Shown: one piece after another, positions 1-64,000 of the stretch
How the letters are laid out: every line of letters starts with the position of its first letter
Numbering within the stretch: position 1 is the stretch's first letter
Notes under the pieces: generated by a model
Databases searched by the model: none
The model's input: only the letters and a program-made list of their open reading frames with translations
What the model was told of the DNA's origin: nothing
Position numbers and translations under genes: made by a program
Assembly: GCF_020193655.1 (NCBI RefSeq)
Contig: NZ_JADYVE010000014.1
Span: 1-64,000 of the forward strand
Source of the DNA: Ensifer sp. IC3342
Lineage (GTDB): Bacteria > Pseudomonadota > Alphaproteobacteria > Rhizobiales > Rhizobiaceae
DNA: 64,000 nt
Direction: 5' to 3'

Positions 1-2
1 TG

Positions 3-152
3 CATACGATCGTGTTGCCGAACGTCGACGAGATCATTGCGCCGATGATCTTCGCGTTGCCGATCCAGCTTCTTGCCTATCACACGGCCGTGTTCATGGG
101 CACCGATGTCGACCAGCCGCGTAACCTGGCCAAGTCGGTAACGGTCGAATGA
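3..152 (+). CDS. glmS: glutamine-fructose-6-phosphate aminotransferase, C-terminal end
   Basis: This is the last 49 codons of a gene cut by the left edge. The reading frame opens with [11 protein letters not shown] and closes near AKSVTVE, which is the conserved end of the GlmS isomerase domain (second SIS domain). GlmS makes glucosamine-6-phosphate from fructose-6-phosphate and glutamine in the cytoplasm, the first step to UDP-GlcNAc for peptidoglycan and LPS. The TGA stop at 150-152 overlaps the ATG of the next gene (ATGA), so the two are probably translationally coupled. Identity rests on a short tail only, but the ...NLAKSVTVE ending is very typical. Confidence 0.85.
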
Positions 153-646
153 TCATCCGGCCGGAGCGGAGTGACGATCACGAGGCTATCCACGATGTGA
201 CTGCGGCCGCCTTTCCCGGTCGTCCGCACAGCGACCAGACGGAACCGCTCATCATCGAGCGCTTGCGCGCCGCCGGCGCGCTTGCCCTGTCGCTTGTTGC
301 GGAAGACGCGGGCGAGGTGATCGCTCATATCGCCTTTTCGCCGGTGACGACCACGCCCTCCGCTGCCGGGTGGTATGGCCTCGGTCCGGTATCGGTGCGG
401 CCAGACAGGCAAGGGCGCGGCGTGGGCAGCGTGCTCATCCGCCAGGGGCTTGATATCTTACGAAAATCCGGTGCGTCGGGCTGCGTCGTCGTTGGCGAGC
501 CGGCGTTCTATCGAAAGTTCGGATTTGCCAACGACCCGGCTCTTGTTTTTCCGGGTTGTGCGCCGCAATATCTCATGGTTCTACACTTGTCGGAAGCGCG
601 GGTTTCCGGCACGCTCAGCTATCATCCGGCCTTCGGGCCGGGTTGA
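149..646 (+). CDS. GNAT family N-acetyltransferase (YhbS-like)
   Basis: 165 residues. It carries the GNAT acetyl-CoA loop R-Q-G-R-G-V-G at about residues 87-93, preceded by a GLGPVSV strand, and later the [11 protein letters not shown] segment typical of YhbS-like acetyltransferases. The family transfers acetyl from acetyl-CoA to an amine; the substrate cannot be read from the sequence. The ATG overlaps the glmS stop by four bases, so it is probably co-transcribed with glmS. The next gene begins 19 bases downstream on the same strand. Confidence 0.85.
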
Positions 647-665
647 CGGGGTCGATGGCAACGGC

Positions 666-1355
666 ATGACGGACGGTTCCAAAAGCGGCATCATCGCAGC
701 CCGGCTGCGCAATTACTTTCTCACGGGGCTCATAATTTGCGCACCCGTGGCTATCACGGTTTGGCTGGTCCGCTCTTTCATCGAATGGGCGGATAGCTGG
801 GTGAAGCCCTATCTGCCGAGCTTCTACAATCCGGACAACTATTTACCGGTGGCGATCCCGGGCTTTGGCCTCCTCGTCGCAATCGTCGTCATTACGCTCG
901 TCGGTTTCATGACCGCGAACCTCGTCGGTCGATCGATCGTCAATTTCGGCGAGTCGCTTCTCAATCGGATGCCGCTTGTCCGCACAATCTACAAGTCCTT
1001 GAAGCAGATTTTTCAGACTGTGCTCCAGGACCAGTCCTCATCCTTCAAGACGGCGGGGCTGATCGAATATCCGAGCCCGGGGCTTTGGTCTCTTGTCTTC
1101 ATCGCCACCGACGCGAAAGGTGAGATAGCCGCCAAATTCAACGAGCGCGGCATGGATATGGTCGCTGTGTTCCTGCCGCCGACGCCGCTTCCGACTGCCG
1201 GATATCTCTTATTCGTGCCACGAGAGAAGATCATCCCGTTGCAGATGAGCGCTGAGGACGCGGCCAAGCTCCTGATCTCCGGCGGTCTCGTGGCGCCAGA
1301 TCACAAGCCGCTGGCCAATGCGCCACGGCCGATTGCGCAGCAGAAGACTGCTTGA
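666..1355 (+). CDS. DUF502 family inner-membrane protein
   Basis: 229 residues from the ATG at 666. The open frame extends further upstream, but that part is a shadow of the GNAT gene. Two hydrophobic segments (about residues 18-38 and 64-86) flank a short loop with aromatic and proline residues. A soluble C-terminal domain follows with the motif RMPLVRTIYKSLKQ, the hallmark of DUF502 proteins (similar to plant COV proteins). The function in bacteria is unknown. It is in line with glmS and the GNAT gene and converges on recG with a 12-base gap. Confidence 0.85.
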   Translation: MTDGSKSGIIAARLRNYFLTGLIICAPVAITVWLVRSFIEWADSWVKPYLPSFYNPDNYLPVAIPGFGLLVAIVVITLVGFMTANLVGRSIVNFGESLLNRMPLVRTIYKSLKQIFQTVLQDQSSSFKTAGLIEYPSPGLWSLVFIATDAKGEIAAKFNERGMDMVAVFLPPTPLPTAGYLLFVPREKIIPLQMSAEDAAKLLISGGLVAPDHKPLANAPRPIAQQKTA

Positions 1356-1367
1356 CCGCCGTTGGTA

Positions 1368-3473
1368 TCAACCGGCGCGCAGGAAGCGGATCGCTTCGTC
1401 GCGTCGGTAAAGGTAGAGAAGCGTTCGCAGCGCTTCGCCACGCTCGGACGTCAGTTCGGGATCTCGCTCAATGGCATAGGCGGCATCCCTGCGGGCAATC
1501 TCGAGAAGATCTCCGTGCGCCTCGAGGCTTGCGATACGGAAACCAGGTGTGCCGGACTGGCGTGTTCCAAGAAGCTCGCCTTCGCCGCGCAGTTTCAGGT
1601 CTTCCTCGGCAATCAGGAACCCGTCGTCGGTCTCGCGTAGAATGGAGAGACGTGCGCGGCCGGCCTCGCTGAGCGGGTTCCTGTATAGGAGGATGCAGGT
1701 CGATGCCTCGTCACCACGGCCGACGCGGCCCCGCAACTGATGGAGTTGCGCCAGCCCGAAGCGCTCGGCATGCTCGATCACCATGATCGTCGCGTCGGGA
1801 ACATCCACACCGACTTCCACCACCGTCGTCGCCACGAGTAGGCGAACCTCGCCGTTCTTGAAGGCAAGCATCACGGCGTCCTTGTCCGGACCGGACATGC
1901 GGCCGTGAACGAGACCGACGTCATTGCCAAAGCGCTGGACAAGAGTCTGATAGCGCTCATCGGCCGACATCACGTCGCTTTCCTCGGACTCCTCCACCAG
2001 CGGGCAGATCCAGTAGGCCTTTTTGCCTTGCCCGAGTGCCGCATCGAGCCTGTCGACGATCTCATTGGTGCGCTCGGTGGGTATGGTCACTGTCTGTATC
2101 GGCCTTCGCCCGGCCGGCTTTTCCGTAAGCTTGGAGACATCCATGTCCCCGAATGCGGCGAGCACGAGCGTGCGCGGAATAGGCGTCGCCGTCATGACGA
2201 GCATGTGTGGGGAAATGCCCTTGGCGGTGAGGCGCAGCCGTTGGTGGACGCCGAAACGATGCTGCTCGTCGACGATGGCGAGCACGAGTTGATGATAGTT
2301 CACGGCCTCCTGGAACAGGGCGTGCGTTCCGATCACCATCTGCGTTTCGCCGGAAGCGATCCGTTCCAGGATCGCTTCGCGCTCCTTGCCTTTCGTGCGC
2401 CCGGTCAGGACATCGATCCCGATACCCGCCGGCGCGGCCATTTTCGAAAGCGTGGCATAATGCTGCCGGGCGAGGATTTCGGTTGGCGCCATCAGCACCG
2501 CTTGGCCGCCGGATTCGATCGCGGCGAGCATGGCCATCAGCGCCACCGCCGTCTTACCGGAACCGACGTCGCCTTGCAGCAGGCGCAGCATGCGATCGCT
2601 ACCGGACATGTCGGCAAGTATGTCGCGGATCGCGGCCGACTGGCTCGCCGTGAGCGAAAAAGGCAGCGCACGGATGACCGGCTCACTCAGTTTGCCGGTC
2701 GGATGAACAGGTGTTCCGGCGACCTTGCGTAGCCGTTGGCGCACGAGCGAAAGCGATAACTGCCCCGCAAGGAATTCGTCATAAGCGAGTCGCCGCCGCG
2801 CGGGAGCTTGCGCATCGATATCGTTTTCATCGCGCGGTTCGTGCAGGCGATGGAAACTCTCTCTCGCGCTTTGAAACCCTTGCTGACGAAGCAGCGTCTC
2901 GTCGAGCCACTCGGGTAGATCCGGCACCCGTGCCACCGCCGCCTCCATCGAACGCCGCAACGTTCGCGGCGAGAGGCCGGCAGTCAGCCCATAGACGGGC
3001 TCGACCAGCGGCAGATTCTCCGCTTCAGCAACCCTGACCATATAGTCGGGATGCACCATCGACGCTCGGCCGTTGAACCAATCCACCTTGCCGCTAACGA
3101 CAACGGTCTCATTGACTGGCAGTGCCTTTTCCAGCCAGTTTCCCTTGACGCGAAAGAAGGTAAGCGCCAGTTCGCCGGTGTCATCGTGTAGGAACACCCG
3201 GTAGGGCACGTTCGGTCTGCCGCGGGGTGATGGCTGGTGCCGGTCGACCCGGCCGGTGATGGTAACGACCGACCCTTGCGGCGCGTAGGCAATACCCGGT
3301 TGCTGGCGCCGATCGATCAGTGAATGCGGCGGATGGAAGACAAGATCGATCACGCGGCAATCGTCGATCGTTTCGCGGCCAAGCAGACGCGCATAGAGCT
3401 CGCCGGTTTTCGGACCAATGCCGGGCAGCGTATCGAGAGGCGAAAACAGCGGGTCGAGGAGAGCAGGGCGCAT
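1368..3473 (-). CDS. recG: ATP-dependent DNA helicase RecG
   Basis: 701 residues from the ATG at 3473. An ATG 27 codons upstream exists but lacks family similarity, while MRPALLDPLF begins like known RecG proteins. An N-terminal wedge/OB-fold domain covers roughly residues 1-165. The superfamily 2 helicase core has Walker A GDVGSGKT at 301-308, a DEQH box at 402-405, and later LRGRVGRG (motif VI). RecG remodels stalled replication forks and Holliday junctions. It is divergent from sdhE-mfd across about 120 bases, so the two repair helicases share an upstream region. Confidence 0.97.
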   Translation of the reverse strand: MRPALLDPLFSPLDTLPGIGPKTGELYARLLGRETIDDCRVIDLVFHPPHSLIDRRQQPGIAYAPQGSVVTITGRVDRHQPSPRGRPNVPYRVFLHDDTGELALTFFRVKGNWLEKALPVNETVVVSGKVDWFNGRASMVHPDYMVRVAEAENLPLVEPVYGLTAGLSPRTLRRSMEAAVARVPDLPEWLDETLLRQQGFQSARESFHRLHEPRDENDIDAQAPARRRLAYDEFLAGQLSLSLVRQRLRKVAGTPVHPTGKLSEPVIRALPFSLTASQSAAIRDILADMSGSDRMLRLLQGDVGSGKTAVALMAMLAAIESGGQAVLMAPTEILARQHYATLSKMAAPAGIGIDVLTGRTKGKEREAILERIASGETQMVIGTHALFQEAVNYHQLVLAIVDEQHRFGVHQRLRLTAKGISPHMLVMTATPIPRTLVLAAFGDMDVSKLTEKPAGRRPIQTVTIPTERTNEIVDRLDAALGQGKKAYWICPLVEESEESDVMSADERYQTLVQRFGNDVGLVHGRMSGPDKDAVMLAFKNGEVRLLVATTVVEVGVDVPDATIMVIEHAERFGLAQLHQLRGRVGRGDEASTCILLYRNPLSEAGRARLSILRETDDGFLIAEEDLKLRGEGELLGTRQSGTPGFRIASLEAHGDLLEIARRDAAYAIERDPELTSERGEALRTLLYLYRRDEAIRFLRAG

Positions 3474-3595
3474 GATGATGAAATTGCGACGATAATTCCG
3501 GCTTTGGCAAGGCTGACAACCCGCCTTCCAGCGTTTATAGAGCCCAATGACCAAAAACCCGCCGCGTCGGCAGCGGGCGGCAGGAAGGATTTTCC

Positions 3596-3907
3596 ATGAC
3601 CGGCATCACGCGTACCAGCGCCGATCTCGACCCGCGTCGGCGCAGAATCCTCTTTCGTTCGTGGCATCGCGGCATTCGCGAGATGGATTTGATTCTCGGG
3701 CAATTCGCCGAAACGGAGCTGGCGAGCCTGTCCGATGCGGAACTCGATGAACTGGAAACGATCATGCGCGAGGAAGATAACGATCTCGTGCGGTGGATCA
3801 CCGGCGAACAGCCCCTGCCGGAGCGTTATGCTACACCATTGTTCAGCCGGATAGCGGCTTATCGCCCCGACTTCGACAAGCTTCGTCAGGAAAAGATACA
3901 AGCATGA
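3596..3907 (+). CDS. sdhE: FAD assembly factor SdhE (DUF339)
   Basis: 103 residues. It contains the diagnostic RGxRE sequence (SWHRGIREMD, about residues 22-31) followed by acidic helices, as in SdhE/SDHAF2. These proteins help covalent attachment of FAD to the succinate dehydrogenase flavoprotein. The ATGA overlap with mfd (3904-3907) implies translational coupling. sdhE next to mfd is common in Rhizobiales, although no functional link between them is established. Confidence 0.9.
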   Translation: MTGITRTSADLDPRRRRILFRSWHRGIREMDLILGQFAETELASLSDAELDELETIMREEDNDLVRWITGEQPLPERYATPLFSRIAAYRPDFDKLRQEKIQA

Positions 3908-6900
3908 TATCTGGCCTTGACCCGAAGAAGATCCTTTCCGCCACACGGGAGGTGACGATCGGCCCGGTGCCGTCCGGCGCCGAGGCGCTGATACTTGCCG
4001 AGTTGGCGCGAGCGGGGAGCCCCGTCGCCTATATGCTTTCCGATGGGCAGCGGATCGCCGACCTTGAGCAGGTTCTCGGCTTCGTGTCCCCGGACATTCC
4101 GGTTCTCTCCCTGCCGGGCTGGGACTGCCTGCCCTACGACCGCGTGTCCCCGAGTGCTGACACATCCGCGCGGAGGCTTGCTGCCTTGAGCGCGTTGATA
4201 GCACACCGGGCGAAGCCGCATCCGGCGATCGTGCTGGTCACCGTCAACGCCGCTCTTCAGAAGATTTCGCCGCAGCATGTGATCGAGAGCCTCGCCTTTT
4301 CGGCAAGGCCGGGCAATCAGGTCCGCATGGACGATCTTGCCGCGCGGCTGGAGCGGAACGGTTTCGAGCGCGTGCCGACGGTGCGCGAGGTCGGCGAGTT
4401 CGCCGTCCGAGGCGGCATTCTCGACGTTTATGTGCCCGGCAGCGGCGAACCGTTGCGCCTGGATTTCTTCGGTGACACGCTCGAGACGATCCGCTCTTTC
4501 GATCCGGCGAGTCAGCGGACGACCGGCCAGGTGCGCTCGCTCGATCTCAACCCGATGAGCGAAGTGTCGCTGACGCCCGAGACCATCAGCCATTTCCGCA
4601 AGCAATATTTGTCACTCTTCGGTGCCGCGACGCGAGACGATGCGCTTTATCAGGCGGTATCGGAAGGGCGCCGCTACGCCGGCATGGAGCATTGGCTGCC
4701 GCTTTTCTACGAGGGTCTGGAGACGGTCTTCGACTATCTCGATGGCTTCCGCATTGTCACGGACCATCTGGTGCGCGAAGCGGCGGCGGAACGGTCGAAG
4801 CTCATCCTCGACTACTATGATGCGCGCCTTGCCTCCGCATCGCCGGGCAAAAGCCAGATCTCCCAAGGCACACCCTACAAGCCTGTGCCGCCGGAGTTGC
4901 TTTATCTCAGCGCCAAGGGATTTGGCGCAATGCTCTCTGAACGCAACGCCGTTCGCCTGTCGCCATTTAGCGAGCATGAAGGTGAAGCGCGCCAGGTCGT
5001 CGCCATCGAGGCGCGACAGGGACTGCGGTGGGCAAAGGCGGCGGGCGAGGTCGAAAGTGACGGTGAACGTGCGAACGTTTTCGACCAGGCCGTAAAGCAC
5101 ATCGCCGAAAAGCGGGCGAGGGGCGCGAAGGTCGTCATTTCGGGATGGACGGAGGGATCGCTCGATCGACTTTTGCAGGTTCTTGCCGAACACGGGCTTG
5201 CGAACATTCGTCCGATCAAGGCTCTGTCGGATGTGCGCTCGCTAAAGTCTGGCGAAGCGGCCTCAGCGGTCCTGAGTCTCGAAGCCGGCTTCGAGACCGG
5301 CGATCTGGTCGTTATCGGCGAGCAGGATATTCTTGGCGACCGGATGGTGCGCCGCTCGAAGCGTCGCAAACGTGGCGCCGACTTCATCGCCGAGGTGACC
5401 GGCCTCGACGAGGGCAGCTATGTCGTCCATGCCGAACACGGTATCGGCCGTTTCGTTGGCTTGCGCACGATCGAGGCGGCCGGCGCGCCGCATGACTGTC
5501 TCGAGCTTGTCTATGCGGAGGATGCCAAGCTCTTTCTGCCGGTCGAAAACATCGAGCTTCTGTCGCGTTATGGCTCCGAAGGCTCGGACGCGATTCTTGA
5601 CAAGCTCGGCGGCGTCGCATGGCAGGCGCGCAAGGCCAAGCTCAAGAAGCGGCTGCTTGATATGGCCGGAGGCCTTATCCGTATCGCTGCCGAACGACAT
5701 ACCCGCCACGCGCCAGTTCTGGTTGCTCACGACGGGGTCTATGACGAGTTCGCCGCGCGCTTCCCGTACGATGAAACGGAAGATCAGATGAATTCGATCG
5801 ACGCCGTGCGCGACGATCTTGGAAGCGGCCGTCCGATGGATCGCCTGGTTTGCGGTGATGTCGGCTTCGGCAAGACGGAAGTGGCGCTGCGCGCCGCTTT
5901 CATCGCGGCGATGAACGGGGTGCAGGTCGCGGTCGTTGTCCCGACGACGTTGCTTGCCCGGCAGCATTACAGGACCTTCTCCGAGCGCTTCCTTGGCTTG
6001 CCGGTTCGCATCCAGCAGGCCTCGCGGCTGGTCGGCTCGAAGGAACTCGCGTTGACGAAGAAGGAAGTGGCCGACGGCAAGACCGACATCGTCGTCGGCA
6101 CGCACGCGCTGCTCGGCTCCTCAGTCAAGTTTGCCAATCTCGGGCTGTTGATCGTCGACGAGGAGCAACACTTCGGCGTCAAGCACAAGGAGCGACTAAA
6201 GGAACTGAAATCCGACGTGCATGTGCTGACGCTATCGGCAACGCCTATTCCGCGCACGCTGCAGCTTGCCTTGACCGGCGTACGCGAATTGTCGCTGATC
6301 GCGACGCCGCCGGTCGACCGCATGGCAGTGCGCACCTTCATCTCGCCCTTCGACGCGCTGGTGATCCGCGAGACGCTGATGCGTGAGCACTATCGCGGCG
6401 GCCAAAGCTTCTATGTCTGCCCGCGTTTGAGCGACCTTTCGGAGATCCACGATTTCCTGAAATCGGATGTTCCGGAACTGAAAGTCGCGGTGGCACACGG
6501 ACAGATGCCGGCAACCGAGCTCGAAGACATCATGAATGCCTTCTACGAAGGACGATATGACGTGCTGCTCTCGACGACGATCGTCGAATCCGGCTTGGAC
6601 GTGCCCACTGCCAATACCCTGATCGTGCACCGCGCCGACATGTTCGGCCTCGCCCAGCTCTACCAGCTTCGCGGCCGGGTGGGCCGGTCCAAGGTTCGCG
6701 CCTTTGCGCTCTTCACCTTGCCGGTCAACAAGACTTTGACAGGGCCGGCAGAACGCCGCCTCAAAGTGCTGCAATCGCTCGACACGCTGGGTGCCGGCTT
6801 CCAGCTCGCGAGCCACGATCTCGATATCCGCGGCGCTGGCAACCTGCTCGGCGAGGAACAGTCCGGCCACATAAAGGAAGTCGGATTCGAGCTTTACCAG

Positions 6901-7413
6901 CAGATGTTGGAAGAGGCCGTCGCCGAGCTCAAGGGCGAGGAGGAAATCCACGATACCGGCTGGTCGCCGCAGATATCGGTCGGGACACCGGTCATGATCC
7001 CGGAAGACTATGTGCCGGATCTGAACCTGAGGCTCGGACTTTACCGTCGTCTCGGCGAACTGACGGACCTCAAGGAAATCGACGGCTTCGGCGCGGAGTT
7101 GATCGATCGCTTTGGGCCGCTGCCGACCGAAGTTCAGCACCTCCTGAAGATCGTCTACATCAAGTCGCTCTGCCGCACGGCAAATGTCGAAAAACTCGAT
7201 GCCGGGCCGAAAGGTGTGGTTGTCCAGTTCCGCAACAAGGAATTTCCGAACCCCGCAGCTCTCGTCGGTTACATTGCCAAGCAGGGAACGCTGGCGAAGA
7301 TCCGCCCGGACCAAAGCATCTTCTTCCAACGCGAGCTCGCGACGTCGGACAAGAGGCTTTCCGGCGCAGCAATGGTGATGACGCAACTCGCCGGACTTGC
7401 AAAACCTGCGTGA
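3904..7413 (+). CDS. mfd: transcription-repair coupling factor Mfd
   Basis: 1169 residues from the ATG at 3904, which overlaps the sdhE stop; this is the normal length for Mfd. Domains in order: a UvrB-like N-terminal module, a CarD-like RNA-polymerase interaction domain near residues 500-570 (GSYVVHAEHGIGRF), and an SF2 translocase with Walker A GDVGFGKT at 651-658 and DEEQ at 752-755. A TRG motif and a C-terminal UvrA-interaction/D7 domain follow. Mfd removes RNA polymerase stalled at lesions and recruits UvrA. A stem-loop (7419-7448) and a RIME-like repeat follow the stop. Confidence 0.97.
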   Translation: MISGLDPKKILSATREVTIGPVPSGAEALILAELARAGSPVAYMLSDGQRIADLEQVLGFVSPDIPVLSLPGWDCLPYDRVSPSADTSARRLAALSALIAHRAKPHPAIVLVTVNAALQKISPQHVIESLAFSARPGNQVRMDDLAARLERNGFERVPTVREVGEFAVRGGILDVYVPGSGEPLRLDFFGDTLETIRSFDPASQRTTGQVRSLDLNPMSEVSLTPETISHFRKQYLSLFGAATRDDALYQAVSEGRRYAGMEHWLPLFYEGLETVFDYLDGFRIVTDHLVREAAAERSKLILDYYDARLASASPGKSQISQGTPYKPVPPELLYLSAKGFGAMLSERNAVRLSPFSEHEGEARQVVAIEARQGLRWAKAAGEVESDGERANVFDQAVKHIAEKRARGAKVVISGWTEGSLDRLLQVLAEHGLANIRPIKALSDVRSLKSGEAASAVLSLEAGFETGDLVVIGEQDILGDRMVRRSKRRKRGADFIAEVTGLDEGSYVVHAEHGIGRFVGLRTIEAAGAPHDCLELVYAEDAKLFLPVENIELLSRYGSEGSDAILDKLGGVAWQARKAKLKKRLLDMAGGLIRIAAERHTRHAPVLVAHDGVYDEFAARFPYDETEDQMNSIDAVRDDLGSGRPMDRLVCGDVGFGKTEVALRAAFIAAMNGVQVAVVVPTTLLARQHYRTFSERFLGLPVRIQQASRLVGSKELALTKKEVADGKTDIVVGTHALLGSSVKFANLGLLIVDEEQHFGVKHKERLKELKSDVHVLTLSATPIPRTLQLALTGVRELSLIATPPVDRMAVRTFISPFDALVIRETLMREHYRGGQSFYVCPRLSDLSEIHDFLKSDVPELKVAVAHGQMPATELEDIMNAFYEGRYDVLLSTTIVESGLDVPTANTLIVHRADMFGLAQLYQLRGRVGRSKVRAFALFTLPVNKTLTGPAERRLKVLQSLDTLGAGFQLASHDLDIRGAGNLLGEEQSGHIKEVGFELYQQMLEEAVAELKGEEEIHDTGWSPQISVGTPVMIPEDYVPDLNLRLGLYRRLGELTDLKEIDGFGAELIDRFGPLPTEVQHLLKIVYIKSLCRTANVEKLDAGPKGVVVQFRNKEFPNPAALVGYIAKQGTLAKIRPDQSIFFQRELATSDKRLSGAAMVMTQLAGLAKPA

Positions 7414-7418
7414 AAATG

Positions 7419-7448
7419 AAGATGCCGCCGCGGTTTGCGCGGCATCTT
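7419..7448 (+). terminator. stem-loop after mfd
   Basis: AAGATGCCG and CGGCATCTT form a nine-base perfect stem a few bases after the mfd stop. The following sequence (AATCTAG) is not a strong U-run, so it may act as a weak terminator or as an mRNA 3' end stabiliser. Confidence 0.5.
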
Positions 7449-7455
7449 AATCTAG

Positions 7456-7560
7456 CTAGAGCGCCGCGCGTTCAATGAACGCGCAAAGGACGCTCTAGAA
7501 CTTTGAATCTAGAGCATCTTTCTGCTTTCAGTGGTGCCACCTGAAGGCAGGATGCTCTAG
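7456..7560. repeat. RIME-like double palindrome
   Basis: Two inverted repeats lie side by side. The first is CTAGAGCG...CGCTCTAG with an inner GCGCGTTCA/TGAACGCGC stem; the second is CTAGAGCATC...GATGCTCTAG. The layout (about 105 bp, two large palindromes, between genes) matches the Rhizobium-specific intergenic mosaic element type. The right end runs into the stop codon (7557-7559) of the minus-strand DsbA-like gene, so the element supplies that stop. Confidence 0.75.
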
Positions 7561-8222
7561 TGCATAGGGCCGCTGGCTTTCATCTGCGCGATCTCGCGCA
7601 GTGCATTCGTCAGCACATCGACCGATTGTGCGCCCATCAGGGCATATTGCTCGTCGATGATGAAGCAGGGGACGCCACTGACGCCCATCTCACGGGCAAC
7701 GTCGATTTCCTGCTTCACCGAATCCTTGTCCGCGTCGGAAGTGAGAAGGGCGGCGATGACCGGAACGTCGAGGCCTGCCTGCTCGGCAATCTCCAGAAGC
7801 ACTGCGTGATCGCCGACATTCCGACCTTCTTCGAAATTGGCCTTGAACAGCAGGCGGACGACCTCTGCCTGGGTTTCCTCACCATTGGTTGCTGCCCAAC
7901 GGATCAGTCGATGGGCGTCGAGCGTGTTGGGGCTGATCTTCACGGCCTCAAAGTTGAAATCGATGCCATCTTCTCGACCAAGCCCTTCGAGCGTCTTGTG
8001 GGCCCTGTCGACCGCGTCCTGGCCGCCGAGTTTTGCGGCAAGGTGCCGCTTGTGATCGACACCTTCTGCCGGCAGGTCCGGGTTGAGCTGGTAGGGGCGC
8101 CATTGGATCGTCACATGCACGTCACCGGCGACATTGGCAACGGCTTGATCGAGGCGCCTCTTTCCGAGGTAACACCACGGACAGACGACATCCGAGACGA
8201 TATCGATTTTGACGGTTTCCAT
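7557..8222 (-). CDS. DsbA family oxidoreductase (FrnE-like)
   Basis: 221 residues. A thioredoxin-fold DsbA domain carries the redox motif CPWC at residues 14-17 and the GVSGVPCFII cis-proline segment near the C-terminus. No signal peptide is visible, so it is probably cytoplasmic, as FrnE-type (2-hydroxychromene-2-carboxylate isomerase-like) proteins are. The family handles disulfides and is linked to oxidative stress in some bacteria; the substrate is unknown. It is a single-gene unit flanked by RIME-like repeats on both sides. Confidence 0.88.
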   Translation of the reverse strand: METVKIDIVSDVVCPWCYLGKRRLDQAVANVAGDVHVTIQWRPYQLNPDLPAEGVDHKRHLAAKLGGQDAVDRAHKTLEGLGREDGIDFNFEAVKISPNTLDAHRLIRWAATNGEETQAEVVRLLFKANFEEGRNVGDHAVLLEIAEQAGLDVPVIAALLTSDADKDSVKQEIDVAREMGVSGVPCFIIDEQYALMGAQSVDVLTNALREIAQMKASGPMH

Positions 8223-8302
8223 CGCTCCAGCCTTTCTGCTTTGTAAACCTGCGAGATAGGCCGGTACGGCGACAGTTTCAATGCGTTACCAAAAGGGAAC
8301 CT

Positions 8303-8407
8303 ACTGCATGTGCCCTTAAATCGAATCCGATTTAACGGCAAAAACATGCAGCAATTCAAAGGGCTACCGCGACCATTGTGCGTCTGAAAAGACGCATGGC
8401 GCTATGG
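8303..8407. repeat. RIME-like repeat, inverted orientation
   Basis: It contains AAATCG...CGATTT-type and GCGTCTGAAAAGACGC palindromes with the signature CATGCAGCAATTCAAAG. This is the reverse orientation of the copies at 40580 and 46943. It occupies the gap between the binding-protein gene and the DsbA-like gene. Confidence 0.7.
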
Positions 8408-10228
8408 TTACTGCGCGCGCTCGTCCCACCAGGTCGGCAGCTGATAACCGTAAAGCGGAACCGTGGACGGGCGCCCGATATGCTTCCATCGCGCGACCCA
8501 TTGGGCGTCGAGATGGTAGAGCGGCACCACATAGGCATTGGATACCAGCAGCCGGTCGTGGGAGCGGACCGCAGCTGTAAAGTCTTCGGTTGTCCGCGCC
8601 TGCAGGATATTGTTGATCAGCTTGTCGACGTCCTTGTCGGCGACGCCGGCAAAGTTCTCGCTCCCCTGCCTATCCCGCGATTGCGATCCCCACCGCCCGA
8701 CTTGCTCGACGCCCGGAGAGAGCGAGGATGGGAATGACTTTATGATCACGTCGTAGTCGAAGGATTGGCTGCGTTGCTGGTACTGGGAATCGTCCACCGT
8801 GCGCACGGTCGCAACGATTCCAAGCGGAGCGAGGAACCGCTGATAGGCGAGGGCGATCTTTTCCTGCCCGGCGTTCTGGCTCATGATCTCGAAGGCAAGC
8901 GGCGTGCCTTTGGCGTCGACCATCTTGCCGTCCTTGATGGCGTAACCGGCTTCGCGAAGCAGCGTCACTGCCTCGCGAAGTACGTTGCGATCACGACCGG
9001 ACCCATCGGTGACTGGCAGGCGATAGGTCCCATCGAGAATAGTCGGATTGATTCTCTCTCTGACATCGCCCATGAGTCCAAGCTCACGGTCGTCCGCGGC
9101 GGCACCGAGGAAGGAAAGCGACGAGTTCTGCCAGTAGCTCTGGGTTCGCGTGTAGGCACTGTCGAAAAGATTTTTGTTCACCCATTCGAAGTCGAAAACG
9201 AGCGCGAGGCCCTGGCGCAGTTTGATGTTGTCGAACATCGGCCTGCGCGTGTTGAAGACGAAGCCGAGCATGCCGGAGGGGGTTCTCGGCGTGAAGGTGT
9301 CCTTGATCACGTCGCCGGAGCGCACCGCCGGAAAATCATAGCCGCGTGCCCATTTGGTTGCGCTGCCTTCCGGATAGACATCAACCTCGCCCTTCTTGAA
9401 TGCCTCAAAGAGGGAATTCTCCTGGAGAAAATACTCGACGGAGATCTCGTCATAATTGTCGACGCCGATCTTGGAGGGCAGGTCCTTTCCCCAGTAGTCG
9501 GGATTCCGGCGGTAGACGATACGTTCGCCAGCCGTCACTTCGGCAACACGATAGGGGCCGGAGCCGAGCGGAGGCTCAAGCGTAGTCCTGTCGAACGTGT
9601 CGACGTTGATCGCATGTTTCGGCAATATGGGTGAAAGCGCGAGCAGCAGCGGGAATTCGCGGTCGACATCGTCGTTGAAGGTAAAGCGGACACTGCGGTC
9701 GCCGACCTTCTCCATCTTCGAGACCTTGGAGAGGCGGTTGCTGAACGGGGCACGCCCCTTGTCACGCATCAACTCGAAAGTGAACATGACGTCTTCGGGT
9801 GTCACGGGCTGGCCGTCGGCCCAGCGCGCCTTGGGGTTCAGGTTGAATTGGATGAAGGTGCGATCGTCGTCCCACTCGACGGTTTCGGCGAGCAGTCCGT
9901 ACATTGTGAACGGCTCATCCTGGGAGCGCTGCATCAGCGATTCATAGACGAGGTTGCCGAAAGCCGGGTCCCACATCCCTCGCGCGGTTGTCCGCATACT
10001 CTTCAGGATGAAGGGATTGAGACTGTCGAATGTGCCGACGACGCCATAGGAAATCCTTCCGCCCTTCTTCACGTTGGGGTTGACGTAAGGGAAGTGCTTG
10101 AAGTCGGCGGGCAGGGCAGGCTCGCCGTGCATGGAAATGGCATGTACCGGCGCGGCCAGGGCTCCATTGCCGAATGTGCTGGCGGCCACAAGCATGGCAA
10201 GGCCGGAAAGAACTGCGCGCAACTTCAC
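8408..10228 (-). CDS. extracellular solute-binding protein family 5 (YejA-like)
   Basis: 606 residues with an N-terminal Sec signal peptide (about residues 1-25, ending ALA-A). The mature part starts with HAISMHGEPALPADF and continues with YVNPNVKKGGRISYG, typical of the YejA/microcin C-type subgroup of oligopeptide-binding proteins. It would bind peptides or a similar solute in the periplasm and hand it to an ABC permease. No permease or ATPase gene is next to it here, so its partners must be encoded elsewhere. Confidence 0.88.
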   Translation of the reverse strand: MKLRAVLSGLAMLVAASTFGNGALAAPVHAISMHGEPALPADFKHFPYVNPNVKKGGRISYGVVGTFDSLNPFILKSMRTTARGMWDPAFGNLVYESLMQRSQDEPFTMYGLLAETVEWDDDRTFIQFNLNPKARWADGQPVTPEDVMFTFELMRDKGRAPFSNRLSKVSKMEKVGDRSVRFTFNDDVDREFPLLLALSPILPKHAINVDTFDRTTLEPPLGSGPYRVAEVTAGERIVYRRNPDYWGKDLPSKIGVDNYDEISVEYFLQENSLFEAFKKGEVDVYPEGSATKWARGYDFPAVRSGDVIKDTFTPRTPSGMLGFVFNTRRPMFDNIKLRQGLALVFDFEWVNKNLFDSAYTRTQSYWQNSSLSFLGAAADDRELGLMGDVRERINPTILDGTYRLPVTDGSGRDRNVLREAVTLLREAGYAIKDGKMVDAKGTPLAFEIMSQNAGQEKIALAYQRFLAPLGIVATVRTVDDSQYQQRSQSFDYDVIIKSFPSSLSPGVEQVGRWGSQSRDRQGSENFAGVADKDVDKLINNILQARTTEDFTAAVRSHDRLLVSNAYVVPLYHLDAQWVARWKHIGRPSTVPLYGYQLPTWWDERAQ

Positions 10229-10637
10229 CTCCCGAGGGATTTCTACAGGCCGATTCCTGTCAGGTTACCAATGCGTGCTCACATTTCCAACCTTCGCCGG
10301 AGCGGGATCAGGAAAAGTGTGGAGCAGTTTCCTGCGGTCGCGCTCTGACTTCGATGCAGCTTTCCGTTCGGGGGCGCCGTCGGTGATAACCGAGAATCGA
10401 CTGCGCGATTCTTGCTGAGTTTGAGCCTGAAAGAACGCAAAACCCGGGTATTTCCGCCTTCGGCGCTTGCAAAAAATGCAACGAAACACTGGATAAACGC
10501 CACGAGCCAATGTAACAGGTGTTTCCGGAAACGGGGCCATGCAAATGCCTCATTTGGCCAACAGGACAACGGCGGCTGACGATATTCACCATCGGAACAG
10601 TTTGTTCCGGAACCGGATTTCAGGAGACGGAATCACA
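10229..10637. other. 409-base intergenic region
   Basis: This separates two divergently transcribed genes. It holds one palindromic repeat copy (10300-10346, described separately) and a potential promoter area for both genes. No convincing coding frame is seen; the short open frames overlap one another on both strands without family similarity. Confidence 0.5.
10300..10346. repeat. dispersed palindromic repeat (GAGCGGGAT family)
   Basis: It has ends GAGCGGGAT...CGCTCT and an inner AGGAAAAGTGTGGAGCAGTTTCCT stem. The same unit in the opposite orientation is found at 59478-59526, with GAGCGGGATGCGG and AAAACCGCTCACACTTTTC. It looks like a short mobile-type intergenic repeat distinct from the RIME-like elements. 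Confidence 0.6.
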
Positions 10638-11261
10638 ATGATCTTCAAGTCGAACTTCACCAATAGCGCGGCAATGGCAGCGCTGGCGCTCTCTGTTGCA
10701 GCCGCCGGTGCGCCAAGCGCTGCTTTCGCGCAGGCAGGCAAGCCGCCGCAGGGTTGGTTCAAGGTTTGCACCAAGCAGGAAGACAACGACGTCTGCATCG
10801 TTCAGAACCTCCTCACCGCCAACAATGGTCAGCTTATCACTGCTGTTGGCCTCATCACCGTCTCCGGTAAGATCAACCGCAAGGTTCTGCAGGTTTCCGT
10901 ACCTTCCGCTCGGATGATTCCGCCGGGTGTTCAGATGCAGATCGATGGTGGCAAGGGTGTGAAGCTCGACTATGCGATCTGCATGCCCGACAAGTGCGTT
11001 GCCGAAGCACCGCTTTCCGATGCGCTGATTGCTAATCTCAAGAAGGGCAACGAAGTCGTCTTCACGTCGGTCAACTTCCAGCGCGCTCCGAACCCGATCA
11101 AGATGACGCTGGAGGGTTTCACCGGCGTCTTTGACGGCGAGCCGATCGAACAGTCGCAGCTGGAAGAACGTCAGCGCCTGTTGCAGGAAGAAATGCAGAA
11201 GAAGGCGGAAGACGCCCGCAAGAAGCTCGAAGAAGCCCAAAAGGCCGCGAAGCAGCAATAA
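10638..11261 (+). CDS. invasion-associated locus B (IalB)-like secreted protein
   Basis: 207 residues from the ATG at 10638, preceded by AGGAGACGG. There is a signal peptide of about 30 residues ending AAFAQA. The IalB-type domain includes W-F-K-V-C-T-K-Q, later cysteine pairs (CIVQN, YAICMPDKCV) and a GFTGVFD end. IalB-family proteins are periplasmic or surface-associated and were named from Bartonella; their role in rhizobia is not known. An extra highly charged C-terminal tail (about residues 170-207, rich in E, K, Q, A) is probably helical or coiled coil. A strong terminator follows. Confidence 0.85.
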   Translation: MIFKSNFTNSAAMAALALSVAAAGAPSAAFAQAGKPPQGWFKVCTKQEDNDVCIVQNLLTANNGQLITAVGLITVSGKINRKVLQVSVPSARMIPPGVQMQIDGGKGVKLDYAICMPDKCVAEAPLSDALIANLKKGNEVVFTSVNFQRAPNPIKMTLEGFTGVFDGEPIEQSQLEERQRLLQEEMQKKAEDARKKLEEAQKAAKQQ

Positions 11262-11286
11262 TCGCGCTTGTTTCCTGGATCAAAGA

Positions 11287-11316
11287 ACGCCCGGTATTTG
11301 CCGGGCGTTTTTTGTT
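11287..11316 (+). terminator. rho-independent terminator of the IalB-like gene
   Basis: ACGCCCGG-TATTTG-CCGGGCGT is a perfect eight-base GC-rich stem followed by TTTTTTG. Confidence 0.85.
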
Positions 11317-11397
11317 GTGTGACCCGCGCAAACAAAACGCTCCGGGACCACAGTGCCGGAGCGCCTTAGTTGGCGATCGAGGGAACGCCCAATGCCG

Positions 11398-11727
11398 TTA
11401 GTGCTGATAGATCGCCTTCGGCTTGTAGTGTCCGACGGTTTCCTTCTCGAACAAGGCATTCACCTGGGGGTGGCGGATCGGTCTATCACTGTCATCGGAA
11501 ACGAGGTTCTGTTCGGAAACATATGCGACATATTCGGTTTCGTCGTTCTCGGCGAAAAGATGATAGAAGGGCTGGTCCTTGTTCGGCCGAATTTCCGGCG
11601 GGATGGCGTTCCACCATTCATCGGTGTTCGCATACTCCGGATCGACGTCGAAGATGACGCCGCGGAACGGGAAGACCCGGTGGCGAACCACCTGTCCGAT
11701 CTCAAATTTCGCGTTTCTTTGTTTCAT
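11398..11727 (-). CDS. hspQ: heat shock protein HspQ
   Basis: 109 residues from the ATG at 11727 (MKQRNAKFEIGQ). HspQ/YccV-type features are the GQVVRHRVFPFRGVIFDVDPEY stretch near the N-terminus and later NKDQPFYH and AYVSEQNL. In enterics HspQ is a heat-inducible hemimethylated-DNA-binding protein that modulates Lon protease; this function is known from the family, not seen here. The gene converges on the IalB-like gene. Confidence 0.9.
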   Translation of the reverse strand: MKQRNAKFEIGQVVRHRVFPFRGVIFDVDPEYANTDEWWNAIPPEIRPNKDQPFYHLFAENDETEYVAYVSEQNLVSDDSDRPIRHPQVNALFEKETVGHYKPKAIYQH

Positions 11728-11819
11728 GACGCAACACATCCTTTCAGACAATAATCTGGGTTGCCGCGTGCCGAACATCAATAGGTCAGCGGTGAACCGT
11801 TCTTGGGGCACTGCTCATG

Positions 11820-11852
11820 AAAAAGGCGGGCTGCGAAATGGAGCCCGCCTTC
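11820..11852 (-). terminator. terminator of glnA
   Basis: On the minus strand AAGGCGGGCT and AGCCCGCCTT form a ten-base stem ending in CTTTTTC. It lies about 50 bases past the glnA stop, between glnA and hspQ. Confidence 0.8.
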
Positions 11853-11902
11853 TTCCATTGTCGTAAGCGGACCGGACGTGTTTGCCGACCGGTCCATTTT
11901 CT

Positions 11903-13312
11903 TTAGACCGAGTAGTACATGTCGTATTCGACCGGGTGCGGGGTCATTTCGAAGCGCATGACTTCCTGCATCTTCAGTTCGATGAACGAGTCGATCTGGT
12001 CGTCGTCGAAGACGCCGCCGGCTGTCAGGAACTTGCGATCCCTGTCGAGGCTTTCAAGCGCTTCGCGCAGGCTTCCGCAAACGGTCGGGATCTTCTTCAG
12101 CTCCTTCGGCGGCAGGTCGTAGAGGTCCTTGTCCATCGCCTTGCCGGGATGAAGCTTGTTCTTGATGCCGTCGAGGCCGGCCATCAGCATGGCCGCGAAC
12201 GCGAGGTAGGGGTTCGCGCTCGGGTCGGGGAAGCGGACTTCGACGCGCTTGGCCTTCGGGTTGCTGCCGAACGGAATACGGCAGGAAGCCGAGCGGTTGC
12301 GGGCCGAATAGGCAAGCAGAACCGGCGCCTCATAGCCTGGAACGAGACGCTTGTAGGAGTTCGTCGACGGGTTGGTGAAGGCATTGAGGGCTTTGGCGTG
12401 CTTGATGATGCCGCCGATGAAATAGAGGCAGGTTTCCGAAAGCCCGGCATATTCGTCGCCAGCGAAGGTCGGCCTGCCGTCCTTCCAGATAGAGAGGTGG
12501 ACGTGCATGCCGGAACCGTTGTCCCCGAAGACCGGCTTCGGCATGAAGGTCGCGGTCTTGCCGTAGGCGTTGGCAACTTGGTGCACGACGTATTTGTAGA
12601 TCTGCATCTTGTCGGCGTTGCGAACAAGCGCATCGAACTTGACGCCAAGCTCGTGCTGTGCAGCGGCCACTTCGTGGTGATGCTTTTCAACCGTGACGCC
12701 CATTTCGGCGAGCACCGTCAGCATTTCAGAGCGCATGTCCTGGCAGCTGTCGATCGGCGGTACCGGGAAGTAGCCGCCCTTGATGCGCGGACGGTGACCG
12801 AGGTTGCCGGTCTCGTAATCGGTGTCGTCGTTGGACGGCAGTTCGGAGGAATCAAGCTTGAAGCCGGTGTTGTACGGGTCAGCCTTGTACTTCACGTCGT
12901 CGAACACGAAGAATTCCGCTTCCGGACCAACGAAGACCGTGTCGCCGATGCCGGAAGCCTTGAGATAGGCCTCCGCCTTCTTCGCGGTGCCGCGCGGGTC
13001 GCGATTGTAGGCCTCGCCCGAAACCGGATCGAGAATGTCACAGAGGATGACCATGGTCGACTGGGCGAAGAACGGGTCCATGTGAGCCGTTTCCGGGTCA
13101 GGCATCAGCACCATGTCGGACTCGTTGATGGCCTTCCAGCCGGAAATCGAGGAGCCGTCGAACATGACACCATCGGCGAACATGTCTTCGTCGACGCAGA
13201 CGACGTCCATCGTCACGTGCTGCAGCTTGCCCTTCGGGTCGGTGAAGCGCAGGTCGACGAACTTGACGTCGTTGTCCTTGATTTGCTTCAGAACTTCACT
13301 CGCAGTCGTCAT
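11903..13312 (-). CDS. glnA: type I glutamine synthetase
   Basis: 469 residues, the usual GSI length. It makes glutamine from glutamate, NH4+ and ATP, the main route of ammonia assimilation. Seen in the sequence: FDGSSISGW near residue 51, the EAEFF metal-binding region at about 131-135, NGSGMHVH at 265-272, and the adenylylation loop K-D-L-Y-D-L-P-P with Tyr398. The adenylylation site implies activity control by GlnE in response to PII. It lies 86 bases downstream of glnB on the same strand, the conserved rhizobial glnBA operon. Confidence 0.98.
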
Positions 13313-13398
13313 TTTTTGTAAGTCCCTGTTTTGAGATGACGAGGTTTGAAAAATCGGGGCCGGACGGCCCCCCAGGATTAGATGGCGTGATTACGTGA

Positions 13399-13857
<459 letters not shown>

Positions 13858-13976
13858 TCATCGGCGAAGGCGGAATTTCGCTCCGCCTCCTCGACCATTC
13901 TGCCTATTTTTTATGAAAGATGATCATTTGATGTTGGCGATATTGCTACGATGGGCTCCAAAAGCACGTTATTTGA

Positions 13977-13991
13977 GCACCAATAATGTGC
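13977..13991. promoter_or_regulatory. candidate NtrC-binding site
   Basis: GCAC-CAATAAT-GTGC has the two NtrC half-sites with the canonical seven-base spacer (enteric type GCACCA-N3-TGGTGC, with one arm imperfect in the inner bases). It lies about 165 bases upstream of the -24/-12 element, a usual enhancer distance. Inference from pattern and position. Confidence 0.55.
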
Positions 13992-14072
13992 AAATGCATA
14001 AAAAATGCTCATATCGACTAGGTGGAGTACAGCTTCTTGCCTTGAGGCCTTCTGCGCGGTTAGATCTAGTTT

Positions 14073-15548
14073 ATGTTTGACTCGCTCCGAGACGTTCTGG
14101 TGACCCCGGCCGAAATGACGGCGATCGACGATGCTGCCGCCGCTTCGGGCATCGATAGCTTCGCGTTGATGCGTTCAGCCGGAATGGCGGTGTCGGCGGC
14201 CGGCTTGCGGCTCTTTCCGGAAGCGCTTCGTTTCATTGTGCTTTGCGGACCCGGCAACAACGGCGGCGATGGTTATGTCGCAGCTTCCGCGCTCGCGGAA
14301 GCGGGTGCCGACGTAATGGTGTTCGCGCTCGGTAATCCGGAGACGCTGAAAGGCGACGCAGCGCGAGCACAAGTTCTTTGCCCACTGGCGGTGCAACCGC
14401 TTGCCGCCTACGAGCCTCGGCTTGGTGACGTTGTCATCGATGCCTTGTTCGGGGCAGGGCTTACGCGCGATCTTCCGGAAGAGGCGCAAAGAACCATTGC
14501 GCGGGTGAGTGAGAGCCGCGTACCGGTAATCGCCATTGACCTACCCTCGGGCGTCGACGGACGCACGGGGGAGATCCGTGGTGCGAGCTTCACTGCGGCA
14601 CACACCGTCACGTTCATGGCTAGCAAACCCGGCCATCTGCTGATGCCTGGGCGCGTCCGCTGCGGCACGCTGGAAGTATTCGACATCGGCATCCCGGCGC
14701 GGCTGGTCAGCGAGGGGGCCGGTGACTTGCGGCTCAATACACCAACCACATGGGCACGGCACGCCAGTGCTCTCGATCCGGCCACGCACAAGTACCGACG
14801 GGGCCATCTGGGCGTGCTTTCGGGTGGTCCACGCTCGACCGGTGCGGCGCGCCTTTCGGCAACCGCGGGCCTTGCGGCAGGCGCCGGGCTGGTGACTGTT
14901 GCGTCACCAGCCGAAGCGCTCGCGGTCAATGCGTCCCACCTTACCGCAGTGATGCTGAGGGAAATTCAGGGCACGGAAGACCTTGCGGCCTGGCTCAAGG
15001 ACAAGCGGGTGAACGCGTTCGTGCTCGGGCCCGGCTTCGGTGTCGGCAACAAGGCGAGGGACTTTGCCCTGATGCTCTGCAATCGGGCGCTGGTCCTCGA
15101 CGCCGATGGAATGACGTCTTTCGAGAAGGATCGAACGGAACTCTTCGAACGAGCAGCTGCCAGCGGGGGGCAGTTGGTGATGACCCCGCATGAAGGCGAA
15201 TTCACGCGGCTGTTCCCCGAGATCGCCGCGAACGCGGCGCTGTCCAAGATTGAAAAGGCGCAAGCTGCCGCGAGACTGAGCCACGCAGTTGTTGTCTACA
15301 AGGGCCCCGACACCGTCGTCGCCGCTCCATCGGGCCGCGCCGTCGTCAATGCCAACGCTCCGCCGTCGCTTGCCACGGCGGGATCAGGGGATGTCCTTGC
15401 CGGTATTATCGGCGCTCACTTGGCTCAGGGCATGCCCGCCTTCGAGGCCGCCGCCGCGGCGGTCTGGCGTCACGGGGAAGCCGGGATGCGTGCGGGTCGC
15501 GGCATGACGGCGGAGACGCTCGTCGAGTGTATTCCGCCGCTTCCGTGA
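14073..15548 (+). CDS. nnr: bifunctional NAD(P)H-hydrate epimerase/dehydratase
   Basis: 491 residues in two domains. The N-terminal epimerase (YjeF_N, about 1-215) has GPGNNGGDGY. The C-terminal ADP-dependent dehydratase (ribokinase-like, about 230-490) has KYRRGHLGVLSGG, MTPHEGEF and ATAGSGDVLAG. The enzyme repairs damaged NAD(P)HX back to NAD(P)H. It is divergent from glnB across about 335 bases that hold the glnB control sites. The initial ATG at 14073 begins MFDSLRDVLVTPAEM, in line with the family start. Confidence 0.95.
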   Translation: MFDSLRDVLVTPAEMTAIDDAAAASGIDSFALMRSAGMAVSAAGLRLFPEALRFIVLCGPGNNGGDGYVAASALAEAGADVMVFALGNPETLKGDAARAQVLCPLAVQPLAAYEPRLGDVVIDALFGAGLTRDLPEEAQRTIARVSESRVPVIAIDLPSGVDGRTGEIRGASFTAAHTVTFMASKPGHLLMPGRVRCGTLEVFDIGIPARLVSEGAGDLRLNTPTTWARHASALDPATHKYRRGHLGVLSGGPRSTGAARLSATAGLAAGAGLVTVASPAEALAVNASHLTAVMLREIQGTEDLAAWLKDKRVNAFVLGPGFGVGNKARDFALMLCNRALVLDADGMTSFEKDRTELFERAAASGGQLVMTPHEGEFTRLFPEIAANAALSKIEKAQAAARLSHAVVVYKGPDTVVAAPSGRAVVNANAPPSLATAGSGDVLAGIIGAHLAQGMPAFEAAAAAVWRHGEAGMRAGRGMTAETLVECIPPLP

Positions 15549-15573
15549 CTACCGCTTGTTTCCAGTCCAAAGT

Positions 15574-15614
15574 GCTACAGCGCCCTTTGCTCGTCTGGTA
15601 GCGCGCGGCGCTGC
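15574..15614. repeat. partial RIME-like repeat
   Basis: GCTACAGCGCC...GGCGCTGCA gives an imperfect palindrome beginning with the GCTACAGCGCC signature shared by the copies at 29587, 40580 and 46943. Only the first palindrome is present. Confidence 0.55.
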
Positions 15615-15631
15615 AAAACGGAGAAGGAGCC

Positions 15632-16129
15632 TCAGCCGCGCGTGCCCTTGGCGATCGGCTCCTGATAGGTGAAGCCCATGTCCCAGGGGAAATAGATCCA
15701 GGTATCCTGGCTCACTTCCGTCACGAAAGTGTCGACGAGGGGACGTCCCTTCGGCTTTGCATAGACGGCGGCGAAATGGGCCTTCGGCAGCATTGCGCGC
15801 ACCTCGGCGGCGGTCTTGCCAGTGTCCGTCAGATCATCGACGATCAGCACACCCTCGCCGCCGTCTTTGGCGATTTCCGGGGAAATGCCCTTGAGAACTT
15901 TCATTTGGCCCTGTGCGTCATAGTCGTGATAGGAGGCGATGCACACGGTCTCGATCATGCGGATGTTGAGTTCGCGACAGATGATTGCAGCCGGAACGAG
16001 CCCTCCGCGGGTGATGCAGACCATGGCACGCCATTCCTGTCCGTTGTCGGCCAGCCGCCACGCGAGCGCGCGGGCATCGCGGTGAAACTGATCCCAGGAG
16101 ACTGGAAAGGCTTTATCAGGAAGAGACAT
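15632..16129 (-). CDS. gpt: xanthine-guanine phosphoribosyltransferase
   Basis: 165 residues. The PRPP-binding motif [13 protein letters not shown] sits mid-protein, and [14 protein letters not shown] and the WIYFPWDM end are typical of bacterial Gpt. It salvages guanine and xanthine to GMP and XMP with PRPP. The next gene upstream on the same strand (CinA-type) is 190 bases away, so an operon is possible but not evident. Confidence 0.93.
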
Positions 16130-16318
16130 GTGCGGGCTCCGGCTTCAAGTCGAATACAGGCGCGAAGCGCCGCGGCGCGGGGGCCCGCACAGCGCGCTTC
16201 GTCACGATTTGGATATGCAATACTGAAAATGAAGCAGGGAGCGCAAGGGCCGGCAAAGCTTGGACAGAAACCCTCCACTTCCGTCGAACCATGCACCGAT
16301 CGTCACGGCGCTGATCTG

Positions 16319-17065
16319 CTAGCGAGAACGGGCAATCGTCTCGATCATCGCTACGACATCGGCTTCGGCCGCGGCGAGCACCCCAGCCTCGCGAGCGCGG
16401 ATGACGATATCGGTCGAGAAGTTCTTGCCGTCGAACTTGGGATAGGAGCCAATGCTCGTTTCCGGGTGCTTCTTCTGAACCTCTGTCAAAGGCCCGCCGA
16501 TGTCGCCTTCGCCATAGGGGGAGCGGACAGTGCATGAAAGGACCGGTGTTCCCGTCTGGAGGCTGGGCAGCAAGCTGTCAAGCATCGCCTGAAAGACCTG
16601 TGGAACGCCGGCCATCACGTAGACGTTGGCGATTCTGAAGCCGGGCGCCGTCGATACGGGATTGGGAATATGGGAGGCGCCAACCGGCATGCGCGCCATC
16701 CGTCTGCGCGCATCGGTAAACTCCATGCCGCGGCGTTCATACATGGCGCCAAGCAACGCCATCGCCTGCGGGTCGTGGATGCACTCGACACCGAACGCCC
16801 TGGAGACGGCGTCGGCGGTTATATCATCGTGTGTCGGCCCGATGCCACCGGACGTGAAGACATGGTCATAACGGCCTCGCAAGGCGTTGACCGCGCCGAC
16901 AATTGCCTCTTCGTCGTCCGCCACGATGCGAACCTCACGCAGATCGATGCCGACCATGGTCAGCATGTCCGCCAGATGGCCGATATTCTTGTCCTTCGTT
17001 CGACCGGACAGAAGCTCATCGCCAATGGCAAGCATGGCGGCGGTGACGATCGTGGCGGTGGTCAT
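16319..17065 (-). CDS. CinA-type molybdopterin-binding domain protein (short form)
   Basis: 248 residues, matching only the N-terminal molybdopterin-binding (MoCF/COG1058) half of CinA. Motifs: AIGDELLSGRTKDKN and FTSGGIGPTHDDIT. The C-terminal nicotinamide-nucleotide amidase domain of full CinA is absent. Short proteins of this kind may act in NAD(P) metabolite repair (ADP-ribose pyrophosphatase activity is known for some), but the role here is inferred. It starts 106 bases from the wrbA remnant on the other strand. Confidence 0.85.
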   Translation of the reverse strand: MTTATIVTAAMLAIGDELLSGRTKDKNIGHLADMLTMVGIDLREVRIVADDEEAIVGAVNALRGRYDHVFTSGGIGPTHDDITADAVSRAFGVECIHDPQAMALLGAMYERRGMEFTDARRRMARMPVGASHIPNPVSTAPGFRIANVYVMAGVPQVFQAMLDSLLPSLQTGTPVLSCTVRSPYGEGDIGGPLTEVQKKHPETSIGSYPKFDGKNFSTDIVIRAREAGVLAAAEADVVAMIETIARSR

Positions 17066-17171
17066 TTATGCTCCTGACTTGTTGGCGATCGTCCAGCCCG
17101 ATCCTCGACAGTCTGTCAACCGCGCATGTGCTGACGACCACGTGCTTTTTTGATAAATCCTGCCCCAGGTG

Positions 17172-17683
17172 ATGATCAAGTCAAATTGCGTGGCCGAACT
17201 CGTGCCGGCGGACGTGGCGTTGGCATTCCATTTCAAAATAGATCAGGCGGCGCCGATTGCGACCGAGCTGGCGGACTATGACGCGATCATCTTCGATTCG
17301 GACACGCGCTATGGCACCATCGCGTCGCAGCTCCGCACTTCATCGACCAGACCGGCAGTCTTTGGGCTCAAGGGAAACTCGTCGGCAAGGTCGGCTCCGC
17401 CTTCACCTCCTCGGCAACCCTGCAGGGCGGTCAAGGATCCACGACACTCGGCCTGATACCGAGTTTATGCATCTTGGCATGGTCGTCGTCGGCATCCCTC
17501 ACGCATTCGAGGGCCTGGTGGGGCTTTTGCGAAATCCAGGGCGGTTCTCTCTGTGGGCTTCGACCGGAGGTGACGGCTCGCGTCAGTCCTCGGCGGTCGA
17601 GCCTTGATGCCGCCCGTTACCAGGGCGCGCATGTCGCGAAGATTTCCGCAAGACTCGCGTCCTGGTGCGTCCGGACACGATAG
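17172..17683 (+). pseudogene. decayed wrbA (NAD(P)H:quinone oxidoreductase)
   Basis: WrbA-like blocks occur in order but in three reading frames. First comes [10 protein letters not shown], then [17 protein letters not shown] and RYGTIASQ. In another frame come [22 protein letters not shown] and [10 protein letters not shown], and then FMHLGMVVVGIPHAF. Near the end come GGDGSRQSS and ARYQGAHVAKISARLA. The N-terminal flavodoxin start (about 30 residues) is missing. WrbA enzymes reduce quinones with two electrons, but this copy cannot be translated. Sequencing error is unlikely because several frame changes and a deletion are needed. Confidence 0.82.
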
Positions 17684-17898
17684 CTTTGGTGCGGCCGGGG
17701 CGGGCCGCGCCTTGAAGTTTCGCGAAGGCTTCGAAAGGTGGTCAAAATCATCGCAGAAGTGGCCTAGCAGCGTCATTTTGTGCTAACATCGCGGCCGTTC
17801 GGCATGCAAATGCCATTGATAAGGAGGAGCAGCAAGGACCGTGCGGCAACGGTCCACCGGGAGCAGGAACTGTCCCGGGAAATCCAGGGGAGTGAAGA

Positions 17899-18141
17899 AT
17901 GGCGCGGATCACTTATTCGATCGTTCCACACGACGGAGGCTGGGCCTACAAGGCAGCCGACGCGTATTCAGAGCCCTTTCCCAGTCGCGAGATGGCACTG
18001 GCGGCCGCAAAGGCTGCAGCGGCCGAACAGCAAGTCGGCGGCGACGACGAGGAAATCAGCTTCCAGGATGAGAAGGGAAATTGGCATTTCGAACACGCCG
18101 ATGGGGGAGATCGACCTGAAGCAACCGTCGAGGATGGCTGA
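17899..18141 (+). CDS. DUF2188-type small protein
   Basis: 80 residues. The start MARITYSIVPHDGGWAYK matches the DUF2188 pattern (Y-x-V-P-H-x-x-G-W-x-V/K). An alanine-rich helix and an acidic tail follow. Function unknown; such proteins are common in rhizobia. It has the GGGGAGTGAAG ribosome site just upstream. The next small gene starts 86 bases further on the same strand, and a terminator at 18504-18543 may serve both. Confidence 0.7.
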   Translation: MARITYSIVPHDGGWAYKAADAYSEPFPSREMALAAAKAAAAEQQVGGDDEEISFQDEKGNWHFEHADGGDRPEATVEDG

Positions 18142-18227
18142 AGATGCTTGAAGGGGCAGTTGGGTGCGAGCGCACTCGCCCGACGACGCCGTCCCCGCAC
18201 GCGGCGACAACGCGACGGAGGATTTCC

Positions 18228-18446
18228 ATGCATTATAGCGTTCAAATCTTCACCTGGACCGCCCGCTTGGGCGTTCATCAGGTCGGATCGGTTATCGAAG
18301 TCGACGCACCCAATCCGAAGGCAGCGGCGGTGTCGTTGCTTGGGTTGAGGTTGGACGACAACGGAAAATCGTCGAAACTGGCGGTCAGAGTGTGGCGCGG
18401 AGAAGATGCCTACAAGGCCGACTGCGATTGCTTTTACTACCACTGA
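18228..18446 (+). CDS. small hypothetical protein
   Basis: 72 residues from the ATG at 18228 with CGGAGGATTTCC as ribosome-binding site. No family is recognised. It starts MHYSVQIFTW, has basic residues spread through it and ends DCDCFYYH with two cysteines and aromatics. No signal peptide or membrane segment. It is followed by a rho-independent terminator, which supports a real transcript. Confidence 0.6.
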   Translation: MHYSVQIFTWTARLGVHQVGSVIEVDAPNPKAAAVSLLGLRLDDNGKSSKLAVRVWRGEDAYKADCDCFYYH

Positions 18447-18503
18447 GACCGGTCCGGAATCTCACCGCGAGATGTTGTGACGTGTCGCCTCGCGCTAGCC
18501 TGA

Positions 18504-18543
18504 TGTCCCCGCCATTCGTGCCGAACGAATGACGGGACTTTTT
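18504..18543 (+). terminator. rho-independent terminator
   Basis: GTCCC-GCCATTCGT and ACGAATG-CGGGAC form a long stem (two single-base irregularities) followed by TTTTTG. It ends the two small plus-strand genes. Confidence 0.8.
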
Positions 18544-18560
18544 GTGCAAGCCGCGCGGCT

Positions 18561-18929
18561 TTAATCGTCCGGTGTAGAGACCCTGAGGCGATGGCCGTCT
18601 GGATCGAGCGCGACGAATGTTCGGCCGAAGACCGCCGTCATCAGTTCCTGCTCTATCGTCACGCCCTCTCGGCGCCAAGCGTCGTAAAGCCGTTCAACGG
18701 CGGCATCGTTCTCCACCATGAACGCGAGTTCGGTGCGGTTGCCTTCCCCGGACGTGTGGAAATTCTCCGCGCTCGTGGACCACAGCCCCAAGCTGAGGCC
18801 GCCATCAAATTCGAACGCAGCATAGGTGGGAAACGACGCCGACGGCTGGCGGCCAAGCAGATGCGAATAGAAGGCCGAGCTTTCCGCAGGATCCTGGACA
18901 TATAAGAGAATGAGATTGGGCTTGAGCAA
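18561..18929 (-). CDS. VOC family (glyoxalase/bleomycin-resistance fold) protein
   Basis: 122 residues. The vicinal-oxygen-chelate fold is suggested by LLYVQDPAESSAFYSHLLG at the start and VALDPDGHRLRV at the end, with two beta-alpha-beta units. Members bind metal and small ligands; the substrate is unknown. It converges on the terminator of the small plus-strand genes and stands alone. Confidence 0.85.
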   Translation of the reverse strand: MLKPNLILLYVQDPAESSAFYSHLLGRQPSASFPTYAAFEFDGGLSLGLWSTSAENFHTSGEGNRTELAFMVENDAAVERLYDAWRREGVTIEQELMTAVFGRTFVALDPDGHRLRVSTPDD

Positions 18930-19047
18930 AATTGTCTCCTTTTTCCGACAGTAGGGTTATAGGAGACGATGCTGTCAGTTTCTGTCAGCATACTCGCGCG
19001 GAATTAAGAACAATTGAAGCGAAGTTGCGCGTACGAATCGTATTATC

Positions 19048-19299
19048 TCAGCTGCGAAGATGATGTCGCAACGTATTGGTGTTCAATATTTTTTTTAAGA
19101 ACGCATCCGCTCCGCCGGTGTCCTGTGATTTCTTCCCGAGAAGGAGGGTCATCCAGACCGCGCGCCGGCCAGGCGTTTCCTGATCATGTAGTTGGGCCTG
19201 GCGTGCTACGATGGCGAGGGCAAAAGCTTCCTTCATCGCATCGATGCGACGGCGCCTTTCCTCAGGTTCGTCGCGGCTGAGTGGAGCGTTCGTCATCAC
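19048..19299 (-). CDS. small hypothetical protein
   Basis: 83 residues, no family recognised. The N-terminal part (about 1-40) is very charged (EPEERRRRIDAMKEAF), followed by ALAIVARQAQLHDQ. The start overlaps the stop of the upstream gene (ATGA at 19296-19299), suggesting a two-gene unit. Base composition is lower in GC than its neighbours near the 3' end. Confidence 0.4.
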   Translation of the reverse strand: MMTNAPLSRDEPEERRRRIDAMKEAFALAIVARQAQLHDQETPGRRAVWMTLLLGKKSQDTGGADAFLKKILNTNTLRHHLRS

Positions 19300-19556
19300 A
19301 CGGATCTCCTGACCTCGTGGGACCTGCGCACGAACAGGCGCCCAGCCGTGAGAAGATGAAGCTCATTGGTGGTTCCGGCCTGATAGGCTTCGATCAGCAT
19401 TCTGCCGTACCTTTGCGCGGGCGCACTGTCGCGCGGCCATCGATGCTCGTCGCAGAGGCGATCGAATACACGCTGAAGCGTGTCCAGGTCTTCTGGAAAC
19501 AAAGGCACGTCAGATGACGCTTGCAGTGGACGCACGCCAGTACCCTCTGTCAGCAA
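19296..19556 (-). CDS. small hypothetical protein, paralogue of the 68-residue protein at 40285
   Basis: 86 residues. The segment from FPEDLDTLQRVFDRL to LIEAYQAG aligns without gaps to residues about 13-59 of the protein at 40285-40491 (shared P-x-x-P, L, V, S, A, I, YQxG). This pattern is seen in small rhizobial proteins of unknown function. Translationally coupled to the next gene by an ATGA overlap. No membrane segment. Confidence 0.6.
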   Translation of the reverse strand: MLTEGTGVRPLQASSDVPLFPEDLDTLQRVFDRLCDEHRWPRDSAPAQRYGRMLIEAYQAGTTNELHLLTAGRLFVRRSHEVRRSV

Positions 19557-19784
19557 TGCAAGGACAATTTCGAGGCAGCCTAGCTTGCCAGCAAAGGGCA
19601 GTGATTGAACCCCTGGCGAATCAGGGGTTCGCGCAATTTTTCGCTTGGGACGATGAGACGGCGTTCGGCCGGGCGCTACGGAGCGGTTTCAATGATCCGG
19701 ACAGACTGCAGAACGAAGCACGGGTACATGAGCCGCAAAACATTCCCTTGACTGAATCTCCTAAGTGTTTGATCTAGGCCGCAG

Positions 19785-19869
19785 GCGGACGTGGCGAAAC
19801 TGGTAGACGCAAGGGACTTAAAATCCCTCGGCCTTGGCCGTACGGGTTCGATTCCCGTCGTCCGCACCA
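19785..19869 (+). tRNA. tRNA-Leu (anticodon TAA)
   Basis: An 85-base cloverleaf: acceptor GCGGACG pairs with CGTCCGC, encoded ACCA end, a long variable arm, GGTTCGATTCC T-arm, anticodon stem GGGA/TCCC around CTTAAAA. It reads UUA codons. Confidence 0.97.
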
Positions 19870-19898
19870 AAGCCTTGTCGCGCGGTCGGGCCCATCAA

Positions 19899-20603
19899 TC
19901 AACCGGCGATTTTGCGCAATAGCGTTTCAAGCTGACCGAGATCGGGGATTTCATGAAAACGCGGATGGTCTTCCGGTTTCTCGTGATGTTCGAAGGACCA
20001 GGTGAGGGCGTGCGGGACGTAGACGCCCCAGCTGCCCGCCGCGAGCGCAGGGACGATGTCGGATTTCAGCGAATTGCCGACCATGAGGCTCCTCGACGGC
20101 CCGTCACCGTGTTGCGAGAATATCCTCTCATAGGTGGACATGGTCTTGTCGCTGACGATCTCGATGGCGGCGAAGAATTCGCCGAGGCCGGAGGCGGCGA
20201 GCTTCCGTTCCTGATCGAAGAGGTCGCCCTTGGTGATCATGACGAGGCGGAAGCGTCCGGCTAGGGCCTCGAGTGTCTCCTGCACGTTTGGCAGCGGTTC
20301 GACCGGATGACCAAGCATTTCCCGTCCGGCGGCGAGAATTTCGGCGATCACCGACGGCGGCAGCTTGCCGCCGGTTACCTCGAGCGCGGTCTCGATCATC
20401 GAGAGGGTGAAGCCCTTGATGCCGAAGCCATAGAGACCAAGATTGCGCTTTTCGGCCGCGAGCAATCTCGCAGGCAACTCCTTGGGGTCGGTGTGGTCCT
20501 TCAGCAGATCGACGAAGCGCTCCTCTGTGAGGCGAAAGAACTGTTCGTTCTGCCACAGCGTATCGTCGGCATCGAAACCGATTGTCGTTATTCTATTCGG
20601 CAT
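19899..20603 (-). CDS. HAD family hydrolase
   Basis: 234 residues from the ATG at 20603 (MPNRITTIGFDADDTLW). HAD motif I DADDT at about residues 10-14, motif II near VMITKGD and motif III/IV near VGNSLKSDIVPALAAG. The family hydrolyses phosphate esters or related bonds; the substrate is not readable. It begins 4 bases after the stop of the gene at 20608, so the two are probably one operon. Confidence 0.88.
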   Translation of the reverse strand: MPNRITTIGFDADDTLWQNEQFFRLTEERFVDLLKDHTDPKELPARLLAAEKRNLGLYGFGIKGFTLSMIETALEVTGGKLPPSVIAEILAAGREMLGHPVEPLPNVQETLEALAGRFRLVMITKGDLFDQERKLAASGLGEFFAAIEIVSDKTMSTYERIFSQHGDGPSRSLMVGNSLKSDIVPALAAGSWGVYVPHALTWSFEHHEKPEDHPRFHEIPDLGQLETLLRKIAG

Positions 20604-20607
20604 GGAT

Positions 20608-21195
20608 CTATTGCGCGGCGATCTTGAAGGGCTGGTCCACGGTCGCGCTCTTGCCGCTGTTGATATCATTGAAATGGAAGCGCAGGACGTAGTCGCCGGC
20701 GGGGGCACCAGTCACATCGATCGTCAGGGTCGAGTAGATTTCCTGGTTGCGCAGGTAGCCCGTGAAGGTGAAATCGCCGAATGCCTTCTGGCTGGCGAGG
20801 ATTTCGCCCTTTGGGTTGAGGATATCGAAATCAACCGTGAAACGCGTCTGGATCTTGCCCTTGACGCTCGCTTCCTTCCAGGTGAGCCCAACCGGCTCGA
20901 CATAGGATACGATTGCTTCTCCGGCCTTGAAGGTCGGATCGGCTTTAGGCTCGTACATGGCGTAGCCCGCTGGCTCGGCCGTGACGAAGACCGCCTTGCC
21001 GATCGCGAAGGGAAGCGTTTGGGAAAAATCGCTCACCGCCTGCCGCAGGGTCTCCCGGGCACCCGTCGCGTCTCCCGAGGTCGCCTGCTGTTCCGCTTTC
21101 GTGGCGGCATCAGAAAGCGGACCGGCCAGAGCCGCGTCGGTCGTCGCCACGATCGCGGCAGTCATTGTTGCAAGCAAGAGCAGGCGTTTTGGCAT
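20608..21195 (-). CDS. secreted hypothetical protein
   Basis: 195 residues from the ATG at 21195. Signal peptide MPKRLLLLATMTAAIVATTDAALA, so it is probably periplasmic. The mature part has a helical start (AATKAEQQATSGDA) and then beta-rich sequence with FDILNPKGEI and DYVLRFHFNDIN, suggesting an immunoglobulin-like fold. No family is recognised. Upstream of and 4 bases from the HAD hydrolase. Confidence 0.75.
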   Translation of the reverse strand: MPKRLLLLATMTAAIVATTDAALAGPLSDAATKAEQQATSGDATGARETLRQAVSDFSQTLPFAIGKAVFVTAEPAGYAMYEPKADPTFKAGEAIVSYVEPVGLTWKEASVKGKIQTRFTVDFDILNPKGEILASQKAFGDFTFTGYLRNQEIYSTLTIDVTGAPAGDYVLRFHFNDINSGKSATVDQPFKIAAQ

Positions 21196-21284
21196 CGTAT
21201 TCCTCCTCTGTGCCCATTGCCTCAAGACTTTCGGTATTTGCGGCGCCAAGTCAAGGCATTGCCAAGTCAAGGCTAATCAAGCAC

Positions 21285-21670
21285 TCAGTGCTTGCAGAAG
21301 ATCGGAGTCAGGATGACGAGAACGGTCAGGACTTCGAGGCGTCCGAGTAGCATCATCAACGATAAAAGGTAGAGCTCAGGGTTCTCGATCGTCGAGAAGT
21401 TGCCGGCCGGGCCGATAATGCTGCCGAGGCAGGGACCGACATTGGAGAGGCAGGTGATGACGGCGGAGACGGCGGTGACCCGGTCGTAGCCGAGCGCCGC
21501 CATCACCAGGCAGCCGAAAACCCAAAGCAGGATATAGGTTATGAAGAAGAGAGAGAGATGGCGCGCTGCGTGTCCAGATCGACGGTGCTGTTGCCATAGC
21601 GCACCGCATAGATCGCATTGGGATAGACGAGCCTGTTCAATCCGGAGCGGATCGCGTTGAAGAGAGACCG
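21285..21670 (-). pseudogene. trkH remnant (potassium uptake, C-terminal part)
   Basis: The C-terminal part of a TrkH/KtrB-type K+ transporter subunit can be read: VYPNAIYAVRYGNSTVDLDT in one frame. After a frame change come LSLFFITYILLWVFGC, LSNVGPCLGSIIGPAGN and LGRLEVLTVLVILTP. The normal protein is about 480 residues, so all of the N-terminal half is gone and at least one frameshift is present. It lies between two intact genes. It is a dead gene; the intact counterpart must be elsewhere if it exists. Confidence 0.78.
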
Positions 21671-21874
21671 AGGATCGCAGCGATGTGGACGGCGTGCCGG
21701 AACAGGGTTGCATCCAAGCTTCGTTTCCCGGAAACAGTTGTCGAACAGGCCGGTGGCCGCCTGGAGCGTGGCCATAGTGGCTTGCCCGGTCGATTCGTGT
21801 CAAATCGATGGCCTCGCACGAGGCGATGTGCGATAGCGTCAGGCATCGGCAAACGCAACGGATGACTCTAAGTT

Positions 21875-23122
21875 ATGAAACAGGAAGTTGAAAATGCGGC
21901 GCGCGCACTCCGTGAAATCTTTCCGGCAACGCCGCTGCAGCTCAATGATCACCTCAGTGCCCGCTATGGCGCGACGGTCTATCTGAAGCGTGAGGATCTG
22001 TCGCCCGTACGCTCCTACAAAATCCGCGGCGCCTTCAATTTCTTCCGCAAGGCTCTTGCCGCCGGGGCCGCGGGGAAGACCTTCGTCTGTGCTTCGGCCG
22101 GAAACCATGCGCAGGGCTTTGCTTTTGTCTGTCGTCACTTCGGCGTTCCGGGCGTCGTCTTCATGCCGGTGACGACGCCGCAGCAGAAGATAGACAAGAC
22201 TCGCATGTTTGGTGGCGAATTCATTACGATCCGCCTTGTCGGCGACATTTTTGACCAGTGCTATCAGGCGGCGCGCGACCACGTCGAAACGATTGCCGGC
22301 GTGATGGTGCCTCCCTTCGATCATGCGGACATCATCGAAGGGCAGGCGACGGTAGCCGCCGAAATTGCCGAGCAACTGCCGGGAGGCGTCATTCCCGATC
22401 TCGTCGCCCTGCCGGTCGGCGGTGGTGGCCTGTCTGCCGGTGTCACCGGCTATCTCGCCGACACGGTTTCGACGGATCGTTTCGTATTTTGCGAGCCGGC
22501 GGGAGCGCCAAGCCTGAAGCGGAGCCTCGAGATCGGGAGCGTGGTCACGCTCGACCAGGTGGACAACTTTGTCGACGGAGCGGCTGTCGCGCGCGTTGGC
22601 GACCTGACCTTCGCTGCGCTGGCGGCCTTTGCGCCGGAGCAGGTGATGTTGCTGCCGGAGAACGCGATTTGCCTGACGATCATCGACATGCTGAACGTCG
22701 AGGGTGTGGTTCTGGAGCCGGCCGGCGCCCTTTCCATCACCGCGCTGGAGATCCTCGGGCGCGAGCGGCTGGAAGGCAAGACGGTTGTTGCCGTCGTATC
22801 CGGAGGCAATTTCGACTTCGAGCGCCTTCCCGACGTCAAAGAGCGGGCGATGCGGCATGCCGGGCTCAAGAAATATTTCATCCTGCGCATGGCCCAGCGC
22901 CCCGGCGCACTCCGCGATTTCCTCAATCTGCTCGGCGACGAGGACGACATTGCGAGATTCGAATATTTGAAGAAGTCGGCGCGCAATTTCGGCTCCGTGC
23001 TCATCGGCATAGAAACCAAGCACGCAGAAAACTTCCCGGCCCTGAAGGCGCGCTTCGATGCGGCCGGCCTGCGCTATCAGGACATTACTGAGAACGAGAT
23101 TCTCGCCAATCTCGTCATTTGA
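21875..23122 (+). CDS. ilvA: threonine ammonia-lyase
   Basis: 415 residues. PLP enzyme that turns threonine into 2-oxobutyrate, the first step to isoleucine. The PLP lysine is Lys49 in SYKIRGAFN, the glycine-rich PLP-phosphate loop is VGGGGLSAG, and there is a C-terminal ACT-like domain (about 320-415), somewhat short as in many proteobacterial IlvA proteins. ATG at 21875 is preceded by GACTCTAAGTT. It is alone on the plus strand, downstream of the trkH remnant. Confidence 0.92.
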   Translation: MKQEVENAARALREIFPATPLQLNDHLSARYGATVYLKREDLSPVRSYKIRGAFNFFRKALAAGAAGKTFVCASAGNHAQGFAFVCRHFGVPGVVFMPVTTPQQKIDKTRMFGGEFITIRLVGDIFDQCYQAARDHVETIAGVMVPPFDHADIIEGQATVAAEIAEQLPGGVIPDLVALPVGGGGLSAGVTGYLADTVSTDRFVFCEPAGAPSLKRSLEIGSVVTLDQVDNFVDGAAVARVGDLTFAALAAFAPEQVMLLPENAICLTIIDMLNVEGVVLEPAGALSITALEILGRERLEGKTVVAVVSGGNFDFERLPDVKERAMRHAGLKKYFILRMAQRPGALRDFLNLLGDEDDIARFEYLKKSARNFGSVLIGIETKHAENFPALKARFDAAGLRYQDITENEILANLVI

Positions 23123-23201
23123 TCTCGGCATCGCGCCGGTGGACGGCATTGCCACGCACTTAGCCTTTGACAGCGCCGGCGGCCACGGCTAACTGTGAGA
23201 C

Positions 23202-23519
23202 ATGGCATCGTTTTTCTCGAAATTGTTTGGCTTCTCTGGCTCCAAAGAAGAAGCGGAGCAGGCCGCTGGCAAGACGGAATCCTATGGGGATTTCTTGATC
23301 CGCGCGACTCCCATGCGGGAGGGGCCGCAATATCGGCTGGCAGGCAGCATCGAAAAGACGATGCCCGATGCCACGGTGAAGGTGCGCACCTTCATTCGCG
23401 CCGATCTTTTCGCGTCCGAACAGGACGCAATCGATGCGGCCCTGCGAAAGGGGCGACAGATCGTCGACGAGCAACGCTCCGCACTCTTTCAGGACGATTC
23501 ACCGTCCAGGCCGGTGTGA
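23202..23519 (+). CDS. HlyU family protein
   Basis: 105 residues. The sequence GDFLIRATPMREGPQYRLAG followed by FIRADLFASEQDAI and RKGRQIVDEQ is typical of HlyU-like proteins (named for a Vibrio hemolysin activator; also DUF4197-type neighbours). Biochemical function in rhizobia is unknown. The first residues FFSKLFGFSG are hydrophobic but short. It follows ilvA by 79 bases. Confidence 0.85.
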   Translation: MASFFSKLFGFSGSKEEAEQAAGKTESYGDFLIRATPMREGPQYRLAGSIEKTMPDATVKVRTFIRADLFASEQDAIDAALRKGRQIVDEQRSALFQDDSPSRPV

Positions 23520-23694
23520 GGTCACGCCACTGGCTTGGGCCGCTCATCGAGGAATATTCTCGTATAACATCGGGTTAGAGAGCTTTTTTCAGAGATTGAA
23601 TGAGCTCTATTCATCGACAAGATAATCAGCGCGAGTACTGGCGACGGGCTACGTCGATGGGCCCGCATTCGGCCCCACCTACGTGTGCCGCATT

Positions 23695-25689
23695 TCAAAG
23701 CCTGATACGGAATCGGGTAAAACCCTCCGCGCCTTCGCCTGCTTCTTCGATCGCAACGGCTTTCACCTGAGACAGGAACTGTCTTGCCTTTGAGCTGCTG
23801 TCGAAAAGCACGCTCGTGTTCTTGAGCGGCACAAACCTCCAGTTCGCATCGGCCGACGGGTTGATCGTTCCCTGTTCAACGATGTAGCGGACGATGACAT
23901 CGCGGTTGGTGTCTGGCGCGACGAAGATCACCTTGTCGGAAGCGATGTCCGGGAAGTTGCCGCCACCGCCTGCGCGATAGTTGTTGGTCACCACCACGAA
24001 CTTTTGCGCAGGGTCGATTGGCTTGCCGTCGAACCGCAGGTTCTGGATGCGCTTTGCCGCTGCGTTCACGGGATTGCCGTCCTTGTCGAACCTGGCCGGT
24101 TGCGAAAGGTCGATCTCATAGGTGACGCCGTCGATCACGTCGAAATTATAGGACGGGAAGCCCGCGTTGATCAGCTCCGCGTCGACGGATCCGGGCGCAA
24201 CCTGATTGAAGATACCGGCCGACATCTCGAGCCAATTGGCCACCTGGTCCCCCGTGATGACGACGGCCTGCACCGTGTTCGGATAGAGATAGAGATCTGC
24301 AACGTTCTTGATGGCAATGTCGCCCGCTGGGACATCGGTGTAGTAGTCCGCGCCGCCGCGACCGCCGGCCTTGAAGGGAGCCGCTGCGGACAAGACCGGC
24401 AGGTCCTTGTGCTCCGTGTCCTTGAGCATATCGCGGATGTACCAGGTCTGCGCCTGGCTGACGATCTGGACCGACGGGTCGTCTGCAACAAGGGCGAAAT
24501 AGGAATAGAGCGGTGCCGAGGTCTTGCCGACGGGGGTGCGGACATAGGCGAGCGTCGCCTCGTGGTCCATTGCTGCAGCCGCCAGCACTTCCGGCTTGTC
24601 GCCGACTTCGGCGATCACCTTCTTCTCCTCCCGTCGACAGATGGGGCGAGCCTCGCTCGTCGAACTGATTGCCCGCCACCGACTGCCGTCACGCTCGAGG
24701 AGCAGGTCGATCAGGCCGAGATGTGAGCCCCAGAAGCCGCCCATCACACCCGGCTTGCCGGAAATCAGTCCTTTCTTATTGTCGACACCGGCGAAGCCCT
24801 CGAATTTCGGTCCGGGAAAATCGAGGTGGCTGTGACCGGTCACGATGGCGTCGATGCCGTCGATCGCAGCCAGAGGAACCGATGCGTTCTCGAGGTTTTC
24901 GGCATAGTTTTGCTGTCCGATCCCGGAGTGGGAAAGCGCGATGACGATGTCGGCGCCTTCCTCGCGCATCTGTGGGACCCACGCTTCCGCCGCCTTGACG
25001 ATGTCGCGTGCGTTCGCCTTGCCCTCAAGGTTCTTCGCATCCCAGGTCATGATTTGCGGTGGAACGAACCCGATCAGGCCGATGCGAATTGCATGTTCCT
25101 GGCCGGCGCCGTCCTTCACTTTGCGATCGAGAATGACATAGGGCTTGAGGAAGAGTGCATCCTGACGCGCGTTCGCCGCAAGCGCGCCCTTGGTCAGGTT
25201 GGCGCAGACGATCGGAAAATTGGCGCCGTTCAGCACGTTGAACATGAAGTCCAGGCCGTAGTTGAACTCGTGATTGCCGAGCGTCCCGCAATCATAGCCA
25301 AGCACGTTCATCGCCGCGATGATCGGGTGCAGATCGCCCTCCTTCATGCCGCGCTTATACGCGATGTAATCGCCCATCGGGTTTCCTTGAAGGAAGTCGC
25401 CGTTATCCACGAGGACGGAGTTGGTTGCCTCCGCTCGTATCGCATCGACGATGGAGGCAGTGCGTGCGAGCCCTACCGTGTCGTTCGGCTTGTCGCCGTA
25501 ATAGTCGTAGGGAAACACGTGGACGTGCAGGTCCGTCGTTTCCATGATGCGCAGGTGTGCCTGGTTCGCCGCGGCGCGCGCGGAAAAGGGATGAAGTATC
25601 GCCAGTGCAGAGGAGGCGGCGAGCCCGCCAAGCAGCGAACGGCGCGAAATGGGGTGAAGAGCGGTCATCGACGGCATCGCTGTCTCCAT
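23695..25689 (-). CDS. 2',3'-cyclic-nucleotide 2'-phosphodiesterase/3'-nucleotidase (CpdB-like)
   Basis: 664 residues. A twin-arginine signal HPISRRSLLGG followed by a hydrophobic stretch and AARA directs export. The metallophosphoesterase domain (about 40-340) has TTDLHVHVFPYD, VDNGDFLQG, GNHEFNYG and GHSHLD. The C-terminal 5'-nucleotidase domain has TNNYRAGGGGNFP. It would cleave cyclic and 3'-nucleotides in the periplasm and release phosphate. The start is uncertain by a few codons (METAMPSM... or MTALHPIS). Confidence 0.9.
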   Translation of the reverse strand: METAMPSMTALHPISRRSLLGGLAASSALAILHPFSARAAANQAHLRIMETTDLHVHVFPYDYYGDKPNDTVGLARTASIVDAIRAEATNSVLVDNGDFLQGNPMGDYIAYKRGMKEGDLHPIIAAMNVLGYDCGTLGNHEFNYGLDFMFNVLNGANFPIVCANLTKGALAANARQDALFLKPYVILDRKVKDGAGQEHAIRIGLIGFVPPQIMTWDAKNLEGKANARDIVKAAEAWVPQMREEGADIVIALSHSGIGQQNYAENLENASVPLAAIDGIDAIVTGHSHLDFPGPKFEGFAGVDNKKGLISGKPGVMGGFWGSHLGLIDLLLERDGSRWRAISSTSEARPICRREEKKVIAEVGDKPEVLAAAAMDHEATLAYVRTPVGKTSAPLYSYFALVADDPSVQIVSQAQTWYIRDMLKDTEHKDLPVLSAAAPFKAGGRGGADYYTDVPAGDIAIKNVADLYLYPNTVQAVVITGDQVANWLEMSAGIFNQVAPGSVDAELINAGFPSYNFDVIDGVTYEIDLSQPARFDKDGNPVNAAAKRIQNLRFDGKPIDPAQKFVVVTNNYRAGGGGNFPDIASDKVIFVAPDTNRDVIVRYIVEQGTINPSADANWRFVPLKNTSVLFDSSSKARQFLSQVKAVAIEEAGEGAEGFTRFRIRL

Positions 25690-25896
25690 GTTGAAAAACC
25701 CTCCGCGGACGCGGTGGCAGGCCTGCAGTAACGTCTTGGAATACGCTTTGAATACAGGAGACTATGGAGGAAGGCACCTGCAAGGCAAAGCGGCGGAATC
25801 TTGCCTATTTGACGCCGCCTCAGTACGGAATGGGTAAAGTTTTCTTCAAGATTTAATCCTAAGAGACTGGCGAACGAAAACGGAAGTCTCAGGCGC

Positions 25897-27144
25897 ATGC
25901 CAAACGCCAATCTCATTCTCTTCATCGGCGAGGCACTGATCTACGTGGTGGCAATGATCTGGTTGCTGCATCTGCGTGGGCGCTTGGGGCTTGGCGTTTT
26001 CGTGGCGGCGCTCGGTGTGATGCATTTCATCGAAACCTACCTTGCCGCCGTCTTCTATGTTCAGCTGCCGTTCGGGGTAATCTCTCCAGGCTCTGCCGTG
26101 TTCTTTTCCGGCAAGCTCATGATGATCCTGCTTCTCTATGTGAAGGAGGATGCGGCGACGGTTCGACAGCCTATCTACGGATTGCTTGCGGGCAACTTTC
26201 TGACAGTGGCCCTCAGCCTGCTGCTCAGGTTGCATGACACGGTATCCGTCGTTCCCAATCGCGTCGCCGACATCGCTTTCATCGATGAGATGGGATGGCT
26301 TATGGTCTGGGGCACGACGCTTCTCTATTTCGATTCCCTGGTCATCATTCTGCTATACGAGAGGCTGGGATGCTGGCTTCGCCGATTTGTCACAGCTCGG
26401 TTCCTGATCTGCGGCATCGTGGTCCTCACCCTCGACCAGCTGGGATTCTATGCGGCGCTGCATTGGCTGAACGATGCGCCGGCGGACGTGTTCTGGGGCG
26501 GATGGATGGCAAAGATGCTCGCAGCGCCATTCTACGCGGTTGCCATCGGGCTTTATCTCAACGCATCGCGCCACCCGTTTTTAGCGATCTCCGATCGGCC
26601 GCTTGGCGATGTCTTCAATGATCTGACCTTCCGGGAACGCTACGAGGATCTGCTGTCGCGCTCCGGCCAGGACACGTTGACCGGTGCGCTCGATCGAGGC
26701 CGCTTCGAGGCTGAGGGCCAGCAGATGCTGCGCGATGCTGCCGCGAAGAATACGCCAGTCAGCCTGATGATCATCGATGTCGATCACTTCAAGAGCGTCA
26801 ATGATCGTTTCGGGCACATCGAGGGCGATCAAGTGCTGCAGAATCTGGTCGCAACCGTAAAGGCGACAATCAGGCCGACCGATCGCCTGTTCCGCTACGG
26901 CGGCGAAGAATTCGTCGTTCTGTGCCCCGGGCTCGCCTATCCGGATGCGCTTTCGCGCGCCGAGGACATACGGCTCGCGGTTTCCGGCCGCGTGACGACG
27001 CCGAACGGCGATCCGGTGACCGCCAGCATCGGCCTGTCATCGGCATTCGGAGACGGAAACGGCATTCGCGAGTTGTTGTCGCAGGCGGACTTGCGTCTCT
27101 ATGCTGCCAAGAGCGGTGGCCGCAACCGAGTGGTTGGACGATAG
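25897..27144 (+). CDS. membrane diguanylate cyclase (GGDEF)
   Basis: 415 residues. The N-terminal half (about 1-225) is hydrophobic with six to eight membrane segments, a possible sensor. The GGDEF domain (about 255-412) has IDVDHFKSVND and the active-site loop GGEEF at 335-339. RPTD at 326-329 lies exactly five residues before it, which is the product-inhibition I-site (RxxD). Both active and inhibited forms are thus predicted. It makes c-di-GMP from two GTP. Divergent from the cpdB-like gene. Confidence 0.95.
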   Translation: MPNANLILFIGEALIYVVAMIWLLHLRGRLGLGVFVAALGVMHFIETYLAAVFYVQLPFGVISPGSAVFFSGKLMMILLLYVKEDAATVRQPIYGLLAGNFLTVALSLLLRLHDTVSVVPNRVADIAFIDEMGWLMVWGTTLLYFDSLVIILLYERLGCWLRRFVTARFLICGIVVLTLDQLGFYAALHWLNDAPADVFWGGWMAKMLAAPFYAVAIGLYLNASRHPFLAISDRPLGDVFNDLTFRERYEDLLSRSGQDTLTGALDRGRFEAEGQQMLRDAAAKNTPVSLMIIDVDHFKSVNDRFGHIEGDQVLQNLVATVKATIRPTDRLFRYGGEEFVVLCPGLAYPDALSRAEDIRLAVSGRVTTPNGDPVTASIGLSSAFGDGNGIRELLSQADLRLYAAKSGGRNRVVGR

Positions 27145-27172
27145 TCGGGGCAGCGAGTGACGCCCAGGACGT

Positions 27173-27634
27173 TCAAATGCCGACGTTCGGCCGGTCGATA
27201 ACCTCGCGAAGCGAGAAGCTGGAATTGATCTTCACGACATGCGGCAGGGCTGACAGCCAGTCCCGGTGGATCCGCTCGTAATCTTCCAAATCCTTGGCCG
27301 CGACGCGCAGGATGTAGTCGTATTCTCCCGACATCAGATAACAGACCAGCACATTGGGGCAGAGTTTTACGGCAGCCTCGAATTCGGCAAGCGTTTTGGC
27401 GAACTGGCCCGACAGCGAGATGTGGACGATGACCATGATCTTGTAGTCGAGCGCCTTGTGCGCGATGCGGGCGTGGTAGCCGCTGATCGTGCCCGATTTT
27501 TCGAGGATATCGACGCGCCGGGAGCAGGCAGAGGGGGAAAGGCCGACCTTCGCGGCGAGATCCGCATTGGATATCCTGCCGTTCTGCTGAAGGATGCGCA
27601 GAATCGCATGATCAATGGTGTCGAGCTCGCTCAT
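27173..27634 (-). CDS. Lrp/AsnC family transcriptional regulator
   Basis: 153 residues. N-terminal helix-turn-helix LQQNGRISNADLAAKVGLSPSACSRRVD and a C-terminal RAM/AsnC effector domain (about 70-150). It is divergent from ald with about 158 bases between, the arrangement of Lrp-type regulators that control alanine dehydrogenase (BkdR/AldR-like). The effector is likely an amino acid. Confidence 0.93.
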   Translation of the reverse strand: MSELDTIDHAILRILQQNGRISNADLAAKVGLSPSACSRRVDILEKSGTISGYHARIAHKALDYKIMVIVHISLSGQFAKTLAEFEAAVKLCPNVLVCYLMSGEYDYILRVAAKDLEDYERIHRDWLSALPHVVKINSSFSLREVIDRPNVGI

Positions 27635-27791
27635 TCGTGATTTCCTTCATCATTCCGCTTAGGTGCGCAATAATGTTCGAAAGTAATGCGCTGTCAGACA
27701 TCTCTTTGCAAGGACATTCGCAAGACCATCTGTTTTGCTGGGCTCGTCATCAAGACGGCGCAAAGCCCACAAACAGGAGAGGAACGCTCAG

Positions 27792-28910
27792 ATGCGTGTC
27801 GGTTGCCCGAAGGAAATCAAAAACCATGAATACCGTGTTGGTCTGACCCCCGGTTCGGTACGGGAATATGTCGCCCATGGTCACGAGGTGATCGTCGAAA
27901 CCAAGGCCGGGGCAGGGATCGGGGCAGACGACGACGCCTATCGCGCTGCAGGAGCGCGGATCGTTTCGACGGCCAAGGAAGTGTTCGAAAAGTCGGATAT
28001 GATCGTAAAGGTCAAAGAACCGCAGCCTTCCGAATGGACCCAACTGCGGGAAGGCCAAATTCTCTATACATATTTGCATCTGGCGCCGGATCCCGAGCAG
28101 ACGAAGGGATTGCTCAACTCGGGCGTTACGGCGGTCGCCTACGAAACGGTGACGGATGAACGCGGTGGACTGCCGCTGCTTGCGCCGATGTCGGAGGTCG
28201 CCGGACGGCTCGCCATCCAGGCGGGCGCGACGTCGCTTCAGAAGGCGAACGGCGGCCGTGGCATCCTCCTTGGCGGTGTGCCGGGAGTGCTGCCGGCCAA
28301 GGTCGCGATCATCGGCGGTGGCGTTGTCGGCCTGCACGCCGCCAAGATGGCCGCCGGTCTCGGTGCCGACGTTTCGATCCTCGACCGCTCGATCCCACGT
28401 CTGCGTCAGCTTGACGATATCTTCAACGGTCGCGTTCACACCCGCTACTCGACGATCGATGCGCTCGAGGAGGAGGTCTTTTCCGCCGATCTGGTAATCG
28501 GCGCCGTGCTGATCCCAGGGGCTGCCGCTCCCAAGCTCGTCACACGCGAAATGCTTTCCGGCATGAAAAAGGGCGCGGTCATCGTCGACGTCGCCATCGA
28601 CCAGGGCGGTTGCTTCGAGACTTCGCACGCGACGACGCATTCCGATCCGACCTACGAGGTGGACGGGGTCGTGCATTATTGCGTCGCCAATATGCCGGGC
28701 GCGGTGCCGGTGACCTCGGCGCAGGCGTTGAATAACGCCACGCTCTACTACGGCCTGCAGCTCGCCGACCGCGGCCTCAAGGCGATCGCCGAGGACCGCC
28801 ACCTGCGTGCCGGTCTGAACGTCCACAGGGGCCGCGTGACGAACGGGCCGGTGGCAGAGGCGCTTGGCTATGATGCCTACGCGCCAGAGGCTGTTCTCAA
28901 CGTCGCCTGA
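27792..28910 (+). CDS. ald: alanine dehydrogenase
   Basis: 372 residues from the ATG at 27792, with CAGGAGAGGAACG just upstream. [20 protein letters not shown] is the classic Ald start. The Rossmann loop [13 protein letters not shown] is near residue 175 and the alanine/pyruvate-binding residues lie in KVKEP and HLAPD. It interconverts alanine and pyruvate with NAD+; in rhizobia it is linked to alanine use and to bacteroid nitrogen metabolism. Control by the divergent Lrp-type gene is inferred. Confidence 0.97.
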
Positions 28911-28924
28911 CGCAGTCACTTGCT

Positions 28925-28949
28925 GGGCCCGGCGTCCAAGGCGCCGGGC
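28925..28949. terminator. hairpin between ald and the DUF1203 gene
   Basis: GGCCCGGCG-TCCAAGG-CGCCGGGCC, a nine-base perfect stem with no U-run, placed between two convergent genes. Confidence 0.45.
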
Positions 28950-28988
28950 CTGCTGCATGCTTCCTCATAGACGCGCGGCGCTGTAGTC

Positions 28989-29456
28989 TCAGGCAATCTC
29001 GATACGGCACTGATAACAGTTGTACTTGGCGGAACGCACGTGGACGTAGGCAACGTCCGCCCGAGCCAGCAATTCTTCGGCGCGCTCTGCCAGCCTTTCC
29101 GTGGAAACGACGCCACCGGTTCCGTAGATGATGCGATCGTCGCTCCCATATCCGCGCAACAGATACTCCTTGCTGGATGCGAGGATGGGCGGCAGGGCGT
29201 GTCCGTCGTGTGCGGGGCATTCGTCGGCGTGCAGGAAGATCGGTCCGGTCTCTGCGTAAGGCTGCACTGACGCAAAGGGTCGATAGGCCAGGACAAGATA
29301 GGGCTTGCCGCCATCGACATTGCGCAGACAATGCCGGCAGGGAACACCGGTGCCATCCGAAACACGCCGCTCAGGTTGATTCCCATAAGCGTCAAGACCA
29401 CCACCACGCAGTCGTCTTGCGTCGTTGTCGGGCATGGAGATGTAGCATAGAGCCAT
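28989..29456 (-). CDS. DUF1203 family protein
   Basis: 155 residues. It contains GVPCRHCLRNV, then LAYRPFASVQPYAETGPIFLHADEC and a C-terminal HVRSAKYNCYQCRIE, matching the DUF1203 pattern with several conserved cysteines. Function unknown. It converges on ald. Confidence 0.8.
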   Translation of the reverse strand: MALCYISMPDNDARRLRGGGLDAYGNQPERRVSDGTGVPCRHCLRNVDGGKPYLVLAYRPFASVQPYAETGPIFLHADECPAHDGHALPPILASSKEYLLRGYGSDDRIIYGTGGVVSTERLAERAEELLARADVAYVHVRSAKYNCYQCRIEIA

Positions 29457-29586
29457 GGCGGGTTCTCCTCGTAAGAAATCTCGGAGGAGATGGATGCGCC
29501 GTTTCGGACGTTACCGACACCCGAAACTTGCCTGTTGCATGTCCTATGTCGAAGCCGGTTTACGGAAACACGCAGGAAAACGAGGT

Positions 29587-29633
29587 GCTACAGCGCTGTG
29601 CCTGAACAGATGCACCGCGCTGTGGCTTTCAAA
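29587..29633. repeat. partial RIME-like repeat
   Basis: GCTACAGCGCTGTGCCTGA...TGCACCGCGCTGTGGC: a short imperfect copy of the GCTACAGCGC palindrome found elsewhere in the window. Confidence 0.55.
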
Positions 29634-30192
29634 GTTTTTTTGCCAAGGCAAGCAACTCGGCGTCACTCAACGGTTCGACAATTGCCTCCCGCGTCGCGAC
29701 CGGCGAAAAACCGAACTGCTGATAAAGCTGAAGCGCGCGCGGGTGGTCGAGAGTGTTCGTGGTCACCTTGACCTTGCTCGGGTTCATCGCCCAGGCCGCG
29801 AGCAACGTCTGCAGGAGGAACCATTTGCCTAGACCGAGACCGAGCGCGTGTTCCATAAGGCCGAAATGGGTAAGTTCGATGACGTCGTTTTCGCGTTCGT
29901 GCAGTTCGAAGAAGCCGGCTGGTGCACCATTGACGTAGAGAACGGTCACTGTCGTCCCCTTGTTGTGGAGCACGTCCGCCAGTTCCTCATCGCTCATTCG
30001 CAGGCGCTCCGTCCAATGCCAGCGCTTGCCGACACGAAGATAAAGGAAGCGGTAATAGGCGAGCGGGATGTCCGATACACGCAATACGGCCGTGTGGATG
30101 TTGACGGGTATCGGCAGGCTTTGTTTCGGCGGTGACGTCATTTCGAGTTCGGTCACGTGCGCCGTGATCGCTGCAGGTTTCGATCCTTGCAT
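29629..30192 (-). CDS. GNAT family N-acetyltransferase
   Basis: 187 residues from the ATG at 30192. Acetyl-CoA-binding region HALGLGLGKWFLLQ (G-x-G-x-G type) and C-terminal ALQLYQQFGFSP. The substrate is not known. It starts 5 bases after the sulfurtransferase stop, so it is the last gene of a four-gene run (cysK-like, AlaX, sseA, GNAT). Confidence 0.85.
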   Translation of the reverse strand: MQGSKPAAITAHVTELEMTSPPKQSLPIPVNIHTAVLRVSDIPLAYYRFLYLRVGKRWHWTERLRMSDEELADVLHNKGTTVTVLYVNGAPAGFFELHERENDVIELTHFGLMEHALGLGLGKWFLLQTLLAAWAMNPSKVKVTTNTLDHPRALQLYQQFGFSPVATREAIVEPLSDAELLALAKKL

Positions 30193-30197
30193 GGCAT

Positions 30198-31061
30198 TCA
30201 CTCTCTGCCGGTCGCTACGGGCGTGTCGGACCGTCCGCCCCATTCCGACCAAGAGCCATCATAGAGCGTATTGTCCGTATGCCCCAGCGATTGAAGGGCA
30301 AGAGTTATGATTGCCGCGGTGATGCCGGACCCGCAAGTCGTTACGACCGGCTGCGTCAGGTCGACGCCAGCGTCGCTAAAGGTTTGGCGCAAGCCGTCGA
30401 GGCTCTTCAGCTTGCCTCCTTCAGAAAAGACGCCGGATGGCAGACTCTTGGCTCCAGGCATATGCCCCGAGCGCATGCCGGCTCGCGGTTCCGGTTCTTC
30501 GCCGGTGAAGCGGCCCGCGCCGCGCGCATCGGCAATCTGCGCGAGCCGGTTTCCTACGACCTCCTTCATGCGCTCGAACGAGGTGACGGCGGCCGCATTG
30601 TACGTGGCGTTGAATACGCTTGGCGTCGGCTTAGGGATTTCCCCGGTCGTCGGTCGTCCCTCCGCCTTCCAGCCATCCATCCCGCCATCGAGAACGAAGA
30701 CGTTCTTGGCGCCCATGATCCGGAACATCCACCAAACGCGCGGCGCGGTGAAGATGCCCGGCCCGTCGTAAACGACTATTGTACCGTTTTCGCCGATGCC
30801 CATAGCGCCGACGGCCTGAGCGAAGGCTTGCGGCGAGGGGAGGGTATGCGGCAGTCCACTTGATTGATCGGCGATCGCATCCTGATCGAAGAAAATAGCA
30901 CCTGGAATGTGCGCGGCCTCGTATTCCGACTTCGGATCCCGGTTCTGTGCAGGAAGATACCAGGCAGCGTCCAGGATCTTCACAGAAGGATCGGCAAGAC
31001 GCTGCTGGAGCCAGTCCGCAGAAACGACAAACGCGCTCTTGTTCTCGTTCTTGTAATCCAT
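30198..31061 (-). CDS. sseA: 3-mercaptopyruvate sulfurtransferase
   Basis: 287 residues from the ATG at 31061, chosen because TGGAG lies 8 bases upstream; a GTG three codons earlier is also open. Two rhodanese domains (about 10-135 and 155-280). The active-site loop CGSGITA has Cys243, the 3-mercaptopyruvate-type loop (CGSGVTA) rather than thiosulfate-type. It moves sulfur from mercaptopyruvate to thiol acceptors. 18 bases after AlaX on the same strand. Confidence 0.92.
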   Translation of the reverse strand: MDYKNENKSAFVVSADWLQQRLADPSVKILDAAWYLPAQNRDPKSEYEAAHIPGAIFFDQDAIADQSSGLPHTLPSPQAFAQAVGAMGIGENGTIVVYDGPGIFTAPRVWWMFRIMGAKNVFVLDGGMDGWKAEGRPTTGEIPKPTPSVFNATYNAAAVTSFERMKEVVGNRLAQIADARGAGRFTGEEPEPRAGMRSGHMPGAKSLPSGVFSEGGKLKSLDGLRQTFSDAGVDLTQPVVTTCGSGITAAIITLALQSLGHTDNTLYDGSWSEWGGRSDTPVATGRE

Positions 31062-31079
31062 TGTCGTCACTCCACAGCC

Positions 31080-31829
31080 TCAAACAGCCGCACGATCTTC
31101 CGGCGTTCCGAAGCGTATCCGAAAACGCCGATTCTCCTTACCCTTCTTTTCGATCTTGGCGATGTGAATCACGCCCACTTCCTGGGTTTCTGAAACATGC
31201 GTGCCGCCGCAGGGCTGGCTGTCGATGGCGGAGTCTTTTCCGATGCAGACGAGGCTCACCCTGCCAAGACCCATGGGCGGGCGGACATTCTTCGATTTGA
31301 CGATGCCCGGGTTGGCGGCGAGCTCCTCGTCCGTGATCCATTGTACGTAGACGGGGTGGTTCTCCTCGACGAGCTTCATGAGCGCAGCCGTCACTTGATC
31401 CTTGTCGATTGTTTCGCTCATGTCGAAGTCGACGCGGCTTTCGTCCTCCCCGACGGCGGCGCCAGTGATCGGGAAGGGGCAAACGACGGAAAGCAGGTGG
31501 CAGGCGGTATGCATGCGCATCAATCGGTATCGGCGCGGCCAGTCGACGTGGAGGACCAGCTTTTCGCCGATCGCCGGCAAAGGCTGCCCCTCCGCCGGCA
31601 CGTGTATGATGACGTCCTTGGTGTCGCCGTGCCGGGTGCTTGCGATCGCGATTCGGCTTCCGTCTCCGCGCTCGAGAAAGCCGGTGTCGCCCGGCTGTCC
31701 GCCAGAGGTGGCGTAGAAGCACGTCTGATCAAGCTCGATCCCGCCATCCTCGAGAATTCCGGTCACGCTTGCCTCGCAGGTCGAGAGGTAGAAATCTTCA
31801 CGGAAAAGGGCGGTCACGGTCTTGGTCAT
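31080..31829 (-). CDS. alaX: alanyl-tRNA editing protein AlaX-type
   Basis: 249 residues. Homologous to the editing domain of alanyl-tRNA synthetase, with the zinc ligand motifs H-T-A-C-H (in MRMHTACHLL) and CGGTHVSET. Free-standing AlaX hydrolyses Ser- or Gly-tRNA-Ala in trans. It lacks any synthetase catalytic domain. It is 8 bases after the cysteine synthase-like gene, which suggests coupling of cysteine/serine metabolism and proofreading. Confidence 0.9.
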   Translation of the reverse strand: MTKTVTALFREDFYLSTCEASVTGILEDGGIELDQTCFYATSGGQPGDTGFLERGDGSRIAIASTRHGDTKDVIIHVPAEGQPLPAIGEKLVLHVDWPRRYRLMRMHTACHLLSVVCPFPITGAAVGEDESRVDFDMSETIDKDQVTAALMKLVEENHPVYVQWITDEELAANPGIVKSKNVRPPMGLGRVSLVCIGKDSAIDSQPCGGTHVSETQEVGVIHIAKIEKKGKENRRFRIRFGTPEDRAAV

Positions 31830-31837
31830 CGCAGATT

Positions 31838-32878
31838 TTATCCGACGGGTTCGTATGGCACGGTAATTTTCGAAGTGGTCTTCAGCCAGTTTGGCACCGG
31901 CAGGCCCTTGGAGGTCAGAAAGTCCGGGTTGAAGAGCTTCGACTGGTAGCGGTTACCATAATCGCAAAGAATCGTCACGATCGTGTGGCCGGGGCCGAGA
32001 TCCTTGGCGAGCCGCACCGCGCCGGCAATGTTGATGCCGGTCGAGCCCCCCACGCAGATCCCTTCCTTTTCGATGAGGTCAAAGACGTAGGGCACGGCTT
32101 CCGAATCGGGAATCTGGTAGGCGAAGTCCGGCGTGAAACCTTCAAGGTTGGCTGTGATGCGACCCTGACCGATGCCCTCGGTGATCGAACTTCCGCTCGC
32201 CTTGAGCTCGCCGTGGGCATAGTAATTGTAAAGCGCGGCTCCTTCCGGATCGGCGATACCGATCTTGACCGCGGGATTTTTGGCCCGCAACCCTTGGGCC
32301 ACGCCGGCAAGCGTGCCTCCAGAGCCGACCGCGCAGATGAAACCGTCGACCTTGCCGTCCGTGTCACGCCAGATTTCCGGCGCAGTTGTTTCCACATGCG
32401 CGTCGCGGTTTGCGACATTGTCGAACTGGTTCGCCCAGATCGCGCCATTCGGCTCTGTCTTGGCAAGCTCGGCGGCCAGCCGGCCTGAAATCTTCACGTA
32501 GTTGTTGGGATTCTTGTATGGCACCGCCGGAACTTCCACCAGTTCGGCACCCATCAGGCGCAGCGCGTCCTTCTTTTCCTGGCTTTGCGTTTCGGGAATG
32601 ACAATGACCGTACGGTATCCGAGCGCGCTGCCGACGACGGCAAGGCCGATTCCGGTGTTGCCGGCCGTGCCTTCTACGATGACGCCGCCGGGCTTCAGCT
32701 GCCCGGATTTTTCCGCCTGGCGAATGATCCACAGGGCAGCTCGGTCCTTCACCGATTGCCCGGGATTGAGAAATTCCGCTTTGCCCAGGATGGTGCAGCC
32801 GGTGGCCTCGGAAACGGCCCGGAGCCGGATCAACGGCGTGTTGCCGATCGCTTCGAGCACGGACGGAAGAACGGTCAT
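31838..32878 (-). CDS. cysK: cysteine synthase family PLP enzyme
   Basis: 346 residues from the ATG at 32878. PLP lysine Lys44 in NPGQSVKDRAA; the substrate loop reads EGTAGNTGIGLA where classic CysK has EPTSGNTG; the PLP-phosphate loop is VGSGGTLAG. The length and the EGTAGNTG variant place it in the branch with CBS/Mcy1-like cysteine synthases, so O-acetylserine sulfhydrylase activity is likely but not certain. First of four genes in one direction (AlaX, sseA, GNAT). Confidence 0.82.
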   Translation of the reverse strand: MTVLPSVLEAIGNTPLIRLRAVSEATGCTILGKAEFLNPGQSVKDRAALWIIRQAEKSGQLKPGGVIVEGTAGNTGIGLAVVGSALGYRTVIVIPETQSQEKKDALRLMGAELVEVPAVPYKNPNNYVKISGRLAAELAKTEPNGAIWANQFDNVANRDAHVETTAPEIWRDTDGKVDGFICAVGSGGTLAGVAQGLRAKNPAVKIGIADPEGAALYNYYAHGELKASGSSITEGIGQGRITANLEGFTPDFAYQIPDSEAVPYVFDLIEKEGICVGGSTGINIAGAVRLAKDLGPGHTIVTILCDYGNRYQSKLFNPDFLTSKGLPVPNWLKTTSKITVPYEPVG

Positions 32879-33200
32879 TTTGAAAACCTCACGCTGGACG
32901 GAACGGACGCCGGGTCTGAGCCCAGCATAATCCCTGATGAACGGCGATCCGATAAACATTTGGTTTGCAGGCAAGATCGCCGAAATATTGGCGTGTTTTC
33001 GGCTCAGCCTGTGCACTGCGCAAGAAATAGCGTTTCGCAGCTAACCTGTCCCGGGCAAAATTCGTCTCGGTCGTCAAAAGGCCGGTCGAAAGTGCGAAAT
33101 CCGGGTAGGCGCTGCCGTCGGAGAGGCAATAAACCCGGGCAGGGGAGACAGCCACGGGTTTTTGGAAGGGGAAGCCCTTCCCGATGGACGCGAGGACGAA
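32879..33200. other. 322-base divergent intergenic region
   Basis: This lies between the cysK-like gene and the SDR gene. It holds the promoters of both by position. Open frames here overlap each other and show no family similarity. The right end has CGAGGACGAA before the SDR start as a ribosome site. Confidence 0.5.
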
Positions 33201-34046
33201 ATGACGACTGCATTCACAGCCCGACCCGACCATGGACTGGTGTGGATAACGGGGGCGAGTTCTGGCATCGGGCGCGCCGTTGCCCTCAAGCTGGTTGAAG
33301 AGGGGTACTCAGTCGTCGTCACGGCACGCAGCCACGAGAGGCTGGTTGCGCTTCAACATGAGGCGTCAGGCCCTGGCAGGATTGTCGTTCTCGATGGGGA
33401 CGTCACGGATCCGAGCGACATGGAGCGCTTGCTGGCAGCCATCGAATACGATCACGGCCGGGTGGCTCTGGCCTTGCTCAATGCTGGTGTAGTGATTCCG
33501 GTGCGCGGCGACGATCTTAGCCGGGAAGCCTTCGACAAGAGCTTCGCCGTCAATCTGCATGGCGTCGTCAATTGCCTCGTGCCCGTCGTCGAGCACATGA
33601 AGGCGAACGGGCACGGCCAGATCGCCATTATGTCGTCGGTGGCGGGATACAGCGGCCTGCCGATGAGCGCCGCATACGGGGCGACCAAGGCGGGGCTTAT
33701 CAATATGGCCGAGAGCTTGAAATTCGACCTCGATCGTATCGGCATCCGCCTGCAGTTGATCTGTCCAGGCTTCGTCGACACGGCCGCTTCAGCGAGAGGC
33801 AAGTTTCCGCGACCGGATCTGGTGAGTGTGGAGGAGGCGGCGGAGCGCATTTGTCTCGGCCTGAAATCAGGGCGCTTCGAGATCACGTTTCCTAAACGCC
33901 TTACCTATGCGGCTAAACTGGCGCGTTTCCTGCCGTACAGCGCCTACTTCGCGCTTCTCAACTGGCTTGTGCCTGGGCGTGTGCCCGCGACCACCGCGAA
34001 AAAGGCGCAATCCAGTTCGAAGGGGCGGCCACGTCAGGCGGTGTGA
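33201..34046 (+). CDS. short-chain dehydrogenase/reductase
   Basis: 281 residues from the ATG at 33201. NAD(P)-binding TGASSGIG near residue 17-24, NAG at 94-96, catalytic Ser about 145, and YGATK with Tyr159 and Lys163, so the active site is complete. The C-terminal part (about 240-281) is hydrophobic and then basic, so it may be membrane-associated. The substrate is unknown. Converges on the mdtI-like gene with a short overlap. Confidence 0.9.
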   Translation: MTTAFTARPDHGLVWITGASSGIGRAVALKLVEEGYSVVVTARSHERLVALQHEASGPGRIVVLDGDVTDPSDMERLLAAIEYDHGRVALALLNAGVVIPVRGDDLSREAFDKSFAVNLHGVVNCLVPVVEHMKANGHGQIAIMSSVAGYSGLPMSAAYGATKAGLINMAESLKFDLDRIGIRLQLICPGFVDTAASARGKFPRPDLVSVEEAAERICLGLKSGRFEITFPKRLTYAAKLARFLPYSAYFALLNWLVPGRVPATTAKKAQSSSKGRPRQAV

Positions 34047-34360
34047 AGCACGAGAACCGCACCGAAGACGAGCGACAGGCCGACCCAACCGACAGGTTTC
34101 AGGTTCTGACCGAAGAAGAGACGCCCACAGATCGCCGTGCCAAAGATGCCGGTCGCCCCAAGCACCGCATAGGCGATGGCAAGTTCCATACCTTTGACCG
34201 CCTCCGCGAGCAGCGCGAAGGCGGCAAGTACCAGCAGAATCGAAAGCACGCCCCAGCCGCGCCGTGCAAAGCCGTTCGACTTCGTGGAGGCCAGATTCGC
34301 GGCAACGTCGAGGACGCCGGCCATAACAGCGAAAGCGAAATAGAAGCCGTCGGCGCTCAT
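34034..34360 (-). CDS. SMR family transporter subunit (MdtI-like)
   Basis: 108 residues with four membrane segments. The pattern ...GFARRGWGVLSILLVLAAFALLAEAVKGMELAIAYAV matches MdtI more than EmrE. In MdtJI-type pairs both subunits are needed to export spermidine. Here the substrate is inferred only. The stop end overlaps the SDR gene by 13 bases, and the start overlaps the mdtJ-like stop (ATGA). Confidence 0.75.
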   Translation of the reverse strand: MSADGFYFAFAVMAGVLDVAANLASTKSNGFARRGWGVLSILLVLAAFALLAEAVKGMELAIAYAVLGATGIFGTAICGRLFFGQNLKPVGWVGLSLVFGAVLVLHTA

Positions 34361-34707
34361 CGGGCTGCTTCTCCCGCTGCTTCCTCTTCCGGTACCTCGC
34401 CGGCGTTGACGAGCAGTATCCCGACAACCGCCATCGACAGGCCGAGCATTTCGCGGCCGCTCAGGGCATGGCCAAAGACGAACACGGAGACGAGCGTTAT
34501 GAGGGCGACACCGGACCCTTCCCAGATGGCATAGGCGACGCCGACGGAGATCGTCTTCACGGCTTTGGCAAGGAACACGTATGAGAGCGCAATCGAAGCA
34601 TACATGATCGCATGTCCGGCATAGGAGCCGGAGGCAGCCTTCATCGCGGTGAGGCCGGCGACCTCTGTCGCGATCGCGAGAGCCAGGAAAAGCCATGCAA
34701 GACGCAT
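34357..34707 (-). CDS. SMR family transporter subunit (MdtJ-like)
   Basis: 116 residues, four membrane segments; AIATEVAGLTAMKAA and YVFLAKAVKTISVGVAYAIWEGSG match the MdtJ pattern including the conserved Glu in the first segment. Translationally coupled to the mdtI-like gene. The acidic C-terminal tail (EVPEEEAAGEAAR) is a small addition. The pair is probably a heterodimeric exporter. Confidence 0.78.
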   Translation of the reverse strand: MRLAWLFLALAIATEVAGLTAMKAASGSYAGHAIMYASIALSYVFLAKAVKTISVGVAYAIWEGSGVALITLVSVFVFGHALSGREMLGLSMAVVGILLVNAGEVPEEEAAGEAAR

Positions 34708-34738
34708 GAGGAACCCTCAGAGACTACATCGACAAACA

Positions 34739-34779
34739 AAAAGAGCCATTCGGGCGTTTACCGCGAATGGCTCTTTGAA
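34739..34779 (-). terminator. terminator of tRNA-Asn
   Basis: On the minus strand AAAGAGCCATTCG and CGAATGGCTCTTT form a stem of 12-13 bases followed by TTT directly after the tRNA 3' end. Confidence 0.75.
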
Positions 34780-34781
34780 AC

Positions 34782-34856
34782 TGGCTCCCCGGGCCGGATT
34801 CGAACCGGCGACCTATCGATTAACAGTCGAGTGCTCTACCGCTGAGCTACCAGGGA
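34782..34856 (-). tRNA. tRNA-Asn (anticodon GTT)
   Basis: 75 bases with encoded CCA. Acceptor TCCCTGG/CCGGGGA-type pairing, D-loop AGCGGTAGA, anticodon loop CTGTTAA, T-arm GGTTCGAATCC. Confidence 0.97.
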
Positions 34857-34996
34857 TCATCTGCGCCGCAGAAGTGAGGCTGCTAATACAAATGCTTTTC
34901 CGATTTGCCAAGCGCTTTTTCAAAAAAAATCACAACGTCGGTTGCGAGGCTGTGGAGAAGGCCCCAATTGTGGGGGAGGAGCATGAAAGAGGAATA

Positions 34997-35290
34997 ATGA
35001 CGAACGCCAGGAAAGAACGGCATTTCGGCATCGATCCACAGACACGCGAGATCGTGCTCGGAAAATGGCGCATTAACTTGCCGGACTCGCCGGCACTGCG
35101 AATCCTGGTTGGTACGCTTCTCATCGTGGGCGGTATCTTAGGTTTCCTGCCCGTGTTCGGTTTCTGGATGATTCCTCTGGGACTGCTTGTGCTTTCTCAC
35201 GACATACCGGCGATCCGCCGCCGCCGCCGCAAGCTGGCGATTTGGTGGGCGCGTTGGCGCGGTCAGCAAAATTCCTCCGGCAAGTCCTGA
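34997..35290 (+). CDS. small membrane protein, tryptophan-rich tail
   Basis: 97 residues from the ATG at 34997. Two hydrophobic segments near residues 35-52 and 54-68 with a GFLPVFGFW turn, then a strongly basic region RRRRR and a WW..RW end. No catalytic motif. It is probably a rhizobial membrane protein of unknown function. Located between tRNA-Asn and tRNA-Cys. Confidence 0.65.
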   Translation: MTNARKERHFGIDPQTREIVLGKWRINLPDSPALRILVGTLLIVGGILGFLPVFGFWMIPLGLLVLSHDIPAIRRRRRKLAIWWARWRGQQNSSGKS

Positions 35291-35564
35291 ACGGGGCCGC
35301 AGAAGCCGATGCTTTAGGCAGCGAGGAAGGTCGACGAATCGGTTGCCGTGCTTCGATGCTTGTCGTTGCAGCGTCGAGTTCGCTGATAGCACGATGGGCA
35401 CGCAAAGCTGCCGTGAGAAAGTTCCGAGCTGGACTGCAGTCGGCCATCGCTGGGGAGAACGATGAATCACTACGAGCGTTCCACCTTTTTCGAAACCTTC
35501 CCCCTTGCGCTCCTCATAGATTCGTTCTAAACGCCGGCCATCGCTTGATCGATCGAGCGCGAGA

Positions 35565-35638
35565 GGCCTCGTGGCGGAGTGGTGACGCAGAGGACTGCAA
35601 ATCCTTGTACCCCGGTTCAATTCCGGGCGAGGCCTCCA
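35565..35638 (+). tRNA. tRNA-Cys (anticodon GCA)
   Basis: 74 bases with encoded TCCA end. GGCCTCG pairs with CGAGGCC, anticodon loop ACTGCAAA, T-arm GGTTCAATTCC. Confidence 0.97.
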
Positions 35639-36457
35639 AAGAAATCAACTCTTTAACAAGAAGACTTTTGAGAACTGCGTAAGCCTTCTCTCAAGGCAAT
35701 GACGTGGGCTATGAGGCCCATTACCTCGCGCGTCTCGCACCCTTCCCAACGAAGGTCCCGGAGCGGTTGGAGGGGACGATCCCTGGAACTCCCAACGCCG
35801 AATTGCCGGAATGGATGTCGCTAGCGCGAGCTCACAGCATCTCGAGAAGCGCACACAAGAATCCTAAGACCTTTGCCAACGTCGGGTAGGACTAAGGTCC
35901 ATGGATCGGGGTGGGCGGCGCCCCTAAACTCCACCGATATCATTTACAAAGAGCTTTCACTTTGAAGCGCGGTTTGTACGCTCGCCGGTCTATGCCGAAG
36001 GGCAGGGCCGGCATTTTCTAGCTACCCTAAGGCTTCCCTCGTTCTATTGCTTGTTTCTCTAAATCGTAGCCGATTAGGGATGAATATGCGTCAAACAAGC
36101 CGCTACAGCATGCTTTAGGGGTCCTGATACGTGCGGCGCTCCGGATACGAACATCCGCGGGCCAACGGGCCTTCGACGTCTGCCGGCAAGACCTCCGAGG
36201 ATATTATCTCGAGGAAATCAGTGATGTTGGTCCAATCCAGACTCGTTGCGAGTATCTGGGCGAGGGGCTAAGCCATTGCGTCGTGTGCCTGTATTGGGGC
36301 GCGACCCGGCAGTTGTGGTACGTACCCGGAGAAGCCGGTTGGTCGCGTCTCCGGCTCTGAAAGATGCCCTATTCGAGCAGCACGGCCAAACGTCCACGGT
36401 CTCCGTGAGCCTAGCTCGAATTTCGCTGAGACCGTCAGACTAGCGATGGCGCAAACC
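35639..36457. other. long gene-free region after tRNA-Cys
   Basis: About 820 bases without a convincing gene. It holds a copy of a second repeat family (35870-35929, see repeat). The imperfect hairpin CCTCCGAG-GATATTAT-CTCGAGG lies near 36190-36212. Some stretches are AT-rich (around 35940-36120). The only open frames are short and lack family similarity. Together with the 3' side of a tRNA this may be an eroded island, but no integrase was found. Confidence 0.4.
35870..35929. repeat. dispersed intergenic repeat (second family)
   Basis: The sequence starting CCTTTGCCAACGTCGGG and containing GGACTAAGGTCCATGGATCG and GGCGCCCCTAAA is nearly the same as 41739-41795 on the same strand. It contains no RIME signature. 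Confidence 0.55.
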
Positions 36458-36558
36458 AAAGCGCGTCGCGTTCAATCGGACTCATGCGAGGCGCTTTAGG
36501 TCCTTGTTTTTATGCATGTCGTTGTCCCAAAACCGCTGCAGACTTTGGGCGACATGCA
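36458..36558. repeat. mosaic palindromic repeat (AAAGCGCG/ATGCATGTCG type)
   Basis: Two palindromes: AAAGCGCGTCGC...GCGAGGCGCTTT, then ATGCATGTCGTTGTCCCAAAACC...TTTGGGCGACATGCAT. The element abuts the lexA stop codon. Similar copies are at 41641-41735 and 63130-63228, in the reversed order. Confidence 0.7.
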
Positions 36559-37278
36559 TTAGTGATAGCGGCGAATAAGGCCGACGAGCTTGCCTTGGAT
36601 CTTGACGCGGTCCGGTCCGAATATCCGCGTTTCATAAGCAGGGTTGGCCGCTTCAAGCGCAATGGACGCGCCCTTTCTGCGGAACCGTTTGAGCGTTGCC
36701 TCTTCGTCATCGACAAGTGCAACGACGATGTCGCCGGGATTCGCTGTGTTTGTATTCCGAATGATCACAGTATCGCCGTCGAAGATACCCGCTTCGATCA
36801 TCGAGTCGCCCTTGATTTCGAGCGCGTAGTGTTCGCCGCTGCCGATCATCTCGGCCGGAATGGAAACATCGTGCGTGTTGTTCTGGATAGCGGAAATCGG
36901 GACACCGGCCGCGATTCGTCCCATGACCGGCACCGAAATCGATGCGGTATCGCTCGGTGGCGCCGATTTCGTCGGGGCGGCGGGTGCTGCCGGTGGCTTG
37001 CCCAGACTGCCTTCTATGACACTTGGCGAGAAGCCACGCCGAGGCTGCGGGCTCGTCATATAGGCCTCAGGCAGCTTGATGACTTCGAGTGCGCGCGCCC
37101 GGTTGGGAAGACGGCGAATGAACCCGCGCTCTTCAAGTGCGGTAATCAACCGATGGATGCCCGACTTTGAGGCGAGGTCCAGCGCGTCTTTCATCTCGTC
37201 GAAGGACGGCGGCACCCCGGATTCCTTCATTCGTTCGTGAATGAACAGAAGCAATTCCTGTTGCTTGCGGGTTAGCAT
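36559..37278 (-). CDS. lexA: SOS repressor LexA
   Basis: 239 residues. N-terminal winged helix (about 1-65). Self-cleavage site Ala124-Gly125 in [10 protein letters not shown]. Protease serine Ser159 in KGDSM and catalytic lysine Lys197 in ATLKRF, so all elements of RecA*-stimulated autocleavage are present. Between the domains there is a long Pro/Ala linker (about 85-115), as in Rhizobiales. It represses DNA repair genes by binding GTTC-N7-GTTC. One such box lies in its own upstream region, indicating autoregulation. Confidence 0.98.
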
Positions 37279-37326
37279 GGCGCGTCACTCCAGAATCGCG
37301 AAACAAATCAAGAACAGACACTATAT

Positions 37327-37341
37327 GTTCCATATGTGTTC
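37327..37341. promoter_or_regulatory. alphaproteobacterial LexA box upstream of lexA
   Basis: GTTC-CATATGT-GTTC matches the known alphaproteobacterial LexA operator GTTC-N7-GTTC exactly and lies about 50 bases upstream of the lexA start. Confidence 0.88.
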
Positions 37342-37458
37342 TGCAAGTGCCTAAAATTTCGTGAATTTCTCTGGCCATCGCGAATTCCTCCGCGAAGACC
37401 GTAGGTCACCGTCGCGCCGCGAGCCAGTCAAGGGGCAGGCCGCGCCTCTTGGCCGGCC

Positions 37459-37940
37459 TCACGTCTCCATCAGGCTCGTAAGAGCACTGGAGCTTGCGCG
37501 CGTCGCGGCCGTGATCTCCTGGATCAAGGCCTGGCTCGCCACCGGAATTGAAACGTCCGATCGGAAGATCAATCCCACCTTTTGCCGCGGCACGAATTCC
37601 TGGATGTCAAGCTGGCCGGATATATCGATCTCGACCAACGAACCTGCCTCGAGCTCTATTCGGACGGCGTCCTGGCGGACAAGGCCGATGAACTCGCTCT
37701 TCTGGAGAATGTTTTTGACGAACATCGGGGAGCCGCTGCGCAACACCGATTTATTGAATTCCGTACCTACGAGCTTGCGCAGCGCGCCTTCGAGATCGCG
37801 GTTGCCGGTCAACACCACCCAGGGTATTGCGCCAGTTCTCTGAGCTCGATCTGGTGGCCGTCGAGCATGGGGTGACCGGCGCGCACGACGAGGATCATGG
37901 AATCGAGATAGAGTTCGCTCTGATCGATATCGGGCATGCC
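37459..37940 (-). pseudogene. LysR-family effector-domain remnant
   Basis: Two minus-strand segments in different frames read like the C-terminal co-inducer domain of a LysR regulator. One (37809-37940) has SELYLDSMILVVRAGHPML and ends ELAQYPG. The other (37459-37821) has WVVLTGNRDLEG, MFVKNILQKSEFIGLVRQ and GLIFRSDVSIPVASQALIQEI. A frameshift near 37820 separates them. The DNA-binding half is missing: at about 37940 the sequence changes abruptly into an ABC permease on the other strand. Confidence 0.72.
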
Positions 37941-39021
37941 CGGCGTGCTGGCGCTGCTGCTCTTGAGCTTCATTCGCGCCTTCGAATCCTTCGAGGTTCC
38001 GGCAATCGTCGGTCTTGCTGGCAATATCGAGGTTTTGAGCACCAGCATCTACCAGAGTTCGCGCGCGACAACGCCACCGAATTTCGGCCAGGCCGGAGCC
38101 TATTCCGTCTGTCTGCTTGCCTTCCTTGCCTGCCTCCTCTATTTCTACGGACGCCTTTCCCGGCACGCTCACCGCTACCAAACGATAACCGGCAAGGGAT
38201 ACCGTCCGCGCGTGATCGATCTCGGGCGTGGCCGCTATGCCAGCATGCTGGTTCTCGTCGCCATCCTGCTCTTCGTCATCGGCTTGCCACTGGCGATCAT
38301 CGTCTTCGTATCCTTTCAGCCCTTCTTCGGCAGTTTCAGCATCGCCAGCCTTTCGCGCTGGATGCTGAAGAACTATGCGACGGTGATCGGTCCGGGCTTT
38401 TTCCGCTCGACGCTTGTCAATACGCTGGTGCTCGGAACCGTCACGGCGAGCCTCGTCGTGCCGTTTACGGCCCTTTGCGCGTGGCTTGCCGTTCGCCGCA
38501 AACCCGCAGCATGGGTGCTTGACCAGCTCGCCACCGCACCGTTGACATTTCCGTCGATCGTCATGGGCGTCGCTTTCCTGCAGGTCTTCGTCAACCTGCC
38601 GTTCCCACTTTATGGGACGCTGACCTCGGTGATCGTCGCTTCGGCCGTCGCCTATCTCCCCTATGGCATGCGCTACGCCTATGCCGGAGTGCTGCAGATC
38701 CACTCCGATCTCGAAGAGGCTTCGACAGCTTCAGGTGCGCCGCAGATGCAGACCTTCATCAAGATCGTCCTGCCGCTGCTATCGGCATCGATGATCAGTT
38801 GCTGGCTGTTCGTCTTCCTGCTTGCGGTGCGCGCCATGTCGCTGCCGCTTCTTCTCGTCGGACCCGGAAGCTCGCTCGTCGCCGTGAGTCTGTTCGATCT
38901 CTGGCAGAACGGGCAGGTGACGGAGCTCGCCGCCATGGGCACGGTTTGGGTCGCCCTCATGACATGCGTTAGCGGATGCTTCTATCTGGTGGCGCGCCGT
39001 TATCGGATCCTCACCGCATAG
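37936..39021 (+). pseudogene. ABC transporter permease, N-terminally truncated (FbpB type)
   Basis: The frame from the ATG at 37936 gives 361 residues, while FbpB/AfuB-type iron or phosphonate permeases are usually about 530-690 with two permease halves. The preserved part starts inside the first half (LLLLSFIRAFESFEVPAIVG) and carries the whole second half with the EAA loop (EEASTASGAPQMQTF). The upstream frame has a stop at 37921, so no longer start exists, and no ribosome site is seen. It is the 3' part of a gene cut by a deletion, and probably not functional. Confidence 0.75.
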
Positions 39022-39043
39022 TTGCATTCCAGGAAGGTGGAAT

Positions 39044-40159
39044 ATGCTGAGAGTTGGCAATCTCGTAAAACAGTACATCAACGAAGCGGGGGAGCGGAAA
39101 GGCGGGGTGTCTGGCGTCAGCTTCGACGTCAAGGAGGGCGAGCTCTTCACGCTTCTCGGCCCCTCCGGTTGCGGCAAGACGACGACGCTGCGGTCGATCG
39201 CGGGTCTTGAGCATCCCGACAGCGGCCTGATCCAGCTTGACGGCCGCGACCTCTTCGACAGCCGTTCCGACATACAGTTGCCGATGTACGAGCGCGATAT
39301 CGGCATGGTCTTCCAGTCCTATGCGATCTGGCCGCACATGAGCGTCTTCGAGAACGCGGCCTATCCTCTGCGCACCCGCCGCAACGGTCATCTTTCGCGC
39401 GAGGAGATCGAATCCCGCGTGATGCGCTCGCTCGAAATGGTCGGGCTTTCCGAATACCGCAACCGGTCCGCCACGAAGCTTTCAGGCGGGCAGCAGCAGC
39501 GCCTTGCGCTTGCCCGCGCCCTGGTGCGCGAGCCGAAGCTGCTTCTGCTCGACGAGCCGCTCAGCAACCTCGATGCGCTTCTTCGCGAGCAGATGCGTTC
39601 TGAAATCAAGCGCCTGCAGACCGAATGGGGAGTCACGACGATCTACGTGACGCACGACCAGAGCGAGGCGATGGCGCTCTCCGACCGAGTAGCCGTGCTG
39701 AATAATGGCATGATCGCGCAGATGGGAACGCCCATCGACATCTACGACAGGCCGAGATGCGAGTTCGTCGCCAACTTCATCGGCCGGACAAATCTTCTGC
39801 GCGGCACGCTTGCAAGTCAGGTGAGGGCAGGCGATATCGCCGCCGTCCACACGTCGATCGGGGCGATCAGATGCATGTTTTCCTCGAGCATGACTGCAGG
39901 CCATCAGATCTCCTTCGTCATCCGGCCGGAGAACATTGAGCTCCAGCGGCTCAATGGTGTTGCGAGTGATACGGCGCCGAACAGCGTCAGCGGCCTCATC
40001 CAGGGCAAGGTCTTCCTTGGAGAGGTGGCGGAATACACGATCGGCGTCGATGGCGATCATAAGCTGATTGCTCGCACGCATCCCTCGATTGGCCTCAACC
40101 GTGGCGACCGCGTTCGCGCATCGTTCCCCGAGAACAAGGTGATCGCAATCTGCGACTGA
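39044..40159 (+). CDS. ABC transporter ATP-binding protein (FbpC/PotA type)
   Basis: 371 residues. Walker A GPSGCGKT at 39-46, LSGGQQQR signature, Walker B LLLLDEPLSNLD, and a C-terminal TOBE domain (about 280-370). It belongs to the group serving iron(III), spermidine/putrescine or 2-aminoethylphosphonate uptake. The ATPase itself is intact, but the partner permease gene upstream is truncated and no binding protein is adjacent, so it may be a functionless leftover or serve another transporter. 22 bases after the permease. Confidence 0.88.
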   Translation: MLRVGNLVKQYINEAGERKGGVSGVSFDVKEGELFTLLGPSGCGKTTTLRSIAGLEHPDSGLIQLDGRDLFDSRSDIQLPMYERDIGMVFQSYAIWPHMSVFENAAYPLRTRRNGHLSREEIESRVMRSLEMVGLSEYRNRSATKLSGGQQQRLALARALVREPKLLLLDEPLSNLDALLREQMRSEIKRLQTEWGVTTIYVTHDQSEAMALSDRVAVLNNGMIAQMGTPIDIYDRPRCEFVANFIGRTNLLRGTLASQVRAGDIAAVHTSIGAIRCMFSSSMTAGHQISFVIRPENIELQRLNGVASDTAPNSVSGLIQGKVFLGEVAEYTIGVDGDHKLIARTHPSIGLNRGDRVRASFPENKVIAICD

Positions 40160-40164
40160 GTGAC

Positions 40165-40267
40165 TGCATTATTCCTAAAATCGGAATCGATCTAAGGACA
40201 AAATCATGCAGCAACTCAAAGTGGTACCGGGACCTTTTGCGCGTCCGATTGGACGCGCGGCGCTGCA
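40165..40267. repeat. RIME-like repeat, inverted orientation
   Basis: AAATCGGAATCGATCT..., then CATGCAGCAACTCAAAGTGGT and GCGCGTCCGATTGGACGCGC; the order and sequence match the copy at 8303. Confidence 0.75.
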
Positions 40268-40284
40268 GCGTCTTCAATTGCTCG

Positions 40285-40491
40285 CTAGATTGTGCGGATC
40301 ATCTGCCAAATCTGCTCCGGGTCCCTGACGCCGCTCTGGTAAAGCTTGATGATCCTTTGGGCGACTTCTTCAGCCTCATCGCTCCCCATCGTCAGATTGC
40401 GTTCTTCGAGCGCCTTATGCAGCACGCCTTCCAGGATCGCGACTTCACCGGGAAGAATGGGATAATCTCGGAAATTATTGAAAGGGTTCAT
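40285..40491 (-). CDS. small hypothetical protein (paralogue of 19296-19556)
   Basis: 68 residues, MNPFNNFRDYPILPGEV... The central helix pair aligns gaplessly with the 86-residue protein at 19296. It has TMGSDEAEEVAQRIIKLYQSG. No membrane segment or signal. Function unknown. It is flanked by RIME-like repeats on both sides, so it is an isolated transcription unit. Confidence 0.65.
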   Translation of the reverse strand: MNPFNNFRDYPILPGEVAILEGVLHKALEERNLTMGSDEAEEVAQRIIKLYQSGVRDPEQIWQMIRTI

Positions 40492-40579
40492 GGCCGATCT
40501 CCTCTTTCGGGCAAATCTGCCGGTTGAAACAGTCTACGCGCTTTTTGAGAGGGTGCGAACGGGAAACAGTCGCGCATCA

Positions 40580-40669
40580 CTACAGCGCCGCGTGCCTTAT
40601 CAGACGCGCAAACGGTCGCTGTAGCACTTTGAATTGCTACATGTTTCTTCTGAGGATGCATGCAGTAGG
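40580..40669. repeat. RIME-like repeat, direct orientation
   Basis: CTACAGCGCCGCGTGCC...CAGACGCGCAAACGGTCGCTGTAG, then ACTTTGAATTGCTACATG and GATGCATGCAGTAG. Confidence 0.8.
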
Positions 40670-40870
40670 GCTCGGGCATCGGCGTTGCGCAACGTCGTTT
40701 GGCGCGGCCGTTTTCTCGACGCGCAAATGTCCCCTGGGCGAAGCGAACGCCCTCGCGCTTTTCGAACTCCATCGGTCCCGCGCCGCGCCTCCGCGCCCCG
40801 CTCGGGACAGCGCGGAGGAGTTTTTGGCGAGAAGCGGGGACTCCCCGAGCCTGCCTGTGTCCAACGAGCC

Positions 40871-41452
40871 TTATTTGCTCGACTCTGGATGAGGCAACAT
40901 CTTCGGTGGCTCTTCCAGGAAAGTGTAACGTCCTTCAGGGCACTTGACGTCCGGGTTCACCGGGTGGAACAGGCCAAGCGGGTTCGGCTTGAAGATCCAC
41001 GCATGCAGGTCGTAATGGTGGAGCTGCGCCGGCAGAAGCGGTTCATGCCCCTCCATAGGGCCGTCGAAGGGATGGCCGAAGAGCTTGGGATTCGGCTTGA
41101 CGCCAGTGGCGAGCGGGATCAGCCATTCGACGGCAACGAGCTCCAGCTTGTCGCCACTTGGTTCATACACCAACAAGGTCGGCTTCATTGGATCGGGCTC
41201 CGGACCGATCAGCGCGGGGTTCAGAAAGTGCACGCCCATCGTGCCCGTCGCATACGTGACGCATCCCAATGTCGAGAAATAGCCGTCGTGCACAGCGGCA
41301 ACGGGGTCCTTGTATTTTTCAAGTGCTGATTTCAGCTTCTCCAACTCGGGCGGAAGTGGTTCGTTTGCATTCACCAGCGGTGCAAACATGAAAGAAGCGC
41401 CCGCCGCGAGACAGACTGTCCGCAGCAAACGCAGTACCGAAGACATACGCAT
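40871..41452 (-). CDS. secreted hypothetical protein
   Basis: 193 residues from the ATG at 41452, chosen for the GGGAGGA ribosome site 7 bases upstream. Signal peptide of about 29 residues (LLRTVCLAAGASFMFAPLVNA). The mature part contains DGYFSTLGCVTYATGTMGVHFLNP, GPMEGHEPLLPAQLHHYDLHAWIF and PNPLGLFHPVNPDVKC, a conserved pattern of unknown function. The His/Glu-rich HEPLLPAQLHHYDLH segment could bind metal (inference). Confidence 0.75.
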   Translation of the reverse strand: MRMSSVLRLLRTVCLAAGASFMFAPLVNANEPLPPELEKLKSALEKYKDPVAAVHDGYFSTLGCVTYATGTMGVHFLNPALIGPEPDPMKPTLLVYEPSGDKLELVAVEWLIPLATGVKPNPKLFGHPFDGPMEGHEPLLPAQLHHYDLHAWIFKPNPLGLFHPVNPDVKCPEGRYTFLEEPPKMLPHPESSK

Positions 41453-41640
41453 GGCTCGTCCTCCCTCGCTCAACTCGCCTCCCGCGAGGAGCATGGACGG
41501 CATGATACAGCGGGCGAGATCGCCGTGCTATTCGCGAAAGGGGATTAGGGGATCGCGCGATTGGCAGCGATCGCAACGGGGCGCGTCTGGACACTCCGGC
41601 CCCGCAATATGTGTCGACAGAACATGCGGCATTCCTCCTA

Positions 41641-41735
41641 ATGCATGTCGCCCAAAAAGTGCGCAGCGGTTTTGGGACAACGACATGCGACCTAAAGCGC
41701 GTCGTATGAGTCCGATTGAAGGCGACGCGCTTTAA
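41641..41735. repeat. mosaic palindromic repeat (ATGCATGTCG/AAAGCGCG type)
   Basis: ATGCATGTCGCCCAAAAAGT...TTTTGGGACAACGACATGCGA followed by AAAGCGCGTCG...GGCGACGCGCTTTA. Same modules as 36458-36558 and 63130-63228. Confidence 0.72.
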
Positions 41736-41738
41736 GAC

Positions 41739-41795
41739 CTTTGGCGACATTGCGCCGGACCAAGGTCCCATAGATCGAAGATGGCGACACCCTAG
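41739..41795. repeat. dispersed intergenic repeat (second family)
   Basis: CCTTTGGCGACATTGCGCCGG, then CAAGGTCCCATAGATCGAAG and GGCGACACCCTA, the counterpart of 35870-35929. Confidence 0.55.
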
Positions 41796-42240
41796 GTTTT
41801 TGGGGGTTGTCGGCAATGCACGCACAAGAACCTAATTGTTTCAGAGGCAATTTAGGGCGGGGTCCGTTGTCCGCAAAGCAAAGGTCCCCGCCTATGTCGG
41901 GTACCGGACAGGACGCCACGGCAACAAAAAGGCCGGCTGGGCCGACCTCTCGTCGCCACCCCATGCCGCTGCCAGTACATCCGTGGTCAGCGGCACGAGG
42001 GACGTTCTGAAACTGAATGTAGGCGGCGATTATGACAGGGGCAAGTCGGGGTTTCGACACCCTGGCGCCGTCGGCGACCTCCAAGAGGCGACGGGTTTTG
42101 CGGATCTGGCGTCGCGGGATGCCTGACACCGCTCTGGCCGGTCGCCGTTTGCAAGGTCCCCAACGGTCGAGCGCGCAGCCGTTCATCGGAGGTTCAGGCT
42201 CGGTGGCTCAATCTGATAGTCATAGGGGAGGAGTTTGACT

Positions 42241-42540
42241 ATGAAAAGGCTCTTATCCGTCCTCACAGCCGCAGTCCTGGCTGCATCTTTCGCGTTACCG
42301 CTAAACGCTGCGCCGATCTTCGTGCCGAAACCCGATCAAGTACAGACCGGCCCTGTCGAACAGGTCAGACACTGGCGCTATCGCCATTGGCGCGCCGACC
42401 GCCACTGGAACCGGCGCTACGCGTGGCGTTCCTGCCGTTACTACGGCAGGTGCTACCCTCGCCATTACGGGTATTACGGCTACCGTGACTATTACCGCTA
42501 CCAGCGGCGGCCTGGAGTCAGCATCTATTTTAACTTCTAG
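42241..42540 (+). CDS. BA14K-like secreted protein
   Basis: 99 residues from the ATG at 42241 with GGGGAGGAG upstream. Signal peptide of about 24 residues (MKRLLSVLTAAVLAASFALPLNAAP). The mature part is rich in Tyr, Arg and Trp (RHWRYRHWRADRHWNRRY, then many YYGY and RYY), like the BA14K/lectin-like group in Brucella and rhizobia. Function unclear. A GC hairpin follows (42599-42641). Confidence 0.78.
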   Translation: MKRLLSVLTAAVLAASFALPLNAAPIFVPKPDQVQTGPVEQVRHWRYRHWRADRHWNRRYAWRSCRYYGRCYPRHYGYYGYRDYYRYQRRPGVSIYFNF

Positions 42541-42598
42541 CCGGTAACATCCGCAGGGTAGGGGAGTCGGCATTAATCGCGGCTCAAGCGGTGAAACG

Positions 42599-42641
42599 CG
42601 CCGCCCCCAAGACGGCCGCTGCGCTCGAAGGGGCGGCGGTT
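42599..42641 (+). terminator. GC-rich hairpin after the BA14K gene
   Basis: CGCCGCCCC and GGGGCGGCG form a nine-base stem with a long loop; the T-run is short, so terminator function is only likely. Confidence 0.5.
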
Positions 42642-42699
42642 ATGATACCAGCCGCTTCCTGTGAACATATCTTGGAAATCACAATGACTTCAATGTGAA

Positions 42700-42789
42700 T
42701 GGCGGAAGAGGTGGGATTCGAACCCACGGTACGCTTTCACGCACGCCGGTTTTCAAGACCGGTGCCTTAAACCGCTCGGCCACTCTTCC
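42700..42789 (-). tRNA. tRNA-Ser (anticodon TGA)
   Basis: 90 bases with encoded GCCA. GGAAGAG/CTCTTCC acceptor, long variable arm (GTGCGTGAAAGCGTACC), anticodon loop CTTGAAA, T-arm GGTTCGAATCC. Confidence 0.97.
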
Positions 42790-42856
42790 AGTCGACTGCA
42801 AGGATTGAGAAATCCACGGTTGCCGACCTGCGGAACACGGCAATTGCTACCGCTTC

Positions 42857-43012
42857 GCTACCCAATCATTCGACGGCTGGCTTTTTAGCAGCTTTGATCG
42901 CCGCGTCAACGTGCTCGGCGGCATTCGCTTTGCATACCCGGCATTACGTGTGAATAGAGTTGCAGCGTGATGCCGAGGTGTTTCGCGGAGGCGATCAGGC
43001 GGGTCGCATTCG
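42857..43012 (-). pseudogene. tyrosine recombinase (integrase) C-terminal remnant
   Basis: On the minus strand ATRLIASAKHLGITLQLYSHVMPGMQ reads like the end of a phage-type integrase, with the catalytic Tyr in LYSHV. After a single-base frame change it continues NAAEHVDAAIKAAKKPAVE and stops at about 42857. The segment between LIAS and LGITL lacks the usual SERLGHSS block, so there is also an internal loss. It lies 67 bases from the 5' side of tRNA-Ser. Non-functional. Confidence 0.62.
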
Positions 43013-43127
43013 CGATCATTGCAAGAAGCCATGATAAAACTGAAAGCTGTTCAGTTTGCCCTAAATTCTACGCAAGGACACGCGTGCAGCGCTCTGATAT
43101 TCTGGCGCACCTGGCCGGAGGTGTGCC

Positions 43128-44240
43128 ATGCCAAATCCCAATGCGATTGTTTCGACCCGCATTGATTTCGACCCTCCGCTTGACCGGCCCGCTGCCGAGT
43201 TGCTGCGCGAGGGGCTTTGGGTCGAGCTCGAAGGCGGGCGCCGCGCCCGGCTTGACCCGAGCGATGCCCGATCGAGCGGCTTCTTGCAAGTGCTTGACGG
43301 GCTCGCCAGGCGCAGGGCGCCGGTCTATCTGGAGATCGATCCTAACGGCGGGGCGATCACACGGCTCCTGATCCCGCACGTGACGCGTCCGATGAGCATG
43401 CGTCCGAGCGACCAGGGCTATGAGATCATGCTCGAAAGGTCGCATGCCCGCCACACCCTGAGGCGCGACAATCCCGATTTTGCGACGCTCGAACCATTGC
43501 TGCGCACCGCGCTCGACTCGGGGCAATTGCTGATCGTCACCGAGGATGATGCGCACAACATCATTGACATTCGCACCTACACGCCCGGCCCCGATGACGC
43601 GCCGCTGCCACCTTGGCCCAAACCCGATGTACTGCCGCTCGAATGGCCGTGGTGGAAGCGTCTGCTCGACTGGATCTGGCGCTGGCCGTTCTGGCCCTGG
43701 TGGTGGTTCCGCTGCGTTTCGAAAGCGACTGCCCAGCAGATTTTCGATGCGATGAGCGCGACGACTTGCCCTCCGCTCACGGTGCCGGCACCCTGCATCC
43801 CTTTTCTCTATCCCGATGACGGCTGCTGGGGCCGCGCGCACGAGATGTGCCGGCTGATGATCAACATCGGCCGCAAGCCGCGCAAGGTGTGGATACAGGG
43901 CAGCCTGCACGTCGACACCAAAAACAATCCCAACTGCTTCGTGAACTGGGGCTGGCATGTCGCGCCGACGCTATGTGTGCGCCGAGGCTGGTTCTGGACG
44001 CAGCAGATGGTGATCGATCCCTCGCTCTTCACCACGCCTGTCCCGCAGGCGACGTGGAAGGGCGTTCAGGGCGATCCCAATGCCACGCTGACGCCGAGCG
44101 ACGCCTCGATCTTCTATCTCTGGGGCAACGTGACCGACCCCACTTATGTCGAGACCAACCAGGTGCTCGCCGATTATCGTCTGCAGCTCCAGAGCCGCGC
44201 GATCCAGCACGGCCCGCCGCCCTATGCGAATTGCCCGTAG
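43128..44240 (+). CDS. protein-glutaminase-like domain protein
   Basis: 370 residues. Residues 1-165 form an unrecognised domain. Residues 172-196 are a tryptophan-rich linker, perhaps membrane-contacting. Residues 220-330 match the bacterial protein-glutaminase pattern: DGCWGRAHEMC (Cys233), WGWHVAP (His277), VIDPSLF (Asp297). The His-Asp spacing (20) equals that of the Chryseobacterium enzyme, and Cys-His (44) is close to it (41). Such enzymes deamidate glutamine side chains in proteins. No signal peptide is visible. The start has GGCCGGAGGTG as ribosome site. Its flanks (tRNA-Ser and integrase remnant) suggest acquisition by transfer. Substrate and partners are unknown. Confidence 0.7.
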   Translation: MPNPNAIVSTRIDFDPPLDRPAAELLREGLWVELEGGRRARLDPSDARSSGFLQVLDGLARRRAPVYLEIDPNGGAITRLLIPHVTRPMSMRPSDQGYEIMLERSHARHTLRRDNPDFATLEPLLRTALDSGQLLIVTEDDAHNIIDIRTYTPGPDDAPLPPWPKPDVLPLEWPWWKRLLDWIWRWPFWPWWWFRCVSKATAQQIFDAMSATTCPPLTVPAPCIPFLYPDDGCWGRAHEMCRLMINIGRKPRKVWIQGSLHVDTKNNPNCFVNWGWHVAPTLCVRRGWFWTQQMVIDPSLFTTPVPQATWKGVQGDPNATLTPSDASIFYLWGNVTDPTYVETNQVLADYRLQLQSRAIQHGPPPYANCP

Positions 44241-44633
44241 CGGAGCCACGAATGTGAAAAGAGGCTGCAGGGCCATTCGGCCCGGTAACACCTTGGCATG
44301 GTCGGCGACGAGACAGCTACGCCAACCTTGACGCCCGGTTGAACAAACAACCAAATCTCGCAGTCTTTGCAAGATTTAACGTGCCGGCGCCCGGCGGAAT
44401 TTCTCGCACTCCGCGATGACGCCGAGGATTCCGCACGGCAGGCTCGCGCAGGGGTTTAAACGATTTGTAAACCACAACGGAAGATTTTTGCCGCGCTTCC
44501 GGCTTCCTGTTCGCAATTTTGCCGTCTTGCTGACATGATTAATCGACTGTCTCGTTTCGAGACGCCGAGCTTTCCGCGGGGGCTAGAGCGGATTGTTTTC
44601 GAAATACGGCTTTGCGAACGATATTGGGGACAG
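44241..44633. other. 393-base intergenic region
   Basis: This lies upstream of rlpA. An ATG at 44535 lies in frame with rlpA, but that part lacks the lipoprotein signal layout. No repeat or gene was recognised; the promoter of rlpA is presumably here. Confidence 0.45.
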
Positions 44634-45674
44634 ATGATTCTTAGTAGAGATGCAGCACTTCTTTCGAGGGGGCTACGTGTTGCTGCGGTTCCGTTGCTTT
44701 GCGCGACGCTGGCCGCCTGCGGTTCGGCGTCGAGCGTCAAGACAAGCAAGGCGCGGAGCAAGGAATACTTTGCCGAGTCTGTGTATGGCGTCAAAGCGAG
44801 TCCGCGAGTTGCGACCGGACGGAACATCCCGAAGGGCGGCGGGCGCTACCAGGTTGGCAAGGCCTATCAGGTCAAGGGCAAGTGGTATCAGCCGAAAGAG
44901 GACTTCGGCTACAACAAGGTAGGCGTTGCTTCCTGGTACGGCTCCGCCTTTCACGGGCGACTGACGGCGAACGGCGAAGTCTACGACAAGTATCACCTGT
45001 CTGCTGCGCACCCGACGTTCCCGCTGCCGAGCTATGCCCGCGTCACCAATCTGGAAAACGGCACATCGGTCATCGTTCGCGTGAACGACCGCGGCCCGTA
45101 CGAGTACGGCCGCATCATCGATGTCTCCTCCAAGACAGCCGATATGCTGGACATCAAGGGCAAGGGCAGTGCCAAGGTGCGCGTGCAATATGTCGGTCGC
45201 GCGCCGCTCGAAGGCAACGATATGCCCTATCTGATGGCCTCCTACGTCAAGAAGGGTGACCGTAGCCCCGGCGTGATGCCGGGAGGACAAATCGCAACTG
45301 GTGTCATGGTTGCGTCGAACGAGCCGTTCCGCAACGAGGTGCCGGACCTCGCCAGCGTGCCGGTTCCTCAGAGGTCGATGCTGAATACAGGCGTTCCGGT
45401 GACGGCGCTCGCCGAACCAGCGCCGCAGGTCGCCATGCCGCAATCTTTCGGCGAATTTGTCACACTCCCGGAGATCGGCCCGATCCCCACGGTGCGTCCG
45501 GCGCTGATCCCGATGCCAGACGGAAACATGGCCTATGCCGCTGCCTATGTCGAAGTCCGCGTCAGCGACAAGGCTTCTCCCTTCGAGGCGATCATGGTCG
45601 ATTCGAACCCGCTGACGGCCGATTCGATCATCGCCTATGCAAAGCGCCAGAACAGGGATGGTGTTCCGCTCTAA
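44634..45674 (+). CDS. rlpA: RlpA-type septal ring lipoprotein/lytic transglycosylase
   Basis: 346 residues from the ATG at 44634, chosen because it gives a lipoprotein signal with lipobox LAAC (residues about 26-29). The double-psi beta-barrel domain has GVASWYGSAFHGRLTANGE and VNDRGPYEYGRIIDVS, the RlpA core. A long extension without SPOR similarity follows. RlpA binds and cleaves denuded peptidoglycan at the septum. Co-directional with the DacF-like gene 57 bases downstream. Confidence 0.88.
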   Translation: MILSRDAALLSRGLRVAAVPLLCATLAACGSASSVKTSKARSKEYFAESVYGVKASPRVATGRNIPKGGGRYQVGKAYQVKGKWYQPKEDFGYNKVGVASWYGSAFHGRLTANGEVYDKYHLSAAHPTFPLPSYARVTNLENGTSVIVRVNDRGPYEYGRIIDVSSKTADMLDIKGKGSAKVRVQYVGRAPLEGNDMPYLMASYVKKGDRSPGVMPGGQIATGVMVASNEPFRNEVPDLASVPVPQRSMLNTGVPVTALAEPAPQVAMPQSFGEFVTLPEIGPIPTVRPALIPMPDGNMAYAAAYVEVRVSDKASPFEAIMVDSNPLTADSIIAYAKRQNRDGVPL

Positions 45675-45731
45675 CGCCGGTTGAAGAGGCTTGCGCGCGC
45701 TGCTATGCCCATGAAGAAGCCGGAGTTTCTC

Positions 45732-46886
45732 ATGCGCATTAAGTTGCTCACGGTCGTGGCCTTTCTTGCGGCGACCGTCTCGACAAATGCGGTCGCGCAG
45801 ACGCCCGCATTCGACACCAAGGCGAAACAGATCTACCTCGTTGATGGGGAGACTGGCACAGTGCTCTTCGCGCGCGGCGAAGACGAGCCTGTGCCGCCGG
45901 CATCGCTTGCCAAGCTCATGGCGATGGAGGTGGTCTTCGAGGCATTGGACAAGGGCGAGATAAGCCCCGAGACGACCTACGAGGTCTCCGAACACGCCTG
46001 GCGAACCGGAGGCGCACCGTCCGGCACCTCCACGATGTTTGCCGCCATCAAGTCGAGGATCCGCGTTGCGGATCTCATTCAAGGCGCGACCGTGCAATTG
46101 GCGAATGATGCCTGCATCATCCTCGCGGAGGGCATGACCGGCAGCGAGGCTGCTTTTGCCAAGCGTATGACGGCACGGGCGCGCGAACTCGGCATGCCCG
46201 TTGCCTATTTCAACAACGCCACCGGCCTTCCAGATCCTGCCAACAAGGTGACGATGCGGGAGCTGGTGACGCTGGCGCGGCATCTGCGCGAGGCCCACCC
46301 GAATTTCTACCGGCTCTATTCCCAACCCGAATTCGAGTGGAACAAAATCCTCCAGCGTAATCGCAACCCGCTGATTGCCGCCAATGTCGGCGTCGATGGG
46401 CTGGCTACCGGATTTGCGGAAGGTTTCGGCTTTTCGCTCGCGGCCTCTATGCAGCGCGGCGACCGTCGCGTTTATCTCGCCATGGGTGGGCTCGAAAGCG
46501 ACAAGGAACGCACGGAAGAAAGCCGCAGGGTACTCGACTGGGCGATGACGGCGTTCGAGAAACGGCGCATTTTCGCTGACGGGGAGACGATCGGCGAAGC
46601 AAGTGTTTATGGCGGCGCGGCATCGCGTGTCGCCCTTGTCGCGGGCGGGCCGATCGACGTGCTTCTCCCGGTCAATAATGCTGAACGGCTGACCGCGCGC
46701 ATCGTCTACAAGTGGCCGCTCACGGCGCCGGTTGCCGTCGGTCAGGAGGTCGGCGTCGTCAAGCTCTGGAACGGTGAGCGGTTGTTGGTGGAAGTGCCGG
46801 TGAAGACCAGCAGTGCTGTCGAGGTCGGTACGCTTACCAGCCGCGCGATCGACGCGCTTCAGGAGCTTCTCTTCTTCTGGCTGTAA
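45732..46886 (+). CDS. D-alanyl-D-alanine carboxypeptidase-like protein with altered motifs
   Basis: 384 residues from the ATG at 45732 (signal peptide MRIKLLTVVAFLAATVSTNAVAQ; two upstream in-frame ATGs give no signal). The S11/DacF fold is complete: SxxK as SLAK (Ser58, Lys61), but the usual SxN serine is Leu123 in QLANDA, and the KTG lysine is Ala225 in LATGF. The C-terminal PBP5-like domain is present (about 290-384). In active enzymes the Ser/Asn/Lys set trims pentapeptides of peptidoglycan, so this copy may be catalytically weak or a pseudo-enzyme. Possible operon with rlpA. Confidence 0.85.
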   Translation: MRIKLLTVVAFLAATVSTNAVAQTPAFDTKAKQIYLVDGETGTVLFARGEDEPVPPASLAKLMAMEVVFEALDKGEISPETTYEVSEHAWRTGGAPSGTSTMFAAIKSRIRVADLIQGATVQLANDACIILAEGMTGSEAAFAKRMTARARELGMPVAYFNNATGLPDPANKVTMRELVTLARHLREAHPNFYRLYSQPEFEWNKILQRNRNPLIAANVGVDGLATGFAEGFGFSLAASMQRGDRRVYLAMGGLESDKERTEESRRVLDWAMTAFEKRRIFADGETIGEASVYGGAASRVALVAGGPIDVLLPVNNAERLTARIVYKWPLTAPVAVGQEVGVVKLWNGERLLVEVPVKTSSAVEVGTLTSRAIDALQELLFFWL

Positions 46887-46942
46887 CAAATGCACGCGCG
46901 CCCGTTCCTTCCGGCGAACCAATCGGCTAAACAGGGCCGATA

Positions 46943-47048
46943 GCTACAGCGCCACGCGTCTCATCAGACGCGAAAAGGACGCCGTAGCACTCTGAATTGC
47001 TGCATGTTTTTATCGTTGAATCGGCTACGGTTTAGGGAAGCATGCAGT
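46943..47048. repeat. RIME-like repeat, direct orientation
   Basis: GCTACAGCGCCACGCGTCTC...GAAAAGGACGCCGTAGC, then CTGAATTGCTGCATG and AAGCATGCAGTC. It ends about 20 bases before tmk. Confidence 0.8.
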
Positions 47049-47066
47049 CGGCTGATTTGGGAGCGC

Positions 47067-47747
47067 ATGTCGCTGACGAAGGGTTTGTTTGTAACGTTTG
47101 AGGGCGGGGAAGGGGCCGGCAAGTCAACCCAGATGCGCCTGCTGGCCGATTCGCTGCGCGCGCGTGGCTACGATGTGCTGACCACGCGAGAGCCTGGCGG
47201 CTCGCTCGGCGCGGAGGCGGTCCGCCACGTTCTGCTTTCCGGGGCGGCTGAGTCTTTCGGCATTCGCATGGAGGCGATTCTCTTCGCGGCCGCGCGCAGC
47301 GATCACGTCGAACAGGTGATCCGGCCGGCGCTCCAGAGGGGAACCATCGTCCTGTGCGATCGCTTCATGGATTCCTCGCGGGTTTATCAGGGCATCACCG
47401 GCAATCTCGAACCAGCCTTCGTGGAAACGCTCGAGCGCGTAGCCGTCAATGGTGTGATTCCGGACCGAACAATCATTTTCGATCTGCCTGCCACCGTTGG
47501 GCTCGAACGCGCGCGTCGCCGCGCTGCCAGCGGCAGTCCCGATCGCTTCGAGAAGGAACAGCTGGAAACGCACGAGAAGCGACGCGAGGCCTTCCTCGAC
47601 ATCGCGGAAGCCGATCCTCGGCGTTGTCGTGTCGTCGATGCGGCACGGCCGTCGGACGTCATAGCCGCCGAGGTGCGCGAGATCATCGAAGCGCTGCTGC
47701 CGGACGGTAATGAACCACGGTCGTCTAACGCGGAAGCTGCGACATGA
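47067..47747 (+). CDS. tmk: thymidylate kinase
   Basis: 226 residues from the ATG at 47067 ([14 protein letters not shown]). P-loop [10 protein letters not shown] at 12-21, TTREPGGS and [12 protein letters not shown] (DR motif). Makes dTDP from dTMP. The stop overlaps the start of holB, and the pair tmk-holB is a common chromosomal unit. Confidence 0.95.
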
Positions 47748-48775
47748 CAATGGAACGTCCCGGTGTGCTGGAAGGGGCTGTGGCTCCTGCCGAAAACAGC
47801 AAGCTGTTCGGCCATCCTCAGGCAGAAGAGTTTCTGGCGCAGAGCTACAAATCCGGCAAAGGGCACCATGCGATTCTCATCGAAGGGCCGGAGGGCATTG
47901 GCAAGGCGACGCTTGCCTTCCGCTTCGCGAACCACATTCTGAACAATCCCGAGCCGGCGACGGCGCCCCATCATCTCGCCGATCCGGATCCCCGTTCGAT
48001 CGTCAGCCGGCAGCTTGCTTCCGGCGCATCGCACAACCTGCTTCATCTCACCCGCCCCGTGGACGAGAAAACGGGCAGGGCAAAAGGGGCAATCACCGTG
48101 GACGAGGTGCGCCGCGTCGGAAAGTTCTTCGGCCAAACATCCGGCACGGGGAACTGGCGCATCGTTATCATCGATCCGGCGGACGATCTCAACCGCAATG
48201 CAGCCAATGCCATCCTCAAGATACTTGAGGAGCCGCCGCGCCGTTCGCTGTTCCTGGTGCTCACGCACGCGCCTGGAAAACTGCTGCCGACCATCCGCTC
48301 GCGCTGCCTTCCGCTGCGGTTGAAGCCGCTGGGCCACGAGCCCATGCGCCAGGCGCTTGCCCATCTCGGCTTTGATATGACGGGACCGAATGTCGAGCAG
48401 ATACTCGCCGCGGCAAACGGCAGCGTTTCGGAGGCGCTAAAGCTCATCAATTACGGCGGCCTCGATATCGCCACCGCCTTCGAAGACATCCTGGCGGGGC
48501 AGGGACCTGCGGTCCGCCGGCAGATGCACAAGCTCGCGGATATTCTGGCAGCAAGGGATAACGAGACGATCTTCGATTTCTTCTCGTCGCTGTTGACCGG
48601 GCGAGTGATGCAGCAGGCGCGCGACGCGGCGCTTGCCGGCGATATTGGCAGAGCCGAGCGCCTTGCGAGCCTCTCAAGTAGTTTCGCGGAGCGTCTCACG
48701 GTGAGCGACGCCTACAATCTTGATCGCAAGCAGACGATCCTGTCGCTGCTCGATGACCTCAGAGACGCTCTATAG
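47744..48775 (+). CDS. holB: DNA polymerase III subunit delta'
   Basis: 343 residues. AAA+ type fold with [17 protein letters not shown] (modified P-loop) and the sensor region [31 protein letters not shown]. This is a clamp-loader component in the replisome. Start ATG 47744 overlaps the tmk end by 4 bases. Its last codons overlap the 3' end of the MazG-like gene on the other strand by 6 bases. Confidence 0.93.
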
Positions 48776-49072
48776 GTCCGGAGTGAACTTCCATTTTCGC
48801 TCGATCGCCGCAACCAGGTCTAAATCATTGTGGTGGGCGAAAAGGAGCACATGGCCGAGGAGGTCCGCGGTTTCATCGGCAAGCGATTGGCGCAGTTCCT
48901 CCGGCGACGTGCGAGTGCGGCCCCTGCCGCTGACCTTGTTCCAGGCCTGCGTTAGTTCACCCACCTCTTCCTGCAGTTTCAGGATGTACCAATCCGGGTC
49001 GCGCTTGATGCCACGTTCGGCTGCATAAGCGGCCGGGGCCGCCTCGAATTTTCGTTTGAGCTCGCCGAACAC
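48770..49072 (-). CDS. MazG-like nucleotide pyrophosphohydrolase
   Basis: 100 residues. MazG fold motifs EEVGELTQAW (EExxE type) and DETADLLGHVLLFA (ExxD type). It should cleave (d)NTP to NMP and PPi, a house-cleaning enzyme. A short stand-alone domain. Converges on holB with a 6-base overlap and is divergent from metG. Confidence 0.85.
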   Translation of the reverse strand: MFGELKRKFEAAPAAYAAERGIKRDPDWYILKLQEEVGELTQAWNKVSGRGRTRTSPEELRQSLADETADLLGHVLLFAHHNDLDLVAAIERKWKFTPDL

Positions 49073-49182
49073 GTCGCCTTTGGCCGAGAGTGGGCTTTTT
49101 CTGGGCGCGGCGGTTCCCTACCTGAAAGCGATGCGCTAATAGCTGCCAGTAGTCCCTGACCCGAGATATATCGAAGCCAATC

Positions 49183-50733
49183 ATGAGAGATACTTCCCCG
49201 TTCTACATCACGACCGCGATTTCCTATCCGAACGGTAGGCCGCATGTCGGCCACGCCTATGAGTTGATCGCGACGGATGCGATGGCGCGCTATCAGCGAC
49301 TGGATGGGCGCGAGGTCTTCTTCCTGACCGGCACGGACGAGCATGGCCAGAAGATGCAGCAGACGGCGAAGAAGGAAGGCATTTCCGCGCAGGATCTCGC
49401 CGATCGCAACTCGGCCGAATTCCAGAAGATGGCCGTGCTTCTCAACGCCTCCAACGACGATTTCATCCGAACGACGGAAAGACGTCACCACCAGGCCTCG
49501 CAGGAAATCTGGATACGCATGGGAGAGGCGGGCGATCTCTACAAGGATTCCTATGCCGGATGGTACTCCGTCCGCGACGAGGCCTATTATCAGGAAAACG
49601 AGACGGAGCTGCGCGACGACGGCGTGCGCTACGGGCCTCAGGGCACCCCGGTCGAGTGGGTGGAGGAGGAGAGCTATTTCTTCCGCCTCTCCGCCTATCA
49701 GGAAAAGCTCCTCAAGCACTATGAAGAGAACCCGGATTTCATCGGGCCTGCCGAGCGGCGAAACGAGGTCATTTCGTTCGTCAAGTCGGGGCTCAAGGAT
49801 CTCTCGGTTTCGCGCACGACCTTCGATTGGGGCATCAAGGTACCGAACGATCCGGCCCACGTCATGTATGTCTGGGTGGACGCGCTGACGAACTATCTCA
49901 CCGCCACGGGCTACTTGACCGACCCGACCGGTCCGCGAGCAAAATTCTGGCCGGCAAATATCCATGTCATCGGCAAGGACATCATCCGCTTCCATGCGGT
50001 CTACTGGCCGGCCTTCCTGATGTCCGCCGGTCTGCCGCTCCCGAAACGCATCTTTGCCCATGGCTTCCTGCTCAACAAAGGCGAGAAGATGTCGAAGTCG
50101 CTCGGCAACGTCGTGGACCCGTTCAATCTGGTCGAACACTTCGGACTTGACCAGATTCGCTATTTCTTCCTACGCGAGGTCTCCTTCGGCCAGGACGGCA
50201 GCTACAGCGAGGAGGGGATCGCGACGCGTATCAACTCCGACCTCGCCAACGGCATCGGCAACCTTGCCAGCCGCTCGCTGTCGATGATCGTGAAGAACTG
50301 CGACGGCCAGATACCGGTCTGCGGGCCACTGACAGACGAGGATAAGGCGATGTTGGCCTCTGCCGATGCCCTGCTCGAGACGACACGCGAAGATATGGGC
50401 AAGCAGCTCATCCACCGCGCGCTCGCCGCGATCATCGCTGTCGTTTCCGAAACCGACCGCTATTTCGCGGGTCAGGAGCCCTGGGCTCTGAAGAAGACGG
50501 ACCCAGAGCGGATGGCGACGGTGCTGTACGTCACCGCCGAGGTGGTTCGCCAGATCGCGATCCTGCTGCAGCCCTTCATGCCGGAATCGGCTGGCAAGCT
50601 TCTCGACCTCGTCGCCGTACCGGCCGACAGGCGTGATTTTGCTCATCTTGGTGAAGCCGGACGTCTCGTCTCCGGAACGCCGCTCGAGGCCCCGAAGCCG
50701 GTCTTCCCGCGCTACGTGGCGCCGGAAGTATAA
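49183..50733 (+). CDS. metG: methionine-tRNA ligase
   Basis: 516 residues, class I synthetase with HVGH at residues 21-24 (HIGH) and KMSKS at 302-306. The length fits the short MetG without the C-terminal dimerisation/tRNA-binding EMAP domain. It charges initiator and elongator tRNA-Met. The tatD gene follows 13 bases later, and then the metallo-beta-lactamase gene, so this is one operon. Confidence 0.97.
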
Positions 50734-50746
50734 GCGAGTCAAACGA

Positions 50747-51526
50747 ATGCTGATCGACACCCATTGCCATCTGGACTTCCCGGACTTCGAGGCCGAGCGC
50801 GACGCGATCCTCGAACGCGCCGCCGCGGCCGGTGTGGCGCAGATGGTGACGATTTCGACGCGCGTGAAGCGGTTCGATACGATCCTTGCGATCGCCGAAG
50901 CCTATCCGAACGTGTTTTGTTCCGTTGGTACGCATCCGCACAACGCCGACGAGGAACTCGATATCACCACGGACGATCTCGTTCGGCTCTCGGTGCACCC
51001 CAAAGTGGTTGCGATCGGCGAGGCGGGGCTCGACTATTTCTACGACAACGCACCGCGCGACGCGCAAGCTGAAGGGCTGCGCCGCCACATCGCGGCCGCG
51101 CGCAAGACAGGGCTGCCGCTCGTCATCCACAGCCGGTCGGCGGATGAAGACATGGCTGCGATCCTGACCGAAGAAAGCGGGAAGGGGGTCTTCCCTTTCC
51201 TTCTCCATTGCTTCTCGTCGGGTCCTGACCTTGCGCGAGTTGGCGTCGAACTCGGCGGCTATGTATCCTTTTCCGGCATCCTGACCTTCCCGAAGTCGCA
51301 AGAGATCAGGGATATCGCGAAGACGATCCCGCACGACCGGATGATCGTCGAGACGGATGCACCGTACCTCGCGCCAAAACCGTTCCGCGGCAAGCGCAAC
51401 GAGCCGGCATTTGTTGCCCATACCGCGGAAGTGCTGGCGGAAACGATCGGCGTATCACCCGCGGAAATTGCCGAGATTACGACAGAGAACGCCTTCCGCA
51501 TCTTCTCGAAAATGCCGAGGCTCTGA
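50747..51526 (+). CDS. tatD: TatD family DNase
   Basis: 259 residues from the ATG at 50747 (MLIDTHCHLDF). Metal ligands THCH at 5-8, GEAGLDYF, HSRSADED and VETDAPYL are present. TatD enzymes have metal-dependent 3'-5' exonuclease or deoxyribonuclease activity. Sits in the metG operon, 13 bases from metG. Confidence 0.92.
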   Translation: MLIDTHCHLDFPDFEAERDAILERAAAAGVAQMVTISTRVKRFDTILAIAEAYPNVFCSVGTHPHNADEELDITTDDLVRLSVHPKVVAIGEAGLDYFYDNAPRDAQAEGLRRHIAAARKTGLPLVIHSRSADEDMAAILTEESGKGVFPFLLHCFSSGPDLARVGVELGGYVSFSGILTFPKSQEIRDIAKTIPHDRMIVETDAPYLAPKPFRGKRNEPAFVAHTAEVLAETIGVSPAEIAEITTENAFRIFSKMPRL

Positions 51527-51527
51527 C

Positions 51528-52364
51528 GTGGCATTTCGGCGGGTTTTCACCATTCTCGGATGCGGTTCTTCGCCAGGGGTACCGCGTATTACCGGCGACT
51601 GGGGAGCCTGCGATCCGTCAAATCCGCGCAACCGGCGTATGCGCGCAGCGCTGCTCGTTGAGCAATTCGCACCGGACGGCGGCAAGACGACCGTCGTTAT
51701 CGATACCGGTCCGGACTTCCGCGCCCAGATGGTCGCCGCCGATGTTCGCCATATCGACGCCGTCCTCTACAGCCACGCTCATGCCGATCATCTGCACGGG
51801 ATCGACGATCTTCGTGGCTTCGTGATCGAAAACCGCAGGTGCGTGCCGATCTGGGCGGACGCATTCACGATGAGCGCAATCCGCGAGAGATTTCGCTATT
51901 GCGTGGAATCGCCGCCAGGAAGCGGCTATCCGCCAATCGTCGAGCCGCATCTTATCACCGAAAACCTGTCGCCAGTCACCGTTCACGGCGCCGGCGGGCC
52001 GATTTCATTCACGCCGTTGATGCAATTTCACGGCAATACCCATTCGCTAGGTTTTCGAGTCGGTGATTTTGCCTATTGCAGCGATGTGAGCGATTTTCCG
52101 CCGGAAACTGTGGGAAAGCTGGAGGATCTCGATCTGCTGGTGCTCGACACGCTGCAATACAAATTCCATCCAAGTCATCTGTCGCTGGTGCAGTCGCTTG
52201 GCTGGATCGCAAGGCTTCAGCCGAAGCGTGCCGTGCTGACGCACATGCACGTGCCGTTGGACTATGAAACGCTGCAGAACGAAACACCGGATCATGTCGA
52301 GCCAGCCTTTGACATGATGCGGCTTGAGTTCGACATCGCCATGCCGTCCGCTGAAGAAGCGTAA
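51528..52364 (+). CDS. metallo-beta-lactamase fold hydrolase (PhnP-like)
   Basis: 278 residues with GTG start at 51528 (MAFRRVFTILGCGSS), one base after tatD. MBL motif SHAHADH, and later QFHGNTHSLGF and CSDVSDFP. It resembles PhnP/RNase Z-like phosphodiesterases; the gene next to metG-tatD is conserved in alphaproteobacteria. Substrate unknown. Confidence 0.88.
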   Translation: MAFRRVFTILGCGSSPGVPRITGDWGACDPSNPRNRRMRAALLVEQFAPDGGKTTVVIDTGPDFRAQMVAADVRHIDAVLYSHAHADHLHGIDDLRGFVIENRRCVPIWADAFTMSAIRERFRYCVESPPGSGYPPIVEPHLITENLSPVTVHGAGGPISFTPLMQFHGNTHSLGFRVGDFAYCSDVSDFPPETVGKLEDLDLLVLDTLQYKFHPSHLSLVQSLGWIARLQPKRAVLTHMHVPLDYETLQNETPDHVEPAFDMMRLEFDIAMPSAEEA

Positions 52365-53138
52365 CATCCGACGTTAGAAATGCGGCTCCAAAGCTTTGAT
52401 TTCGCAGAGTTAAGCGAATTCGAAGCCGTATCGTTGAGTTCCATAATCTATCTTATGCGATAATCATCTGTAGGGGGGGTACATTCTATTTTCAAGTGCG
52501 ACATGCCCGCTTCGCCTTGGAGATTTCTGGATCGGTCGCTCTGCTGTACGCAGCCCACCCTTCCGTTTGTCGACAACTTCGGTCAGTTCGTGGAGCGCAC
52601 GCTCTCCCGTTGCCGTTGGTGAGATCGCCCGAAAGCTCGGTCGCCATCTTATGTGGTCTATCGCGGTCGGAGTCGTTTCCCGATTCGCTGCGGCATCGTT
52701 GACGATCAACGACATTATTGTGTCCTGCAGCCCGCACGCGGCCCGACACGGCGCAGCCCTCCGCCAAGCCGACCGTTCATGTTTTCGTTCGCGAGAATTC
52801 CTGCGGGCTCGCCTCGTTGGATGCTGGTCTCGTCTAATGGCCGATGCGAGACATCCTTGAGAACGCCAAGAGCCATGCCGGTTCCACGTAAGCTGGCAAA
52901 CACGAGCGCCCGCGGTATCTGCGCTGCACAATCCGACCAAAAGTCATTCGCAAGTCGCGGCATCACAAAGTTATGATGGCTGCGGACTTAGGTTCGAATT
53001 ATCGTATACATTATTGAAATAATGGATATATTAGCGATTTCTAGGTAGCTAATGATTGAGCTTGTGGTCGCAAGCCGCTTACCAACGTTAGCATGAGAGG
53101 CCTATCCCTGGTGACAAAAAAGCGGATGGGGGCCTGTG
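52365..53138. other. 774-base intergenic region with a possible kinase remnant
   Basis: No intact gene. On the minus strand between about 52480 and 52960 there are segments such as ALHELTEVVDKRKGG that resemble the PAS-to-HisKA linker of sensor kinases (LTEVVDxRK). Another piece is VFASLRGTGMALGVLKDVS, which I cannot assign. A T-rich unstructured part lies at 52985-53050. The region may be a decayed gene, but the evidence is weak. Confidence 0.3.
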
Positions 53139-53558
53139 ATGGTCAGGGTCGTTCTTCTTGCACTTTGTCTCACACTTTCGATCGCAGCGGGCGCCGCTCT
53201 CGCCGATGAACCTGTCGATACCGTGCAATCCATCATCCGCGCACAAATCAAGGCTTTCCTGGAAGACGATGCGGACACGGCCTATTCCTTCGCCTCGCCG
53301 GCCATCAGGACAAAATTTCCGGACAAGATAATCTTTTTCGACATGGTCAAGCGCAGGTATCAGCACCTCTACCGCCCGGGCAACTTCGCTTTCGGCCGCT
53401 CGAAGGTGGTCGGCGAAGAGGTGTTCCAGGAGGTCCTGATATCGGGATCGGACGGCAAGGACTGGACGGCGATCTACGATCTCGTTCACCAGCCGGATGG
53501 CAGCTACAAGATCAATGGCGTGATGATGCTTCCGACCGCGTCCGGCCCTCAACTCTGA
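53139..53558 (+). CDS. DUF4864 family secreted protein
   Basis: 139 residues from the ATG at 53139 (a GTG at 53136 is also possible). Signal peptide MVRVVLLALCLTLSIAAGAALA. The mature part DTVQSIIRAQIKAFLEDDADTAYSFASP and the VFQEVLISG-DGKDWTAIYDL segment match DUF4864. Function unknown; probably periplasmic. Converges on tgt. Confidence 0.85.
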   Translation: MVRVVLLALCLTLSIAAGAALADEPVDTVQSIIRAQIKAFLEDDADTAYSFASPAIRTKFPDKIIFFDMVKRRYQHLYRPGNFAFGRSKVVGEEVFQEVLISGSDGKDWTAIYDLVHQPDGSYKINGVMMLPTASGPQL

Positions 53559-53573
53559 CAGGCTGGACGGAGG

Positions 53574-54704
53574 TCAGACGGGCGGCAAGTCACCGCGCTT
53601 CCAGTTTTCCTGGGTCTCCGCCATGAAATCGGCGTAACGCCCCTCCTCGATCGCTTGGCGGATGCCCGCCATCAGTTCCTGATAATAGGCCAGGTTGTTC
53701 CAGCTGAGCAGCATGCCCCCGAGCGATTCATTCGAGCGGATCAGATGATGCAGGTAGGCGCGCGAATAGTCGCGCGTTGCCGGACAGGACGATTGCTCGT
53801 CGAGCGGGCGCGTATCCTCGGCGTGGCGTGCGTTTCGAAGATTGATTCGGCCGTAGCGGGTGAAGGCCAGGCCGTGGCGGCCGGAACGGGTCGGCATGAC
53901 GCAGTCGAACATGTCGATGCCATGCGCGACGGATTTCAGGATATCGTCTGGCGTGCCGACGCCCATCAGGTAGCGCGGCTTGTCGGCAGGCAGCGCCGGG
54001 CATGTGACGTCGAGCATGTCGAGCATGACTTCCTGTGGTTCGCCCACGGCCAGGCCGCCGATCGCGTAGCCCTTCAGATCAAGATCTCTTAGCGCAAGAG
54101 CCGAGCGCTCGCGCAGTTTCGGAATGTCCCCGCCCTGCACGATGCCGAACATCGCCTTGCCTGGCTGATCGCCGAACGCCACCTTGCAGCGTTCCGCCCA
54201 GCGCAGCGACATTTCCATCGCTCGCTCGATTTCGTTGGGTTCGGCAGGCAGCGCCACGCACTCGTCGAGCTGCATCTGTATATCGCTGTCGAGCAGACCC
54301 TGGATCTCGATCGAGCGTTCCGGCGACATGTGATAGAGCGCGCCGTCCACATGGCTCTTGAACGTCACGCCCTGCTCGTTGAGCTTGCGTAGGCTGGAAA
54401 GCGACATGACCTGGAAGCCGCCGCTGTCCGTTAGGATCGGCCGTTCCCAGCGAATGAACTTGTGCAGTCCGCCGAGCCGAGCAACACGTTCGGCGCCGGG
54501 ACGCAGCATCAAATGGTATGTGTTGCCGAGGATGATGTCGGCGCCGAGTTCACGCACCTGGTCGAGATACATGGCCTTGACCGTGCCGACGGTACCGACA
54601 GGCATGAATGCAGGCGTGCGGATCGTGCCGCGCGGCATCGAAACCTCGCCGCGGCGCGCCTTGCCGTCGGTCGCAAGCAGCTTGAATTGGAACGTCTCGG
54701 TCAT
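53574..54704 (-). CDS. tgt: queuine tRNA-ribosyltransferase Tgt
   Basis: 376 residues, full length. Substrate-site Asp93 in [10 protein letters not shown] and nucleophile Asp267 in [14 protein letters not shown] are present. The zinc site of the Zymomonas enzyme (Cys318, Cys320, Cys323, His349) reads here Ser305, Cys307, Thr310 and Asn336, so three of four ligands are changed. Tgt exchanges guanine 34 for preQ1 in GUN tRNAs. It is directly followed by queA, 0 bases between stop and start (both minus). Confidence 0.95.
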
Positions 54705-55787
54705 CTAGTTTTTCCGGAAAAGCAGGCTTGAATCGCCATAGGAATAGAAACGGTAGCCGGCGGCGATCGCGTGCGCGTAGGCGGCACGCATCGTGTCGAG
54801 CCCGGCGAACGCCGAAACGAGCATGAAAAGCGTCGATTTCGGCAGATGGAAATTGGTCATCAGCATATCGACCGCACGGAAACGATAACCCGGCGTGATG
54901 AAGATGCCGGTCGCGCCCGACCAGGGCCGGATTTCGCCTTCTTTCGTTGCCGCGCTTTCGATCAGTCGAAGCGACGTCGTGCCGACGCAGACGATGCGCC
55001 CGCCCCTCGCCCGCACAGCATTCAGGCTCGCCGCGGTCGCCGCGCTCACGTGGCCGATTTCCTCGTGCATCACGTGATCGTCTGTGTCATCCGTCTTGAC
55101 CGGCAGAAAGGTCCCCGCACCCACGTGAAGGGTTACAAAATGCCGCTCGGCTCCGACCTCGTCGAGCCTTGCGAAAAGGCGGTCGGTGAAATGCAGTCCG
55201 GCAGTTGGAGCCGCGACTGCCCCCTCTTCCCGCGCATAGACGGTCTGATAGTCGGTTCGGTCCCGCGCGTCGTCCGGACGTTTGGACGCGATATAGGGAG
55301 GCAGCGGGATGTGGCCCACTGCCATGATCGCTTCGTCGAGTGCCGGTCCGGAAAGGTCGAAGCGAAGCGTAACCTCGCCGGCGTCGGCCTTCTCCTCGAC
55401 GGTAGCATCGAGCGTGCCGAGCAGGCAGCTGTTTCCGCCGTGGCCGAACGAGATGCGGTCACCGGGCTTCAGCCGGCGCGCCGGTCGCGCGAAAGCCTTC
55501 CAGCGGTCGGGTGCGACCCGCATATGCAGGGTCAGCGAGACCTGTGTGACGATCTCTTCGCTGCGCCTGCGAAAGCCTTCGAGCTGCGCCGGTATCACCT
55601 TGGTGTCGTTGAAAACCAGTGCGTCCCCGGGTCGCAGGAAGGACGGCAGATCGAGAACGCCGTGATCGCTGAGGACAGGCTCTCGGTCCGGCCGCACGAC
55701 AAGCATGCGGGCGCTGTCGCGGGGGTTTGCGGGCCGCAGCGCAATGGAAGTTTCCGGCAGGTCGAAATCGAACAGGTCTACGCGCAT
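54705..55787 (-). CDS. queA: S-adenosylmethionine:tRNA ribosyltransferase-isomerase
   Basis: 360 residues from the ATG at 55787 ([12 protein letters not shown], the family start; an upstream in-frame ATG lacks similarity). Motifs [17 protein letters not shown] and TAGLHFT are present. QueA adds and isomerises the ribosyl group to make epoxyqueuosine. Its stop adjoins the tgt start: queA-tgt operon for queuosine synthesis. Confidence 0.95.
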
Positions 55788-55809
55788 CGATGGTGCCAAA
55801 CAAAAGCAA

Positions 55810-55847
55810 ACCCGCCCCGGCGTCTTTTGACGCGAACGGGGCGGGTC
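55810..55847 (-). terminator. terminator of the ppiA-ppiB unit
   Basis: ACCCGCCCCG and CGGGGCGGGT form a ten-base stem with inner GCGTC/GACGC pairing; on the minus strand it is followed by TTTGCTTTTG. Placed after ppiB, before queA. Confidence 0.8.
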
Positions 55848-55863
55848 TGTGCATTAGCGCAAA

Positions 55864-56373
55864 TCAGGCGTCGGCGGCAACCCGCATCGACACGATCGTG
55901 TCTGGATCACGCACCGGCTCGCCGCGCTTGATCTTGTCGACATTCTCCATGCCTTCGATCACCTGGCCCCAGATCGAGTACTGCTTGTTGAGCCAGGGAG
56001 CATCGGTGAAGCAGATGAAGAACTGGGAGTTTGCCGAGTTCGGCATCTGGCTGCGGGCCATCGAGCACGTCCCACGCACATGGCTCTTATCGGAGAACTC
56101 GGCCTTAAGGTCGGGCTTGGAGGAGCCGCCCATGCCTGCGCGGCCCGGATTGAAGTGTTCGCCGCCGGTCTTTCCGTACTGGACGTCGCCGGTCTGCGCC
56201 ATGAAGTCCTCGATCACGCGATGGAACACGACTCCATCGTAGGCGCCCTCGCGCGTCAGCTCCTTGATACGAGCGACATGACCCGGAGCGACGTCCGGCA
56301 GAAGCTCGATCACGACCCTGCCCTTCGTGGTCTCCATGATGATCGTGTTTTCCGGATCCTTGATCTCGGCCAT
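55864..56373 (-). CDS. ppiB: peptidyl-prolyl cis-trans isomerase (cyclophilin), cytoplasmic
   Basis: 169 residues with no signal peptide. Cyclophilin core FHRVIEDFMAQTGD, GMGGSSKPDLKAEF, GTCSMARSQMPNSANSQFFI. Folds proline bonds in the cytoplasm. 22 bases after the exported cyclophilin gene (ppiA), a tandem pair by duplication. Confidence 0.93.
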   Translation of the reverse strand: MAEIKDPENTIIMETTKGRVVIELLPDVAPGHVARIKELTREGAYDGVVFHRVIEDFMAQTGDVQYGKTGGEHFNPGRAGMGGSSKPDLKAEFSDKSHVRGTCSMARSQMPNSANSQFFICFTDAPWLNKQYSIWGQVIEGMENVDKIKRGEPVRDPDTIVSMRVAADA

Positions 56374-56395
56374 GGTTCTTCTCCTTCTGTTTGAC

Positions 56396-56968
56396 TTACT
56401 TGCCGACCTTGACGCTGATCATACGGTCTGGATCGGCGACGGCGCCGTTGTTGGCATCATCCCCGAGCTTGATCTTGTCGACATTCTCCATGCCTTCGAC
56501 CACCTTGCCGACGACCGTGTATTGGCCGTTGAGGAAGTCGCCCGGCGCGAACATGATAAAGAACTGCGAGTTGGCGCTGTTCGGGTCCTGCGAACGCGCC
56601 ATACCAACCGTACCACGCTCGAAGGGCACGTCGGAGAATTCCGCCGGCAGGTCGGGCTTGGAGGAACCGCCCGTTCCGGCGAGTTCTGCCTGATAGCCGT
56701 CCTTCATGTCTCCATATTGCACGTCGCCCGTCTGCGCCATGAAGCCCTTGATCACGCGATGAAAGGCAACGTTGTCGTATTCGCCTGCAGCAGCGAGCGC
56801 CTTGATCTGTTCGGCGTGCTTCGGTGCGATGTCCGGGCGCAGCTCGATGACCACTGGGCCATCCTTGAGCTGAATGGTAATCACGTTGTCCGCGGATTGC
56901 GCGAAGGCAGTCCCCGTCAAGGTTGCGAGCGCCAAAGCCCCTGCGAAAGCGAGTTGGAGGATTTTCAT
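56396..56968 (-). CDS. ppiA: peptidyl-prolyl cis-trans isomerase (cyclophilin), exported
   Basis: 190 residues with a signal peptide MKILQLAFAGALALATLTGTAFAQ and the same cyclophilin core (FHRVIKGFMAQTGD, GTVGMARSQDPNSANSQFFI). Periplasmic partner of the gene at 55864. 32 bases after coaD on the same strand. Confidence 0.93.
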   Translation of the reverse strand: MKILQLAFAGALALATLTGTAFAQSADNVITIQLKDGPVVIELRPDIAPKHAEQIKALAAAGEYDNVAFHRVIKGFMAQTGDVQYGDMKDGYQAELAGTGGSSKPDLPAEFSDVPFERGTVGMARSQDPNSANSQFFIMFAPGDFLNGQYTVVGKVVEGMENVDKIKLGDDANNGAVADPDRMISVKVGK

Positions 56969-57000
56969 GGTTTCTCCCTGAGTGGTGCAAGATCCGCGCG

Positions 57001-57495
57001 TCAGGCCTTACGCTTCGCCTGCAGCGCCTCGTGGACCGCATTGGGCACGAAAGCGCTGACATCGCCGCCCATCGACGCGATCTGGCGGACCAATGTGGCC
57101 GTAATGGGCCGCGATGCGGTGCCTGCCGGTAAAAACAAGGTCTGGATGTCCGGAGCCATCTGCCGGTTCATGCCGGCCATCTGCATCTCGTAATCGAGGT
57201 CCGTGCCGTCGCGCAGGCCCCGGACGAGCAGGGTCGCGCCATGATGGCGAGCCGCATCGACCACCAGATTGTCGAACGAAACGACGGCGATATCACCCGC
57301 CCTTTCAGGCAGAGACTCGCTCAGCGAGCGCCGGATGAGGTCGGCGCGCTCTTCGAAGGAAAAAAGCGGCGCCTTTCCGGGATGAATGCCGATCGCCACG
57401 ATGACCTTTGCCGCGACGTTCAGTGCTTGCACAAGCACATCAAGATGCCCGTTCGTCATCGGATCGAAGGAGCCGGGATAGAAAGCCGTGGTCAT
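57001..57495 (-). CDS. coaD: pantetheine-phosphate adenylyltransferase
   Basis: 164 residues from the ATG at 57495 ([19 protein letters not shown]). The nucleotidyltransferase motif (T/H)xGH is NGH, with the [12 protein letters not shown] segment and the ISSRxxR-like [13 protein letters not shown]. It makes dephospho-CoA from 4'-phosphopantetheine and ATP. Likely co-transcribed with ppiA and ppiB. Confidence 0.95.
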
Positions 57496-57723
57496 CGCAC
57501 CTGTTTCCGTTTGGTGAAGCCTTTTGTCACGGACAGCGGCTGACCGCAAGGGCAGCGCAACCCGCGTTTCGCCTGTTCCCTCGGAAACAGCACGCGGGAA
57601 AGAATGAATGCTAGATGAATGCAGTGTTCAAGATGGTTTCACACCGGAAGTTGTACCGTGAGGCAAGAATGAACGGAACTTTTTTGGAGACATGTCGTTT
57701 CAGGAACTGAAAGGATTACGGCC

Positions 57724-57840
57724 ATGGGACTTGCTGTGTTTTCGATGACCATGTTTTTCGCGATGTCCGTTGTTGCAATCCATGCGCTTCGCAGCGAAGT
57801 GCGTGTCCGCAACGAGCAAGACCGCGGCTTTAATCTGTGA
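57724..57840 (+). CDS. very short membrane protein (38 residues)
   Basis: 38 residues: a hydrophobic start (MGLAVFSMTMFFAMSVVAIHAL) and a basic/polar tail (RSEVRVRNEQDRGFNL). AAGGA lies about 12 bases upstream. A strong rho-independent terminator lies 75 bases after the stop, and it is the only co-oriented frame that could use it. It may be a small membrane regulator or stress peptide; unproven. Confidence 0.5.
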   Translation: MGLAVFSMTMFFAMSVVAIHALRSEVRVRNEQDRGFNL

Positions 57841-57914
57841 ATGCCTCCAGGAACTTCTGCCGGAAGTTTCAAAATAAGCGGCCTCATATCTTCCCCTGAT
57901 GAGGTCGCTCTTGT

Positions 57915-57952
57915 AAGCCGGACGGCCTCCTCTGCCCGTCCGGCTTTTTCTT
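57915..57952 (+). terminator. rho-independent terminator
   Basis: AAGCCGGACGG and CCGTCCGGCTT-type stem followed by TTTTTCTTTT. It ends the small plus-strand transcript before the MATE gene. Confidence 0.85.
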
Positions 57953-57960
57953 TTGATCCC

Positions 57961-59400
57961 TTAGCCGCGCCACGTCGTTTGAGGCTCGCCACGGGGCTCT
58001 GGCCCAAAGGCCTTCGCTTGCATCGAACGAAGCAGATGGAAGAAACGCCAATTGAGCGACATGGCTGCCGCCGCAAGCCCGAGCACAAAGCCGAACCAGA
58101 CGCCGACGCCGCCGAAGTTCAGCGGAAAAGCGAACGCCCAGGCGCAGAAAAAGCCGACCGGCCAGTAGGAGATCATCGCCAGGATCATCGGTATCGTCGT
58201 GTCCTTGAGACCGCGCAGCATGCCGGCAGCGATGGCCTGGAGACCATCGACAAGCTGGAACGCCCCCGCGATGACGATCAACGGACCGGCAAAGGCAAGC
58301 ACCTCCGCCGCATCGGGCCGGCTTGTATCCAGATAGAGGGCTGCAAGCTCTCGGGGAAATAGTGCGAAGATCGTGCTGCCAACGGCGGCAAAGAGGCTAC
58401 CGAGCACGAGCACGGCGATGGCGGCCCGTCTGACGCCCAGCATATCGCCGCTTCCGTAGGCAAGACCGATACGCACTGTCCCAGCCTGCGCGAGGCCAAG
58501 CGGGATCATGAAGGCGATCGAGGCGAATTGAAGCGCGATTCCGTGCGCAGCCAGTTCCATCGTGCCAATATTGCCCATGAGCAGCGACGCGGCCGTAAAC
58601 AGGCTGACTTCGGCGAGGATCGTTACGGAGATCGGAACGCCGAGATGGATCACCTCGCGGAACGCCGGCCAGTCCGGCCGCCAGAAGCGCACGAAGAGCT
58701 CGTATTGGTTCAGTTCCGGCCGGCTGCGGATATAGGCGATCGTGAGGCCTGCACCGAGCAAGGCGACGCCGAGGGCCGCGAGGGCTGCGCCGAATATGCC
58801 GAGCGCCGGAAAGCCGAAATGTCCGTAGATCAGCACGTAGCAAAGCAGCGCATTGAGAACGAGCGTTACAAGCGTCAGGTAGAGAATGATCCCTGCGCGC
58901 TCCAATCCGCTCAAGAAGGCCCTCAGCACCATGAAGATCAGGCTCGGAAAAATCGCCCATTGTGCGATATGGAGGTAACCCCCGGCGAGCTTCGCGACCT
59001 CGGGCCTTTGGCCGGCAAAGAGAAGAATTGGCTCTGCCATCCAAAGGAGCGGCGCCGTGAGTGCACCGTAGAGCAGCACCACCCACATGCCCATTCTCAC
59101 CGCGCGGCGGACGGAAACCTTGTCGCCGCGGCCCTGTGCCTGCGCGGCCATGGGTACCACGGCATTGGCAAAGCCGCTGCCGAAAATGAAGACGGTGAAG
59201 AACGTCTGCGTCGCAAGGATGATTGCCGCGAGCTCCGTGGCCCCCAGCTTGCCGACCATCAGCACATCGGTCGTGTTGATCGCCAGTTGCGCCAGCTGCG
59301 CACTGATGAAGGGCACGCCGAGATAGAAGCTTGCACGTAAGTGGTTGCTCCACGAATTGTCGTTCTGCAGCTTCATTCGGCTCGTGTTCGTGGTCAGCAT
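57961..59400 (-). CDS. MATE family efflux transporter (NorM-like)
   Basis: 479 residues with 12 predicted membrane segments in two MatE halves; motifs FISAQLAQLAINTTDVLMVGKLG and HLGVPISVTILAEVSLFTAASLLMGNIG. It exports cationic drugs or related compounds with Na+ or H+. Substrate unknown. It converges on the terminator at 57915. Confidence 0.92.
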   Translation of the reverse strand: MLTTNTSRMKLQNDNSWSNHLRASFYLGVPFISAQLAQLAINTTDVLMVGKLGATELAAIILATQTFFTVFIFGSGFANAVVPMAAQAQGRGDKVSVRRAVRMGMWVVLLYGALTAPLLWMAEPILLFAGQRPEVAKLAGGYLHIAQWAIFPSLIFMVLRAFLSGLERAGIILYLTLVTLVLNALLCYVLIYGHFGFPALGIFGAALAALGVALLGAGLTIAYIRSRPELNQYELFVRFWRPDWPAFREVIHLGVPISVTILAEVSLFTAASLLMGNIGTMELAAHGIALQFASIAFMIPLGLAQAGTVRIGLAYGSGDMLGVRRAAIAVLVLGSLFAAVGSTIFALFPRELAALYLDTSRPDAAEVLAFAGPLIVIAGAFQLVDGLQAIAAGMLRGLKDTTIPMILAMISYWPVGFFCAWAFAFPLNFGGVGVWFGFVLGLAAAAMSLNWRFFHLLRSMQAKAFGPEPRGEPQTTWRG

Positions 59401-59477
59401 GGGAATCCTGGCTCCAGATCACGTTCATGACCTTGGACGCATCCAAAATCATAAATGTTATCGGTTTCAAAATGTTA

Positions 59478-59526
59478 GAGCGGGATGCGGGCGGAAAACC
59501 GCTCACACTTTTCTTTATCCCGTTCT
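59478..59526. repeat. dispersed palindromic repeat (GAGCGGGAT family)
   Basis: GAGCGGGATGCGGGCGGAAAACC...TTTATCCCGTTC, counterpart of 10300-10346 in opposite orientation. Confidence 0.6.
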
Positions 59527-59680
59527 GTTGCGGCAGATCGGCTGCAAATCAACTCGGTGGAAGAACATCCGAGATAGAGCAGCGCCGATGAAAGTGCCAG
59601 CGAGAAAGGCCTGACTGCTCAATTTTTCATCGAAGGATCAAAGAAATTGATCAGTTTGAGGGCGTTTGCCTCGTCGGGCG

Positions 59681-60940
59681 TCAGGCCTGCGATGGTTTCG
59701 GGACGCCATCCTGGAATACTTGGTCCGGTTGTGGACGCACGCGAAGCAGGAAGACGGCGAGCCCCGCGACAATAAGGCAGCCCGCCAGGGCGTACGGCGC
59801 GCCGGAAAACGAGAGAGACGCCGCGGGGCTGGTGAAGTATCCGAATATCTGCGTGAAGATCAGCGGCCCGACGATCGTCGTGATACTCGAAATGCTGGTA
59901 AGCGCTCCCTGCAGTTCACCTTGTGCCGAGGGCGGGACGTGGGCAGATGCAATGCTGCGTAACGGAGGATCGGCCAGGCTTTCAAGCGCGGTGGCGACGA
60001 TCACGGCATACACCATCCATCCCTCCCAGGCGGCGGCATAGCCGGCCATTCCGAGCGCCGTAAAGACGAGGCCGAGCGCAGCCGTTCGCCGTTCCCCGAA
60101 CTGCGTCACGACACGCGGCAGGACAACGGCCATTACAAACGCTCCGCCGATACCAAAGATTCCGAGCGACAGCCCGATCTGCCCCTCGCTCCAGCCGTAA
60201 CGATAGGATGAGACGAACGACCAGACCGCCGGGTAGACCGCATGGGCCAGCCAGTAGAGGAAGAAGACAAGACCGATCCAGCCGATGCCGGGATAGTTGC
60301 GCATCTGTTTGAGCGCGCCGAGAGGATTGGCGCGCCACCACTCGAAGCGCCGCTTGTTTGCGCTCTCCAGAGTTTCGGGCAGGAGGAACAGACCGACCAC
60401 GAAGTTGATGAAGGACAACGCGGCGGCGCCGTAAAACGGCACTCTGGGACCCAGCTCTCCGAGAAAGCCGCCAATAACGGGGCCGAGCGCGAAGCCGGTG
60501 CCGAAAGCGATGCCGATCAATCCGAAATTCTTTGCTCGATTGCTGTCGTCGCTGATGTCGGCAATGTAGGCGGACGCCGTTCCGAAGCTCGCACCGCTGA
60601 TGCCGGCAAGAACACGCCCGACGAAAAGCATCCAGTAACTCGTTGCAAGCGCACAGATCAGGTTGTCGATCGCGAAGGTGAGGACGGAAGCAAGCAGGAT
60701 CGGCCGCCGCCCGAAGCGATCGCTCAGGTTGCCGACCAGCGGTGCAAAGAGAAACTGCATCGCCGAATAGACGAGCAGCAGCCAGCCGCCGTCGATTGCT
60801 GCTTCGCCAACGTCTGCGCCGGTCAGTTCCTTCAGATAGGTCGGCAGCACCGGCACGATGATGGCGATGCCCATGATGTCGAGAAAGAGGATGAGAAAGA
60901 CGAGAAATAGTCCACGCCGCACGAATTTCTTGTCGAGCAT
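59681..60940 (-). CDS. MFS transporter, TetA-like drug:H+ antiporter
   Basis: 419 residues, 12 membrane segments. Motif [17 protein letters not shown] in the loop after segment 2 and motif C-like [13 protein letters not shown]. It belongs to the tetracycline/multidrug branch of the major facilitator superfamily. No adjacent TetR-type regulator is visible, so regulation is unknown. Confidence 0.9.
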
Positions 60941-61096
60941 AAAGCCCCTCCCCGCTGTGTATCGTCAGTGTGGAGACAGAACGTGAACGACGTCACCAAA
61001 TAAGGTGTATCGCATTGTTAAAAGCGAAACAATGCGTGAACATTTCAAAGTTTATGATCGAAGCTATCGCCTCTGCTGATACTTAAGCTTGCGGCT

Positions 61097-62005
61097 CTAC
61101 TGTTCCGAGCGCCGTTGCTCCGCCTTCAGGAAGTCCACGAAGGCCCTGAGCGGGGCCGGCATATGGCGGCGGCTGGCATAGTAAAGGAACGGTCCCGGGA
61201 AACTGGTTATCCATTCGTCGAGAATCGGCACGAGCCGCCCCGCTTCAATCTCCGGTGCCAGAAATTCCTCGAATGTTCGAATCACTCCGAGACCGTCGAC
61301 CGCTGCGCCGACTTCGAGATCGATCGCGTTGGCAAGGACGACCGCGGGCGGTGCGATGGTCAGGGCGGCATCGCCTTCTCCAAACTCCCACGTCAAGGCA
61401 ACGCCGCTCTGGAAACGGTGGCGGATGGCGGCATGTTCGAGAAGGTCGCGCGGATGTTGCGGTATGCCGTGTCGGGCAAGATAATCCGGAGAAGCGGCGG
61501 TGAGGTAACGCTGCACGCGCGGGCCGATCGGGATAGCGATCATGTCTCGCTCAAGTCGTTCCTCGTAGCGCACGCCGGCGTCGAACCCCGCGGCGAGAAC
61601 ATCGATGAAGCCATCCTCTGCTGTCACCTCCAGCGTAATTGCCGGATTGGCCTTGAGGAAGCGACCGACAAGTGGCGGCAGGATCTCGCGGGCGACGATT
61701 GTCGGCACATTCAGCCTGAGCGTGCCCGCCGGGCTGTCACGGAGGCTGCCTACCTGATCGAGCGCTCCGGCGATCTCTCCAAGTGCCGGCGACAAGCGTT
61801 CGAGCAGCCGCGTGCCCGCCTCCGTCGGCGTGACGCTGCGGGTCGTGCGATTGAGCAGTCTGACGCCCAGCCTCGCCTCCAGCCGCCGCAGCGCCTCGCT
61901 GAGCGCAGAAGCTGAAACACCGCGTTTACGGGCAGCAGTGCGAAAACTGCGTTCACGTGCAACGGCGGCAAAGGCGTCAAGATCTGCGAGCGGAAGGTCA
62001 TTCAT
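61097..62005 (-). CDS. LysR family transcriptional regulator
   Basis: 302 residues. N-terminal helix-turn-helix SFRTAARKRGVSASALSEALRRLEARLGVRLLNRTTRSV and a substrate-binding domain. Divergent from the aldo/keto reductase gene (118 bases between), so probably its regulator. Confidence 0.93.
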   Translation of the reverse strand: MNDLPLADLDAFAAVARERSFRTAARKRGVSASALSEALRRLEARLGVRLLNRTTRSVTPTEAGTRLLERLSPALGEIAGALDQVGSLRDSPAGTLRLNVPTIVAREILPPLVGRFLKANPAITLEVTAEDGFIDVLAAGFDAGVRYEERLERDMIAIPIGPRVQRYLTAASPDYLARHGIPQHPRDLLEHAAIRHRFQSGVALTWEFGEGDAALTIAPPAVVLANAIDLEVGAAVDGLGVIRTFEEFLAPEIEAGRLVPILDEWITSFPGPFLYYASRRHMPAPLRAFVDFLKAEQRRSEQ

Positions 62006-62123
62006 TGTGCGGAATTATGGACAAGCTGTTTCGCTTGCCGCGGATTATCGCACACTGCGACCTGAAGTAAATACGGCGGCGAACGAAATGGCCGGACAAC
62101 GGCCTCATCGAAGGAGAAGTGAG

Positions 62124-63122
62124 ATGCAAAAGGTTTCGCTTGGAAGATCCGGCCCGGAGGTTTCCGTGATCGGGCTTGGCTGCATGGGTATGTCGGGCAT
62201 GTACGGTCCGTCGGACCGCGCGGAAAGCATCGCCACCATTCATGCCGCGCTCGATGCGGGTGTCACCTTGCTCGATACTGGCGATTTCTACGGCATGGGT
62301 CACAACGAGATGCTGATCGGGGAGGCCCTCAAGGAACGCGATCGCGATCAGGTGCAGTTGAGCGTCAAGTTCGGTGCGTTGCGCGATGCCGCCGGCGCGT
62401 GGGTCGGCTACGACGGCCGCCCGAAGGCCGTGCGCAACTTCCTTGCCTATACGCTGCAGCGCCTGGGCGTCGATTACATAGATATCTACAGACCGGCCCG
62501 TCTCGATCCCGATGTCCCGATCGAGGATACCGTTGGGGCGATCGCCGACATGGTGAAGGCCGGCTATGTTCGTCACATCGGCCTTTCCGAGGTCGGCCCC
62601 GAGACGATCCAGCGCGCCGCCGCCGTCCATCCGATTGTCGATCTTCAGATCGAGTACTCGCTGATCTCTCGCGGGATCGAGGCGGAGATCCTGCCGACAT
62701 GCCGCGAGCTCGGTATCGGCATTACCGCCTATGGCGTCCTTTCGCGCGGTCTCATCAGCGGCCATTGGCAGAAAGGTGCCGCCAAAGGCGGCGATTTCCG
62801 TACGATGAGCCCGCGCTTCCAGGAAGGCAATGTCGAGCAGAACCTGGCTCTCGTCGAGGCGTTGCGACGCGTCGCGGACGCGAAGGGCGTTACTGTCGCG
62901 CAGATCGCGATCGCCTGGGTCGCCGCGCAGGGTGACGATATTGTCCCGCTTGTGGGTGCGCGCCGCCGCGATCGACTGGCCGAAGCGCTTGGTTCGCAGG
63001 CCGTTCACCTCGATGCGGATGATCTGGCGGCGATCGGGCGCGCCGTGCCGAAGGACGCTGCCGCTGGTGCCCGTTATCCGGAAGCGCAACTCGCACACAT
63101 GGACAGCGAACGGCACGGCTGA
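62124..63122 (+). CDS. aldo/keto reductase
   Basis: 332 residues from the ATG at 62124 with AAGGAGAAGTGAG. TIM-barrel with Asp and Tyr of the tetrad in LLDTGDFYG and Lys in LSVKFGA. The fourth residue, normally His, reads Arg/Pro/Ala (IYRPARLDP), a pattern of one AKR branch. NADPH-dependent reduction of an aldehyde or ketone; substrate unknown. Divergent from a LysR gene. A mosaic repeat follows. Confidence 0.9.
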   Translation: MQKVSLGRSGPEVSVIGLGCMGMSGMYGPSDRAESIATIHAALDAGVTLLDTGDFYGMGHNEMLIGEALKERDRDQVQLSVKFGALRDAAGAWVGYDGRPKAVRNFLAYTLQRLGVDYIDIYRPARLDPDVPIEDTVGAIADMVKAGYVRHIGLSEVGPETIQRAAAVHPIVDLQIEYSLISRGIEAEILPTCRELGIGITAYGVLSRGLISGHWQKGAAKGGDFRTMSPRFQEGNVEQNLALVEALRRVADAKGVTVAQIAIAWVAAQGDDIVPLVGARRRDRLAEALGSQAVHLDADDLAAIGRAVPKDAAAGARYPEAQLAHMDSERHG

Positions 63123-63129
63123 ACCTCTC

Positions 63130-63228
63130 ATGCATGTCGCCTGAAAGTGTGTAGCGGTTTCGGGATAACGACATGCATGCAACAAAGAGTTGAAGCGCGT
63201 CACCTGGCTCCATGCGACGCGCTTTAAT
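63130..63228. repeat. mosaic palindromic repeat (ATGCATGTCG/AAGCGCG type)
   Basis: ATGCATGTCGCCTGAAAG...TTTCGGGATAACGACATGCAT, then GAAGCGCGTCACC...GCGACGCGCTTTAAT; same modules as 36458 and 41641. Confidence 0.72.
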
Positions 63229-63267
63229 TGTCCGGATCGGGCCCAAACGTCCGGCCGGAAGATCCGA

Positions 63268-64000
63268 TCAGACGGATCCGGAGAAGGTGTCGCAAGCCGA
63301 CATCTGGCCGCTGTCGAAGCCGCGCTGGAACCATCTCATCCGTTGCTCGGAAGTGCCGTGGTTGAAGCTCTCCGGGACGACATAGCCTTGCATGCGCTTT
63401 TGAAGCGTATCGTCGCCGATCTGCGTGGCGGCATTCAGCGCCTCCTCCAGATCGCCGCGTTCCAGCAGTCCCTTCTGCTCCGTATATTTGCCCCAGATTC
63501 CGGCGAAGCAATCGGCCTGCAGCTCGACGCGGATCGACATCTGGTTTGCCTCGACCTCGCTCATGCGCTGCCGCATCTGGTTGAATTTCGGCAAGACGCC
63601 GATCAGGTTCTGCACGTGATGGCCGACCTCATGGGCAAGCACATAGGCCTGGGCGAAGTCGCCTGCGGCATCGAACTTGTGAGCGAGCTCGTCAAAGAAG
63701 CTCATGTCGAGATAGACTTTGCGGTCGCCCGGGCAATAGAATGGGCCCGAGACGGCGGAGGCAAAGCCGCAGGCCGAGCGGACGGAGCCATTAAACAGCA
63801 CCAGCTTCGGCTCCTGATACTGCTCACCGCTCGCCTGGAAGATACCGTTCCAGGTGTCTTCTGTTTCAGCGAGTACCGTCGCCATGAAGGCTTTCATCTC
63901 TTCCTCTTCGGCCGAGCCTTGCGGCACCTGCGAGCCGTCGCTCTGCTCGAAGTCGGGCATGTTCACGGGGCCGCCTTCAAGGATCTGCAGCATGTCGATG
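63268..64000 (-). CDS. neutral zinc metallopeptidase (YpfJ-like), truncated at the right edge
   Basis: At least 241 residues; the gene continues past the window. Zinc motif HEVGHH followed by VELQADCFAGIWG, GDDTLQKRMQGYVVPESFNHGTSEQRMRWFQRGFD and FYCPGDRKVYLD, all of the YpfJ/KPN_02809 family. The missing N-terminus should hold a membrane segment. A secreted or membrane-anchored peptidase of unknown substrate. Confidence 0.9.
   Translation of the reverse strand, partial: IDMLQILEGGPVNMPDFEQSDGSQVPQGSAEEEEMKAFMATVLAETEDTWNGIFQASGEQYQEPKLVLFNGSVRSACGFASAVSGPFYCPGDRKVYLDMSFFDELAHKFDAAGDFAQAYVLAHEVGHHVQNLIGVLPKFNQMRQRMSEVEANQMSIRVELQADCFAGIWGKYTEQKGLLERGDLEEALNAATQIGDDTLQKRMQGYVVPESFNHGTSEQRMRWFQRGFDSGQMSACDTFSGSV

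Follow-up and report, generated by a model that had tools for sequence, protein, structure and literature searches.

The window analysed here, a stretch of 64,000 nucleotides from Ensifer sp. IC3342 (contig NZ_JADYVE010000014.1), carries a 370-codon open reading frame whose sequence predicts that its product is probably a protein-deamidating enzyme of the protein-glutaminase (PG) type (Table 1). The frame, which closes with TAG, and residues C233, H277 and D297 were reread from the sequence and lie where the original prediction had placed them. Mean dN over mean dS in 36 pairs from nine genus orthologues was 0.148, a value that reflects purifying selection and thus indicates a real gene rather than a chance reading frame. 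A promoter scan at the gene found none, and two terminator-like sites near it were no better than the chance level.

Table 1. Features at the protein-glutaminase-like locus (positions within the window).
Feature	Position	Strand	Evidence or remark
tRNA-Ser(tga), neighbour	42700..42789	-	338 bases upstream of the gene
Segment missing at the colinear locus in PG-less genome G004	42924..44311	.	one-gene indel, tRNA-Ser to rlpA
GGAGG, ribosome-binding-like site 5' of ATG	43117..43121	+	sequence reading
Protein-glutaminase-like gene, whole	43128..44240	+	370-aa ATG ORF, PF18626, dN/dS 0.148
Residues 1-80, N-terminal extension of pro-domain	43128..43367	+	model mc455c4d8f03d, pLDDT 94.9
Residues 82-157, PG-type pro-domain (OB-like barrel)	43371..43598	+	
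S105-H106-A107, predicted active-site plug loop	43440..43448	+	between strands 97-102 and 109-112
Residues 173-196, Trp-rich segment WPWWKRLLDWIWRWPFWPWWWFRC, possible membrane-interfacial linker	43644..43715	+	
Protein-glutaminase catalytic domain, residues 198-354	43719..44189	+	
Cys233, catalytic nucleophile	43824..43826	+	alignment with catalytic Cys of PG
His277, triad	43956..43958	+	H in 157/159 sequences
Asp297, triad	44016..44018	+	D in 158/158 sequences

Pfam family PF18626 (Gln_deamidase_2) matched residues 202–311 far above its cut-off (E 1.1e-32, 112.8 bits against 25), confirming the family assignment, and a search of PDB sequences returned five matches, every one a protein-glutaminase (8z3i at 2.4e-19, 2zk9 at 8.8e-19). 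Together with the structure matches these bear out the PG-like fold and triad proposed earlier, and the three marks of PF18626 membership, namely profile match, Cys-His-Asp triad and PG fold, are all present. The NCBIfam equivalog model for the Chryseobacterium enzyme, NF040782, scored 76.6 bits, far below its cut-off of 250, so that the protein is a member of the wider family and not the same enzyme. The spacings of 44 (Cys233–His277) and 20 (His277–Asp297) compare with 41 and 20 between C177, H218 and D238 of L092, a Chryseobacterium-type PG, the same values on which the original prediction had drawn. Cysteine occupies the Cys233 column in 158 of 159 sequences, P0193 having tyrosine, and the two exceptions in the His277 column (P0211, P0215) have no PG sequence read there. 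Among the 47 genomic loci described below, conservation of the cysteine is biased, since the patterns used to collect them included the Cys motif.

The N-terminal domain, previously regarded as unassigned, matches the pro-region of the known enzyme by structure. In the predicted model the match covers residues 82–157; pro-PG alignments of the domain model begin at residue 81 or 82, leaving residues 1–80 outside. Taken alone, the N-domain gave weak matches: Foldseek returned none under E 1e-3, with 8z3i at rank 37, hhalign reached a probability of just 17%, and a sequence search against the PDB yielded nothing relevant. Barrel-shaped toxin B-subunits also appeared in the structure searches and were read as a common fold, not kinship. 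Nor is the known PG single-domain, as had been supposed, for PMC13139226 describes it as made in a pro-form from which the propeptide is removed. The same source reports that propeptide removal raised the activity of the Bacteroides helcogenes enzyme 17-fold and that its uncut pro-enzyme was already active; a pro-domain therefore need not mean that the enzyme is off.

Comparison of 3a56 (LTAQFYEIK) with the A47Q mutant 3a54 (LTQQFYEIK) fixed the position of Ala47, and the A and Q of this loop do not vary among the 15 Chryseobacterium-type PGs compared. In the window protein S105-H106-A107 takes the register of T46-A47-Q48 of pro-PG, with an uncertainty of one residue that places either H106 or A107 opposite Ala47. 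Of 277 sequences, all have P83 and 276 have S105; at position 106, 233 have H and 39 have Q (272 together), and at position 107, 238 have A and 35 have G (273 together). By class, S105 is present in all 159 fused proteins and in 115 of the 116 separate N-domain proteins. In the pro-PG structure the Ala47 loop reportedly covers the active site and mimics a substrate, and the A47Q form reportedly trapped enzyme–substrate states. Because of the latter, Gln at position 106 in some relatives seems notable by analogy, within a register uncertain by one residue.

Plug and enzyme are joined by the Trp-rich segment, which has at least four Trp in 141 of the 159 fused relatives (median nine per 50 residues). 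It is absent from the other 18, and hence is not needed for the plug–enzyme pair. In all 141 the PG domain is followed by 40 residues at most; in 12 of the 18 it is followed by more, 11 of these having a tail of 85–86 residues. Between relatives the linker differs in sequence more than in make-up, and within the genus it is the least constrained region (dN/dS 0.36 for residues 158–197 vs 0.107 in the PG domain). It is also the least certain part of the model, with pLDDT block means of 50–72 over residues 151–190. The segment (WPWWKRLLDWIWRWPFWPWWWFRC) resembles indolicidin (ILPWKWPWWPWRR), as given in PMC6017362, and may act at the membrane interface; a literature search for protein-glutaminase together with tryptophan-rich found nothing.

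Two C-terminal arrangements stand out among the relatives. The aromatic-rich tail of about 86 residues (WFTFGWPA.WHV.WTIMPT..CPG...W.V) is conserved at the protein end in L036, L037 and L040–L048, and occurs, in the set studied, only where the Trp-rich linker is missing. The 713-aa protein of L056 (a Herpetosiphonaceae MAG, 4658–6796) has extra C-terminal regions and a Cys-rich end, HLANCEWV...CHYC.

The architecture is not the uncommon one it had been thought to be: a protein search returned 1,509 relatives at E up to 1e-3, and the best 120 of these are all 352–385 aa long, 62–89% identical, with PF18626. In genome contigs 47 loci were confirmed out of 61 pattern matches, spread over Pseudomonadota, Actinomycetota, Bacteroidota, Planctomycetota, Acidobacteriota, Gemmatimonadota, Thermodesulfobacteriota, Cyanobacteriota and Chloroflexota as well as two archaeal MAGs; many of the 47 are MAGs, in which binning errors are possible. 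Genome by genome it is rare, and its distribution is patchy, as anticipated, with the gene in 9 of 33 genus genomes, the window's own included, and the N-domain in the window's own genome only among 398 sampled genomes of the phylum. Chryseobacterium-type PG scored above the cut-off in 24 of 395 genomes of the order to which L018 belongs, and in none of 199 of the L018 family. Crossiella sp. S99.2 (G098, C7:164352–164711, minus strand) has a second PF18626 domain (E 3.1e-15) within an open frame of 10,354 codons, possibly that of a giant multidomain protein.

In 5 of the 47 loci, representing four phyla (Lysobacteraceae L049, Desulfogranum L051, Roseateles L052, Anaerolineae MAG L053 and Phycisphaerales MAG L055), the two parts are separate, consecutive genes: an N-domain ORF of 158–178 aa, then an ORF of 263–266 aa for PG and tail. 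The gaps between the two measure 49, 2, 15, −1 and −1 bases, and the second ATG has purine-rich sites ahead of it. A profile of the split N-domains found 127 proteins among the best 7,994 candidates scored; among the 120 of these that were listed, the catalytic Cys column is empty for 116, and the length is 150–180 aa for 100. Plug and enzyme are genetically coupled, as a scan of 47 genomes found one N-domain in 46, always beside PG, and PG in all 47, the largest genomes being only partly scored among the first-look candidates; the exception, L054, has no more than a fragment. Ten N-domains were found in 297 genomes of the Lentzea family and two in 199 of the Sphingomonas family, all in long fused frames, and 10 of these 12 genomes were already in the set. 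The split pairs occupy two places within the tail-bearing branch of a 41-row tree, implying at least two changes of state. The occurrence of the putative inhibitor and the enzyme as neighbouring genes in some distant relatives hints at a self-restrained rather than an ordinary secreted enzyme.

Hydropathy of the protein start, taken as a proxy for a signal peptide, was 0.41 in the window protein vs 2.46–2.95 in 15 of 15 Chryseobacterium-type PGs, in agreement with the signal-less start originally described. None of the 159 fused relatives reached 2.0 (maximum 1.8). Among separate N-domain proteins 3 of 116 exceeded the threshold, one of them (P0235) with a fragment-like start. P0156 begins with a hydrophobic stretch, in P0123 and P0133 the pro-domain is preceded by a lipoprotein-like start (IFLGGC), and L053 could begin further upstream (of 10001), likewise with a lipoprotein-like start. 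Such starts suggest that the plug may be exported in part of the split branch.

The serine tRNA gene noted beside the locus is indeed its neighbour, and 7 of the 9 copies in the genus are flanked by tRNA-Ser and the rlpA-like gene. One flank comprises rlpA-like (lytic-transglycosylase-like), D-Ala-D-Ala carboxypeptidase, thymidylate kinase and DNA polymerase III delta subunit genes, and on the opposite side, at a greater distance, is an ABC transporter; in G001 and G024 the PG gene is elsewhere, adjoining a BA14K-like gene. At six rlpA loci without PG there (L062–L067, taken from 30 loci; L064 is that of G001, whose PG is elsewhere) the distance from tRNA-Ser to rlpA is at most 1.3 kb, with no PG match in any. 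The transferred island envisaged at first shrinks on comparison with G004 to about 1.4 kb of extra DNA, 1.39 kb being missing there with a single gene in it. Island or phage origin found no support, GC across the gene (0.59–0.62) being like that of the surroundings. Horizontal transfer of the single gene is plausible: Sphingomonas relatives outside the genus are 78% and 74% identical, and L016 (Sphingomonas) groups with the genus on the tree with support of 100/99, consistent with transfer. No phage record encoding a relative was found, 21 stretches of viral contigs matched the pattern with none encoding a relative and none confirmed, and 1 of 72,556 plasmid records (the Sinorhizobium BG8 megaplasmid, in a stretch without annotated features) carried one.

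Neighbouring genes revealed no constant partner. A Pfam scan of 133 neighbouring ORFs from 36 of the 47 loci found no family in more than two members among the 25 of 80 families listed; the 133 were picked from 315 as the two nearest per side, those under 90 or over 800 aa being dropped, with the Sinorhizobium loci, L032, L043–L046 and L054 left out and the window neighbours scanned separately. Clustering of ORFs from the 47 loci, with crude picking that included antisense frames, likewise gave no conserved operon partner among the 25 clusters listed, shared clusters other than the gene itself and its antisense frames being confined to Lentzea, to the Sphingomonas pair L015/L016 or to coincidences of two to four loci. 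Every PADLOC model matching the 133 neighbours of relatives did so once, the eight neighbours of the window gave ordinary ATPases only, and the window protein itself matched none of the models, these libraries being limited to known systems.

Several other features surround the gene. The product of 42235–42540 (plus strand), presumably BA14K-like, is small, rich in Arg and aromatic residues, and has a signal-like start and no Pfam match; it was rejected as a partner, being present in PG-less genomes such as G003, G004 and G006 and about 200 kb from PG in G013. A 210-aa ORF at 40871–41503 (minus strand) is also without a Pfam match. The arms at 40202–40268 and 40580–40646, each of 67 bases, 81% complementary and 311 bases apart, form a dispersed palindromic intergenic element; similar pieces occur in other genus loci, in Ensifer aridi (L012, 9876–9976) directly upstream of the PG gene.

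The reading we favour, at a probability of about 0.6, is that of a leaderless, zymogen-like glutamine deamidase with a pro-domain plug and a membrane-facing Trp-rich linker as the release point. It builds on the computed family, triad, fold and pro-region match (residues 82–157), on plug-loop conservation and coupling, and on the lack of a signal by proxy; from these we infer the inhibition, the membrane binding, the trigger, the substrate and the biological role. The N-terminal pro-domain would keep the enzyme fully or largely inactive, its S105-[H/Q]106-[A/G]107 loop lying over the Cys233-His277-Asp297 pocket by analogy with the Ala47 loop of pro-PG. The linker would probably rest on the membrane surface and be the likeliest site at which the plug is cleaved or lifted, and the freed enzyme would convert Gln to Glu in membrane-near proteins or in proteins met on lysis or contact.

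The split gene order, N-domain then enzyme with short gaps or one-base overlaps, would also suit a fused toxin–antitoxin-like unit in which the N-domain is the antitoxin and PG a toxin acting on the cell's own proteins, freed once the N-domain is degraded or displaced under stress or by phage; the lack of a signal peptide by proxy and the patchy distribution point the same way. The same facts suit an ordinary zymogen, however, and since neither a common defence or mobile context in the PADLOC, viral and plasmid results nor anything besides ordinary ATPases near the window was seen, we consider this rather unlikely. More doubtful still is a leaderless shared digestive deamidase working after lysis or by an unknown export route, like the Chryseobacterium enzyme: catalytic domain and pro-domain match that secreted enzyme, partner genes do not recur and a few separate N-domains have lipoprotein-like starts, but no fused relative reaches the hydropathy threshold and it is not obvious what the widespread Trp-rich linker would do in such a role.

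An effector sent into host or rival cells by a non-Sec machine, there deamidating a target glutamine, is improbable to a slightly greater degree. PMC10318531 places PF18626 with deamidase virulence factors and reports Dot/Icm type IVb secretion genes as neighbours of PF18626 genes. Such neighbours were seen neither among the 133 ORFs of relatives nor beside the window gene, which has housekeeping and transport genes around it, and the idea of a deamidating effector or immunity-type protein is not borne out by any recurrent secretion or immunity neighbour. Since an effector gene may be distant from those of its secretion machine, the neighbour evidence is weak. That the protein is a catalytically dead relic or a structural protein is hardly credible, given that the triad is kept in the relatives other than P0193, with its Tyr for Cys, and that dN/dS in the PG domain is so low.

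The self-restrained deamidase favoured here may be extended, as a speculative and on the whole doubtful proposal, to a cross-phylum class of cytoplasmic enzymes in which the propeptide has become a separable regulator, fused through a Trp-rich membrane sensor in one branch and encoded upstream as a trans-acting inhibitor in another, and which serve as a conflict or stress switch. If so, the plug would be lifted by proteolysis or by a disturbed membrane, after which the enzyme would deamidate proteins of the cell itself or of an intruder. Protein-glutaminases have so far been studied as secreted enzymes needing propeptide removal for full activity, and a widespread leaderless branch with a conserved pro-domain loop raises the question of what purpose a glutamine deamidase serves in bacteria and perhaps archaea. 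The split pairs are natural candidates for a trans-acting inhibitor pair, and the family offers many new enzyme sequences for food-protein deamidation.

Among known systems the closest comparison is with Chryseobacterium proteolyticum protein-glutaminase (2zk9, 2ksv, 3a54, 3a56), which shares the catalytic fold, the Cys-His-Asp triad with its His–Asp spacing of 20, and an N-terminal pro-domain whose short loop falls in the same register. The window protein differs in having no secretion signal by proxy, an extra N-terminal extension of 80 aa, the Trp-rich linker and the longer Cys–His spacing; of the marks of the Chryseobacterium-type secreted enzyme it thus has the pro-domain N-terminal to the enzyme, and lacks the NF040782 score and the secretion signal. 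FBPG of Flavobacterium sp. 316 (8z3i), 24% identical over the aligned part, begins with what reads like a signal sequence, and the alignment shows no Trp-rich linker in it. Human NTAQ1, an N-terminal glutamine amidohydrolase, is distant, acts on N-terminal Gln and aligns over the PG domain only. The tail-type PF18626 proteins of Lentzea, Crossiella and a Methanosarcina MAG, together with the split pairs, combine N-domain and PG domain as here, without the Trp-rich linker and with the C-terminal tail of about 86 aa, and in five genomes they do so as two genes.
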